DNA of 64,000 nt. It comes from Cinnamomum chago (lineage: Eukaryota > Streptophyta > Magnoliopsida > Laurales > Lauraceae). Positions 1-64,000 of the stretch are shown here, in pieces. Both the position numbers and the translations under genes were made by a program. Below the pieces are notes generated by a model. It saw nothing but the letters and a program-made list of their open reading frames with translations. It did no database searches and was not told the origin of the DNA. Positions within the stretch are counted from its first letter, which is position 1, and every line of letters starts with the position of its first letter. The DNA lies in the NCBI GenBank assembly GCA_038049695.1, contig CP142452.1:92697501-92761500 (forward strand), in the 5' to 3' direction.

Positions 1-36
1 TATTCATGCAAAACAAACACCTCGTGATCCAACATT

Positions 37-184
37 GAAGACTCACTAAATCCTAAACTTCAAAATACAATTTAGCATATTATGAAAGTTGGTATTTTTT
101 TCTTATACTAAGAAAATCCCAATACCATAATTTTTGAAGACTCACTAAATCCTAAACTTTCAAAATACAATTTAGTAGATTATA
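37..184. repeat. Direct repeat of about 47 bp, two copies
   Basis: A segment beginning GAAGACTCACTAAATCCTAA and ending around CAATTTAG occurs at about 37-83 and again at about 137-184, with one small indel. The surroundings (1-644) are AT-rich and I see no gene in them. The repeat is probably a local duplication or a transposon remnant. Confidence 0.7.
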
Positions 185-644
185 TAATTTTTTAGTAAGC
201 ATAATATCATGGTTGAGTCTCTTAATAATATCGGGCCTACAGTTAGACCGAGCACCCAATTCAATAATTTTATTTTAATTTTTAATGATGCTTAAAAAAT
301 AATTTTTATTGAAAAATTAATTTTATTTTATTTTTTAATACATCTCACTGGCTAGGCACTTACCAAACCCTTGAATGCTAAGACCAGACAAAAAGATTTT
401 TTTTTTCTATCATAATGCAACTTGTTCTTGATAATAGCGGGCTGGTGGTTGTAATCAAGAGCATAGTAGGTTACTGAAACAATGATTAAAATATAACAAT
501 GTCTTCGTTTGGCATAAGATACAAATATGATAGAAGATCACACCATAACAGCCAAGGGCTTTTAGCTTATAATAAGAAAGTTGGTAATTTTTTTTTCTCT
601 AACTGGGCTAAATAAGCAGAGTTCCCTGTTCATGCAGGTGGCTT

Positions 645-1240
645 ATGATCTACTACAACTTCCTTTCTCTTTCTGAACCATCTCACTATTTCTTTCTTCT
701 CTACCTCTCCTCCTCTCCATTTCCATTTTGGTTCTCTTTCTTCTCTACCTCTCTTCCTCTCCATTCCTGCCGTTTTCCTCCCCCCCCCCCTTTCTCTCTC
801 TCCACCGATGCTCTACCCACCCTCTCTCTTTGCCACACACTCTCTCTCTCCCCCTCCACAAACCGAGCCCATCTCACTCTCTGCCATTCTCTCTCTCTAT
901 CTCTCTGCAACCTCCTCTCCCTCTCACTCCACCCCACCCTCTATCACTCTCTATCTCTCTCTCTGCAACCTCCTCTCCCTCTCACTCCGCCCTACCCTCT
1001 CTCTGCCCACTCTCTCTCTCTCTCTCTCCACAAACCGAGCCCATCTCACTCTCTGCCATTCTCTCTCACTCTCTATCTCTCTCTCTTTGCAACCTCCTCT
1101 CCCTCTCACTCCGCCCCACCCTCTCTCACCCTCTATCTCTCTCTCTGCAACCTCCTCTCCCTCTCACTCCGCCCCACCCTCTCTCTCTCTCTCTCTATCT
1201 CTCTCTTTGCAACCTCCTCTCCCTCTCACTTCCTAAAGCT
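645..1240. repeat. CT-rich minisatellite
   Basis: About 600 bp of pyrimidine-rich DNA. A module with the core AACCTCCTCTCCCTCTCACT recurs at about 907, 966, 1089, 1148 and 1209, separated by CTCTCTATCTCTCT-type microsatellite. A second module, ACAAACCGAGCCCATCTCAC, occurs twice (about 857 and 1028). All three plus frames stay open only because the repeat is Ser/Leu/Pro-coding low-complexity sequence. I do not regard the translations as genes. Confidence 0.85.
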
Positions 1241-1380
1241 CAAAACAGTTTCTCTATTTCACTGTCTTTTTCAAACTTTGTCATTCATAAACATACATTT
1301 CGAACAGATGCATGCATAGCAAATCACAAAGATCCCAGTAACGAACATATTTGAACAAAAACAATTCACTATAACACAAA

Positions 1381-1459
1381 AAGAATGAAACAAAGTACTA
1401 TCATATACAGAGAAGTGAACATAGAAAGAATGAAACAAAATACTATCATATACAGAGAA
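1381..1459. repeat. Tandem duplication, 44-bp period
   Basis: The 35-bp string starting AAGAATGAAACAAAGTACTA is repeated once, 44 bp downstream, with one base change. Nothing else was recognised between 1240 and 2010. A short minus-strand reading frame at about 1500-1680 has no recognisable similarity. Confidence 0.8.
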
Positions 1460-2018
1460 GCGTACCTATGTCAGAACATCCCATGTAAGTTTATTCTTCC
1501 TATTGATTGAGATCCATATCATGAGAGAGAGGTTCTGGTTTGAAGTAAATCGCAGTTGCTAGCCGCTCCGAGTCGTAGACGCCTGCTTAAGGAAACCGTC
1601 GTTCTCCATTCTTTTGATGAAATGGTAGAGGAGAGAGAGAGCAAGTAGTAAGAAGCATGTTGTTGCCGTTTTTGCTCCATTTAGTTGGGTTCAGTTACGA
1701 AAGAGTGGGGAGTGGTGGGGAGTGGGGATGAAGTAGAGGGATGTTGAAGTGGGTGTGACAACTGTTCTTTTATTTAAGAGAGGGCAGTGGATGTTGGATG
1801 GAGACCTGTCCCAAAGTGTCTTAGAAAATTAAGATTGTTAAAATGGAGGGATGTGGTTAAATGCAGGAAAAAACATTCCCTTAGTATATCAGATTGGCCC
1901 TTGCCCCAACTGTTGCTCATTTCTTTTTTCTTTTCCCCTAACTTCATTTCAAACGTCGTGACACACGCAGATAGACTAATCGATCTTCATTTAGAGTAGA
2001 GTAAGCTGCACCTATGAA

Positions 2019-2507
2019 CAGTGGCAGACCAAGGATTTTCATTTAGGTGGGACGGACGATGGTCAATTAAAAATTGAAAATGTCATAATTAATACTAACT
2101 ACCAATAATCTTCACTTATTGCATGGTTTAAAAAAGATATATATATTTTTTTGTTTTCTTGAAAAATTAAGTATCAAGAACTCAAACCCTGCTACTAAAC
2201 AATTTATTGCTTCCCCACATATTGTGTAACAGTATAGTGAGAGGGTGAACCTTTATGCTGTGTTATTGTGTTGAAGCCGAACTATATGAGGTTAGAGTGG
2301 AAGAAGCAAAACGATTGAGCGAATGGTTCTAAGGTTTTCGTTCGAGAGATCTTTGAGACTGATAGAGAAGGATGTTTTGATACCTGGGGTGAGGCGATCA
2401 CTTTATTAGAATGGGGCATAGGTCATATGGCCATGTAACTTTTAAGCCTTCTTGGATCGGACCTAGGGCGGTTCGCATAAGGTAGGTCCGCCCGCCACTC
2501 GCCACTG
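2019..2507. mobile_element. Non-autonomous hAT element with 8-bp TSD
   Basis: The element starts CAGTGGCAGACC and ends GCCACTCGCCACTG, so both termini read CAGTGGC inward. The flanks carry an exact 8-bp direct repeat, CCTATGAA (2011-2018 and 2508-2515). An 8-bp target duplication with CA-GG-type ends is the hAT signature. At 489 bp it has no transposase and must have been mobilised in trans. Confidence 0.8.
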
Positions 2508-2824
2508 CCTATGAATTCATCAATGCATAAAAGTCCAGACTAACTATTGAGCAAAACTCCTAGATTTATAACAATGATCAACCTGTGTTTATCATCCCCA
2601 GTAGAGTAAAATCTGGGCGATGCATATTCATAGAGAGTCGTCAACAGCTTCATGGAAACTCACATCCACACTTGGAAGTCTCGTTTCTCATTAAACAAAA
2701 CGCCTCTTTGAGAATTATAATAGATAAAAGGAACAACGGATGATTAAAATGGTCATTTAAAACTGTACTTTTGGGCCACCTTGTAGTATTGTTTCTCAAT
2801 TAGTGTCCCTTTTTGTTTACGTGG

Positions 2825-3494
2825 TGTGTGGGGTCGTTCTGTGCTCACGGATTTAGGTGAGGCCATCCCCCAGTCTCGCTTTACCATTGGTCTCGGTACC
2901 ACCCAAGGTCGGCCGCAACGCCATCTCGGAAAAACCATGAAGCGAGTCTAGGTGGCTACGTCACGAGTCCCGACATCGGTCAAGGCCTCTGGCCCGATCT
3001 CGGCCCCTGTCACTCAGCCATAAATGCATTGCCGTAACGGGAACGGCGAGCTGACAAGCAGAGTGGGCGCCGGACCTAGATAAGGGGCACGCCTTATCTA
3101 GAGTCATGTCCATAGGCAAGGGATGATGTTCCGATGGGACATTCCCTTTTTACCTACCCCCACTCAGGAGATAAGAGTACACTCTGATAGGACCCTCGTC
3201 CCCTCAAGGGAACAGTCCAATGATGACTTTCACGTCTATATATTGCATGAAGGAAAATCATGTAAGGTACGCAACCCGTCTCCCTCCCAGACCTCTTCTT
3301 CTCCATTCTTTTTCAGTTCCTACACTGACTTGAGCGTCGAAGGGCCTTCGGCTGCCTATAGCCAAGGGCTCTGACCTTTGTCTTTTTCCTTTCAGGTCAT
3401 TGGAGGCTCGATCCTTTCCCCTCATCTTCCCAAGATCTCCAAATCTAGAGCTTAATCCCCTAATAACCAAGTCCGTAATTTTTAGGCACTTACA
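2825..3494 (+). repeat. 5' LTR of the Tat element
   Basis: 670 bp, starting TGTGTGGGGTCG and ending GGCACTTACA. It aligns to the 3' LTR without gaps and with 24 substitutions by my count (18 transitions, 6 transversions), about 3.6% divergence. All six transversions fall in the first 200 bp. A TATA-like TATATATT lies at 3237-3244 in the expected U3 position. Confidence 0.93.
3237..3244 (+). promoter_or_regulatory. LTR TATA box
   Basis: TATATATT follows a CACGTC word and is conserved at the equivalent site in the 3' LTR (13914-13921). It is the likely core promoter for the full-length transcript, with U3 upstream and R-U5 downstream. Called from motif and position only. Confidence 0.5.
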
Positions 3495-3496
3495 GT

Positions 3497-3515
3497 TGGC
3501 GCCGTTTGTGGGAAC
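3497..3515 (+). other. Primer binding site
   Basis: TGGCGCCGTTTGTGGGAAC begins two bases after the 5' LTR. The first ten bases look complementary to a tRNA-Asp type 3' end as I recall it; the remainder diverges, so the primer identity is tentative. The TTGGCGCCG start is common in plant Ty3 elements. Confidence 0.6.
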
Positions 3516-3545
3516 AGGATCCGTGCCAAAGCCTCTATAGAAGCC

Positions 3546-5522
3546 ATGCCTCCAAAGACCAGATACGGTGGCGGAGGACCATCGAAGCCCCGAAAAGCAT
3601 CGTCCTTCCCGCTACCGGAGCAACCTTCTTTTCCGCCATTCTTGTAGCCGCAACCGTCCCAGCCGGTGCTTCCGGAACCAACCCCTGGCCTTCGTTCTGC
3701 TCTTCTTCCCCCTCCAGGACCGACCGGGGTCCCTCCCGTCAAACAGGAGCCACCAGGGGTCCCGCGCCAGAGGAGGTTCGGAGAAAAGTCGGGTGCCGCA
3801 TATGTGGAGGGCATCGTCCAGTCAGACTCTTCATCTCGGCCAATGACTACGCGCCTCCGCCAAGATAGCCGTCGTGAGACTCCTCACCACCCAAGTGAGC
3901 GCCCACGCAGGGGTCCGCAGCAGAACGCCTCCGCGTCGGATCTTCGACGGCGAGGCAAAACCCCTGTCAGAGCGAGATCCCATCAGTCCCACCATCGCAC
4001 CCACGATGATGGCCAGTCTTTTCATCAAACTCATGGAGCAAGAGATGACGACCCCCTTCTCAACGAGCTCGACGCCCAGAATCAGGTCCTCCAGGAGAAG
4101 CTAAAGGCGAATGGAAGGAGATCTCGTGCTCCGCCCCTCAGGCGACAGCCGAACCATCCGGGCGACCGAGATCTGAGGCAGGTCCTCAACAGCAGAAGAA
4201 GATATCGCTACGAGGAGGAAGGCTCGAGCAGCAGTTATCTGCCTAGTGGGATCGGGGGCCACGGTGCGAGCAAGAGTCCCCGAGACCAGATCACCAGACG
4301 GACCTCAAGGAGTTGCTGGACCACTACGTCAAGCAGGTGGTCCAGGCCCGTTTGGCCGAGATCGGGTTCGCCCGAGACCAAACTGATGAACGCGAAGAAG
4401 ACGATCAGGGCATGTCCCCCTTCTCGCAGGAGATTAAAGATTTCTCTCTCCCCGAGAGATTCAGCGTCCCGAAGTTCGTCCTCTATGACGGGGCCTCAGA
4501 CCCAGAAGCACACCTACGACATTTCACTCAGCGGATGTCGGTTTGGGGGGACGTCGGTCTCCTGAACTGTAGGGTCTTCTCGCCCAGTCTGGGCGACCTC
4601 CCACTCCAATGGTTCTGTGCCCTCCCCCCTGGGTCGGTCTCAAGCTGGCGACAGCTCCGGAGCTCATTTTTTTGGAAAGTTTCAAGCACACCGCGTCATC
4701 CCGAAGACGGGGGGCAACCTCATGGCAATCCGAATGAAAGACGGTGAGAGTATCACCACTTTCGCCAGGAGATTCTGGACGATATATAGCCAGATCACCG
4801 ACGCCAAAGACGACATCGCCATCATGTGTTTCCGACAAGGCTTACGCCCAGGGAACGAACTTCGTAAGGACCTGGTCCGGAACCCTGTCACCACGATGAA
4901 GGCGCTATTGGCGAGGGTAAATCAGTACATCGAGCAGGAAGAGGACGAAGCACACGACAAAGAACGGTTCGGACTCCCGCAGAAGGACCAAGCCTCCAAG
5001 AGAGAAGGAATGATCACCGGACCACGGTCGGATAAGAGAAGGACCTCCCGTTCTTTCTCAATCTCCTCAAGCGGCAGCAAGAGACCGAAGTTCCAGCCTC
5101 CCGAGCTTGCCGGCGACCCTTACAGAGCCATCAGCGTTGTCTTCAAGGAGCCTATTTACAGAATCATGAACAAGAATAAGGCAGAACCTAACTTCCAATG
5201 GCCACAGCCGATGAAGAGTGACCCATCCACCCGAGAACGAAGCAAGAACTGTTCCTATCACAAGCAGCACGGGCACATGACCGAGGACTGCTTTGCACTA
5301 AAGTCCCACCTGGAGAGGCTCGTCAAGGATGGGCACCTCCGGGAGTACATCAAGAAGGAAGAAAGGGTCAACGAGCTCAGCAGCGCGCTCCACCCAGTGA
5401 TGACCAGGACAGTGACGAACCCGCAGGTATCATCAACGTCATCCACCTGGCTCCCGCTCCGGGTAAGGAAAGTGTCAAGGCTCGGTCAGAGGCCAGGAGG
5501 GCCGCCCATGGCAAGCAGGTGA
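3546..5522 (+). pseudogene. Broken gag of the Tat element
   Basis: Gag would form the capsid and nucleocapsid of the virus-like particle. The likely start is the ATG at 3546 (MPPKTRYGGG), 50 bp after the primer site. A TAG at 3645-3647 interrupts it after 33 codons. The reading frame then continues to about 4254, shifts at a G5 run (4254-4258), shifts again at a T7 run (4667-4673), and shifts a third time near the AAAGGG at 5362-5367 before joining the pol frame. Recognisable parts are the retrotransposon gag core around 4440-4900 (PKFVLYDGASDP, then ITTFARRFW) and the Cys/His motif CSYHKQHGHMTEDC at about 5250, whose spacing is typical of Tat gag. The early third is Pro/Arg-rich. The product is not translatable as read. 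Confidence 0.85.
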
Positions 5523-8500
5523 TGTCGGCAGAGTTGGAAAGCGCTCCAAAAAGAGCCAAGAAGGACAAGCCCAAGATCTGGTTCTCGGACGAAGACCTGA
5601 GAGGGGTCCTGCTCCCCCACAACGACGCCCTCATCCTCACCCTACGGCTCGACAATTATACTACGAAACGCGTCCTCGTAGATCCAGGAAGCTCATTCGA
5701 AATCATCTACTACAGCTGCTTCAAGCAGCTCGGCTTGACCGAGGCCGATCTACAGGAAGCTCATGTCCCTCTGATAGGATTCAGCGCCAAGCCGGTGTAC
5801 CCCAAGGGAAGGATTACGCTGGAAGTCCGGGTAAGAGGAGCCACGAAGATGGCAGACTTCATGGTAGTGGACGCGCTTTCTCCCTACAATGTAATAATGA
5901 GGCGAAGTTGGCTGCATGCCATGGAGGCAGTGCCCTCCACCCTCCATCAAAAACTCAAGTTCCCATTAGAGAGGCCTGGAGGGTTGGTCGAGATAGTAAC
6001 CGTGTGGGGAAATCAACAGATGGCCAGAGAATGCCTCATAGCCGTAACACCTAGAGAGGTGGAACCAAAACAAGTGCATATGGCCGAATTGGAAGCCGAG
6101 ATTGAGGATGCCGGGCGGACGGCGGGGCAGAAAAGTATAGAAGAGCTCACCGAGGTTAGAATCAGTCCCGAGGACCCCGAGCGTTACTTCCTGCTGGGTA
6201 GCCAGCTCCCCGACACTGAGAGGGCCGAACTGCTAGACTTCCTACTTCTGAATAAGGATGTCTTCGCCTGGACTCCATATGAGATGCCCAGGATTGACCC
6301 CGAGGTCATGTGTCACAAGCTGAATGTGTATCCCGGTCATAAGCCCGTTATGCAGAAAGCTCGCAGGACAGGGGTCCCGCAAACAGAAGCAGTGGTCGAA
6401 GAGGTGGAAAAGCTCCTCGAGGCTGGAGCGATCCGCGAAGTACATTATCCCAAGTGGCTAGCCAACACGGTGGTAGTAAAAAAGAAGAATGGCAAATGAA
6501 GGGTCTGCGTGGACTTCACCAACCTCAAAAAAGCCTGCCCCAAGGACAGCTTCCCCCTGCCCAAGATCGACCAAATGATCGATGCCACCTCGGGACATGA
6601 CAGAATGAGCTTCTTAGACTCCTATCGAGGTTACCATCAGATCCCACTGCACAGACCTGATGAGGAAAAAACTGCATTCATAACACCTCGAGGCATCTAC
6701 TGTTACAAGGTGATGCCCTTTTGGGTTGAAAAACGCCGGGGCAACATATCAGAGGCTGGTCACGAAGATGTTTTAGAGCCAGCTCGGGAAGACGATGGAA
6801 GTCTACATTGATGACATGGTGGTCAAATCTAAAAAGTCCCAGGACCATCTGACAGACCTGCGCCAAACATTCGCCGTCCTCAGAAAGTTCCAGCTCAAAC
6901 TGAACGCTTCCAAGTGCGCGTTTGGTGTCGGGTCTGGCAAGTTCCTGGGAAGCCTGGTGACCAGAAGAGGGATTGAGGCCAATCCAGACCAGATCACAGC
7001 TATACAGGCTGTCCAGAGCCCCACTTCGGCCAAGCAAGTCCAACGACTCACAGGGATGGCTGCTGCGCTCAACTGTTTCATCAGTCGAGCACCGGACAAA
7101 TGTCTTCCCTTCTTTCAGCTCCTGAAGAAGAGTTCCAAGTTCCAATGGACCCCTGAATGTGATTTGGCACTGGACAAACTCAAGGAGTACCTCTCTTCAC
7201 CACCGCTATTGTCCACTCTGTCACAAGGGGATCTTTTCTATCTCTACCTCGCAGTCTTGGACCATGCAGTGAGCTCGGTGTTGGTTCGAGAGAACGACAA
7301 GCAGCAACACCCCATCTACTATACCAGCAAGACCCTGCTCGACGTCGAGACCAGGTATCTGCCACTCGAAAAGCTAGTGCTGGCACTCATCAGCGCCTCT
7401 CGCAAGCTCTCCCATTACTTCCAGACATATACGGTGATGGTTGTCACAGAATACCCACTCAAGTCCTTTTTTGAAAGGCGGACTTTTCTGGCCGGATCTC
7501 CAAGTGGGCCGTCGAACTGGGGCAGTTCGATATCCAATATCAACCCAGAACGGCAGTCAAAGCGCAGGTCCTAGCAGACTTCATCATCGAGTTCACTTCT
7601 CCTAGTTCGGCACCGACCTCGCTCGATACTGAACTGGGGGACTCCAAGGGCAATGATAAGGCTGAAATCGAGGCCGAGGAAGACTAGTCCTGGAAAAAAT
7701 TCTTTGAGTCAGCCTGGAAAGTCTTCGTCGACGGTTTTGCGACCTCCAGAAGGGCTGGCGCCGGCGTAGTTCTCCAAACCCCAGAAGGACTGGTCATAGA
7801 GCAAGCACTAACCCTTGATTTCAAAGCGTCAAACAATGAAGCGGAATACGAAGCACTGATCGCGGGTCTTAGCAGCGCAAAGATACTAGGGGCACGTCGA
7901 CTTGTAGTCTTCAGCGACTCCCAATTGGTAACGAACCAGCTGAGCGAAGATTATCAAGCCCGAGACGAAAGAATGGCGGCCTACCTAGCCCACACCAGGC
8001 AGCTCCTTTCCCAGTTCGAGAAAGTTGAAGTCAGGCAGATCGGTAGGGAATCCAATTGCCACGCAGACGCCCTAGCCAACTTGGCCTCGGCCGTAGAGGC
8101 AGGGAAAAGAAGAACGGTCGATGTGGGGACATTGAAAAGACCGAGCATAGAACTCCTTCCAGTTCGGCAAGTCTTGAGCACTGATCTCGGCTCGAGCTGG
8201 ATGGACCCGATCATGACATTCCTAAAAGAGGATAAGCTCCCCGAAGACAGGAATGAAGCTCACAAGGTCAGAATGAAAGCGGCTCATTTTTGACTTTCCC
8301 TAGATGAAAAACTCTATAGAAAATCCTACTCAGGACCATATCTTCAGTGCGTTCACCCAAGCAAGGTAGAAGACTTCCTCTTTGAAATTCACGAAGGAAT
8401 CTGTGGAAGCCACATCGGGGGAAGATCACTGGCATACAGAGCTATTAGCCAGGGCTATTGGTGGCCCTACATGCAGAAAGACGCCCAGCTCTACGCTAGA

Positions 8501-9436
8501 AAGTGTGAAAAATGCCAAAGATTCTCCCACTCCCTGCATCAGCCAGCTCGGGACCTGAGTCCCCTCTCCAGTCCGTGGCCCTTCGCTCAGTGGGGGCTGG
8601 ACATCGTGGGTCCTCTTCACCGCACTCCATGGAACAAAACGTGGTTGATGGTGGGCAGTAATTACTTCACAAAATGGATAGAGGCAGAGGCCTTGTCCTC
8701 CATCACCGAGCACGACACGAAGAATTTTGTGTGGAAAAACATCGTCACAAGGTTCGGGATCCCCAAAGCTCTAGTCTCGGATAACGGGACCCAGTTCGAT
8801 TCAAAACACTTCAGAAACTTCTGCCAGGAGCACGGTATCAGGAACCTTTATGCGACTCCCGCCTACCCACAGAGCAACGGGCAAGCAGAGATCTCAAACA
8901 AGGTGGTGCTGGACGGACTCAAAAAGAGGCTTGATAAAGCTAAGGGCAGATGGGTGGAAGAATTGCCGAGTGTCCTTTGGGCATACAGGACCACCCCGAG
9001 GCGATCTACTTCGGCGACTCCTTTTTCACTGGCCTATGGGATAGAGGCCGTGATCCCTCTCGAGGTCAGCCTCCCGACATTGAGAACAAACCCCTTCGAT
9101 CAAGGGCAGAACGAGATCAACCTTGCCAGAAAGCTCGACCTGGCCGAGGAACGAAGGGAAGCGGCATCCGTGCGTCTGGCCTCCTATCAGCAGCAGCTAT
9201 CCAGAGGATACAATCAGAGGGTAAAAGAGAGGAGATTCTCAGTTGGAGAACTAGTCCTAAAAAGAACACTTCCGGCAGATAGAGATCCTAATGAAGGCAA
9301 ACTCGCGCGGAATTGGCTCGGCCCCATTAAAGTGATCTCGGTCTCTCGGAGGTCGGCCTACAGACTTGAAGGGATGAATGGCAAAGCGTTGCCACGACCA
9401 TGGAATGCTGCGCATCTCAAGAAATATTACTTCTAG
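5519..9436 (+). pseudogene. Broken pol: protease, RT, RNase H, second RNase H, integrase
   Basis: Domains in order: aspartic protease (VDPGSSFEI, about 5668-5697); reverse transcriptase from about 6320 with the YIDD catalytic motif near 6801; Ty3-type RNase H at about 7140-7610 (LYLAVLDHA, TSKTL); a second, archaeal-like RNase H at about 7715-8090 (KVFVDGFA, SNNEAEYEAL, FSDSQLV, HADALANLA); integrase with a zinc motif (HEGICGSHIGG, CEKC) and D-D-E core (GLDIVGP, SDNGTQF, NGQAEI) ending at 9436. Breaks: TGA 6497, a +1 shift at 6719-6725 (TTTTGGG), TAG 6774, a shift near the T6 at 7467-7472, TAG 7685 and TGA 8291. Several stops fit TGG-to-TGA/TAG or CAG-to-TAG transitions. The integrase-containing stretch 8471-9436 is intact. 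There is no chromodomain. Confidence 0.92.
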
Positions 9437-9511
9437 TTGTATTCAAAATGATAAATCAATAACGAAGGATCCTTTGGCAGTAATCCGCCTTATGTCTTTC
9501 CAGTTATGAGC

Positions 9512-9919
9512 AAGGCTCCGGCTCTCACGCCAGCCTCTTTGAGTTCGGTCAGAGGACCAACTCCCAAAGGCTCCGGCCCTCGCGCCAGCCTCTTTGGGCT
9601 CGGTCATAGGACCAAAGGCTCCGGCTCTCACGCCAGCCTCTTTGAGTTCGGTCAGAGGACCAACTCCCAAAGGCTCTGGCTCTCACGCCAACCTCTTTGA
9701 GTTCGGTCAGAGGACCAACTCTCAAAGGCTCCGGCCCTCGCGCCAGCCTCTTTAAGTTCGGTCAGAGGACCAACTCTCAAAGGCTCCGGCCCTCGCGCCA
9801 GCCTCTTTGGGTTCGGTCAAACGACCAAAGGCTCCAGCCCTCGCGCCAGCCTCTTTGAGTTCGGTCAGAGGGCCAACTCCCCAAGGCTCCGGCTCCCGCG
9901 CTAGCCTCCTTGAAACAGG
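9512..9919 (+). repeat. 3' UTR tandem repeat of the Tat element, about 8 units
   Basis: Eight head-to-tail units with the core AAGGCTCCGGCTCTCACGCC, then AGCCTCTTTGAGTTCGGTCA. Unit starts are near 9512, 9567, 9612, 9669, 9724, 9779, 9826 and 9882. Full units are 54-57 bp; short units of about 45-48 bp lack the AACTCCC end. The array begins 75 bp after the integrase stop. Tat-lineage elements are known for hypervariable tandem repeats at this point, and these can seed satellite DNA. From 9920 to 10480 I see only non-coding 3' UTR. Confidence 0.88.
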
Positions 9920-10481
9920 CTACAGGGCCAGATAGGCTCCTCACCGCAATCTCTCAGACGACAGACCATCCCCTCAGGACATAAAAAGGGCCAAATATCT
10001 GAAGTCGCGGAACTCGGCCTGCCTGTGAGCTCAGCCCAGACCCCTCGGGTCATCTAAGGGCACGGCCCTGGCTCTCCAACAAGAAGGCCGCATCTCAGGG
10101 TGTAGTACAAACTAACTATGGTCTCTTCCTAAGATTCTACCCTCAGGAGCGTGCCATCGAAGCCTAACCATCGATCAAGATGCAACAAGGCCTGCCTAAT
10201 GAACTCGCCAACTCAGGTCATTCAGGAGATTCAAAAGCTAGAGGGGTTCCTCATCCCGAGATGGGAAGATTGGTTAAAGTCTGATTTCATTACCGACCTC
10301 AGCCACTTGCAAGTTTTGGTCATCAGGACATCCGCACACCATTGCAAGAGGAAAGAAATAAGAAAGCAGCTGGAGATTTATTTAAAAAGAAAATTCATTT
10401 TCCATTGATAGAAGAATGGTTACAGAGTCTTATACATTTCAAAAAAAAAAAAAACAAAAAAACATCAAGAAAAAGAAAATC

Positions 10482-12997
10482 CTATTGCTTCTCGGGCGCC
10501 GCATCCTTATTCGACTCTGGAGGATCGGACGAGGCAGGAGCGTCAGATGGAGGAGCCGTAAGGGGAACCTGGGCAGTCTCGACCTCGGCGGGGGTCGGAG
10601 GCGGAGGAGGTACGCCTGGGACTTCGGTAGGGGCCTCAGGAGGATTGGAGCCAGGCTCTGACTCTGAGCTCGGTACTGCAGGTTGGAATTGGGGAAGGTT
10701 CGCGAATATGAGGTCGTCCTCAGCAACCCCGTACTTGCGAAGGGCCTCCTTGCACCCCATCTCAAACAGCACCGGGCACAGATCCGTGATTTGAGCTACG
10801 TACTCCTCCGACGCCCAGTCCACCCCATCTTGGTAAGCTTTTGCAACTTGGGCTCGCAGGGTGGACTAGACATTGGCCCTCTCTTTTCTGGAAGTCTCGA
10901 GCTCGGCCTCCTTCCCAGCCAATTCGTTTTGCTTATGGGCAAGCTCGGCGTCCCTCTTGGCAAGATCGGCCCCCTTCTGGGCAAGCTCGGCCTCCAGTTG
11001 GACCGCCCTCCTTGCCTTGTCATCAACGGCGCCCCTCAAATTTTTATTCTCGCCCCGCAACTTAATGATCTCGGTCTTCGCCGCCTGTTGTTCCGTTGCG
11101 TATTGGGCGAGCTTCTCCTCCGACTTCTTTATTTCCACCGCGCTCGCCTCCAGCGCAGCCCCCATCTTCTTCTTCTCCTTCTCCATCTCGACGATCTGGG
11201 CAGTTGTTTCTACCCGCCTCTCCATCACTACTTGAAGCCTCTGTACATTCTGCAAAAAGATAAAAATAGTAAGGGAATCAAATCAGGCAACCAAGAGGCA
11301 GAAATTCGAAAGCAGAAGGGCGGAAGTTACCTCAAGCGACGCCCTCATCGTCTGATGGAGCAGGCCCATCGTCCCGGCCCTTTTATGCCTCTCCATGTCC
11401 ATGGGGAGGGCACATTCCCGAGCAAGAGCCACGACCGACTCCCAGCTGTTCCCCAGCCGCTCCCCCATGGTCATGGGCTCGTTAGGGTTGAGGTCGGCGT
11501 AGAAAGTCGGGCCTGCAGCTCCGCTTCCGGGAGTCTCTCCTCCTCGCCCCCTACACGAGGCCTCTTCTCGGGAGGGCCCCCCTCGCCCTCTACACGAGGC
11601 CTCTTCTCGGGAGGGGCCCCATCGCCCTCCTTTACGGCTCCCGCGGTTCTGGCCCCGGCATCCTTTGGTGGCGGAGGCGGCGGAGCCTCCTTCTCAGCCT
11701 CCACCACCAGCGGCCTGCTGTCCTTAAGCAGGCGAGGCTCCTTAGGCAGCCGGATGTCCTTGGGGGGCTCCACTGACCTTCCCTTCTTGGCTTTGGCGGA
11801 GGATGCCCCTTCTGCTCCCAATGAGCCGAAGGAGGCGCCAGCTGCGGTGCCTAACCCACTGGGGGCACGCTTGGCAGGGGGGAGCTCGGCCCCCGAAAAT
11901 CATAGCCCCCAGATTCTTCAAGGGAGGGCGTTGTCCGTCCATCTCCTCCTCTTCTTGACCTCGGGAGGAAGGGGGGCTGTCGGTGATAATAATCGGGCCT
12001 TGGGGCTCCGTGGTTTGGCCGCTGGTCTCGGCAAGCGCGAGTACGATCTCCCCTACTGGCTCAAGGGGGACCTTGGCAGTCTTACTGGTATAAGACCGGT
12101 ACCGTGGCTTGTACCCAAGCAATGAGAAGGCAGCTCGATCGTGGTGACCGTGGTATTGATAGATCTTCTCAAACCACGCGTCTTTCCTCTTCCACTTGTC
12201 GAAGCTGACGTCCCTCCTCCTTCGCTGAACGCCTGCACAGAAGACAGAGGGAATCAACTCGGCGTGATAGCGAATAAAAACAATGAAAATGAAACCCGAT
12301 AGGACAGGTGTTTACTGGGAGGGGTCCTAGGTTTCCGCGGAACCCGGATTCTCCGCTCCTCTTCGGTCTCGGTCCCCTTGAACTCCCAGTTCCCCGAGAC
12401 CAATATCCGTTCGTCTCTTGCATATTTGCTCGAGTCTTCCAGGGCGTTCACCAAGGGCCGATGCCTAGCCTTCACGCGGAGGTAATAGGAGTCGTCGCCC
12501 CCCGCAACTTTGCAGATGTCGTAGACATCTTCTATGTCATGCACCCCGAGATTGATGTCAAGAATCCAATTTAGCTCCGCCACGCCCATTATAATCTTAA
12601 AACCGTTTGGCATCAGCTGGAAGGGGCAAATTCGCCACACATCGAGGCAAGACCGGAGGAGCGGGTGAATGGGAAACCTAACCCCCCCTTAGCGCATCGA
12701 CACCAATGGAAAGGGCATCAAGTTCTTGTACATAGTAAGGCTATCAGGAAGGCCCCCGAGGTCGTCGGGCTTCATAAGGACGTCAGCCGGGATCTTAAAC
12801 GACAACCTAAAAGCCTCTAGGGCTGCAAGACCCTCTAACCAGTGGCTGAAGATTCCCATTTTCTTAAAGCTAAAGGGGGCAGAGAACAAGTAAAAAGAGG
12901 CGAGAAATGGAAAAACCCTAAGGGGCCAAAAACCCTCTGAAAGCGAAGAGAAGAAAGGAGGCACAAAGAAATAGCAGAGAGAGAAGATAGAACTCAC
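10482..12997 (-). pseudogene. Antisense spliced gene inside the Tat element
   Basis: A minus-strand gene between pol and the 3' LTR. Three exons can be read: about 12997-12316, 12232-11331 and 11249-10482. The introns are 12315-12233 (donor GTAAAC, acceptor CTGTGCAG) and 11330-11250 (donor GAG|GTAAC, acceptor TTTTTGCAG); both joins keep frame. The N-terminal exon has an MGIFSHWLEGLAALEAFRLS stretch and a HPLLRSCLDVWRICPFQLMP region like the putative gypsy-type transposon family (PF04195-like, from memory). The middle part is Pro/Arg/Lys-rich with a duplicated PPEKRPRV. The last exon is a long heptad-like coiled coil (about 11249-10880) and an acidic Pro-rich tail. Breaks: TAA at 12689-12691, TAG at 10866-10868, and compensating shifts at two G5 runs (11890-11894, 11547-11551). 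The start is uncertain. Function is unknown; such antisense ORFs are described in Tat elements. Confidence 0.78.
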
Positions 12998-13170
12998 AGA
13001 AAGGATGCTGGAAGATTACTGAGGACGAAGAAGCAGAAAGCTAGAAAGAAAAGTTCCCGAGATCAGTTGGTTCGTTTTTCAGCAAAATCTGTGGCAGGAC
13101 TTCGTCTTCAACAGAGCTCTCCTTCTCAGACAAACAGCTAGGGTAAAAGAGAAAGGGAAAAGGGCGCTTC

Positions 13171-13180
13171 CATTTTTATA
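13171..13180 (-). promoter_or_regulatory. TATA box for the antisense gene
   Basis: On the minus strand the sequence reads TATAAAAATG within CCTCTATAAAAATGGAAG, about 175 bp upstream of the first antisense ATG (12997). Position and match to the plant TATA consensus suggest an internal antisense promoter close to the 3' LTR. Inferred from motif only. Confidence 0.5.
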
Positions 13181-13487
13181 GAGGGACGCCCCTCTTGATT
13201 ACCCTGCCACGCATCGCTTCGATCCCGGCGACGGGCCAGACAGAAGACTCCACGTGGCGGCAACGGTCCGTCTCCCACCACGCCTCTGGTACGACATTTA
13301 TCACTTCGGGCATAGGAACGGCGTCCCACGTGCTCGACAGGGCAAAGCAATTATGGTGCCCTATTTATTGCCTAGGGCAAACGAAGGGGCATCATGATGA
13401 GAATCTCATAAAAGCAAGATACGAAAAGACGGTCCCATCACTTCCGAATCTTATCTCCCGACCTCGGAGAAGGCCAAAGAGGTCGAG

Positions 13488-13501
13488 AGCTAGGGGGCAA
13501 T
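13488..13501 (+). other. Polypurine tract of the Tat element
   Basis: AGCTAGGGGGCAAT lies directly before the 3' LTR (13502). The AGGGGG core is the likely plus-strand primer. Confidence 0.6.
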
Positions 13502-14171
13502 TGTGTGGGGTCGTTCTGTGCTCACGGATTTAGGTGAGGCCATCCCCAAGTCTCGGTTTACCATTGGTCTCGGTACCACCCAAGGTCGGCCACAACGCCA
13601 TCTCGAAAAAACCATGAAGCGAGTCTCGGTGGCTACGTCACGAGTCCGGACCTCGGTCAAGGCCTCTGGCCCGATCTCGGCCCCTGTCACTGAGCCATAA
13701 ATGCACTGCCGTAACGAGAACGGCGAGCTGACAAGCGGAGTGGGCGCCGGACCTAGATAAAGGGCATGCCTTATTTAGAGTCATGTCCGTAGGCAAGGGA
13801 TGATGTTCTGATAGGACATTCCCTTTTTACCTACCCCCACTCAGGAGATAAGAGTACACTCTGATAGGACCCCCGTCCCCTCAAGGGAACAGTCCAATGA
13901 TGACTTTCACGTCTATATATTGCATGAAGGAAAACCATGTAAGGTATGCAACCCGTCTCCCTCCCAGACCTCTTCTTCTCCATTCTCTTTCAGTTCCTAC
14001 ACTGACTTGAGCGTCGGAGGGCCTTCGGCTGCCTATAGCCAGGGGCTCTGACCTTTGTCTTTTTCCTTTCAGGTCATTGGAGGCTCGATCCTTTCCCCTC
14101 ATCTTCCCAAGATCTCCAAATCTAGAGCTTAATCCTCTAATAACCAAGTCCGTAATTTTTAGGCACTTACA
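13502..14171 (+). repeat. 3' LTR of the Tat element
   Basis: 670 bp, gap-free alignment to 2825-3494. It ends TTACA and is followed by CGTGA, which nearly matches the CGTGG before the 5' LTR. Confidence 0.93.
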
Positions 14172-14240
14172 CGTGAGAATTGAGATTGTAAGAAATTTAA
14201 AAAATATATTAAAAGTTCTTTTTTTATCTACTAGAATGGA

Positions 14241-15073
14241 TGTTAGTTGAATAATCAATGTAGCGGAAACAAAATAAAGCAAATTAGTAAATCTACCAAT
14301 CACACTCCACAAGAAGCACACTTCTTTTTTTTACGTGGAAACCCTATCCGGGGAGAAAAACCACGATCTAAAATCAAACACTATTGAGCGATTACAAAAT
14401 ATACTTAGAGTTTTCTTTTTTCAGTCATTCCGTCGATTAAAGGACTGTAGTTGTTCTTGCACAACTTCTCATGTTGCTATGACTTCCCCGCCACGCACCA
14501 CTTCCTATACTTGACCGAGCAACACTTTTAGAATCAAGATGATCAGATTAGAGCAACTTTTCGGCACAAACTCTCAATAATGGCCCTAGAGAACAATGAA
14601 TCTCTCTTAGGGTATTCTCACCTCAGAACAAAGAGAATAAACTTCTTGTCTTACTTAGGGTTGAGAGAAACACCATTTAAATAGCCCTTAATTCGTGTAA
14701 GGTTTTTCTAGTTTGAATCGAATCAGAATAGCAAGTAGACTTGAAATAGAAATTTGAATCACACTGGGCTTCTTTTTCAGCTTCGCTATAACAACCAGGA
14801 ATTCCCGCTATAGCGAGACCCCGTTCTGTCCCCGACTTCTGTGCATGTTCGCTCTAGCGAGCAAGAGCTTCGCTATAGCGAGACTATGTTCTGTCTTGTT
14901 ATGTGTTTTGGAAACTTGTCTTTATTCACTCCAAAATATTTCAATCTTCGCTCCATGGATTCCTGTGACACAACTACAGTCCATTCTAAAAAAAAAAAAA
15001 AAATTACAACTCATGAATGGACTTAGAGTTTTTTCCAACCCATCAATTAGCCAACATAATGAAATTCCTAACA
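14241..15073. mobile_element. Probable solo LTR (Copia-type guess)
   Basis: An 833-bp segment whose ends are exact 6-bp inverted repeats, TGTTAG and CTAACA, the usual form of LTR termini. Inside it has the ACGTGGAAACCC then GGGGAGAAAAACCACG motif often seen in plant Copia LTRs, and a short duplicated word, CGCTATAGCGAGAC. No flanking 5-bp duplication is visible (ATGGA versus CATAT), so the boundaries could be wrong or the insertion may have recombined. Confidence 0.45.
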
Positions 15074-16689
15074 CATATTTTTATGAAAGTCGCTAAAATA
15101 GAAGAAACAAAGATCAATATCTACAAATGGCAATCAAATAATATTTTCTTAAGTGAAACATGATTTTCAACACTAAAATAATGAAATCCTAAGAAAGTAA
15201 GGATATCATCTACATCTCTCCCTTGTATCACAAAAACCAACACCTCTTTCGTACTCCTTTGCAAAACTATTTTACCATGACATGCCCCTGTCCCGTCCCC
15301 CACCACTCCCGAGCGCACACACAAACTACACGCAAACACAACTTGGGTGCTGCTCTCTATTGGTCATAAACTTATGTCAAATCAAATGAATTTAATTTTA
15401 GCAAGAGTAGCAATCTAGCTTACATTATCAAGGAAAACAAATAATTAAGACTTTCTAGCAGATAATGACACAAAGGCCAATCACTGAACACCCACCCTTT
15501 TCTATGGTCAGCCCATTGATAAGTATGTCCAATCAAAGGCCTGCCTCAAGGATAGGCCATCGCCATGTACAGAAAACAAACTGATACAATAATGTTTTAG
15601 CCATCTCATCACTAGCTTTCTATGGGCAACAAAGTCCCATGTCTGGATTACAAGTATCATTAAATAATTGTAACTTCACATTAAGGACTCAATAACCTGA
15701 TTGGCCGGATTGCTCAATTATTATTTAAGGTGTCAGTATTCTAATTAACTAAAATCCACCCAGATATGGTGACCAATTTAACCTCGCCGCTCTCTTAGAA
15801 AAAATGAAATCAGAAAGAAGATGAGGGCTTTCAAACTACAATCTCAGCTCTCCTGATTCTCTTTAAAGCTAAAATGTAATCAAACAGATATAGCTGAACT
15901 AAATGGATGGGTCTTCATTTATGATGAGGATCATATCCCAGATATATCTTCTAATGCCTAGAGTCTCCAGAGCTGAAATCATCTTCATGGATTAAGGGGG
16001 AAAAAACCCACCAACCCCAGAGACGTGGTAATCAGTTATGTCCAAGTTCATCCAAATCAAAGTTTTCTTGACAGCGAACCATGACTATAAGATCATGAAC
16101 ATCTGACCCACATATAGTTGAAAATAATAAGAATTGAAGGTTATTAACTCTGAAAGGAACCACCAAGGCAATAGCTGCCTGATTCCAAGAATCGAGTTTT
16201 TCAGTCTCAAGTTCCAGAAGAGAATCACCTGATTGGTAAACACACATTGGAAAAGCATACGAATAAACTAGCAATGCAGATTGCAAAGGTTCTACTGGAA
16301 AGACTGTCAGCCGCTGGGAGCCCCAGGGTACCTTATATTATGTCTTGATCCGGCTGGGACAAGGGGGATCAAAAGAAACACCATAAACATCAAATGTCCT
16401 GTAGGATGAGCGTGCAGGGGTTGTCATAAACTTGCAAGTGTGGGGACTTTTTTGGGCATATGACTGATTTATGAATTCTGTACAAATCAATATGCTCTTT
16501 TCCATGAAGGAGAGAATCATCATCCACTCAATGGATGGTTAAAAATATAACGAACCATATTACTTCCAACACTCCACATGGCCATATATGAGAAAAATGG
16601 TTTAATTTTCCTTGGTTGTTGAATGGTGCCTTGTTTTACTCAGAAAACTGGGAGGATGATTTACACTGCTCTCTAATAAACCAAAAGGC
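15074..16689. other. Intergenic, no gene recognised
   Basis: AT-rich sequence with only short open frames. Two minus-strand frames (16286-16032 and 16523-16338, 84 and 61 codons) are not recognisable and lack family motifs. They may be decayed exons or chance. Confidence 0.5.
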
Positions 16690-16693
16690 AGGG

Positions 16694-17092
16694 CCTGTTT
16701 AGGTGTTCATAAACCAAGTGCAGGTGCCTATCATCATTAATAGGTGATGCTTATATTTTCAAGGACATGTTAAAGAGGATTTTAACTAGAAAGAACCAAC
16801 AATCTACCCTATCCAATTGCATGAAATTGAATTCCTAATTCATGGTAACATGGGTAACACAAGAAACAGCGTGAAGAATATAAGGTGGACATGCAAATGA
16901 AGTGTGCCTTTCCTTTTCTTAGGATTTGATTCTGTTAAGGTATTCATTTTGGTTTTCCGCCAAAGGATAGATTATTTGAGGGTCAATTGTAGATATTTCC
17001 CTTTGTTTGGTTCCATTTTAGCCACTTTGGTAGGACTACTTATTTTAGAATACCTAAGAATTCAATTCCATGGGAACAAGCAGGCCCTAAAA
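16694..17092. mobile_element. Possible Tourist-like MITE
   Basis: GGGCCTGTTTAGGTG at the left and the inverted GAACAAGCAGGCCC at the right form imperfect terminal repeats, and TAA follows the right end. The left flank lacks a matching TAA, so the call is weak. A poly-A run (17146-17162) and non-coding sequence follow up to the FLZ gene. Confidence 0.35.
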
Positions 17093-17778
17093 ATTATATG
17101 TGAAAATAGACACCACTATGATGAAATATGGAAATGCAAGTGTCAAAAAAAAAAAAAAAAAAAGAAGACCATGATTAAAACAGAATGCTCCATGAACCCA
17201 TTGTTTGTACAAGAAACAGAACTCCAATGCCTGCTTCAATGGCCAGGATTGCTATAGCTTTAGAAAACTAGTCCTTTTTCCTCGCTTTTTAGATCATACC
17301 ACAAGGCATAAACATCTCTTGAAACCCACTATTGCTTTGGCCCCTGTTGTCAGTCGTCACAAACCATACAAAATTGGAAGGCCATTGATAAAAGGAACAC
17401 AGCTCATATATAAAGGTTTTTTTTTTTTAATCATGAACTCATTGAGTTCACAAGCTTTTACATTATCTCTTACCAACAAAAAGAGAGGAGGAAAAATGGG
17501 GAGCCAAAACAATGGCTACAACCCTTTTTAATCAAAATTATAAGATTGAAGTCTGAGCTTATCCATATTTCAATAATGGAAAAGAGTAACTGGGACCCAT
17601 CAACATCATGAAAGCTGAAACATAATCAGTAAACAACCAAATGTACATGATGACCATCCACGGCTGCTAAAAATTCACATAAACAGCTCCTTGTAAACAG
17701 ATGATCAAGCTGCTTACTTTAGCAATTCCATTGATCATAAGCTGATGGGACTTCAAAGCTGATCCTTCCACCTTGAGG

Positions 17779-19672
17779 CTATGTGGAAACAGCCATACCA
17801 GTTAAGAAGATATCCTCCTCCTCCTTGCAGGTCGGTTTCGGTGAATGGGATGCTATAATTGCAGGTTTATCTATTTCCTCATCACACAAGATCTCTTGTG
17901 CGCGGCAACTGCTACTGCAGAATGCTTTTTCACCTCTGTTAAGGAATACAAGACATCAAGACAGTATATTTGTTAAACAATAAGTAAGAACTCAATATCT
18001 AGATCAAATTTCATTCCAGCGTCCGAGGGAATGAGAAGAAAAGAACAGCCACCCAAGCATACACCAGAGAAATGAACCAAGAATCAATCAGTTACTCGAA
18101 ATTTATCAATACAAACAATGACAGAAGCTATGGGCGATTCTGTTTTCACACAAAATAATTGCCCATCCAAGTTAGGTTGGATGCTGTTTATCCTCCAGTC
18201 CGTCCCAATCAAATTGCTAATCAGAAGCTATCATTATTTGGGGCATAAACGAGAGGAACAATGCTCTACTTAGTAAAGCCGCTTCCAATCCCACCACCAC
18301 CCAAACTGCATTGAAGAACAGATGAACAATGGATTCTGTAAAATATTCAAACCATCTGTATTTTTACCAAACATTTGAATCAACCAAGAGCATTTCCAAG
18401 ATGAAAAATAGAGTTTTTATATATGATTCCCAAAGGAAGAGAACCCAATTGAATCAGTTCTGAGCACATTATCAGAACATCATGGATAAAGAGTTCATAA
18501 AACTGGGGGCATTGCATCATATCATCAGTTATCAACCCAAGGAAAATAAAGGACAAGATCTAAAACTCCACAAACCTGTACATGTAGATATCTTTCCCTT
18601 CTTCCAGTTTCTTCTTGCAAGAGCAGCAGAAGCTCAAAAAATCATCCGGGGGATAGTAATTGTCCGCGCCCTTAACCAGTGCTTGAGATTCAATTCCCCA
18701 TTCTTTCTTATTACAATCAGCCAACTCAAACGTATGGCTCTCTAAAACACAATTACCATAAATATGAGTAGTTCTAGGATTTGGACCATGAGAAATGACA
18801 CAGGTATAGTCCTCAGAGAGTTCTATTTCACTAGCAGAAAGAGACCCAATAAATCTCTGCCCAGAGGCAATAGATTTTAGGGGTGGACTTGATTTCAAGT
18901 CAGAAAAATTTTCAAAATTGGGGCAGTCAAGAGCAAATGGAAGAGAACCGGAATCCTGTTGGGTGTTTTTAGAATCTGACCAAAATTCCTCTGATTTGGA
19001 CATTGGATTAGAGTGCATCAGCCCCGAAAGGTGGGACGATGATCTTTCCGAATAAGATAAACATGATCGGATTTTCTCAACAACCTCGCTCTTTAAATTC
19101 ATTTCATTGGATTCAAATACAATGTCTGAGTTACCCAATTGGAGGTTGGGAGATTTTAGCGGAGAAATTGCATAGTTCTTAGGCAGTGATCTGGGAGTTA
19201 GAGAAGAATCAAGTGAATTAATCAGACGTGTCTGGCAAGTTGGGATGTTGATCCTCATCTGAGAACCAAGCACTATATTGCGACCCTCAGAAAACCCAAA
19301 AATCTTTCCATTTGGTTTGGTCTCATTGTTGAGAGAATCAATAATGCCAAGGCCTACTTTTATGTTGTTGGTGGTGGAATCCCAGCTCTTTTGGGGCTGC
19401 CCCTCAAGCCCTGATCTTGGTGACCTCAGCAAAGGGCTTAGATTGGAGAAAACCTTATGATCAAGAGGAGAAGTAGGGCTCCTGGCAGATTCATAGTCTG
19501 ATAAACCCTTGGCAGTAAATCCTACAAAAAGCCCAGGGACACTGAAAAATGAACTGCTTCTGGCCTTCTGTGCCAAAACATCAGATGAAAAATAGGAATC
19601 TGGGGGAGAGTCAGGCATCAGATGCCCCTGGCTCTGATCTTTTTGAACTGGTCTACTCCTCTTCCTTAGCAT
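17779..19672 (-). CDS. FCS-like zinc finger (FLZ/DUF581) protein
   Basis: FLZ proteins are plant-specific adaptors that bind the SnRK1 kinase complex through a short zinc finger. Two coding exons are read on the minus strand: 19672-18576 and 17935-17779, joined across a 640-bp intron (donor TACAG|GTTTGT, acceptor TTAACAG) that splits the arginine codon inside the finger. The protein is 417 residues. It starts MLRKRSRPVQKDQ, has the conserved N-terminal SSSFFSVPGLFVGF and RSPTSPLD motifs, a Ser-rich middle, and the FLZ domain at about residues 343-383 (CCSC, then DIYMYR, GEKAFCSSSCR) with all four zinc cysteines present. The start at 19672 is preferred to the upstream ATG at 19840 because the extra 56 residues are hydrophobic, unlike the family, and a TTTTTTTCAG acceptor lies 18 bp before it. 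Motifs fit the larger FLZ clade (Arabidopsis FLZ8/10/11 type); the exact orthologue is not certain. Confidence 0.9.
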
Positions 19673-20610
19673 TCTAAAACTCCTCAGCCTCTGAAAAAAA
19701 CCAGAAATTTCCTGCACGATGATCAGCAGGAATGAGAAAGAGTAAGCAGATTCAGAGAACCCAATGAGAAAACAGGAAAAGTAACATGCAGAGAGAAAGA
19801 GCAAAAGAAACAGGAAGGAGAATGGATGGTTCAGATTCAAAACACATGAAAATGAAAGGAATGATTGCAGATCCTCAAACCCAAATCAGAATCCACCATG
19901 GATTGATGAGAATCAACAAAGCATGCATTAATGATTAGCATGCATTCATGGTGACAAGAAAAGGAAATCAAACACAGATGAAAATTTCTACAATGAACAT
20001 CAAAACTAAAAACCAAACACAGACTAAAATCATCTAAATCATCCAAACCTCAAAAAAAAAAAAAAAAAAAAAAAAAGACAGCCAGATTAAAAAGATACTT
20101 CCATCAATGTCCAATAAACCAATCCTCTCAAATCTCCCAACCCCAATACAAGACTATAGGATAAAGAAACCCCAGATTAGAAAATTCAAAAATACCCAAT
20201 TTCAGCCATGGATGGACACAAAAAATAATAATGTAGCAAGCAGCAACAAACTCAACAACCCATGAGAAAACTACATACATGGATAAAAAATAAAAAAAAA
20301 ATAAAAAAGCTCTCAAATCAAGAGCACCATCCAATCCAAGAACCTGAAGATTCACCACAAGAACAATGACTGATCAAGATCTTTTCAGGCCAAAATCCAG
20401 AGACCCCAGATGAATGCATCCCTCAGTACAGGGCATGAGATCACTGAAACAGGACTGAGAACAGAGACTCCTGTAAAAGATGGGAAAACCCACCTGGTTT
20501 CTTCCTCTGAAAATCCCTCAGACGAGGCCAAGGAGCCCCCAAATGCGGTAAAAATATATATGATAAAACTTGGTCAGTACTCTTTCTCAGGCTCTCTCTC
20601 TCTCTCTCTC
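19673..20610 (-). promoter_or_regulatory. 5' UTR intron and promoter region of the FLZ gene
   Basis: A consistent 5' UTR intron would run from a CAG|GTTCTTGG donor (20343) to a TTTTTTTCAG acceptor (19691). Upstream on the minus strand there is a CATATATATTTT TATA-like word (about 20553-20563) and a GA-repeat (20588-20611). Leader introns are common in FLZ genes. Both sites are predictions from motif alone. Confidence 0.45.
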
Positions 20611-20699
20611 TGTTTCTGGTGTTTGCATGCAATGCATCAAAATCAGCGAAGCAGTGAGGCTTCTGAAATACTCTTCCTAGCTCTCATGATCTGGCAGTA

Positions 20700-23600
20700 T
20701 ACGGTATAAATGTATTCTTATACGGTATGTGTCAGTGGGAATACGTACGTACGTTTTGCCATTTCCCTTCAAAGCGAAAGGAAAAGCTCCAAAGGTGGTT
20801 TCTTTTCTTTTGTTTTTTTTTTACCAGGACGGTCAGCAGAAAAAGACAAAGCTGAATGGTGGGGCTCACCGCTTCAAGTCTGAAGAGACTGACCATCCCC
20901 AAACGGCAACTAACCTGGGTTAGTCACTAGCCGATTAATCGGGGCCCAAAAGCCACTCCATTGCATCGATGATCTTGACCGTTGAGATGAGGAGGGGGAT
21001 GTGTGTGTGGGACAGAATATGTGCCAAATGTTAAAAAAATAAAAAGTTTTGGTTTTTCCTTCACCAAAGTTTAAAAAAAAAAAAAAAAATTCAACGTTGT
21101 TTGTGATGCTAATTTTTGTGATACCGTAAAATGTTAATTTGATAATGTGATATTGCAAAATTCTGCCTTGGTAAAAAGTTAATGGGGCACATTTTTCTCT
21201 GTATTTTGATACTCACTTTCATCTATGTTCTCTCCGTCTCATTTTCTCTTTTCAAACAAGCTTTGAAATATGGAGAGAAATGTGCTTAATGACTTTTTAA
21301 CGATGTAGTTTTATATAATATCATATAATTCAATTAAAATTTTACAATATTGTAAAAAAAAATAGTAGTACAGAGATAGTTTGAAGAATTTTTTCAATTT
21401 TCATCATTGAACGTATATTTGATGGCTAATGGTGACAAAACCCTGTGATGCTTGTATCTATCGAGAGCAAACTTGTGTGCATGAGAAATTGACTCTACAA
21501 ACTTTTTCCTCTCTTTCATAAAAAAGATAAAGAGAGAGAAACTCTGACCTCAAAAATCACTTTTTATGTGGAATTGTAGATAATTTAGCTCATAAAACTA
21601 TGAATTAAAATTTTCAATATTCTATTTTGGAAATTCTCTCCTTTTTCTAGTCTAACCTATACACAAACATGCCCTTAGAATCTTGAGAATTAAAGAATAA
21701 GATATATGTAATTACAAATAAGTATATTCAATAAGATAAAAATAAAATCATATACGAAGTCATGAGAAACAATGAGCTGGTTTGAATTTTCAATCCGATT
21801 CTTGGATGGCCGGATTAATCTTAGTAATTCTCTGTCTATTCTTCCTTGCACCCCATTAGATGAAATACATTTATGCTAGTATGAGGTTGCATTACCACTG
21901 GCTTTAAATAAGAAATCCAAGGAGCACTCGTATAGGGACAAAAAACATCTCTAAATATCTTGCTCCATGTCACGACACATCATGCATGCAATTGCTTCCT
22001 AGCACATCACACCCCTCAAATTATAAGGGTTCATGGACCACAATTCATCGCGTGATAAGCTCTGTTGAAGTTTATAATGCTTTTTGTGCATGATCAATAT
22101 AACAGTAAAGTAAATTTTAATTTGAATAAAAACCTTTATGAGTGACAATTCATAGAGGAATATGGTATGACTTTGTTTGATTATATCATAATTAGGATTA
22201 TTACACGGATTTTAAAAAGAATCAGATGCTTACCAAAAACAAACAACTGAAGAGTTCAATGTGATTTTATTCATTTGATGATGTGAGGCCAACAGCAAAC
22301 AATACCAACAACATTTGGCTTGTGTAAACAATCAACACTTTTTAAAAAGAGCACAATAGAGACCATATGCTCACATATGTAAAATTGACAGGTAACGGAA
22401 CTATGTTCCAAGTGGGGTTCCTACAAATAACTTTTAGAAAGATAGAGTAACAGTTGCAACCACTCCTTTGAAAAATGTAAGTAAGTGGCAAGTCCATCCT
22501 ACGCAAGAATAAAGGAACTTCCTTGCCATTTCATGGGTTTGCTCCCAAATGGGGAGCTAAAGCAAGCTTGAATGAGGTTCCTAGAAAGTTCAAGTAAGAT
22601 TTTGTTTTCACAATGGGGTATGGTGTTTACTGCTTTAATCTTCCTTTCTTTGGAAGTAGACTTTATACGCGTTTGTTTGGTGTGTGAAAGCTTGAAATAG
22701 ATAAACAACTTTTTTTTAGGATTTGGCTCAAAATGGTTTTATAATCATTAACTTGTTTTCAAATGGTAAAGTTATTTTTAGAATTATATAAGAAGCCATC
22801 AACGATTTTTATTTTTGTTGGGTCCTTCATGGTATTCATATATGGATACAGAATGCCAACACATGTTTACCAGCCATTTCAGTTTAGGGTCTTACTACCA
22901 ATTCTAAGCCTGTTTGTTTTTCTTTTTATAGCATGTGTCTTCCGCGTTGCTCACTTTATTATTCCATAAGGTAATTTTATCTTTCCTAGGGGTTGTTTGT
23001 GCATACACTTTTCCGCATGAGTTAAATAAATGTTTCTACTTTCATACAAGATATTGTCTTCCGTGTGCTGCTCTCTTACAAAAAAGATATAAAATATTTC
23101 TATTTTTTTGTCAATTAAAGAGGATCAAACAGTCCAACTTCCTATATGAGAAACAAGTTTATGGCATAATAGGAACCTTCCTCTTCCACAGCTTTACACA
23201 AACTTGCCCTTAATTGCACCTCATGAATTTCATAGCCCACAAATTCATTATTTGAATGGATTTGTGTGAGTATAGAAGTCACAATTTTCTTTTCGTCCTA
23301 AATCCACACACTATTATCCAGCTGAGCTACAGTAGAGGGGCATATAAGTCACTTAATTGCGTACATAGTTCATGGAAAATTTTATTTCTTGGAATTTCAC
23401 ACAAAAGCTGTACAAGTTTTTGATGGGTGCCATTAATTAGGGAGGTCATGCTGGTGGACGCTGGGGATTGAGAATCCTACAACTCCACTCATGATGGACT
23501 CCCGCAGGTGAAATTTCAGCCCCTTCATATCTTAGTATAAGCAATAGGATTTTTTTTTTTCCTGCCCTGATAAGGACCTTAAACTACAAAACTTCAAACG

Positions 23601-24095
23601 GAAATAGAACACTTGAAATGTTCATAGTTGTCATCAAAAGAGGATTTTTTAACCCATTGTATATATATTCTATTAGCATATGGTAAGTGGCCCATGTCTT
23701 TGTTCTGTTTTCAGAGCATTGGACCTAATGGGATGTTGACCCATATATTTCACACTATTATATTTGTCATTGTCCTTTTGTTTTGATTTTAATATTTGAT
23801 ATGGGTCTTTTTATATACATGTAAATCGATTATCTCATGAAATGAACCACCCTATGAGATCCACTCTAATTAATTTTGTTTGTCAATTATACTTTGATGG
23901 GGTAAGATGGCAATCTCCTTTATAAGTTCTCATCTCTGGCCCCTCCCTCTCTCCATTCAATGTTCTTGTTCAACCATAAAACAAAGAATAAGAAAATTCA
24001 GAGGCAACATTTGACACGCATTTAAGATCCATTAACACGGTCAAATGCAATTAGAAATTGACTTACAATTTAACCCATAAGGGCTTGCAATTTCT
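20700..24095. other. Intergenic AT-rich DNA, no gene recognised
   Basis: Contains poly-A/T tracts (21073-21089) and scattered short frames without family motifs. Fragments beginning GTTTGTTTGGTGTG (about 22670) resemble Tourist-type ends but have no partner that I could place. Confidence 0.55.
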
Positions 24096-24366
24096 CATGT
24101 TTGGCAATAGGTGAGGAATCCAGAGATGTGAGGCTTCGTTACTATCCTTGGAACAAGGATTCCTTACTGAGAATTTATATAGCTAAAGATTTCACATCAA
24201 TATGGGTGCATATCGATGCTTATATATTTGATAAAATCTATTTTAAGCGCAAATCCACAAAAGTGGGGATTTCCAAATCCTACAGGGGATGGTCATATTT
24301 AAGAATCCAAACAAATGGGGATCTCCATAGGCCCAATTCTTCGGAGATTTACAGTTGCCAAACATG
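24096..24366. mobile_element. MITE with CATGTTTGGCAA terminal repeats
   Basis: The left end CATGTTTGGCAAT is matched by the inverted right end TTGCCAAACATG, enclosing 271 bp. The family is unclear because I see no convincing target duplication. The 88-codon open frame across it is likely chance. Confidence 0.6.
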
Positions 24367-26876
24367 AATTTTTCACGAGTGGGTGGAAAGCAAAAATCTT
24401 TTCCTTGTATATTTGGCTGTGAAACGCTACCTTAGGATAAATATTATCTTAAATTCATACAAGTTAGTGTAATTTATCCTCTTGATACAGATCAGTTCTA
24501 TTCCATGGAGCTTAGAATTTAGAATTCAATTGGTGAACCCTGTCACAAGTATGGCAAATTGGAATTTAAAATACAATTTGATGATAACTCCTCCAAATAT
24601 AAAAATATATACAGACATTTCCCCTGGACTACAGTTTCCCATAAGCTAGAGTTGGAAAATGGGACCCATGAAACGATTTGTGTGCATAAACCCATTATTA
24701 TATATGAAGCGAAAAGAGTTCAATTGAGAAATCGAGGATCAATTTCAATTTGATTTTGACCAACTCTAGCTAATTAATGTTGACATTGCATTCCCTTCTC
24801 ATTCTTGTCCCCACTCCCCTCCTTTCCGTATCTAATTTAGCTTCTTCTAATCGTAACTTAAATTCATTTAAGTTAATTAACATTCAAGTATCCGCAATAT
24901 TAGCCCGGATCCGTTTCACTTTAGCCCGTTTCATCTTTATTTGAATTAAGTTGCAAGTTGCAAAATGACTGACTCTCTTCTTGACTTATATAAAAGCACA
25001 TGTATTATGTAGCCAGAGGCCCAAAACTTTTCCCTTTTCTAATGATTCATGACAGATGGGGAACAAAGGCTTTCATAGTTTCATATCTTTTATAATCTCT
25101 ATTGTACAATATTTTTTTAGCATGGTACTTGAGTTATTTGAGTTACTTTAGCATATCACCTTCTTGTGGAGATCTTCTTCTTACATCTCTAATAAAATAT
25201 ACAAAGAATATTCCTTGAATTCTTCAAAGTAGCAATGAATAGTAAGACTATGCTCCTCCCTATTGTTATCCAATTTTATTTTTTTTAGTTTTTCTGGGTT
25301 TTAAATTCTCACGTGTCTTTTCCTCGCTAACTACCTCTTCAAGTTCCATTAATCAGAAATTCCTCCATCGGGAAATCATGCCTTTTTTCCAGATTCGCAG
25401 TAAGTCAATCTTTTCCTTTCACTTCAGCTATCATGCTTTTGTTTTCTTTCGCCTGAAAGGCGAATTAGAGTTGTTAACATTTGATTTTAGAGACGAGGTT
25501 TTGTCCTTTTGATGCTCTAAATTAATCTATGCTAATAGATTAGTTTGGGATATTGAGTTTTGCATATTTTGTTCTATTTTTATAATTTCAATATGAACTT
25601 GGGTCAAAGTTATAATTGAGCCCTGCCATGTATGAGTTTGTCAAGTTAGATAGTTGTATTAAGATGCCTAATTTGCATTGTAGCTATCTAAAATATATAA
25701 TGCCACAGTATGTATAAGGGATCATTATAGAGAGATAATATAAGATCACCACGTGAAGAAGATGGCTTAAACCCAACACCGAATACCACTTTGATCTGGG
25801 TGGTGTTTGAGTTTAATATGGTTTGTGCTGGTGTTATTTATCCACTGTTACCTCGTGGAAGAAGTGCACCCACATTGCAAATTTTCCTGGCTTGTATCAC
25901 AGCATATGGTGTTTTTGTATTCTTCTTTGTAATTGTGTGAAGTTTTTTGTCACATGATACAATTATATATATGTTGGTTCGATTTAATGGTTCTCAACAA
26001 TGGTGAAGATGTTTGGTTCCTCCATGTATAATATGTATCTGTTTCAAGTTCTATTTCCTTAGCACTTGTCAACAGGGGGAAAAAAAAGTATATGTACATG
26101 TTAATACTACAGTACTACAAAAAGCACTATTAGTATCTCTCAATCTGTTCAGGCCATTTTCTAACACCTATTGCATTGATCTTTCCTTAATTTTGAAGGC
26201 TATTGAATCAATTTTAAAATGAACAAAATGGTAGTGGCACTCATATATAATATTGCTGGCTTGAACAACAATCACGTCATATTCAGATGAAGATGAATAA
26301 CTAGGTTTTGGTTAGTGGTTTTCCAATTGCATTAACAAAGAGGGTTAAACTTCATCTCGGGGTTAAAGCCTCGGAGGAAACGGACTTCAAGTGATGGCTA
26401 TTCTTCAATTTCCAAAAAAGAAAAAAAAAGATAGTTATTCAGGCCAACACGTATATTAGTCATAGAGGGATTCATATTTCTTTAATTTAAAATTATTTTT
26501 ATTTATTTTACATTTAAATAGAGCTACTTTTTTAATAATAGCAACACATATTAGAATTTATAAAATTTTAAAAAAATATTATATTTTTATATACATTTTC
26601 GAAATTTAGTTTTATGACTTAACAAGAAATGAGATGAATACTGTTTTAACTTAAAATGTTTTTTTTTCCAACTATTTTTGCCTTAAAGTTAATTCATATA
26701 TAGTTTGCAGCTTACAAATACTATAATAGTACTTACTTCTTTGAATAAGTTCTCAGGTATAGAATTCTTTGAATACTAAATAATATATATACATATTATT
26801 TTAGATAAATACTATAATTCTAAAAAATAATTTTATATTTTATATTTATTTTCTTTTAATTAATATTATAAAGACA
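24367..26876. other. AT-rich DNA, no gene recognised
   Basis: No coding signal. At 24694 TTATTATATATGAAGCGAA appears, a word shared with 27354 and nearly with 29896, probably a Helitron 5' region (see findings). Confidence 0.5.
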
Positions 26877-27351
26877 TCTATATATATATATTGCAGATTG
26901 ATTTCAATTTATAAATCAGCCTCAATTTCTCAATTGATTTTGACATTTCCAATTGATTTTGACTCTACAATTCATTTATTACTCCATCAATTGCTCAATA
27001 ACCTACCCTTCTTCTCTTACCCATCTCTTAAAGAGAGAGAGACCACCATGATACCACATCATTATAGCCCATTTCATTTATGAATTAAAATCTTCTTTTC
27101 CCCTTCTAAAAATGTTATTATTCATGTTAAGAATGGTAATGTCTCTTTAATATGATAAATGCCACTAAATTATCTATCTCTCCTATTTTATTCACTCCAT
27201 GAATGCCAATCAAACACACATGGAGAAATCTCGCCAACTTACAATATGACCATATCTAAATAACTCGGTTTCATCATAGTGGATTACTACTTTTACATTT
27301 TTCACATCATAAAATATGTTGCCCGTGCTAAGCACGGGTGTCTTTCGCTAG
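26877..27351 (+). mobile_element. Non-autonomous Helitron
   Basis: The segment begins TC (TCTATATATATATATTGCAG) after an A and ends CTAG before a T, the A|TC...CTRR|T rule of Helitrons. A perfect hairpin, CCCGTGCT-A-AGCACGGG (27322-27338), sits 9 bp before the CTAG, as expected at the 3' end. It is 475 bp with no Rep/helicase gene. Confidence 0.7.
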
Positions 27352-28483
27352 TTATTATATATGAAGCCAATTGAATTCAGATTCGATTTTGAGGCTGATT
27401 TCTGATTTGATTTTGACCATCTTTTGGAAATTTGACCTGGTGTTAATACTATCATGTCTCTTGGTCTCCTTTCCCTCTCATTTCTCTTTAAAACATCTAT
27501 GTTGACTCCTCATTTAATACTTTAACGAGTATGTAGGAGCTGGAGAAGATAAGAGTTAGGAGACCCTACTTTGCAAATTAACGAGACCCTATTGTTATGA
27601 TTTGGTTTTTCTCCTTCAATATTTATGAATTATTGAGTATTTGTATAGGAATGTGAAAATTATAGAAAACTGGAATTAAGAGAATTTTAACTTTAGTTTC
27701 TCTATTATGATGTATATATGGGCTTACTTTTAATTTTGAAGCCCAATTCTTTCAATACTCTCATTAATTGAAACTTCTTTTAAAATTGTCTTCTCTAATT
27801 ACCTTTCATTATTGAATATAATCCCTTTGATAAAGACATTTAAGAATAAGAAAATAACGTAGCATTCTTATTTTTAGTAAAAAATAAATTGATTCATGAA
27901 AAAAAGTCTCTTATTTTTAAAGTGTAATTCTTTAAAATACAATCCTGACATCACTTCAAAATAGCAATAGAAATTTCAATATGGACCCCAAATAGGCTGC
28001 TGAATAAAAGTTATACCCATCTATCTCGATCCCCATTATTGATGTAGACCTTTGACTTTCTACGTTGGCTTTAAAAGTTTAGTTTTGAGTATGGCATACT
28101 AGAAAGGTTATATAAAGTGATCTTTTTTTTTTTGAATTATATATATATATATATATATAACTTCTCTTTGAAACACTTGTACGTTTTTCAAAATATCATA
28201 TTTTAAGATAGAGTAATGTATCAAGAGTTAACATGGATCACTAATTAAATATGTTATTTTTGTAGGCTATTTCTCCATGAACTTTGAAAGGAGGTCTATC
28301 CTCATTTTTGGGTTTTAGTTCTAGTATAAATGTTGTGCTGGACACGGGGCATGTAAATGACATTGCAAATTCGTAAACAATATGATTTTTAAAGGAATAA
28401 ACCCATCTCCGTTTATTGTTATGTTTCTAAAATCTATTAAAAGATCTTGCACAGAATAATGAGAAGATTCCAATCAAGTTCCC
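27352..28483. other. AT-rich sequence next to the Helitron
   Basis: Starts with TTATTATATATGAAGCC, then AT-rich DNA with a TA microsatellite (28139-28160). No gene seen. It could be the 5' part of a second Helitron ending at 29355. Confidence 0.4.
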
Positions 28484-28491
28484 ATGTCAAG

Positions 28492-28890
28492 TAGGGTGGT
28501 AAACGGGTCAGTTCCGGTCCAGGTCCATGGTGGACCTGGAACCAGAACCGTTAAGGAGAAGGTGGAACCGGATCCGGACCCGGAACCGTTTCGGAACCGG
28601 TTTCTTGGCTCTGGAACCGGAACTAGAACCATATATGGGACGGGTCTGGATCCGGATCTGGATTCGGATCCGGGTTTAGGTAGAGAATGATATTAAAAAA
28701 ATATGATTTTTAAGAGAGATTTTCAGAAATTGATGTAATATATCGGGTCTTAGATCCATAGGTCCGAACCAAGGTGAAACCGGACCCAGACCCATTTACT
28801 TATCGAGGCCTAAATAAGGACCCAGACCCGGTTTTTAACGGGTCGGAACTTCCGGGTAATCGGAGAATCGGGTACCCATTTACATCCCTA
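28492..28890. mobile_element. hAT MITE with perfect 8-bp TSD
   Basis: 399 bp, left end TAGGGTGGTAAACGGG, right end (inverted) TAGGGATGTAAATGGG. The target duplication ATGTCAAG is exact (28484-28491 and 28891-28898). The interior repeats GGACCCGGAACCGG-like words in both orientations and is much more GC-rich than its surroundings. The 68-codon frame across it is not a gene. Confidence 0.9.
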
Positions 28891-28898
28891 ATGTCAAG

Positions 28899-31530
28899 CA
28901 TGTAAATTATCGGTCTCGTTATCATAGCATCTTATAGATCAATTGTTTTAACACTTCTTTTGGAGGTTTATCATGACAACGTGTTCAACTATTATTAGAG
29001 CCATGATTTTATTCCCTCCATTGTTGTCCCCATTCACTTTTTCGACCTCATTTTTTTAAAACTAAAATAGAGATATGTCCTATAATGATACACCATCAGT
29101 TTTCCATTATTATGGAGATTATTGTATATGGTTTGAAATTCTACATATTTAAAATATTTGAGATAAGAAAAGATGACAGATTTGGGACAAGAATAGACTG
29201 CAACGCAATGTGTATTGTTACTTTACTTACCTTTGTTAATATTAATCTTTTAAGCATTCACTAAAAAAGATTGTGCATTGATTTACCCCAAAAAAATGTG
29301 CATTTCAAATTTTCACACACTTTTTCACTACAAGCACGGGTTTTCTCTTCCCTAGTTTATAAGTTGAGTCGGGATCCTTTAATGGGCCATTTGCCATTTA
29401 TGCATGAGGTATGGACCTGTATTTTACATATTTGGCATTTTTATACGCAAACATTTTATATATGAAACACATTGTCATATTTGTCAAAATCAACATTTCA
29501 AATGAGTAAATGATCAGTATATCTAATGGTTTTAATTGTGCTTCGATATGTTGGCCAAATTTCACAATTTTCTCAAAATCTACAAAGAATTCAAGATATA
29601 AAACTAATATATTGATTCTTATATTAATTTGAGAATGTTAATTAGCTAGAACCATGAATTGGGTGCCCATAAAACTGAATGAAATCGGGTCTATATGTTG
29701 AGGATTTTTGGACATAACATGAGGGGTCATTTATTTGTCTTCATTTATATATGTAAATAATTTGCATTCTTAATAAGTAGGCACATCGACATTTGTTTAT
29801 GCTCATTTATGCATGTGAGGTGTGGTGTTATAGGTCCTTTTCATATGAGAATTTATGCACCTGGGAAGATTTGTGAAAGTGAAACGATTGCACGCCTATT
29901 TATATATATGAAGCGAAGTGATTTCAATTTGAAGTGATATATATATTTTTATATCCTTTTTAATAATTTTTTTATTTTTTATTTCTTTTATTATCATTTC
30001 TCACTTGTGATGGGTTTTAGTGTGTATTTTTTTTAATTTTTTTACAATCGTTTTCATGAATTTGTGGATTCTCACTTGCCCTTCTGTGCTCCATTTTTGA
30101 GGTTTTTTTTTCCTCATGAGTGTTTGATTATTTTAAATTGCTTATGTTATTGAGTTGATTATGGATCTCCATTTCTATGTTTTATTTCTATGTGTCTTTC
30201 AAATTTCATTGGATTTTATTCATAGTTTATATTGTTTGTTTGTTTTGATTTTTTTTTTTTTAGTTTTCTTGATCATTAATCTTCAATTTTCATGGGCTTG
30301 TGTTTTTTTCTTTTAAATTATATGGTATTCGGTATTGAATTCTTATGGACTTCTTCTTTTTTTCCTCTCTCTCAAACTAAAACCTTTTGCATTTAATTTT
30401 AAAGAAACTAATCATAATTTTTTTTTTATAAATTTTAATATTATGATTAGCACGGGCATGTTTTTCTAGTTAATTAGTTATAGCAGGTGCCAATACAAGC
30501 TATTCACAAGAGTAGCCATGGTCTCTAATCTTGTCATTAACTTTTATTATTTTCGACTCCTATGGGACCTAAATGTTTAATCCAGCTGCTCAACTTGTTT
30601 ATTAACACATTAAACCCTAAAACATTCGGTTTCGTGTATTAAATATTAATGAATTTTGAAACATATAAAGATCTTGCTTATGTTATTTCATTGGTTTATT
30701 GTTTAAAGTTTATTCATCTGAAAATGGTGCTTTTGGAACAAATATGGTATTGTATTTTACATGTAAATTATCCATACAACATTTTTTTACACATAAATCT
30801 TACTCGTTTATAAGATGGCATATATTTTTCATCACATGTGTAAACTACAAATAACCCCCCATGGTTCATTAGAATTTAGAAAAATAAATAAGCTCAACAG
30901 CTCAATTATCAATTTGTGGTATACAAAACTGAGAAGAAGAAAAAGATTGAAGGAATTCAGTTTCATAACCTGTGCTGAGCTAGTACCCTATTAGAACTGT
31001 TCTAGTGCCTTTTCTTCATTAACTCTTCCTCCAATTTGTAAATGATTCATGGGAAATGACCCGATTTATACATCATTTACACACTTTATTCACAATTCCT
31101 ACGTGAGTGAAAACAAATAACATCATGTGCAATTCATGCACTTGCATTATTTACCTATATAAGTGCAATATTTACCTATATAAGTGCAAACGAGAAGGGC
31201 CACTTACATAGTTCTCGCCAGCCTGTCTAGAGTTCGAACTTTTGGGTACATCACATATTTCACTTATAATGTGAGAGAATAAAACCACTAATTCGGTGTA
31301 TCTTTCAAAAATTGAGTAATTCAAAATAAATGCCCTCCCAATAAATGATATGTCTCAAACTAAACCTTTATAAGAGCTGGTCCCATGGTAAATTTGGCTA
31401 TCTGATAAAAATGTTGATTAATAAATATAAATAAATTGTGTTTTTATTTTATCAGAAACAAGAACAGTCATTAAAAGGAGAAAAACAAAATACAAAGGAA
31501 AGCAAGAGAAGAGAAACAAGAGGGAACAAG
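28899..31530. other. AT-rich DNA with two more Helitron-type 3' ends
   Basis: AGCACGGG followed by CTAG|T occurs at 29333-29355 (CTAG 29352-29355) and TAGCACGGGCATG followed by CTAG|T at 30448-30469. A 5'-type word TTTATATATATGAAGCGAA is at 29896. The segment 29893-30469 could be a 577-bp Helitron. No gene seen. Confidence 0.4.
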
Positions 31531-31534
31531 AGCA

Positions 31535-31985
31535 TTAGACCCATCCCTAACCCTTACAAAACCAAACCGAGCTCAAGGAGACAACCTATCAACTCCTTTC
31601 TTAGCTGAAAAATCAGCCATTGAAGTAGCCGATCTAACCTCATGATAGAACTCGGCATTAAGAGAAGAAAGCTTCTTAATTTCATTAAAATGAAATTAAA
31701 ATTTACATGAGAAGGTCTCCCTATTAGACACTCAAACAACCGCATTAAAAGAATCACTTTCAACAATGAGAGCCTTAGAATAATCCCTTGGAAACAAACC
31801 AAGAGCCTCTAAAATAGCCACACTTTCGCTTCATTCAAATTACAAAATCAAATGTTCTTAGAGAACATAATTAAGATATCACCCTTATAATTGTGAAGCA
31901 CTCAATCAATACCTGCCAATCCAAACTTACTCGTAGACGCTCCATCACATTAAGTTTCAGGACCCCAACTGGAGGAGGAGACTGT
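31535..31985 (-). pseudogene. LINE-type RNase H relic
   Basis: Read on the minus strand in shifting frames, this shows the plant RNase H-like domain: LKLNV-DGAS (after one frameshift), a glycine-rich GVL segment, NLNEAKV, ALIVESDSFNAV and SMADFSAKKGVDRLS. Acidic positions D, E, D and D of the active site can be matched. At least four stops and two shifts break it. This domain occurs at the C-terminus of plant LINE reverse transcriptases and in their derivatives. No RT is visible upstream, so it is a 5'-truncated tail. A T/A-rich stretch follows at lower coordinates. Confidence 0.7.
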
Positions 31986-31989
31986 CTTT

Positions 31990-34900
31990 ACTAAATTTTT
32001 AATGGAATGAATCATCTTAAAATGAGAACACCACCTACTGAAGCAAAAATTAGTGAGGGATAACCTCTTCAATTAAAATGAGAAGTGCCACAGATGACCC
32101 CCACAGGCCCCACTCCACACTGGTGGGGTCCGTAGTCCGTAGTCCGGACTCGAACTCTTTTTAAGTTCGTCCCCAGTGGCGTAGTCCTGACCAAAACAAT
32201 CATAGCCGTTTCTGAAACGGCCTTCAATGCTTACTGTAGCGGTCATTTCATGCCTTAAATGTTCATTATGTCGATTGTTACAACTGTTCTAGGATAAAGA
32301 GTAATACTGGCGGTCCAAGGCAAACCCATATGGTAGGGCCCATATCTCAAACAGTTCTTTCCATCTCAGTACATACATATAAGTAGCCTTATCCACCACC
32401 ATGCACAAATCGAATTCGCGGGCATATGGCTAGGTATCTTTCTCATCGAAATTCATCTTTCAGCTAAGTGGTATCCATCTGGGCACTGATCTGAATTCAC
32501 CATCAAAACTCTCACCTCCTATTTACATCGGATTCATTTTATTTGCACCAATTCAAAAGGGCTGAATTATTGGATTGGGAGTAATTTTTTTTCATATATA
32601 ATGTTGTTAAATTCATAGACACGGATAAAAGGGTTATGATGATTTAATTGACTTATAATTTTTTACATATATAGGTCACATTCATATCTCCAACGTCTTA
32701 AGATTGAAGGATGGCTTTATACAGAGCTCTATGGAAAGTGAGAACCATTCCAACGAAAGCATAAGCTCAGATTTTTCGAGACAAAGCTTCTTACTTGAGT
32801 GGTAAAGGGTGACCGTTCTCACCGGGCTGTCCAGGATATAAACTATGAATGCATCACTACTTTCTTCTGGCATATGTCGGCTTTTTTTTTCTGTATACGT
32901 GAGCTCCTTCCCCATTTGAGTAGGTTGTATTCATGTATTCGTGAGCCCTCATTTGGGTCGAAAGTCCATTGACCGAGTTATAAAAAAAGGAAAATAAAAG
33001 AAAATGAAAAACCCAAGGTTTGATTTTCCATTCATCCTAGCCGGTTGTTTTTTTTTTTTTTTTCTTTTTTTCAAAGAGCGGCCAAGATTGCGTTCCTTCG
33101 ACTCGCCGAGTTTTTCAAATGACCCCCACGAGTTCTAAATGGTAAGACGTGATCTTGACCGTTGCTTGACCGTCAAAACCAGTTCCATCAGAATTTGCCT
33201 TCTGCAGAAATCAACAGCACTTAACGGCGTCAGCTCTATCATTTGCCATGTCCCTATCGTAGTGCCACGTCATCACCACTTTAGTACGGGAGGGATGGGT
33301 TATTCTCTAACCGCGAGTAATCTGACTCGAGTTACGATTTACCATTATTTTTTCTTTTCATTCTTTATTTTGGCCTTTTAAGTACAGTCCTTTTTGTCGT
33401 TTTCCGTGACTCAGCTTTTCATGATTTCGTAATGCAGAAAGTGACCTACACGTGTCCTCCCTGGCGCTCATCTCAGTGGAATCCAACGGTCTACAGCTGA
33501 GATTCCCTGACGGTTGCCTCCCGATTGACGGTTGATCTTGAATTCACGTACGGATGTCAGATGGAGACATGGAGCCCACCGCACGTGCAGAATCCGATGT
33601 GGCTGCCACATTGAATTACTTACATCAAAACTCATTTTAGAGAATCCGGTGTCCATCATCTCTCGTATCACTGAAAATCTGGGTAATGCTGGTTTGTGGG
33701 GGTACCAGATTAAAAATCTCTACCCATCAAAATGAATCACACACTTCATCATGTATTTCATAAATGATCAACTGGCCCATTGGCTGTCAGCAGAGTCTTT
33801 TAGAGGGGTAAAATTTGACAAAAGTACATACACCAAGGTGAAATTTACTTTCAAGTGGTTGCATCACCAAATTTTCTACTATTCTAAAAATCAAGAGATG
33901 TGAGCTTAATTTTAAAAATGACAAAGCTTTGTGACCAATTGTAGTCAAAATAAAGTAATCGACATAAATTGCTATACTTTTTAGTTCATTTTTACATGCT
34001 ACACAAGTTCTTAATCAATTGGTGATGGATATTTGATACTTAAGAAGAGAGATTTTATTTGGATTTTGAATGATTGGAAGATTATCTTCATTACATCATA
34101 TTAAAAGCTCTTTTAAAACGAAACAACTTGATAAGTGTGGTCCAACATCACATACTGTATGATTTTATTCAATGGCTTTAATTACCAAATCGAATTTAGA
34201 TTTTAAGGCATATTAATAAATATTGTATGATTTGCATCTGACAATTCACCATGAATATTTGCCTGCTTTGGACCATAAGGTGACTTTGGAGACGCATTTT
34301 AGTGAGTCTAGATCTATGCTGATGTCTCTTACAAATGAACTCATTTGATCAGAAACAATCAATGTCACCTAGCTTTTCAGGAATTGATTTTTATATATGC
34401 CACTCTTTCAACTATTCTTCCACTTTGTTAATTTGCTAATTATTCCTCTTCCTACATGTGGAGAATCTGGAGTACCAAAAATAATAATAATTTCTACGTC
34501 ATTACTCATTTCTATGTCTAGTATCAGACGACTTGCAAAGTGTAATTAGAGTACTAATCCATGAATTGCTACTTTTTCTAAGTTTTTCTTGCTTTTATCA
34601 TGTTTTGGACATGGATGATCATATTCCAACCGTAGACTCACCTGACCAAGAAGGGGCACTGTCTCTTAATCGAATCATAAAACCCTGTCGAGGATGTCCC
34701 ACAGATCAGACACTTGAGATGAAGACTTTGATGCGATCAAACCTTTGTAAAACACAAATGATGGACAGTCTAGATCATCAAATCTTGCAACAACAATCCC
34801 TAAAAAAAATGATGTCCCACATTCTATATCCTAAATTGGACATGGAGAAATGTGATGTGAATTGAATATTACCTAAAAAATATTGGCTTTTATTCCAAGC

Positions 34901-35262
34901 TTCATGCCTGGTACTGGGACTGCTACTCTTCTCCAAGACAAGAAGTAAATGCCATATTTTAACGAGTATTTTAAGAAATTTTCAGACTCACTGAAGAAAT
35001 CTCCTCACACACTGCAATTATTGTTTCACAGCCACAGGCTGCTCCCTCACAAATAACGAAAAATTCCAATAGATGCAGAGTTGCAGAAGGAAAAAAAAAT
35101 TGGCATTATTTTATTTTATTGATCCTGTAATTTCAAGGAAGCTTTTGTCATCAAGATATGCCCCTGATTTAAAACAAGATACTGGCAATTTTATAAGCTA
35201 AACACCACAGGTTAGACCGTTACATCCCTTTCAGTCTCTGTTAAGTGGCTCTACCTGCAATA
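31990..35262. other. Intergenic, no gene recognised
   Basis: Mixed composition with a poly-T run (33049-33063). Open frames up to 110 codons (34533-34865, plus strand) have no recognisable motif and no splice partners that I could place. Confidence 0.5.
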
Positions 35263-35522
35263 CAAGTGCAGACCCAGGATATTCAACTTGAAGAGTCTTA
35301 TGTAAAAAAAGAATATTAGTAGAGGGTGGGACAAATGTAAAAAAGAAAAAAAAGAATACATTTTAATTTTTAAAACTTGCATAGGGTTCTTATGAATTGT
35401 AAACTAATTTCAGTATGGGTGGGGTCTTCAAACCCTCGTACTGGTTCTTAAGAATTGTAGGCTATTTTCATGTATGGGTGGGGTCTTTAGCCCGAGACCC
35501 TTGTACATGGGTCCGCCTCTAA
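35263..35522. repeat. Degenerate element with internal duplication
   Basis: The left end TGCAGACCCAGG and the right end GGGTCCGCCTCT are imperfect inverted repeats of the GGCGGACCC type. Inside, GGTTCTTATGAATTGTA plus GTATGGGTGGGGTCTT is repeated once after about 66 bp. No target duplication was seen. Confidence 0.4.
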
Positions 35523-36644
35523 ATAATAATTCAGGTTGTCTATTTGTTTCCAACAGGTGGGGTTTAAGTTGAGCTCATAGGTGTCATTTCATGGGCCAAC
35601 CAGCCAGATCTGAACTTGACTTACTTTACAAACACCCATCAACAAGATTCAAATCCAATTTCTCAATTAAAGGTTTGAGTTGACCTTTTTAACTTTATTT
35701 GTGCGGACATATTCACCCATTTAGTAAATGATCTGGGTTTGGACTTGAGCCTGTACATGTTACCTGTTTTGCAATCTATCCACAACCCAATCCTACTAAA
35801 CCCTCAAAGAGGTGACTATATATAGGCTATCCAAATGCATGAATCCTCATTTATATATAAAGCATTAAGAAAATCCAAATGGGCTGCATCAGATGAATGG
35901 TTCTCTGATTTTGTGCCAATATGCTAGCAGAATAGGTCCAGATAACTTAAGAACAAAACATGTCTTATCTGTGATCTTTTCTAGATTAATGAAGATTATG
36001 TAGTCAAAGCATAGGTATCCAAGACATGTCAAATATTTTATATAAACCAAGACGTATGTTATGGTACACCATACAGGTGTATTAGCATGTGACACTTTGC
36101 ATTGTTCAGATACCTAAAATGCCCGAATAGGAGCCGCGAAGCACGGGGCAGCTTCCATGCAAAATTCAAGGCACGGGACAACTTTCTTGCACAAAAATTC
36201 AACAGACCAATAGACAGATATTGTTGTGGACAGAAAGCAAAAGAGTTTTGTCACGCGGCCCGCAGGAAAAAAAATCATCAAACATTAATCTAGCTTGGAA
36301 TTCATCAAAAAAGATTTACTTTTATTATTTATATGATTGTCAATTAATTAGGGTCCGTTTATTTCATGTAACTTAATTACTAAATATTCTAAGACCTATA
36401 AATCTGGAAGTAGTGATAAAACAAAAGGTGAATATTTATAATTGACCATCAAATAATTTTTTCTCTTATGAAAAATAAATAGAGGATGGACAATAGATGA
36501 ATACCCAGCCATCACTTTTATGATTCAAATTTCAGAAAAGTCAGATTGATCTCATCCAACATCTTCACTTCATATATCTCCGTGAAGTTGAAGCGTTGGA
36601 GCCCATTTAACTGTAAATTCATATATATATATATATATATATAT

Positions 36645-36772
36645 GGAGATGCTCTTATGAGAGATACATCTCATCTTAAATGAGAGATTATGTGGGGGCC
36701 CTTATATCTATATCTCATGCTAACAACTTAAATGTGAGGGCCCCAACCCATATCTCTTATAGGAGCATCTCC
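36645..36772. mobile_element. Fold-back MITE
   Basis: GGAGATGCTCTTATGAGAGAT and the inverted right end GGAGATGCTCCTATAAGAGAT match at 19 of 21 positions and enclose 128 bp. TA-repeats lie on both sides (36621-36644 and 36778-36795), suggesting insertion into a TA microsatellite. Confidence 0.65.
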
Positions 36773-37237
36773 CATATTATATATATATATATATATTCAA
36801 TTTATTGCAAATGAACGGGCGTGAAGTTCTCTCTGTTAAAGAGTGTGCTCCACTCAAAGGAGAATATCAAAAAGTATTTCCGCTACCTCTACTAATGCCT
36901 CCAGGTTTTTGTATGAATGGTTAGCTAAAGAAATTTAAGATGGTATTAGAGCGAACCAGTCGCGGGTTTGAGTCCTAGGAGGAGGCTCCACCCAGAGGGG
37001 AATATTAAAAAGTACTTCCACTGTTTTTACTAATGCCTGGAAGTTTTGATATGAATAGTTAGTTAAAGAAATTTAAGATCTATCACACGCTTAATATGCG
37101 CGGTTGAGTTCTCATAAATCATAATCGAAAATGGGCTGTTTAAATTGCTGTAAGTAAACCTTTTGCTGGGATGGGGGTCGTGGTGGATGAAACTTCACTT
37201 ATTTTCTCCATGTGAGTTGTGGACGTCGGCTTGTAAC

Positions 37238-38243
37238 CATGGTGTTAATTATCGGCCGATACCGGTTCATATCGGTCGATATGAACCGGTATGAGCTCAT
37301 ACCGGTTTGATATTTTGGTGATATATCTGTCTCGGTATCGCAAACCAAAATATCGCCAAAATATCGATCCATCTCGGCCGATATTTTGAAAATATCGGCT
37401 TAATCGATATATCGGCCGATATCTCGGTCCATCTCAGTCAAAATATCGGCCAAGATGGAATAATGGAAAAAAACCCTAAAATTTTCAATTTTTTCCTCAT
37501 TCTTCATTTCCTTAGAGCAACCCTTCCTCCTTAGCTGATTTTCTTGCATATTCCCAATACTATTTATTGAAAAAAAATCATTTTATTTTGGTAAGAAAAT
37601 CAACACTCCCTTATTTTAACTATTATGTATTCTTTAACAATCCATACCGAATAAATGATGATGATGATGATATCGAGTGTGGGCGACACTCCACTTGGAA
37701 TTAGGCTGTCATGCTCATCAATCTCTATCTCTCTAGTCTGCCTTAATTTTAGGTAAACCATAAACCTTTTGATGTTCAAGTGCTTTTTAATTGAGTTATC
37801 TCACTATCATGTTTCATATTTTAATATTTTATCTTCATAATCTTGGATTTCACAACTTATTTTGATAATTGAGTTGGTATTAAATGATACTTGATATGTT
37901 ATCTTTATTTTCTTATATTTTACACTAATAAAATGATCATGAACATCAATAATGGTTACATTATATGAAATACTAGAGAATACGGTGAACTGCGACACAG
38001 ACATGACTCATAACTTAAGGTGACCTAGATTTTGATTTATTATTATTACTAATGGAAAAAAATATTGTTTTCCAACATTTTCTAATATTCTAGATTTTTT
38101 GGATATTTTTGCGATTTTTTTTTGATAAAAAAAAATTCACATCGTGATGACCGCGACAGACCGATATCCGCGACCGATACCGATATCATATCGGTTTTTC
38201 AGCCCGGCTAATACCGCGACCGAGACCGAAATTTTAAACCATG
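37238..38243. mobile_element. hAT-like element, copy 1, CGATATCGG-rich
   Basis: 1006 bp with ends CATGGT...ACCATG and an exact 8-bp target duplication CTTGTAAC (37230-37237, 38244-38251). Both terminal regions are crowded with CGATATCGG, ATCGGCCGATAT and ACCGGTAT words, giving dense self-complementarity. The interior 37440-38100 is AT-rich and has no transposase. Confidence 0.8.
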
Positions 38244-38251
38244 CTTGTAAC

Positions 38252-39501
38252 TCATTAGTCTTTTTTTTTGGGACACTCATCGTTCGCTGGTTGGTACGGC
38301 TGGAAACAAGGAATTCTCATTTGGGCGTGAGTGGACCCCAATAAATAAAGCCCATTTATATTCTGAACTTTAATTTAGTTCCTAGCTCCTACCAAGCATT
38401 GTGGGCCTCAATGTCAGGTCCAAGTATCCCACATCCAACGGCACTTGGAGAAAAGTTATTCAGAGCGAAGGAGTCCTGGCTCCACAATTCAATTTGAGTT
38501 TTACTCTCTGTCTCTCTCTCTCTCTCTCTTAATGACGAGGAATCCATTCCTCGCCCCCACCTTACGGTTGATCATTAGCATAATCCCAAATATACAGCAC
38601 CACTCACTAATATTAGTTATCAGGTAAGGCCCCAAATGGTTCCAAGCGGAGACCCCAGCTTATTGTTAAACTTTCTAACCACTCAAACAATTTAAACGTG
38701 GATCCTTATCTTCATTGAATGTCTCCACAGGGGTGGTCTCAGCTCACGAATGGATTTGGTACACAGAAAAAAGACTCAACTAAGACACTGATGTGTTTGT
38801 GAGATGTTGGCCCACAGTAATTAGCCAAAAGACCAGAGATTAGGTATTGGACACGTTCCTGTGTTTTTTGAATGGAGGATCTAAAAATATGTATAAAAAT
38901 TTCGTCCATAAAAGGGAATAACAAGAAAATTGGGTATGGATACATTTCAGGGCACCAGTAAGTATAGTTTTTTTTTTTTTTTTTTAAAAGAACTGGAACA
39001 AAACTTTTGACATAAATTTTGAGGACTCAAACTCACATACCCTGGTACCCATATCCCTGACCAGGTAACTTTGGCCGGAGAAAGACACATGTTCATTTGT
39101 GTGTACATGTGACTTGTACTTTGCATTGATTTTTAAATATAATTTTTCGAAGTTTGCATAATTACACCGATAAAAAAAAAAGTTAGGATAATTACTGTAT
39201 TTTACTTTTGAGGGTTTCTTAAAGTTCATTTTTCATAAAATGTCTTCTATATTAAGTTTAAAGATATTTTTAACTAGAGCATATTAAATATAGCTTTTGT
39301 GAACCCAATTTTTAAATTTATATTAGAAGTTCCTCACGAAATAGTACATGATCTTTGTGTACAAAAATAATTCATGTAATGTATAATCTTGTTATTTTTT
39401 GTTTTAATCCATATATTTTAGTAGATACAATGTACAAGGTCTTATGATCACGACTGTTAGTGTCTTGACAGTTGTACTTGTAAAGTTTATGTTCTTTTCT
39501 T
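38252..39501. other. Intergenic, no gene recognised
   Basis: Holds a CT microsatellite (38508-38529) and a poly-T run (38970-38985). No coding signal. Confidence 0.5.
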
Positions 39502-39853
39502 TCTACCTAGTTAAGGGGTGGGACTTAAGAGAGAGCCCCGCATACACCAAAAAAGATAGGCCACTAAAGTGGGAAGGAGGCCAGCACAAGTGGAAAGAAA
39601 GATCACTCAAGTGGGAAGGAGGCCAGCACAAGCAAAAAGAAAGCTCGCACAAGTAGAAAAAGAGTCCATACAAACGGAAAAAGGTGATGTACCTGGGATT
39701 TGAACTTGCGGCAGTGGGAAGGAGGCCAGCACAAGCGGAAAGAAAGCTCGCACAAGTGGAAAAAGAATTCGCACAATTGGAAAAAGGTGATGTACCCATG
39801 ATTTGAACCATAGGCCGCAAGGTAAGAACTGACGCTCTTTACCACTCGGACTT
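39502..39853 (-). mobile_element. tRNA-derived SINE with duplicated body
   Basis: On the minus strand the head reads AAGTCCGAGTGGTAAAGAGC (box A-like) and GGTTCAAATCATGGG (box B-like, 39795-39809), spaced as in a tRNA gene. The body contains three copies of a GGAAGGAGGCCAGCACAAG module (plus strand, about 39570, 39611, 39714), and a second box B-like TTCAAATCCCAGGTACATC near 39690, so about 105 bp including the box B was duplicated. Degenerate flanking repeats are possible near 39480-39500 and 39853-39870. Confidence 0.6.
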
Positions 39854-40149
39854 AAATAGTTTATTTTAAGGTGAAAAGCTTGCTAATTTTGTTCTTGTGA
39901 CAAAAGTTTACGTTGGCTATCAACCCAGCTGATGTAACCCTCCTCTTTTATCATGATTGAATGGCAGTTACAACAAAATTAACATAGTTAGACTGTATGA
40001 GATGTATGCTTAATAAAATAATGTATACTTGTATAATACAACTTGATAAGTGTAGATCCTAGGATTAGGAGTTACAACCCTAATGAACCCAATTGCTTTA
40101 TACCCATATGATGTTCCGAAGATTTTCTATTGTTATCACAAATTAAAGT

Positions 40150-40345
40150 CCTATTTTTCTGTACCTAGCCAATGGGGTTGGGACTCAAGAAAGTCTACAC
40201 ACGTGAGAAGGTAAGAGCTTACACATGTGAGAAGAGAAGCCCACTCACATGAAAATAATGGCATATAAAGGGATTGATCCAGCAGGCAGGTGAGACGCGG
40301 GGTAGGCAATTGAGTAACCCCTTATCCTCACAAGGTACCCTTTAG
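40150..40345 (-). mobile_element. Second, diverged SINE of the same family
   Basis: The tail words TACCTAGCCAATGGGGTTGGGACT and the CACACGTGAGAAGG modules (plus strand) parallel the 39502-39540 tail of the neighbouring SINE, in the same orientation. The tRNA-like head is badly degraded. Confidence 0.4.
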
Positions 40346-41199
40346 AACTCCCGGTTAAGAAGGTAGGATCATCAATCAAAGCAACTTAATGTAATTCTAG
40401 TTTAAAACACAGATGGGCTTAAAAGGTCACTGGACTGTGTAAGGGCCCGTGAGTAGGTTATGAAGGGGGACTATCCATGGGTCTAGCTGGCCCATCAGAC
40501 CTCATTGCATCATTATTAAAGGGTCAAGCAATATTAATTTCTATTGTGTGTAACCCTGGACCGTTGTCCAGCCCATTAAGGCCCACTAATATCTTCCCTA
40601 GTTAGTTGTATAAACTGAAAAGTAGAGGAAAAATAGTCATTTTTCTTCATAGCTTCACGATCTGAACCTTCTTGAATATTTTTTTAATTATCCTACCAAC
40701 CTAATTATGCCCTAAAAAGGGATAGTTCAAAAGAGACTGATCTGCGTTTAAATAAAATTGTGAAACTTGGCTAAAATTTCAATGCTAGTGTTGGCCTATT
40801 TCAACAGCGAACAAAAAGTTGTTCAAACCCAAGTGGAGAAGTCCCTGGTCCATGGTGTACATGAGGGGGGTTGGCTTTGGATCCAGGTTAGTTTAGCCGT
40901 ACTGAGCCTAAAACAAAATAAGGAGCCCAGTCTAGTTCAACATTTGAAAACCCGGACCTGAATGAAAAACAGGACATTAGCACTCCTATCTACAAGTAAA
41001 TGTGGTCTTGGCAGCTATTACTAGGCCATCAGTTATGGGGTCATAACTCAGGCATGGATCTAACCTCCTGCAACCTAAAGACATGGGCCCAACCCTTTAG
41101 TAATTGTGACAAGGCCTATTGGTGTTTGGTATTTGGCCTAGTCAGTTATCTCCTTGGATCTGTAGGTATGTAACCCAGGCCTAGTTCACTAGGCACATT

Positions 41200-42153
41200 C
41201 ATGGTTTAAAATCTCGACCAATACCGACTTATATCGGCCAATATAAACCGGTATCGGCCAATACCGCGGCAATATTTTACCGTGATACCGAGTCAGACAA
41301 AATATCCCCAAAATATGGGTCAATCTCAGCCGATATGGTTAAAATATCGGTTTAATCGATATTTCGGCCGAGATGGAGTAATGGTAAAAAATCTTAATTT
41401 TTTATAACTTTTTTCCTATTTTTCGATTTCCTTCTCCTCTCCCCTTATCTCCTTAGAGCAACCATGTCTCCATAGCTCATTCTCTTTCATATTTCCAAAT
41501 TCCAACACTATTTTTTGAAGAAATCATTTTATTTAGCAAGAGAAAATGAACTTAACCCCCTTATTTTTACTATTATGTGTTTTTTATTTTTTATTTTTAG
41601 ATAAAGTATAGAAAATACTGAAAAGATCATTAGCATGTCATTTTTGGGTTTGTGTTGTGTTCTTCACTTAAATCTATACACTTTCATGCTATATCTACTT
41701 ATAAACATGATTTTAGGTGTAGAAAATGGTTTTTTTTTAAATCTTCTACTTTTTTTAAAAAAATTGGAGTATTTATCATACTAAATAGTAAATACTAATA
41801 GCTTATTAATAGTGTATAGATAATTATTATATTATCTTTATTTTCTTATATTATACACTCATAAATTGACCATGAACCAAAATAATAGTTGCATTATATG
41901 AAATATTAGAGAAGACAGCGAACTGCGACACATACATGACTTATTACTTAAGGTGACAGATATTTTGATTGATTGTTGTTACTGATGGAAAAAAAAAAAC
42001 ATTGTTTTCCAGTATTTTCTAATATTCTGAATCTTTTCGATATTTTTTTGAATTTTTTTGGATTAAAAAATTGTTCACACCGCGACGGACCGATACCGAT
42101 ACCGATATCATATCGGTTTTTGTCTCGGCCGGATACCGCAATTTTAGACCATC
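41200..42153. mobile_element. hAT-like element, copy 2, CGATATCGG-rich
   Basis: 954 bp, related to 37238-38243 over its whole length and in the same orientation (shared words include GCGAACTGCGACAC and CCGATATCATATCGG). The left end is CATGGTTTAAAAT, the right end ATTTTAGACCATC. The expected 8-bp duplication is GGCACATT versus CGCACAAT, 6 of 8 matching, consistent with an older insertion. Confidence 0.75.
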
Positions 42154-42161
42154 CGCACAAT

Positions 42162-43406
42162 GATTCTTCAAGCACTCGATTCACATGAGTTATCACAGCC
42201 GTTTGATCATGACTAGTGACATCTAATAAAGTATAGACGGTTAAGATCATTACAGATAATTAGTTTGAATGATGCATTTGATGGACCGAGATATCAATTG
42301 GCACTGCTACCATGCTTGGAAAGCCCAACAAGTCATTAAAAGAGTAGGAATAGACAAGCGAATTTTGCTTAGAAGGCCTATAAAGTTACAGACAAAGAGA
42401 TGCCAATGTCCAAACTTTCTCAAGGCCTTGATCTTCTGTACGAATGATATTATTTTCCACTTTTGCTCTATCTTCTTAATATCTAGTTTGTACATATTTT
42501 GTATGGTCTACGAAAAAGAATAAAGTAAACAGCCATTTTAACTTGTGCTTCAAGCTCTTTCTGGTTCTTAGAATAGGACTCACAGCAGAGCTGGTGTATC
42601 TACATTGGCCTTTCTTTGGATGCAATATGGCTCAGAGGATTGTCCATTTGCTTAAAAACAGAAGACAATTGAGACCGGCCATATGCTTTCAAATCTTTGA
42701 TCTAATGTCATGAAATGAATATTTAGTAAATTTTGTAAGTTAGAATGAACGTGAATTTTTAGATGCCCAATCCTTGAGGAAGAATTGCCCATTGCAAAGA
42801 TCTTAGGAAGAAAGCATGTGGTATGGAAATAAGGCTGTCAGAGGGCGGGATTTGGGCCGGACTTTGTCTAAGCACACGTCCTGTTTTTTAATGTGGAGTT
42901 CTAATCTGGGCTTGGGACCAACGGGCTTAAGTTTTTATTAATAAATTCGGATCCAGAAATGGGGTCCAGGTTTTATGAATGAAATATGAGAAAATCACAA
43001 AAGTCCCTTTCTATATGGTGTCTCAATGTTTTCTTATGGATATATTATATTTTTATTTATAAATTACATACATTATTTTTTACGTAGAAATTACATACAT
43101 GATATAGGCATATCCTATATGAACAGGCCTAATAATGGTCCCAGTTTCTTGTAACCCAAGGCCTAGCTTTAATAGCCTTGTTATGGGTTTTGCATCTAAA
43201 ACATGCACCAGGGTCCATCAAGTTGGGCTCTAAATGGACTGGGGTCTAGGCTTGACCCAGGTGGGATTTAAGCCCATTGATAGCTTTAAACAGGACATTT
43301 ACTACTCATTTTAGAAGAAAGTGAATCTTCTAATACCAAAGTTTTAAACAGTAAATTACAACTTCTCAAAATATAGACAAGATATATTTAGTAGAACCCA
43401 CTAGAG

Positions 43407-43445
<39 letters not shown>

Positions 43446-43787
43446 ATCTTTATAATCTAATATAAAACTATGAAATGCTATATAGCCTGTGGAGTCCATT
43501 AGATGTGTCAATACAAGAGACCTTTATAAAAAGTAGATGTATAAGATGTTTATTTTTATCCAATTCAATCAAAGACTATAAAATGATTATATTAAAATTT
43601 TGATTTTGAACTTCATTTAATTACTTTAGATTAGACACCTCGAAGTATCTCATGCTGTGAAAATTGTTTTTTCTTTCTATATCTTGATTCAAATTTCAAA
43701 CTGAGAGAAGATTTCATATTTTTGAAAGTTGTGCTTCGACTGAAGATCCGGTTCCTTTTAGAATATCTACACTCTTTTCGTTGAAAC
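42162..43787. other. Intergenic, possible hAT relic, TA microsatellite
   Basis: AAGGCTGTCAGAGGGC (42833) and the inverted AAAGCTATCAATGGGC (about 43292) could be worn hAT termini, without a target duplication. A (TA)n tract lies at 43411-43438. No gene seen. Confidence 0.35.
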
Positions 43788-44060
43788 TGTTGGGAAGTTC
43801 CACATTTCACATCGCCTAAGTAATAGGCTTGTCATATCTTAATATATCTGTATGGGCCTTCCACCTATCAGGTTAAGTTTTTGAATTGATATATGATTTC
43901 TTACATGGTATATCGTTCTTGTGGAGCCCACGTGACTCGTCCCTCCATAAGGAAGAGTGTTGGGAAGTCTCACATTCCTTATGCACGTCCATGAAATTTA
44001 TTGGGCGTTCCAACTCTCCACTTGAACTTTTGAGTTGATATACAAAAGAGATTTCATGCA
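43788..44060. repeat. Two copies of a short LTR-like segment
   Basis: TGTTGGGAAGTTCCACAT (43790) and TGTTGGGAAGTCTCACAT (43961) each lead into a GGGC-TTCCA, then a TTGA(A/G)TTGATA word at the same spacing. These words are typical of LTR starts in small plant retroelements. The order could be a rearranged or partial TRIM-like element. Confidence 0.4.
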
Positions 44061-44313
44061 AGAACAAACGTAGACGGACACAAACAGATACTACTAACAG
44101 AAGGCTTTCGATTACATGCATCACACTTCAAGTACAACACATGCAGAGTGAGAGAGAGAGATTGCAAACAAACTAAGATCTGACAAGACTTTGAAACGAC
44201 AGCAAGAGTCCAGACCACAAACTAAACTTGTTACCCTTTCCTCTTCGCTCTTTTATTTTAGCACACAACACAACAGAAGATCTTACATCGATCTCATGCC
44301 ATGAAACCCCTCT

Positions 44314-44886
44314 CTAAGGGCCACCAATACCACCAGCACCCGTTCCACCACCATACCCAGGGCCACCGGCTCCAACGCCTTGGCCGGAACCACCAGCTCC
44401 AGTTCCAAAGCCGACACCGGCACCTATTCCGCCACCTATGCCGGTCCCAGCGCCACCGATTCCAGGTAGACTTCCTCCCATCCCACCACCTGCCCCGAAC
44501 CCTGCTCCACCTCCACCTAGTCCTGGTATCAACCCACCTGGGGCGCCTGCACCACCACCAATTCCTCCACCGGCTCCGATTCCGGTGCCTCCTCCTGTAC
44601 CGCTCCCACTACCAACACCACCGATTCCGCCACCCGGTGCACCTCCACCTGTTCCGGGCGGACTATCACCAGTACCACCACCGATGGACGGCCATCCGAA
44701 GATTTTAGAAGCACCAATGTCTGTTTCAGTTCCAATGGCTCTGCCATTTGATGACAGCTTCGTCTTTGTCATCACCGTCTCTCCCTCCTTTTCATCTAGA
44801 GGGTTTGTACTCTCAATACCAAGTACCCCACAACCCAAAACCACCAGGAGAAGGACCCAAAACCGGTTTCTCACAACCCACCCCAT
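44314..44886 (-). CDS. Secreted glycine-rich protein
   Basis: 190 residues, single exon. Residues 1-23 form a signal peptide (MGWVVRNRFWVLLLVVLGCG, then VLG before the likely cleavage site). Residues 24-65 are an ordinary hydrophilic spacer with DEKEGETVMTKTK. From about residue 66 to the end it is mostly Gly in GGG(A/T/I)G patterns with Pro-Gly steps, ending GGTGAGGIGGP. No RNA-binding, Cys-rich or oleosin domain is present, so this is a class of simple glycine-rich proteins, probably in the cell wall or apoplast. A TATA box lies about 80 bp upstream and AATAAA-like signals follow the stop near 44255. The long open frames on the opposite strand are mirror images of the Gly-codon bias. Function is unknown. 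Confidence 0.85.
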   Translation of the reverse strand: MGWVVRNRFWVLLLVVLGCGVLGIESTNPLDEKEGETVMTKTKLSSNGRAIGTETDIGASKIFGWPSIGGGTGDSPPGTGGGAPGGGIGGVGSGSGTGGGTGIGAGGGIGGGAGAPGGLIPGLGGGGAGFGAGGGMGGSLPGIGGAGTGIGGGIGAGVGFGTGAGGSGQGVGAGGPGYGGGTGAGGIGGP

Positions 44887-44964
44887 TTGTAATATTGAAG
44901 GAGAGGAAGAAAGAAATATTTCAGTGCATGCAAATTGCAGTGTTACGCTTCTTCGTTTGCATGG

Positions 44965-44973
44965 TTTATATAG
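44965..44973 (-). promoter_or_regulatory. TATA box of the glycine-rich protein gene
   Basis: On the minus strand CTATATAAACC sits 79 bp upstream of the ATG at 44886, giving a leader of about 50 nt. Motif and distance fit a plant core promoter. Confidence 0.7.
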
Positions 44974-45029
44974 AATTTCGAGTGAAGACCCACTTGTATT
45001 ATTTTATTAGTTCTCTATAGCTCTCTCTC

Positions 45030-45644
45030 TCATTTCGATATGTATGTTGTAACTGCTTAGGCTTGCTTTTGGACACTTGTTCGTCTTTATTGACTGCACA
45101 TCTGCGTGACCATTAACTGGTAGCTGGCCGTATTTCTCGACTTTAGTCTTGTTTATTCTTTTCTACTGCTCGGTTTTCTACTTTTTCAAGTTTAGTATTT
45201 TTGCATGCTAGTATCTCTAGCCATCTTCCTCTCTTGCGATTTTTAAGGAAAACACCTTTCAAAGTTGAGGAAAAAAAAAAAAAAAAAAAAAGAGAAGGGC
45301 CCAAACACTTTGTAATAACATCAGAGCACCTATATTTAATTATATTATGGAATAACTCGTTACTCCATAATATCATCCAAATACATACTTGCAATTTTCA
45401 TGAAAAGGGACATTCCAATCTAACGTTCCACAAAATCCTGTAATTTGAGCATTTGTATATTAGATTATTCTGTGATATCACCGAATGTTAGGTTATTCTA
45501 TAATATTATGGATTGGGGGGCCTCTACCATCATTATAATATTTGGGGTCCTTTATAAGTTTTTTTTTAATTTAAAGGGTTTTTTTTCCATAAAATTACCC
45601 TTCTTTCTTTCTTTTCTTTTTTAAAAAGTTAGATTGGGATATGG
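45030..45644. other. Promoter-distal intergenic DNA
   Basis: A poly-A run (45271-45290) and a T-rich tract. Words TTATTCTATAATATTATGGA recur in part in both orientations around 45345-45510, possibly a small worn MITE. No gene seen. Confidence 0.4.
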
Positions 45645-48600
45645 TGTCACGTCCTCAAAAATACAACCATGGGATAACGTGAAAAATAAGAATCAATATT
45701 CATTTTCCTGTGTTTAATACAACACAAGTTTCCAAAGGTAGACCCACATATTACAAACCGTGGTGAGTCAAAATAAATTTCATTAAATTCAACGGAAGCG
45801 TTATTCAATTGGTATCCAAGGTTCATAATTAAGATCCAACACCATCACCAGATGAATAAATAATAATTAAAGTTACAGAATAAATCAAATAATTACTAAA
45901 GAAAATTTTATCATTAAAGAAAGTTCATCTAAAGAAATTCTAAGATGACGTTCTCTCCCAGGTAGGCTTAGACGGCTCCGTAGCCATCTCCGGCTCTCCA
46001 CTCAGGTTCGTCAATTGGTTCAAACGCTTGATACGTTTGACCATCCTTTGTCTCCATAGTAGGGTAAGGGTTGGTACCTATGCACCAATAAACAAAGTAA
46101 ACAGCAAGTACGAAAGCATAATTCATAAATAAAATACAAGATCAATATGAGTAATGACAGGTAATGATCATAAGAGATTAACAATGGAGCAATGATGAAA
46201 AGAACGTATAACCTAAATCCAATCTACACAATAGAGCAATATAATAATCACACAGAAGCACTGCTACTGCTTTGGGTGGTCAACCCTAATCATAAAGCGG
46301 GAAAACCCGTTCTAAGGCCGGCGGTCATAAACCGGTTCGAAATCGAAATCAAAGGCCGGATAAACCGGTTCGAAATTCGGATATTAGAGTGTCCGTACAC
46401 ATCGGTGATCAGCCGTCCACATACAACTGCAGTTGTTCGAATATGACCAAATCAATATACATATATATATACATATCATAGTAGAATAGACCTAATGATC
46501 AGTAATGCTCTTGACACAGAAACCTAAGTCAAAGTGAAGGGCTGGCTGCACAATAATTCATAATCGAATATCAAACGAATAATTCGAATAAACCTCTACA
46601 ATATCTCAATCGATTGCCACGCCACATCACGGTCCATATCCAATCAATCATAGGGTATGCAACTAATAAACGAATATCAAACTCAATCATGAATGCAAAC
46701 CCGAAGGTCAAGGAATAATCACAAGTCAATCCTAAGGTCAAACATAAGGTCTCATACCCGACAACCACATGAATCTCTAAATAGATAAAAGATCAACACA
46801 TCCATTCTCAATCAATGGTGCATAGACCCTGTAACGCCCCAATTCCGGATACCGATATAATCGTTCGAATACCCGAAGTTGGCGCGCTACTTCCCGGAAG
46901 ATCCGAGAACTTCCAAGATCGTAGGCCGCAGTGAGGTCCAATTTAAAACTTTTTGAACCATATAATAATAACATTTAAATTGCGGAAACATAAGAAATGA
47001 GCGGAAGCAATAGGTATCGATATATATTAAAAGTGAGCAGAACAGTAGTCTAATTAAAAGATTCAGTTGTTAATCAAAGTTTATACATTTTTGTTTCTAC
47101 CCAACTCACTACAAAATTGTTCTCTCAAAACCCAAAATCATAAGAGACCTTCAAAGCCCTGGTAAGTACTCCTCGCCCTCCGGCTCGACGTCCGTGTCGG
47201 CCGGGCCCCAAGCGTACTCTCCTGCGACAGGCGCCTCCACTAGAGCTAATGCATCGTCTGGGATCTCGGGATTAAGGCCTAAGCACCAATGAATGGGTCA
47301 GATCTAAAAGATCTGGCAAGTTACAGCATACTACTAACATAGAACATATATATCAAAGGAAGTAAAGACAGGTAAACTAAATTAAATGAATAGCAAGGGA
47401 AATGAACTAGGCAGTTGTGCATTTAAATCATAAAGAATCAGTATAAAGATAAACATCTAAACAACTACAACAAACTGGCACATTCACACGAGCTGGAATA
47501 CCGCGGGATATTATGCCGCGGCCCTCCCATACTGAACACAGTTGCGGCGGGGAAATCTCATCGGTGCTGGGAATTACTAATCCCGCAAATCATCTCATCA
47601 ACTCACCATCTCAACATTCCAGACCGGCACGGTATCACACCGTCCGTCTTAACCATACAGCTCATCATGATAGCTCCTCAATACTCAACTAGCTCCTACC
47701 GGGGATGATCAGTCCACAGGCTGAGCTTAAATCAACCGAGTGAATGTTCATGCCGACTCGAGAATAACTCTAACGGTCTGTGTCTGTCTAGGCTTTGCCT
47801 TGCGTGAACAAGGTCCTATCCAAGTCTCTAAGAGGTCTACACATCTCAATACAGTCTCTGGATCTCATTCAAGGTCCAGGCCCACTCGTTGGATCCATAC
47901 CAAGGCCCATCAGTACATGGCCTTGTCTAAAACTGTCCAAACGAGGCAACTAATCCACTTATACTGATAAACAGTTCCATTACAATCCATATAACTTAAC
48001 AGTCCAATAAAAACTACCTCTTCAAGCTAAAGGGTTCACATCTCCACACTTAGGCCCAATAAGGGCCCGCCTAGACACAGACAGGGGTCAATGTTCTCCG
48101 AAATCACACTATCGGGTCACCTCTAGATACCCTAAGTTCAGGTCTTCCATTTATGTTCAATTAATAGTAAACAGCTACACTAAAGATCTAAGAATGACAA
48201 TAAATGATAACAGTGAAGTATAAACTTCAATCAGATAATCAACGGGGAAAAGCAACGGTCCAATCCTAGGTAATGGGCCACTTTAGGTTCAGGCCTATCT
48301 CCGGTAATTCGATCTCTAAACGAAGTAATTGATGCCAAATAATACTATGTTTGGTGCTTAGGTGGTTACGGGCATCTTTGACAACTCTTAGAGGTCGAAT
48401 CATTTTAGATTAACAACCTAAACCCTAGACAGTGGTCCCCGCGAGTCACGGTTGAGCCACACCGTTGACTCGGGCTTAGAACACTGATAAATGCTCATTT
48501 GGATGGTCAATGGGCCCCACAACTGATCATATCTCCTAAATGTTGAAAACTGGAACAATTAGGGTTTTCCAGGTGAACCTGATGTGTTGTGAGCTCGGTT

Positions 48601-48959
48601 GATCTCCTGGCCGGGAGGATCAACCGAGTGCACTAACTAATCTGAATCAGGCTTCCTGGACAACTTAATTCGTTTCTAAAGGCTTACAGCGTGTCCGGTC
48701 AAACAACCTGGCCTAGGTGATTGACCGCATACTCTAAAAACCTTAGAAAGATTGATGTTCCAGCTTTAAACACTTTCTAAATGTTAATTCTAAGTATCAG
48801 GTTGATTTGGGTGTAAGGAGTCTGAGTTTCAGGTGAAAAACCAACTTTCAGTCAATTCTTGCAGTAATAGTGTGTTCCAGGTTAACTTGGTCAAGGCCAA
48901 GTCAACTTGGCTAACTGAAAAGGATTTTCTGCAAGGAAATGGCTGAGGGCCAATTTTTC

Positions 48960-49215
48960 ATAAATATATAGTGTTCTCGGTCGACTAGGATAGGTCCCAG
49001 TCGACCCAGACAATAAGAAACTCAGTCTGCAGAGAAAAACTAACTGGGAGCTGAAATTTCCATTTTTCCAGTGTTCTCGGTCGACCAGACAGGTCTCGGT
49101 CGACCCAACACAGTGTCGGTCGAGTCTGCAGAAAATTTAACTGAGACTCCTTTTTTTCAGATTTGTAGTGTCGCCGGTCGACCGAGGGGGGGGGGGGTCT
49201 CGGTCGACCGAGGAC
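48960..49215. repeat. Degenerate tandem units with GGTCGACC words
   Basis: GTGTTCTCGGTCGAC occurs at about 48970 and 49070, followed by variants near 49115, 49168 and 49199, spaced irregularly, each with a GGTC(T/C)(C/-)(A/G)GTCGACC partner. A G9 run sits at 49189-49197. Confidence 0.55.
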
Positions 49216-49559
49216 ACTGCATTTTCAGTCCCGGCAGTTTTCTGCAACTTCTCCGTTTTGACTCCTTTTTCGCCCAAACCACTTCCAAACCTTTCCAAAC
49301 TTCACCCAACCACTTCTAATCATTAAATGACTCAATTAACCATCCATTAACACGTTATGGCCCACTGATCTTCCAAATGGGGGGTGAAACCCCCATCCAT
49401 CAGTGACATTTTCCATCCAAAAACACAAAACAGAGCTCAGATGTAAACTAACACTTAACTGAACATATTTATGAACTGAAAACTATTGAATCACGAAAAT
49501 AAACATACATCCTAAGTTATCAGTATGATGCACTTGCCTTTGATAATAGAGAGAGTTTG

Positions 49560-50340
49560 TAGAGAGAGATAACTTAAAGAGAGAGAGAATCAGAATTCCA
49601 GCAGTGAAGAAGGAGCTCAGCAGAGTAGCAGCAGTAGCAGCAACTCCTCAATAATTTCCAGCAGTACCAGGACCTCCCAGGTGAAGAAATGAAGAGGAAT
49701 AAGACGAGGTAGCGGCTGAGAGGATGTTCCAGCACAGTCACAGAGGCTGGAATGAGGGGAAATGAGAGGGGAAGAAGAGAGAAATGAAGAGGGAAGAAGA
49801 GTAGTAGCTGCAGGAAATCAAAGAGGAAATTCCCAGCAGAGTAATGGTCCAGCTCAACAGTAAGAAGGAGAAATGGCTGCTGCTCCCAGCTGAAATGAAG
49901 AAGAAGAAGAAGAAGACACAGCAGCAGAGTAGTAGCAGTTCCTAGGGAGTTTCCAGCAGAGTAACAATAGCTCCTAGTGAAATATCTCAGCACTGAAATG
50001 ATCCCAGCACAGCAAGGAAGAAGGAGAAGAAGGAATATAGCAGCTGCAGCTCCTTAATGAACAATTCCAGCAGTAGCAACAATCTCAGCTCAACAGTGAA
50101 GGGAGAGGAGTAGTTGCAGCAGCTTCTGGGGAAGGTCCCAGCACAGATTCAGTGGCTTGGAGGAGATGAAATGGGAAAGGAAGAAGAGGGAGTAGCACTG
50201 TTGCAGCAGCTGTGAAGGAGCTCCAGCACAACACAGCAACAATTGAAATTCTCAGCTCAACCGTAGGAAAGAAATGAGGGAGAGGAGAAGAGGGAAATGG
50301 GAATGAAAACAGTTGCTGGAGGTTTTCTTGGGAAAGGGGG
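49560..50340. repeat. CAG/GAA-rich low-complexity region
   Basis: Words such as CCAGCAGTAGCAG, CTCAGCTCAACAGT and GAAGAAGAAG recur across 780 bp. Minus-strand open frames of 139 and 140 codons (49993-49574, 50507-50085) are Leu/Phe/Ser-rich products of this bias and are not supported as genes. Confidence 0.6.
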
Positions 50341-52115
50341 CTGAGCTTAGGGATTAGGGTTCTTGCATTGGGATAAGAGCAATTATATAGGTTTAGGGAA
50401 GAGATTAATGACCAGATTAGCCTTAGGGTTTTCATGTGATTAGGGTTAGGGTTAGGGTAGATTAGGTCTTTTGGCTGGAAGCTTCTAGAAAGGAGCACTT
50501 TTAGCACTAAACCAACCCTAATTAATTAAGACCCTATTAAGGACTTAACTAACACTAATAGCCTAGGATTAACACAAACACCCAACTAATTAAAAATACT
50601 AACCCAACTAAGCTAATCTAACTCTAACTTAGGGAGTCTAACTAATCTCTCTAATCAACCCCTAATTAGCCCAATTAAATAGTAATTAGCCATAATTAGC
50701 AATAATTAGCAAAGATTAGTAGTAATTAGCATAGATTAGCATAATTAACCAATAATTAACATAGATTAGAATTAATTAGTCTATAAAATAGCAATTAGAG
50801 GGCCCACCAAGGGTGGGACCTCACAGACCCACTTAAGGGTTTTCCAATAGAGATAAATTGAGCCCTAATCTATTAGGATTTCCCCGAGGTCATACGAAGT
50901 ACTAAACCCCACGTTAGTAATATACCGTTTGCTCGAACGGTATTTACTCGGTCAAAAGATCTAATTAATAAGATATAAAAATATAATTTTGACCCATTGA
51001 AAATCAAAGAAACCATTCCAAATTAATTTGCAAATAATAATAATCTTAGTTATAATTTTATAAAACCCGAAGATTCCACCAATAACATTTTTCCCAAATT
51101 CAATTTTTTATAAAATGGGCCCAAGGTCTATTTGGTTTCATTAAAACTACAATGGGCTTTTTTCTAAAATTTAATGTCCCAGGTGTTAAAAGTCAACTTG
51201 TCATAAGAGAACTCATCTCTCCCACGTCATCAGCATCCTCTCTCTTATCCCCATGTACGACAAGTCCTAAGTTAACTCCACTTCCCTCATTCCCACACAG
51301 AACGAGTTCTGTCATGGATTCCATTATGCAAAGTTTTCAAACGATGGACATCACGCCTAGCCCATCAAGATTAATTGAAATAGTGGGCCACACGGATCAA
51401 GACCCAAATCAGTCACATCTTCAAGGTCGATCATGCTTGTACGGCCACACGATCGGACCTGATCTGTGATCAATACATCTAGTGGGTCCCGCAACCTGAT
51501 TAAATATAATTAAAATATTTTCAAGAAACTCACACCCCAGAATTTAAAATCAAAAGATGGTGGCCATATATGTGCAAGGTCTCAAGCATTAAATTTACAT
51601 CGAGGGCATAAAAGGGATTTCTACATGCATCCACACACGAATCAAAGAAGAACACAAGCATTAAATTTACAAATTATGGTTAAGTACTTGTCTGATATCC
51701 GCGGTTGAAGGAGACGGTCTAGAGATCCTACTGCTAAAGCCCAAAGGTACTAACCCAGAGAAAAGTTGAAAAAGAGAGAGTTGTGTGTGAAAATAAAAGA
51801 GTGTAATTATGTATAAATAGGAAATAAAAATAAGAGTTGTAGTCTAACTAAAATTCTAAAGAATAGAGTTTGGGTTTTTAAAATATATAGGAGTTTGGAT
51901 TAAAGAAGAATTAGAGTTTTGGTTTGTTGAGAAAAATTGTTCCACTAAATTGGGCCTGGGTTAACTATGGGTAAGACACCTATCCAACAAGCCTACCTCA
52001 CCAACCTAAGTCTAGCGTGGTCCCCACTTAGACTAATCGCGTATTTAATTAAGATACAATCAATTATATTATAATAATAATAAATAATATATAATACCCA
52101 GAACGTCACATATGG

Positions 52116-54519
52116 TTCATCTAGGATTTGAATATCTTGGCAATATGTACGTGAGTTTCGACATGATCTTATTGTAGTTATTACAATTGGATATTAGAGT
52201 TAGGAAAGAATTAGAGAAGGATAGGAGGATTTATGTATATAATCGTGTCCTTGCTTGAAGGTGATGGCTTCAGGTATGCTTAATTAGTTGAGATAGCTAA
52301 ACGTAACTTATTGACTATATATATTTTAATCTCCAAGGGTTAATTATACAAAAATAAATCTAAAATATGATAAGGTTAGTAGCGCGAATCAAGTGGAGTA
52401 TATACATGGTCATGTGGGACTATCCAAAATAGGCATGCATCTTTCATATGACATACATTTTTATATATGAGAAAGAGAAAGTTGATAGACATCAAATTAT
52501 TTGTAAAAGAAATAATTCGTATGAGGCAATTTGAGATGGTTTTGTATGAATCGAAATAATCTTATCTTTGGTCGTGCAGAGCTAATCTCTTTTTTTTTTT
52601 TTTTTTTTTCAGATATTGAAGATCTCGCTTCTTTTTACTCCTAATTGATGTTTAATTCCAAGAGAAGTGCATGAATCATTAGCTAGCCATCACAACAATG
52701 AGATGTGTTTTATCAAGTCCATTAATTTGTTCTTCAAATCCAGACCATGTAAACCTTTGTCTCGTGTGTGATGCTCGTTTTAGTTGGATTGTTTTTATTT
52801 TATGTTCTTCTTCATATAATTCCAAATCCATACTACAACAAAAAATTTTAGTGACTCATGCACGGCCGTTAGAGGAACCCCAGCATAAAAGAAGAACATA
52901 AAGGCAAAACAGAATGGAAGAAAAAAAAGAAATGAAGAGAAAAACGAGTAATTAAGGAGCTGTCATACAAAGCAAACGCCTTGAATCAGCATTGAATGGG
53001 ATGCTTTGGATGATTGGCAGTCAAAAACTGTTTACAAGTAGAGGTCCACACGTGTAGCGCATTTTCTGAAAGAAGAGGAAATGAAGTAAGAGAGAAGACG
53101 TTGAAGACATGCTTCGATTGCCAATAAGAAAAAATAAATACATGTTTCGATCGATTAAGATGGGATTAATTAAAGGAGGAGTTGGGGTGGTAGCTTTGGA
53201 GATTGAATGTGCATGTAAAAATGCCTTAGAGCCTGGAGGCGACTGCCGAGTGTCGTTTGGTGATGTTGGGTTGGGAGAGGCTCGCAGGTAGAGCATTCAT
53301 GGCTCGACAGCACGCCAGACAGGGCTCTCTTCCAAAATTGATTGACAGCACCGGCCAAGACTGTAGCATGAACGTACTTCTTCCCAGAAAAAAAAATAAA
53401 AATGAATAGGTCAAAAAGACTGGCCAGACTGCCACACCTCTGCTCTAATCTGATCAAGACTTTACTGCTATTCAGAAGGAGAGTCTAGATCATCTCACGC
53501 TTGGACTAACAACCAAGTCATGAGCTCCTGAGTGGGTCCCACTTGTGAAAAATTCAAGTGGCCTGCCTTCCGGGAATACATTTCAAAAGTTGAATGGTGT
53601 TTTATATTGATCAAATAATCAAATTCTTCGATATTTTTATGAAAATAGTTCATATTATAAGAAAGAGGCATTTATTTTGAGCAAATTCGATATTTTTATC
53701 TCGTGACTTTTTTCTTCCATTGGTCCTACCCTCGGGGATCCGGACTCACATAAAAGAAACCTGTTTCGATAGGATACTCTAGAGGAGGTAAAACCTGATA
53801 CAACACAATCAGATCCTATCCTGGCCCCTTGTGCATCAGAGGATCCTGGTGTGCAATTAAATGGGTCAGTTTTACGAATTGAGACACTTGACACGACTAG
53901 CCTCACTAACAATGGGTTGGACATTGGTTGAAACAGTCTAACCTGACCTACACCTTACCCTATACTGGTAGGCTTCAGAATCAATCGATATAGATCCTTC
54001 AGCTGGGCCTAGGCCTCTTACAAATTTCAAACGGTTCAAAATGATGTGGAACCTTAATTTTCTTCTTCGTCAAATTTTACGCTAATTGAAGTAATGCCCA
54101 CCATCAGATTGATTATATTGATTATATTATGAAAGATGTAAGAGGGAAAGCTTATGCGAATGACTCTGGGTCTTGGACCATTCGAGCTTGTTTTGGGTGC
54201 ATAAGGAAACAAATATTCATGCAAGACAATGATATTGCGCACATGAGACCATTTGACTCGCAACTTTGCTTGATCCAATGTATTATTTCACATCCTTAGT
54301 GACTTGGTATTGGCACAAATTTCAATTTTATTGGAAAGTTTTACACCATTAAATTAATAAAGAAATGAAATATGAGATACTATGTTGAGTCAAACTCCCT
54401 TTTCTTTGATCAATCCAACAATGACAACCACACCAATTCCAATTAAATCTCGGTAAAGTGATTCTTCATTGGAAGGTGCCTAATATCAAGCAAACGTTTC
54501 CCACGAAAGCCAAGTAGCC
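52116..54519. other. Intergenic, no gene recognised
   Basis: Includes a poly-T run (52590-52610). Open frames at 52698-52901 (plus) and 53170-53457 (minus) have no recognisable motif. Confidence 0.5.
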
Positions 54520-54706
54520 AACCAAGGCGACAACATAAGAAAGTCTTTCTCAGCCAATTCTCTAAACAAAAACCAAGTATCCAGTATCATATTTCAACTA
54601 AGAAAGATTCATCAAGAGGACAACATAAGAAAGTCTCTGAGAGTCATTTCTCTAAACAAAAGCCAATTATATCCAATATCATATTTCAACTAAGAAAGAC
54701 TCATCC
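54520..54706. repeat. Direct repeat of about 90 bp, two copies
   Basis: GACAACATAAGAAAGTCT, then TCTCTAAACAAAA-CCAA and ATCATATTTCAACTAAGAAAG, occur at 54520-54609 and 54619-54706 in the 3' flank of the chlorophyllase gene. The copies differ by a few substitutions and small indels. Confidence 0.75.
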
Positions 54707-54862
54707 GAATATATTGACGGTTTTAAGTAACTGCCCCCTCAAAACCATAACAAGACTAAACTTCACAGGTGAGATAATGTTGGCCCATGTGTAGCTACAT
54801 TTCTTCTAAATTGTTCCATGTCTAACATCATCTTCATGTGCCGCATAACCTTTTCTTCATCT

Positions 54863-57317
54863 TCATACAAGAAAACCAATAGGTCTAAGCTCCACTGGTG
54901 CAATACTGGGTTCTTCCCTAATAGCTGTTATATCTCCAGAATCATCTTTCAAATAAGCTTTCATAAATGCCACCACAATCCCTCCCACAAATCTCCTCAT
55001 GGGTTCTCTTGCTTTGCCATTTTTACACAGGCAATAAGAAGCTTTTCCTCTGAATCCCTTAGTTTCATCATCCAACATGTCCAAATGACCATAGTCCTCA
55101 GCAACAAAGTACCATGCAGGTGGACAACATTCATTGAAGAAATCCTCATGGTTCACTCCTTTAGGGGCACAGGGAGGGAATAGGGGATTTTTCTTCAGTT
55201 CTCCCAGACCAGAGCCAATGACTAGAATGGCCATTTTGATATGGAACGAGTGAGGAACATAGGTGAGGACTGGTGGGTTGGTCTGCTTCCCTTTGTCCAT
55301 TCCATCAACTGGGTCGATGCCAATTAGAGCTGAGAATTTAAGAGAAGTGTTAGCAAGGCCTAATGCTAGAGCAAATGCAACCTTGCCTCCACGGCTATGG
55401 CCTGCTAGGCCGAGCTTATTTAGATCCGGCCGTACGTGTGTGGGAAGCACATGAGGCAGTCCAAGTGATAGCCAATCCGTGGTTGCAGCTGCACACTTGA
55501 TCTCGTCGCTTGAGTCGGGTCCCGCAACATTGTACATCTACCAAAAACAGAGAGTAGAGTTGGTAGAAGCATAGACACAGATTACTAATATACTTGTGAG
55601 TTGTTGTTTTATTTGATGCATGAGAAATTAAGGTAAGCTGAGTTTTCATGTAGATGATTTCCCCAAAATCAGCGTGGGACTCTGGGTGCTCAACTTTGCT
55701 TAATTTTTACTTTATTTTTTTATAACTTCATTTTTTATCTGACCTATTTTTACTTGAGGCCTTTTTTTTTTTTCATAGAATACATAGGAATTCTTGGAAT
55801 AAGTTGTTAAAAATAAAGAAACAAAGGTGAATATATAAAAATGACCATCAAATACCCTCCATTTGCAGGCCTTGGTGCAATGGTAAGGTTGCTCCATTGC
55901 AACTTGCCTCTCCACCCGAAGGGGTATGGCTTCGTACATTTGACCCTTCCCCTCCCCAGACACGCAGTGGTTGGAACCTCATGCACTGGGCTGTCCTTAT
56001 TATTTAAATAACCTCCTTTTAAGTTAAATAAAAATTAAATCAAGGGAAAACAGAAAATGAACCCAACCATAACTCTAGTAAATCAAATCCTAGGAAAGAA
56101 AAGGTCTCATCCATATCTTTATCTTACATTGTTCACCCCTCACCTCTCACCTCTTTAATAATCCTCAGCGGAGCTCATTTGAACATGAATTCCTAAATCC
56201 TCTAATGCAAACAAACATATCCTTAATGACAAAAGCTTTTAGGAATATCCTGATTCAAGACACCCAAGTTCCAACTCATGGTATAAATTATTAAAATACT
56301 CTTCATCCATCGAAATTTAGTTAAACATTCTTTGTATGCAAAGAAGGGGGACCGTAACCTAACATTAATAAGCTTCTTATATACATTAAATCACATACAG
56401 AATAATCAAACTACTGATCAATTGAAATTACTTTTAGCTGCTCTAAGCAATATCAAAATTGAGTGCCAGGAAGGGGCAACTTTGCATCCTTCATAAAATC
56501 TTATAGCTTGCCCCTTCAAAAATCTTTAAAGTTGACTTAAATGATTTAAACCACTTAATTCGCTATGTTATCATCAAATGACTATGATTATCACATATCA
56601 CACTATAGGCAAATCACCTAATCTAATCTACAAGGATAATGTGTCCAACTTTTAATTAGAAAAACCCCAAAATGAAATGCTTTGTTATTCATCAACAAAC
56701 CCAAAGCACAATGGCAGCAGAGTGATGACTGATGATAAGTGAGTAAATAAATCCAAGCACAAGAGCAAAAACAGTGGCAACATTTTGTGCACCCCACTTC
56801 CATCAAACCGTTCATTTAGCAGCTTTAGAGTAGATCCTAATGGTTAATTCATCTGAGCCACCAGGCCTAGAGCAAAATCACAATAATTGCACAATCTGGC
56901 CATGGATTGATCGGGAATCTTAAATCAATGGACCCCACCAAATTCCCATTAGGTGGGGCCCACGGGATCGATGGATTGGATTAAGTAGACAGTGGGCTGT
57001 GGGCAGTTGGGAATGGAGGAAATTACGAAACTGACCTGAGGGGCGACGACTACGAAGCCGTGAGAGGCGATATGTCGAAGAAGCTGAGAATAGAAAGAGT
57101 TGTAGAGAAGATAACCGTGCAGGAACAAGAGCACTGGGAATTCTCCACCGTCCGATGGGGTCGCGATCAAAAGAGGGTTTGGTGGCGAAGATGGCCCACT
57201 CGCGATTGATGGCTCAGGTTCGAGTCGTAACAGCACCACCACATGATTTCCGGCTTCGAAGACATGACTGGAGCTGCAGCAGGACGGTGTCGACATGGCT
57301 GTGCTATTCCTCCTCAA
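54863..57317 (-). CDS. Chlorophyllase-2
   Basis: Chlorophyllase hydrolyses the phytyl ester of chlorophyll to give chlorophyllide and phytol. Two exons on the minus strand: 57317-57036 and 55537-54863, joined across a 1498-bp intron (donor CCTCAG|GTCAGT, acceptor TTTGGTAG). The joined protein is 318 residues, the length I recall for Arabidopsis CLH2. Visible features: VLLFLHGYLLYNSFYSQLL, the lipase motif GHSRGGK with the catalytic Ser, the Asp-containing IDPVDG, GSGLGE, PPCAP, and the His in DYGHLDMLDD. The intron falls at VVAPQ|MYNVAGPD. The start at 57317 (MRRNSTAMSTP) is the first ATG; the next at 57296 is possible. CLH2 rather than CLH1 is suggested by MYNVAGPDSSDEIK and the C-terminal segment. 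No clear plastid transit peptide is seen. Confidence 0.93.
55865..56005 (+). mobile_element. Au-like SINE in the chlorophyllase intron
   Basis: The head carries CTTGGTGCAATGGTAAGGTT (box A). The tail has the CGAAGGGGTATGGCTTCGTAC, GACCC, CCCCAGAC and CGCAGTGG...ATGCACTGGG words of the Au SINE family. The box B part is missing or degraded. A 15-bp target duplication matches at 13 of 15 positions (AAATACCCTCCATTT at 55850-55864, AAATAACCTCCTTTT at 56006-56020). It is antisense to the host gene. Confidence 0.8.
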
Positions 57318-57443
57318 TAGAATAGATATTCTCCTCTGTCTGTGACATCTACAATCTATCTATCTATATGCCTGGTATTCTTACATGAATAGAAACAATA
57401 GGTTTTTGTTGTATAAAATCGTGTTTTTATCTTCCTTAAAACA

Positions 57444-57472
57444 GAGGAGAGGAGAGGAGAGGAGAGGAGAGG
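57444..57472. repeat. GAGGA pentamer microsatellite
   Basis: About six copies of GGAGA/GAGGA upstream of the chlorophyllase start, on the promoter side. Any role is unknown. Confidence 0.8.
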
Positions 57473-57479
57473 ATATGGG

Positions 57480-60400
57480 ATAAAGTCTCGTGTTCCCTTT
57501 TTGGCCGCTCCTTATCTAATGGCAGTTTTTGCATTTCTTCAACTTTTGGTAGGGGCAAACTAGTACGAGATGGAATTGGGCCTGACCCAAAAGATGTATA
57601 TTTAAGATGTGATGGCTTCATGATTTGGGTACAAAGACTACGAGGGTCATGACCCTAATACTATAATGATGGGCCTGGAATAAACCCGAATATAACAGTA
57701 ATGATGTATTACCAACGTACCTAACGTACCCAGACCCAATTAGATAAAATTGGACTAGTTCAGTTCTGGGTTGATGAAAAGAACAGTGTGCTCTACAGAT
57801 GTAAATGGGGTGGGACAATAGGTATCACAGACGCTGGATAGACCGAGCCCAATTAACCAACGCTATATTGGTATTGGTCAAACCCAGCCCAATCAATTAA
57901 TCAATGGTATTGAACAAGAACTGAACAAAACAGCTCATAGGCAAGGCCCAGCCCATTTACCCAACGGTTAGGATATAAAGTTGGCAGGGGCCGCGCGAAC
58001 GCAGGCCCCCTCTGTCACAAATTATGACGTGCACTCTCCCTCTTGGGGAGATGCTAAGCCATTGCTCCTCCTAAGTGCAATGGAGGCCACTGACCTAGGC
58101 CATGGGCCTTCCTGATCACCCATAGACCCCGTCCAGGTAAGTATGCATTGTTAATAAAATCTCCATCAATTATTGACGTGTTGTAACCTGCCTTGTTTTG
58201 TGTCTTTCCGATGTGGGACTCGTCCTCCATCCTTCGTATGCAGTTTTCTTATACATTCGTATTTCGCAATATAGCCTCTCCTCGTGAGACCTGACTTTGA
58301 CTCAGACCAAGCACTAACCCAATGACTTCATCGGCGCGAGTACCGAACCTAGGCTTGAGCCAAGTTAAATTCCCACATTTGGTGAGGTTATTTTTACGTG
58401 AAGAAAAGTGCAAAAAAAGTTAAAAAAATTTCTCGGTTCCACTGAAAGGCATTTTTGATTGAGGTGTTGAAAAATTTTCCGATGGAAGAGGAAAAAGTCT
58501 ACATAATCAAATTTTCCTATAGACATACACAAACATGCTCTCATACACATGTCTGTAGTCGCTTTTTATTTTATTTATATAAAACATGAAAAAGTTAAAT
58601 ACATTTTTTCCATATTGAAAAAAGTGCAGCCACTTTTCCTCTGGTGGAGGTGTAGAATGAGTTTCCATAAAAGGTTGTCTGTGAACCAATATTTTTCAAT
58701 GCTATACAACAACCATGTTTCTGATTGAAAAAACGGAAGAAAAGTTTGGCCACTTTTCCATAAAGAAATTTCTCCATGTTTGGTGTGGCCTCCCTCTTTC
58801 CACAAGGTAAAAGTTCAACACTATGTTAAATAGTAAAAAGGTATTTTGGGTGTGTGGAAGGATTTTTATTATTATTATTTTTCCCACAAAAGAGGAATAG
58901 TAAGTGGAACCGATTTTTTGTAGAAGCTGTACAAAATCAGCCTTTTGCTAAATCGTTTCAATCCCCTGATATGAATCTTATACAACATTTTCTGAGTTCC
59001 ACCTCCTAATCAAATTTACCATGAAAAAATTGGCTTTAATTGTTCTAGATGTCTGCAATCTAACGGTACACATAACCCCTTTTTTATAGAAAATGTGGCT
59101 CCACATTAGTCCTATCAATTTGACCCTTAGAAAAGGAGGTCGGGGCTTCAAAAGGCCCTTAAAATGAAGACTTTTGTCCCGAAGGAAAATCCCTAGGGTT
59201 GTGCTTAGACAATTTTTTTACAGCCCCTGAAATTTGGGGGCTAGGCTTGGACTGTACTAGCCCGGCATCGGCACCGGCCCCCCTACTTTTCTTTATGTTA
59301 TATGATATATGTAAAAATATATACAAAAATACCATTGTAATAGTCTCACTTGGTGGAAATAAAATGAGGGTACGAAGGAAATCTACACCCCCGTACCCAT
59401 TACAAAATACCCTGAAAATCCATACACACATACCTGGCTCAATTCATCTTTACTTCCAATCCCTTTTTTCTAGTTTTATTGCTTGGTATGTAGGCATTTT
59501 ATATTGTTTTACGTATTAGAGAGTGATTTGGGATAGTATCAAGTTCACAAAGGTAGTTTGTATTAGCATGAAACTTGAAGAACGTGGGGTGATCCAAATA
59601 TCCTTTTAATTATACAAGTATAACTTCATCTTTTTTAAAGTCTAAACTAATAGTGATTTTTTAAATGTATTTATTTTTATAACTGAAGTCCAACAACAAT
59701 TAATTGTTACATAAGTGTAAATTTGAAAATAATGTCAATTTATAAACAGCATGTCAATATAAATGATTTAAAACTCTTAAAAATAAGACTTTACTAGAAT
59801 GATTTGGCAAGTGAAAATCCTGCGATAGAGTATATTCTCTGACCATTCTCCTTCTTGAACAAAATAAAAGACTGTACATCTAGAACTAGTCACTAAAGCA
59901 CATGTGATTTTATCCGATAAAAAAAAAGTTTTAAGTATTAAGAGATAATTTGTATTCTCCTAATATTTTCTTAGAGGTTTCTTAGCAACCGATATTAGAT
60001 AAGATAACATTTTAGTCAACCCAGGGGCGGACCTATGTATAATGATCTGGGGCGGTAGCCCTATATAAATCTTGAGATTGCAAGAGATATGAATGGGTCT
60101 GGACATGGCCCACATGTATCTAATAAACATTTGCCCCACGTCTAAATCTTATGATTTCTCCACATCACAAAACCTTAGCGTAAACACTATTCTCTTTCGA
60201 CATCATCTTCTCACCGATAGTACCAACTCAACTTCGTGCCATTGTTTTTCGACATCTTATTTCTAGTTAGAGTCTAAGATCCCCTTCGGGCTGATCAAGC
60301 TTCTCGTTGCAAGGTGTCTCGTGATTAGTCTCTCTCTCACCAAATAATCCTAAACAAAGCAATTTCCCTCCCTCTTCAATCATAATCACTTTATACCTAA

Positions 60401-61415
60401 ATTTGAACCCTTAAACCCCAAATCTTATTTTCAAACCCTAAGTCCCCAAATCCTAATTATCGAGCCCCTAAGCCCTAAATCACCAACTTTGAGCATATCT
60501 ATAAGTCCAAAGATGACCAAAACACTGTTCGGCACACTTTAATATTCAATTTATATAGAAATCAGACCTTAGGGCTCATATGTTTGGATAACTTGAGTTA
60601 AATTTAAATGGCAAATTTCCTTCTTTGCCATGAGCTTATGACCAACTATAGGGAATTGCTTTTATAACTAAGGTAAACGTGGGCAACAAAATTCCTTATA
60701 TCCAAATAGAACCCCATTTAAAACCCAAATTGGGTAATTGGGTACTCACCTAAATCACCTTCTCAAGGCATCCAAGTACCTAGGAGGATTAAAGAAAATG
60801 TTATTTTAGGCTCTTTTGATGATGATAAATTTATGATCACTTGAATTTGAGAAACGTACTGGGAAGACCCTTCAATTGGGCAGGAGATCCAAGCGTGGAA
60901 AAAAGATTTGTATCTATTTAAATGCAATACATTTTATTTTTTAGTATTGTTGATGTGAAAAGAGTTAGCAAAGTCGAGCAGAAGTCTAACCCCACCCAAT
61001 CCAAAACCCTTGGTCCGCCATGGCATGTTAAAAATGTAAAATGATAATAATAATAATAATAATTTTCTTGTTTGAAGGCTGCCCAGGCTTGCCCTGACCT
61101 CGAGGGTAGGATAAAGGTCTATGTAGTGCAGGGCAAAGATTTTGCTTGCTTGGGTCCGGGCCTGCATTTAGTGAGGGCAGGGTAGGGACAACCGGGGCCC
61201 TTTTTACAGCCCTACTACAGTCCACACATACGACCGCGGCTTTAGTATAGGCACAGCTGCAATCGCAGTGCAATCGCAGTGGCAGTAGAAGTGTAGAAGA
61301 GGAAAAAGGAAGGGCCATGGGTTTTGGTTTTCTGTAAAACCTCATCCACCCCATCGCTCAGGGAGCTGTCGCTCGCACGACTCTCTTCCATATCCATATC
61401 CCGTCCTCCCGCGCA
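57480..61415. other. Intergenic, no gene recognised
   Basis: Contains a GGGGCGGACC word at 60021 and an inverted GGTCCGCC at 61012, possible ends of a 1-kb worn transposon, and a TAA microsatellite (61042-61062). A CCGATGTGGGACT word at 58208, typical of LTR sequences, hints at another LTR scrap. Confidence 0.45.
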
Positions 61416-61871
61416 ATGCACCCTCATAGTACTTCTCTTCTCCTTCCCTTCCTCAATAATAGCAGCATTAGCAGCAGCAGCAGAGACTCCTCCATATGTC
61501 CATGGACGAAGTGGCATCTTAGATTTGATATCCATAGCTTAACCGACACCCGATTCCCCAAAAGAAGACCCGGCTTCACCACCCGAAGAAAGCGCGCCAG
61601 CCTCAAACCCCCTGTTTCTCTCCTCTTTCTTTCATTAGGGTTTATTTGTTTTTCGTAAGAACACCATGATCTCTATTATTATTCATTTTACTCATTTTAG
61701 TGGGGGTTTGCTGTTTGTTTTTGTTTATGGGAGAAATGTGAATGAGAAATTTGGGGATTTTATTTATTTATTTTGTTGTCATTTCAGGGCCATATGCGTG
61801 GGTGCAGTACGTGCCTGGGGATCCGATCCCTCGAAGTCGACCAAATGAATGAAGTATTCAAGGCAGGAATA
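61416..61871 (+). pseudogene. Broken copy of a small plastid-type protein gene
   Basis: Exon 1 (61416-61613) encodes a Ser-rich start (MHPHSTSLLLPFLNNSS) and LRFDIHSLTDTRF, then KRRPGFTTRRKRASLKPP. After an intron ending TTGTCATTTCAG, exon 2 (from 61788) reads PYAWVQYVPGDPIPRSRPNE, then TGA (61850-61852), then SIQGRN before similarity ends. From memory, plant genomes have a small, uncharacterised, probably chloroplast protein with LKPPGPYAWVQYVPGEPI and RPNEG-(S)-KGRN; I cannot name it. Compared with that, the TGA replaces a Gly codon and a base is missing at the donor (CCT|GT for CCTG|GT), so the frame no longer joins. No later exon is visible. Chance is unlikely given the two-exon match. 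Confidence 0.5.
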
Positions 61872-62999
61872 GGAGGTCCTGTTCGTGGGTTGGGTCCTCG
61901 TGTTGGTTGGTAACACTCTTACTGAGTCTTACACTTCTCTGTTTCTATCCCAACATCGAGCCGGGCTAAAGCTTATGCTTTATGGGACAAATAATCATTA
62001 AATTACACTCTTTATTCAGGCTCGCTTAGGCCAGGTTTTGGGCTTTCTAGCATTAATCCATACATTGTCACAAAGAAATAATCCAAATGATTTTTCATCT
62101 AGAAACTTCTGGCGAACCATGTGGAGCCCACATATAGTTGGTATTAAATAGGTACGGTCCAAAAATCACGATTTGTAATTTTATTGAAGTGATATAAATT
62201 CTTAAATGTGGAGCTTCTTATGTATTCGTGTGTGTGTCTGCGTTTGTGTTCTTTTTTCCTTGGGTTTACCATTCAACCACCCCACTTGAATATTTAAAAA
62301 ACAAATATCTTTTTGAAACTCTTTTATCCAACCTTACACAATGCACTCCACGGCTCCTTTTGGATCTACCAGTGGATTCGTTTTTAAGTCGATGCAAAAT
62401 CTAAACATATTACATAGTTTTTGCACTGGTTTTGGTTCCGAATTGAAAAATTGAGCATACGAAGAAAAATCCAGGTTGTTTTGCCCTAGATTCGACACAC
62501 ATATTTGTGTCCTCGTGTTCAAGCCTAGACGTCAAAACTTTCAAGCCTGAGCCTAGTTCACATTGGCATGGTTTTTGGCTATACAACCAAGATACGCCCG
62601 ACAACCCAGTTGATGTAATATTTCTATGCCATTAATATTAGATTACGGAATTGTCTGGTGACAACTGAGTAGGATTCTTTAACCAAAAGAATGTAGATTA
62701 TAGCTCCTAAGATGGTTTTTGTGAACTAGGCGGTGGAGGAGCCAATGTGAGTAGACAGAATTAAAAAAGAAAGAGAACGGCCGAGCCCTGGCCATTCACC
62801 CACATCACTCTTTTTTTTTTTTATTATATTTATGACAGTCTAACCAATCCAATTCAAATGATGGGTTCATAGTGGACCCCATGAACTAATCATGGATAAT
62901 GATCCGCCGGGCCTTATGTTGAAATTCAAATTGACCCTAGTTCGAATAGTGGGGATCATGAAGAGGCACGACGTGACCTTGTGAGGCCATCCTGATGTG
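61872..62999. other. Intergenic, no gene recognised
   Basis: Low-information AT-rich sequence with a poly-T run (62811-62822). Confidence 0.5.
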
Positions 63000-63034
63000 C
63001 TAATGTGGGAAACAATATCTGAACTACCCATATA

Positions 63035-63290
63035 AATGATGCAGGGTCTTGTTTCATCTGGTCATAGAAACTTCTTGGAGGGCCCAGCTCACCCCGTGAT
63101 GTTATCAGTGAAGGATTGTCTTAGTGATCAAATCGACCTACCCATCCTATGATGGAATTGCAGGGATGCCAACTCATCTAATGATATTGTTCCATCAGGT
63201 CATTGAAACTTCATGGAGGGCACCTCATAATATTGATTCCTTGGCAATTCCAATAGTGTTAACGATGACAGATTGCTATAATGTAGATAA
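63035..63290. repeat. Diverged direct duplication of about 150 bp
   Basis: TTGTTTCATCTGGTCATAGA, then AACTTCTTGGAGGGC (about 63050-63083) is repeated as TTGTTCCATCAGGTCATTGA, then AACTTCATGGAGGGC (about 63187-63221), each followed by a GAT(G)A-AGATTG word. An 84-codon open frame (63124-63378) crosses it and is not recognisable. Confidence 0.55.
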
Positions 63291-63580
63291 CCCAAGAGGG
63301 GCCATAAAACCTTTCATGAAACCATTTAGTGTGACCAAAAAAGGATGCTTTCAACATAATTTCAATGATCCTTCTTAACTATTTACCTTACTGATTTGAT
63401 GTATCAATTCGTGAGCTCACCCATTGTTACACAAGGCAGGCTGCTACTACAAAAATGTTCAATATTTTTTTGATAATCAGTGACAAGTACAGCTAATATA
63501 CTTGTAGTCATCATCATCAAAGTCTTTTTTCCCTAACATAAAATGAAATTGGTTTTAAGATATTTTAATCTTCTGTTTAA

Positions 63581-63831
63581 GGTCCTGTTTCTTTTCTAGA
63601 ATACAAGGAATTCCTATCTCGGGAATTCATGAATTCAAAGAGATAGTGGAATTCCTGAATACTCCCTTGAACTTGAGCATCCAGAAATTCCACCAAAATG
63701 CAAAAAGGTCCAAAGGTCAATCGGGGCCTTTTATGTGGCTGAAATTCCTGAATGTTAGGAAAGAAACATGATATTTGAAAATGCTAGACATCTAGAATTC
63801 ATGTTAGGAATACTACTAAAGAAACAAACCC
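63581..63831. mobile_element. Tourist-like (PIF/Harbinger) MITE
   Basis: Left end GGTCCTGTTTCTTTTCTAG and inverted right end GGGTTTGTTTCTTTAGTAG are terminal repeats. TAA flanks both sides (63578-63580, 63832-63834), the 3-bp duplication of this superfamily. It is 251 bp, non-coding, with several internal GGAATTC words. Confidence 0.8.
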
Positions 63832-64000
63832 TAAGTCTTTGCTCCATTACTCTGTTTTAAGTTTAATCCCACGATGATTGCACAATTTTGTATCTCTCTT
63901 ATTCTTATAAATAGATACAACAAAACTCTCTCCATTCACCCAACATTTTCTGTCATTAACATTTTATTGAATAGGCTAGTTAACCAAATTCCCCCCAACT

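Follow-up and report, generated by a model that had tools for sequence, protein, structure and literature searches.

Known antisense genes of retroelements

Antisense open reading frames (ORFs) with a TRP28 domain, which is predicted to bind DNA, are known from Grande, RIRE2 and Retand, and have been reported in 97% of the recently active Retand clusters (Vicient 2025, PMC11963269). In maize Grande, the interval from pol to the 3' LTR likewise holds an antisense gene, gene23, for which a promoter of its own and a product located in the nucleus are described (Gomez-Orte 2013, as cited in PMC7264820 and PMC11963269). A spliced antisense transcript of a retroelement is known from the HTLV-type deltaretroviruses (PMC8622228), which offer an analogy in the way of working, and no sequence homology is claimed. 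Furthermore, a mobile group I intron of Didymium carries an antisense homing endonuclease gene that keeps a spliceosomal intron, which is removed in vivo (PMC9548176); however, that system is another class of element and does not involve retro-copying through an LTR cycle.

Here we describe an antisense gene in a stretch of 64,000 nt (the window) of the genome of Cinnamomum chago (GCA_038049695.1, CP142452.1, positions 92,697,501-92,761,500 of the forward strand). Like the antisense TRP28 (PF04195) ORFs of Retand (PMC11963269), it is antisense, lies between pol and the 3' LTR, shows a TRP28-like domain and belongs to an element with a tandem array and with sizes in the Retand range; the Retand elements of Vicient 2025 also carry further antisense ORFs with Smc/TolA-like matches, which is an additional likeness. 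They differ in that the Retand sequences were reported as ORFs, whereas those described here would be joined as the exons of a single gene that has two or three introns. The word "intron" is absent from the text of Vicient 2025 (PMC11963269), where "splic" and "exon" are found in the reference list only, and "intron" appears 0 times in the text of the review by Vicient and Casacuberta 2020 (PMC7264820), which calls for a search of antisense and spliced transcripts. The literature searched gave no description of a multi-exon structure for this gene, and an earlier one in Steinbauerova 2011, Gomez-Orte 2013 or Kejnovsky 2006 is possible.

From the sequence comparisons given below, we consider it probable (about 85%) that an LTR retrotransposon of the Tat/Retand type carries here its antisense TRP28 accessory gene, organized as one spliced gene and not as separate ORFs. 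The comparison of genomic copies demonstrates retention of the introns and constraint on the encoded protein, and we infer that the antisense gene is transcribed and spliced.

The retrotransposon in the window

The element is delimited by a direct repeat of 670 bp, with the 5' LTR at 2825-3494 and the 3' LTR at 13502-14171 of the plus strand. The two LTRs show 24 mismatches and no gaps (K2P 0.037), and they are bordered by CGTGG and CGTGA, which by eye probably represent a target-site duplication that has changed at one base. The pol part (6795-9436, plus strand) contains the end of the reverse transcriptase (RT), RNase H and integrase, which were identified through Pfam only, with matches to RVT_1, RT_RNaseH_2, RVT_3 and rve above the cut-offs. 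Between pol and the antisense gene, Tandem Repeats Finder detected an array of 7.6 copies of a 55-bp unit (9512-9913, no strand assigned). According to the coordinates, the internal region has about 10,007 bp and the region between pol and the 3' LTR about 4,065 bp; these two sizes and that of the LTR all fall within the ranges reported for Retand, which are 7,380-12,869 bp, 2,933-6,566 bp and 315-1194 bp, respectively (Vicient 2025, PMC11963269). The antisense TRP28 ORF between pol and the 3' LTR, a feature of the Retand lineage, is present here as a homology that runs through a second family of the same genome, described below. About 4.4 kb past the 3' LTR, the minus strand of the window contains an ORF of host type that encodes an FLZ zinc finger (18560-19840; PF04570, 37.2 bits).

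Structure of the antisense gene

The minus strand of positions 10482-13180 was read, and the exon regions were translated in all frames. The gene lies on the minus strand between the integrase and the 3' LTR, and three coding exons can be proposed, all read on that strand. Exon 1 (12316-12859, with the ATG at 12859) encodes the TRP28 or Transposase_28-like part and is followed by intron 1 (12233-12315), a GT-AG intron of 83 bp in phase 1, which interrupts a codon behind the first of its three bases. Exon 2 (11331-12232) encodes a basic start, an acidic and proline-rich middle and a conserved block just before intron 2 (11250-11330), which has 81 bp, is also GT-AG and, being in phase 0, sits between codons. 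Exon 3 (10482-11249, with the stop codon at 10484-10482) encodes a coiled coil and a conserved C-terminal block. Both introns are rich in T (41 and 47% in introns 1 and 2, respectively) and, with 43 and 41% GC, poorer in GC than exons 1 to 3 (54, 63, and 58%).

This structure agrees with the sequence-only reading, which had proposed two minus-strand GT-AG introns of 83 and 81 bp joining three exons in frame. The introns are located at 12315-12233 and 11330-11250, the junction pairs that it gave, 12316/12232 and 11331/11249, correctly name the exon bases that flank each intron, and the reading frame is preserved across both junctions. The coiled-coil C-terminal exon that it described was supported in part: exon 3 is coiled-coil-like, but its matches to Pfam coiled-coil families are weak and below the cut-offs. 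Contrary to that description, the gene is not open in the window copy. In-frame stops interrupt exon 1 (12691-12689) and exon 3 (10868-10866), and the frame of exon 2 shifts twice, close to 11880 and to 11500; on account of these lesions the copy is considered decayed. Both in-frame stops are private to the window and are present in 0/32 other aligned copies. An AATAAA found behind the stop codon in the window copy was rejected as a conserved signal, since 8/32 other copies have it.

Conservation of the proposed splice sites among copies

Copies were searched in the genome of the window itself (1.06 Gb, 14 contigs). The DNA search with the antisense gene listed 41 matches, with 40 of 2,028 candidates scored; 33 places were fetched, one of which was the window, and the other 32 copies were aligned to it. 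A GT-AG pair alone is uninformative, because 469 pairs of this kind, separated by 60-120 nt, exist on the minus strand of 12859-10482. Among the 32 copies, however, intron 1 keeps its GT in 30 and its AG in 31, with lengths of 75-98 bp, and intron 2 keeps both dinucleotides in 32/32. If the leader intron described below is included, each of the six proposed splice dinucleotides is present in 29 or more of the 32 copies, a level reached by 27 of the 80 other noncoding GT or AG dinucleotides; taken alone, this contrast is moderate evidence for splice sites. A stretch with the sequence CCGAGYTGA is also conserved in intron 1, and is presumably its branch point.

A protein search with exon 1 listed at least 150 places, among 3,697 candidates. 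Of the 30 loci taken from it, eight had already been obtained with the DNA search, which left 22 new ones for alignment. They show the GT and AG of intron 1 in 21/22 and 20/22 copies, and those of intron 2 in 18/22 and 17/22 copies, respectively; in at least two of the intron 2 failures (L045 and L051), the gene match ends before this intron. Furthermore, the gene is linked to its element: the match extends at least 200 bp into the LTR in 29/32 copies, and the integrase adjoins the antisense gene in 8/8 loci checked, one of which is the window copy.

Retention of the introns

No intronless copy was found, intron 1 being absent in 0/58 copies examined (32, 22 and four more chosen for their long open frames, which all have intron 1 with GT and AG). 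Very long open frames had been considered as candidate intron losses and were rejected as such for the four fetched copies, which keep both dinucleotides and whose intron 1 is readable by chance. A 120-base probe of the spliced junction gave 71 matches, with 40 of 665 candidates scored, a number with which rare spliced retrocopies could be missed; 0/71 matches span the junction and all lie in one of its halves.

The element would replicate through its sense RNA, in which antisense introns are carried as reverse complements and cannot be spliced, and every new copy would therefore inherit them. The lack of copies with lost introns is consistent with this mechanism, and is also expected if the antisense RNA is never reverse-transcribed for other reasons. 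The sequence-only reading had suggested that an antisense gene with introns moves along with a Tat-type retrotransposon without losing them. This is supported by the conserved copies, their linkage to LTR and integrase, the occurrence of the gene in a second family and the finding of none without introns among the copies examined. The locus would provide a clean natural case of introns that survive repeated reverse transcription through antisense orientation.

A second family with the antisense gene in the same genome

The search of the same genome with PF04195 listed at least 150 places, from 2,100 candidates, and all those listed were above the cut-off, with 37-47 bits; in 14 control genomes, it gave one match, below the cut-off. 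Five places were fetched for the second family, and a copy of it scores 38.4 bits with PF04195. Exon 1 of the window's family gave 16.8 bits (window piece) and 17.3 bits (first copy scanned) and did not reach the gathering cut-off of 26.2, and matches at E up to 0.1 were obtained in 21/24 copies scanned, with a best E of 0.00021. Exon 1 is labelled TRP28-like because it stays under the Pfam cut-off and is linked to the domain through the second family.

The second family shows three GT-AG introns. Intron A follows the TRP28 exon (58-75 bp, phase 1), intron B interrupts the gene about halfway (69-80 bp, phase 1), and intron C stands directly before the coiled coil (75-86 bp, phase 0). The donor GT is present in 5/5 copies for each intron, and the acceptor AG in 5/5, 5/5, and 4/5 copies for A, B, and C, respectively. 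These copies are decayed, with the first exon open in 3/5 and the exon before intron C open in 3/5. Behind the gene and in opposite orientation, RT, RNase H and integrase were found in the two places that were read further, with identities to the window element of 53-55% for the main pieces of RT, 52-53% for integrase and 34-37% for RNase H. One copy, L080, has a single open frame of 702 residues through all three introns, and therefore an unspliced form could be translated there.

Profiles of the two families were compared with hhalign using three of the five second-family copies per exon, which makes the profiles shallow (Neff about 1.3). Exon 1 of both families aligned along 141 columns with 28% identity (E 3.6e-6, probability 87.5%), and the alignment stops five residues short of the exon end in one family and seven in the other. 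As it runs near both exon ends, intron 1 and intron A are considered to lie at a matching place, with equal phase. Exons 2 and 3 showed no significant homology with the second family (E 0.62, and E 0.0069 at a probability of 5.6%), therefore intron 2 and intron C match in phase and position only. No counterpart of intron B was seen in the window's family.

We also entertain a broader reading, although with somewhat less than even confidence: antisense orientation may durably shelter the spliceosomal introns of LTR retrotransposons, and the Retand TRP28 "ORFs" of flowering plants may be one ancestral multi-intron gene, whose antisense mRNA needs for its expression introns that the sense RNA cannot lose. 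The introns retained in such an ancestral gene would include the leader intron near the promoter, and intron position would offer a way to date the capture of the gene.

Selection on the reading frame and alternative explanations

Variable sites, defined as those with at least two bases each present in at least three of the 33 sequences, amount to 17.7% of the first, 18.2% of the second and 44.3% of the third codon positions. On internal branches, transitions per site are 0.186, 0.191, and 0.667 at these positions, respectively, and 0.712 in the introns, while terminal branches, which include the decay after insertion, show a weaker codon contrast in transitions (internal vs terminal, p = 1.7e-11). 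Transversions are less telling: they do not differ between internal and terminal branches (p = 0.94), and their internal values per site are 0.115, 0.064, and 0.147 at codon positions 1, 2, and 3 and 0.067 in the introns, which here do not exceed position 2. Among the 33 sequences, exon 1 has a median dN/dS of 0.14 and exon 3 one of 0.31; for exon 2, whose middle was skipped because of the frameshifts of the window copy, the first part gives 0.18 and the last part 0.28. Of 13 exon indels common to three or more copies, 10 have a length divisible by three, in relation to 5/56 in introns, UTR, flanks and LTR; the other three fall on or close to the lesions that the window copy itself has in exon 2. 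Judged by these patterns, the antisense gene is under purifying selection in the 32 other copies. The sequence-only reading had made its gene depend on a conserved protein in related copies and had pointed to Ka/Ks among them; such a protein was found, with median dN/dS of 0.14-0.31 across the measured exon parts.

Silent divergence declines along the gene, with a median dS of 0.58 in exon 1, 0.41 and 0.27 in the two parts of exon 2 and 0.24 in exon 3, which could come from recombination between subfamilies or from constraint on the sense strand. Intron 1 also varies more than intron 2 in copies L010-L041.

The antisense unit could alternatively work as RNA, forming with the genomic RNA a dsRNA that tunes silencing while the protein is secondary, and a silencing role of antisense transcripts has been raised as a possibility (Vicient and Casacuberta 2020, PMC7264820). 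However, selection of this strength at the amino-acid level (dN/dS 0.14-0.31), together with indels that keep the frame, points to a protein function, and we regard a primary RNA role as improbable, although both functions could coexist. A comparably low probability is given to a relic, that is, a gene captured once, selected only in the past and without function in the present copies. Most copies do carry lesions, with all three exons open in 3/32 copies and no intact three-exon set in 29/32; nevertheless, codon constraint is strong in the transitions on internal branches, gene and introns recur in the second family, and every old insertion decays in this way on its terminal branch.

Slightly less probable again are separate antisense ORFs, in which TRP28, middle part and coiled coil would be translated from different unspliced transcripts and the gaps between them would be mere spacers. 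This would fit the 104 antisense ORFs given for 63 clusters, with introns unmentioned, in Vicient 2025 (PMC11963269), as well as the copies in which an intron can be read through: intron 1 is readable and a multiple of three in 1/33 sequences, and also in L046 and L072-L075, in which an unspliced form could therefore be translated, and intron 2 is readable in 10/33. However, all four splice dinucleotides of the coding introns are conserved, and the second family has an intron of the same phase at a matching place. Furthermore, the length of intron 1 modulo 3 is 2, 1, and 0 in 14, 13, and six of the 33 sequences, respectively, so that a common frame of exons 1 and 2 requires removal of the intron in the 27/33 sequences whose intron 1 length is not a multiple of three. 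Finally, it is very unlikely that the coding signal belongs to the sense strand and that the antisense frame is its shadow, because the plus-strand ORF of 480 aa at 10683-12125, although long in the window, is open at full length in only 1/33 sequences, the window, and was rejected as a real gene, and because the substitution periodicity tracks the antisense exon frames.

The predicted product

Under the reading as one spliced gene, splicing would link the TRP28 exon (181 residues), the basic, low-complexity exon (about 312 residues) and the coiled-coil exon (255 residues) into a predicted protein of about 750 residues. At the basic beginning of exon 2, most of 14 copies read QKRRRE, and the tail encoded by exon 3, after the coiled coil and the conserved block, is proline-rich. 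AlphaFold modeled the stop-free part of exon 1 alone with a pLDDT of 47.6. Among solved structures no relative of exon 1 was found, with one match at E 0.45, and no relative was confirmed in the viral contigs searched. The domain make-up, gene23 of Grande and the HTLV-type antisense genes suggest, tentatively, that the product may be a regulator of the element that acts in the nucleus, associates with itself and binds DNA, a role which we hold to be the most likely one, although with somewhat less than even confidence. If the locus is one spliced gene, the protein predictions, domain counts and promoter studies of the Retand group need to be redone, and the full-length product becomes testable.

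Putative promoter region and likely leader intron

A TATA box is found on the minus strand at 13175-13181, and the motif TATA[A/T]A is kept in 28/32 copies. The sequence-only reading had placed it about 175 bp upstream; the box is present and conserved, but it stands about 320 nt from the ATG at 12859. Upstream of it, on the same strand, a CACGTG at 13249-13258, which we take to be a G-box, is kept in 25/32 copies.

The 10-mer TCTGTGAGTT at 13000-12991 has a conservation of 0.994 and ranks first in 13501-12861, although the 5' UTR otherwise evolves fast, with a mean column conservation of 0.81; L041, which does not align there, was left out. This proposed donor, TCT/GTGAGTT, is the most conserved 10-mer among about 640 upstream bases. 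The 5' UTR likely holds a third, leader intron, missed by the first reading, at 12937-12997 of the minus strand (61 bp) or with an alternative 3' end at 12918 (80 bp). The donor GTGAGT is kept in 30/32 copies, the AG at 12938-12937 in 29/31 and the AG at 12919-12918 in 28/31, and the 22 further copies show GTGAGT in 22/22, with the 12937 acceptor absent in 6/22.

According to this arrangement, the gene would have its own promoter (TATA near 13181, G-box upstream), just inside the 3' LTR and reading against gag-pol, and its primary transcript would contain the likely leader intron and the two coding introns. The TATA box is placed about 320 bp inside the LTR border, whereas the HTLV antisense promoter is located within the 3' LTR (PMC7264820). 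A purine-rich stretch at 13487-13501 adjoins the 3' LTR. It overlaps with the antisense promoter region at the latter's upstream end and ranks among the most conserved 10-mers of that region.
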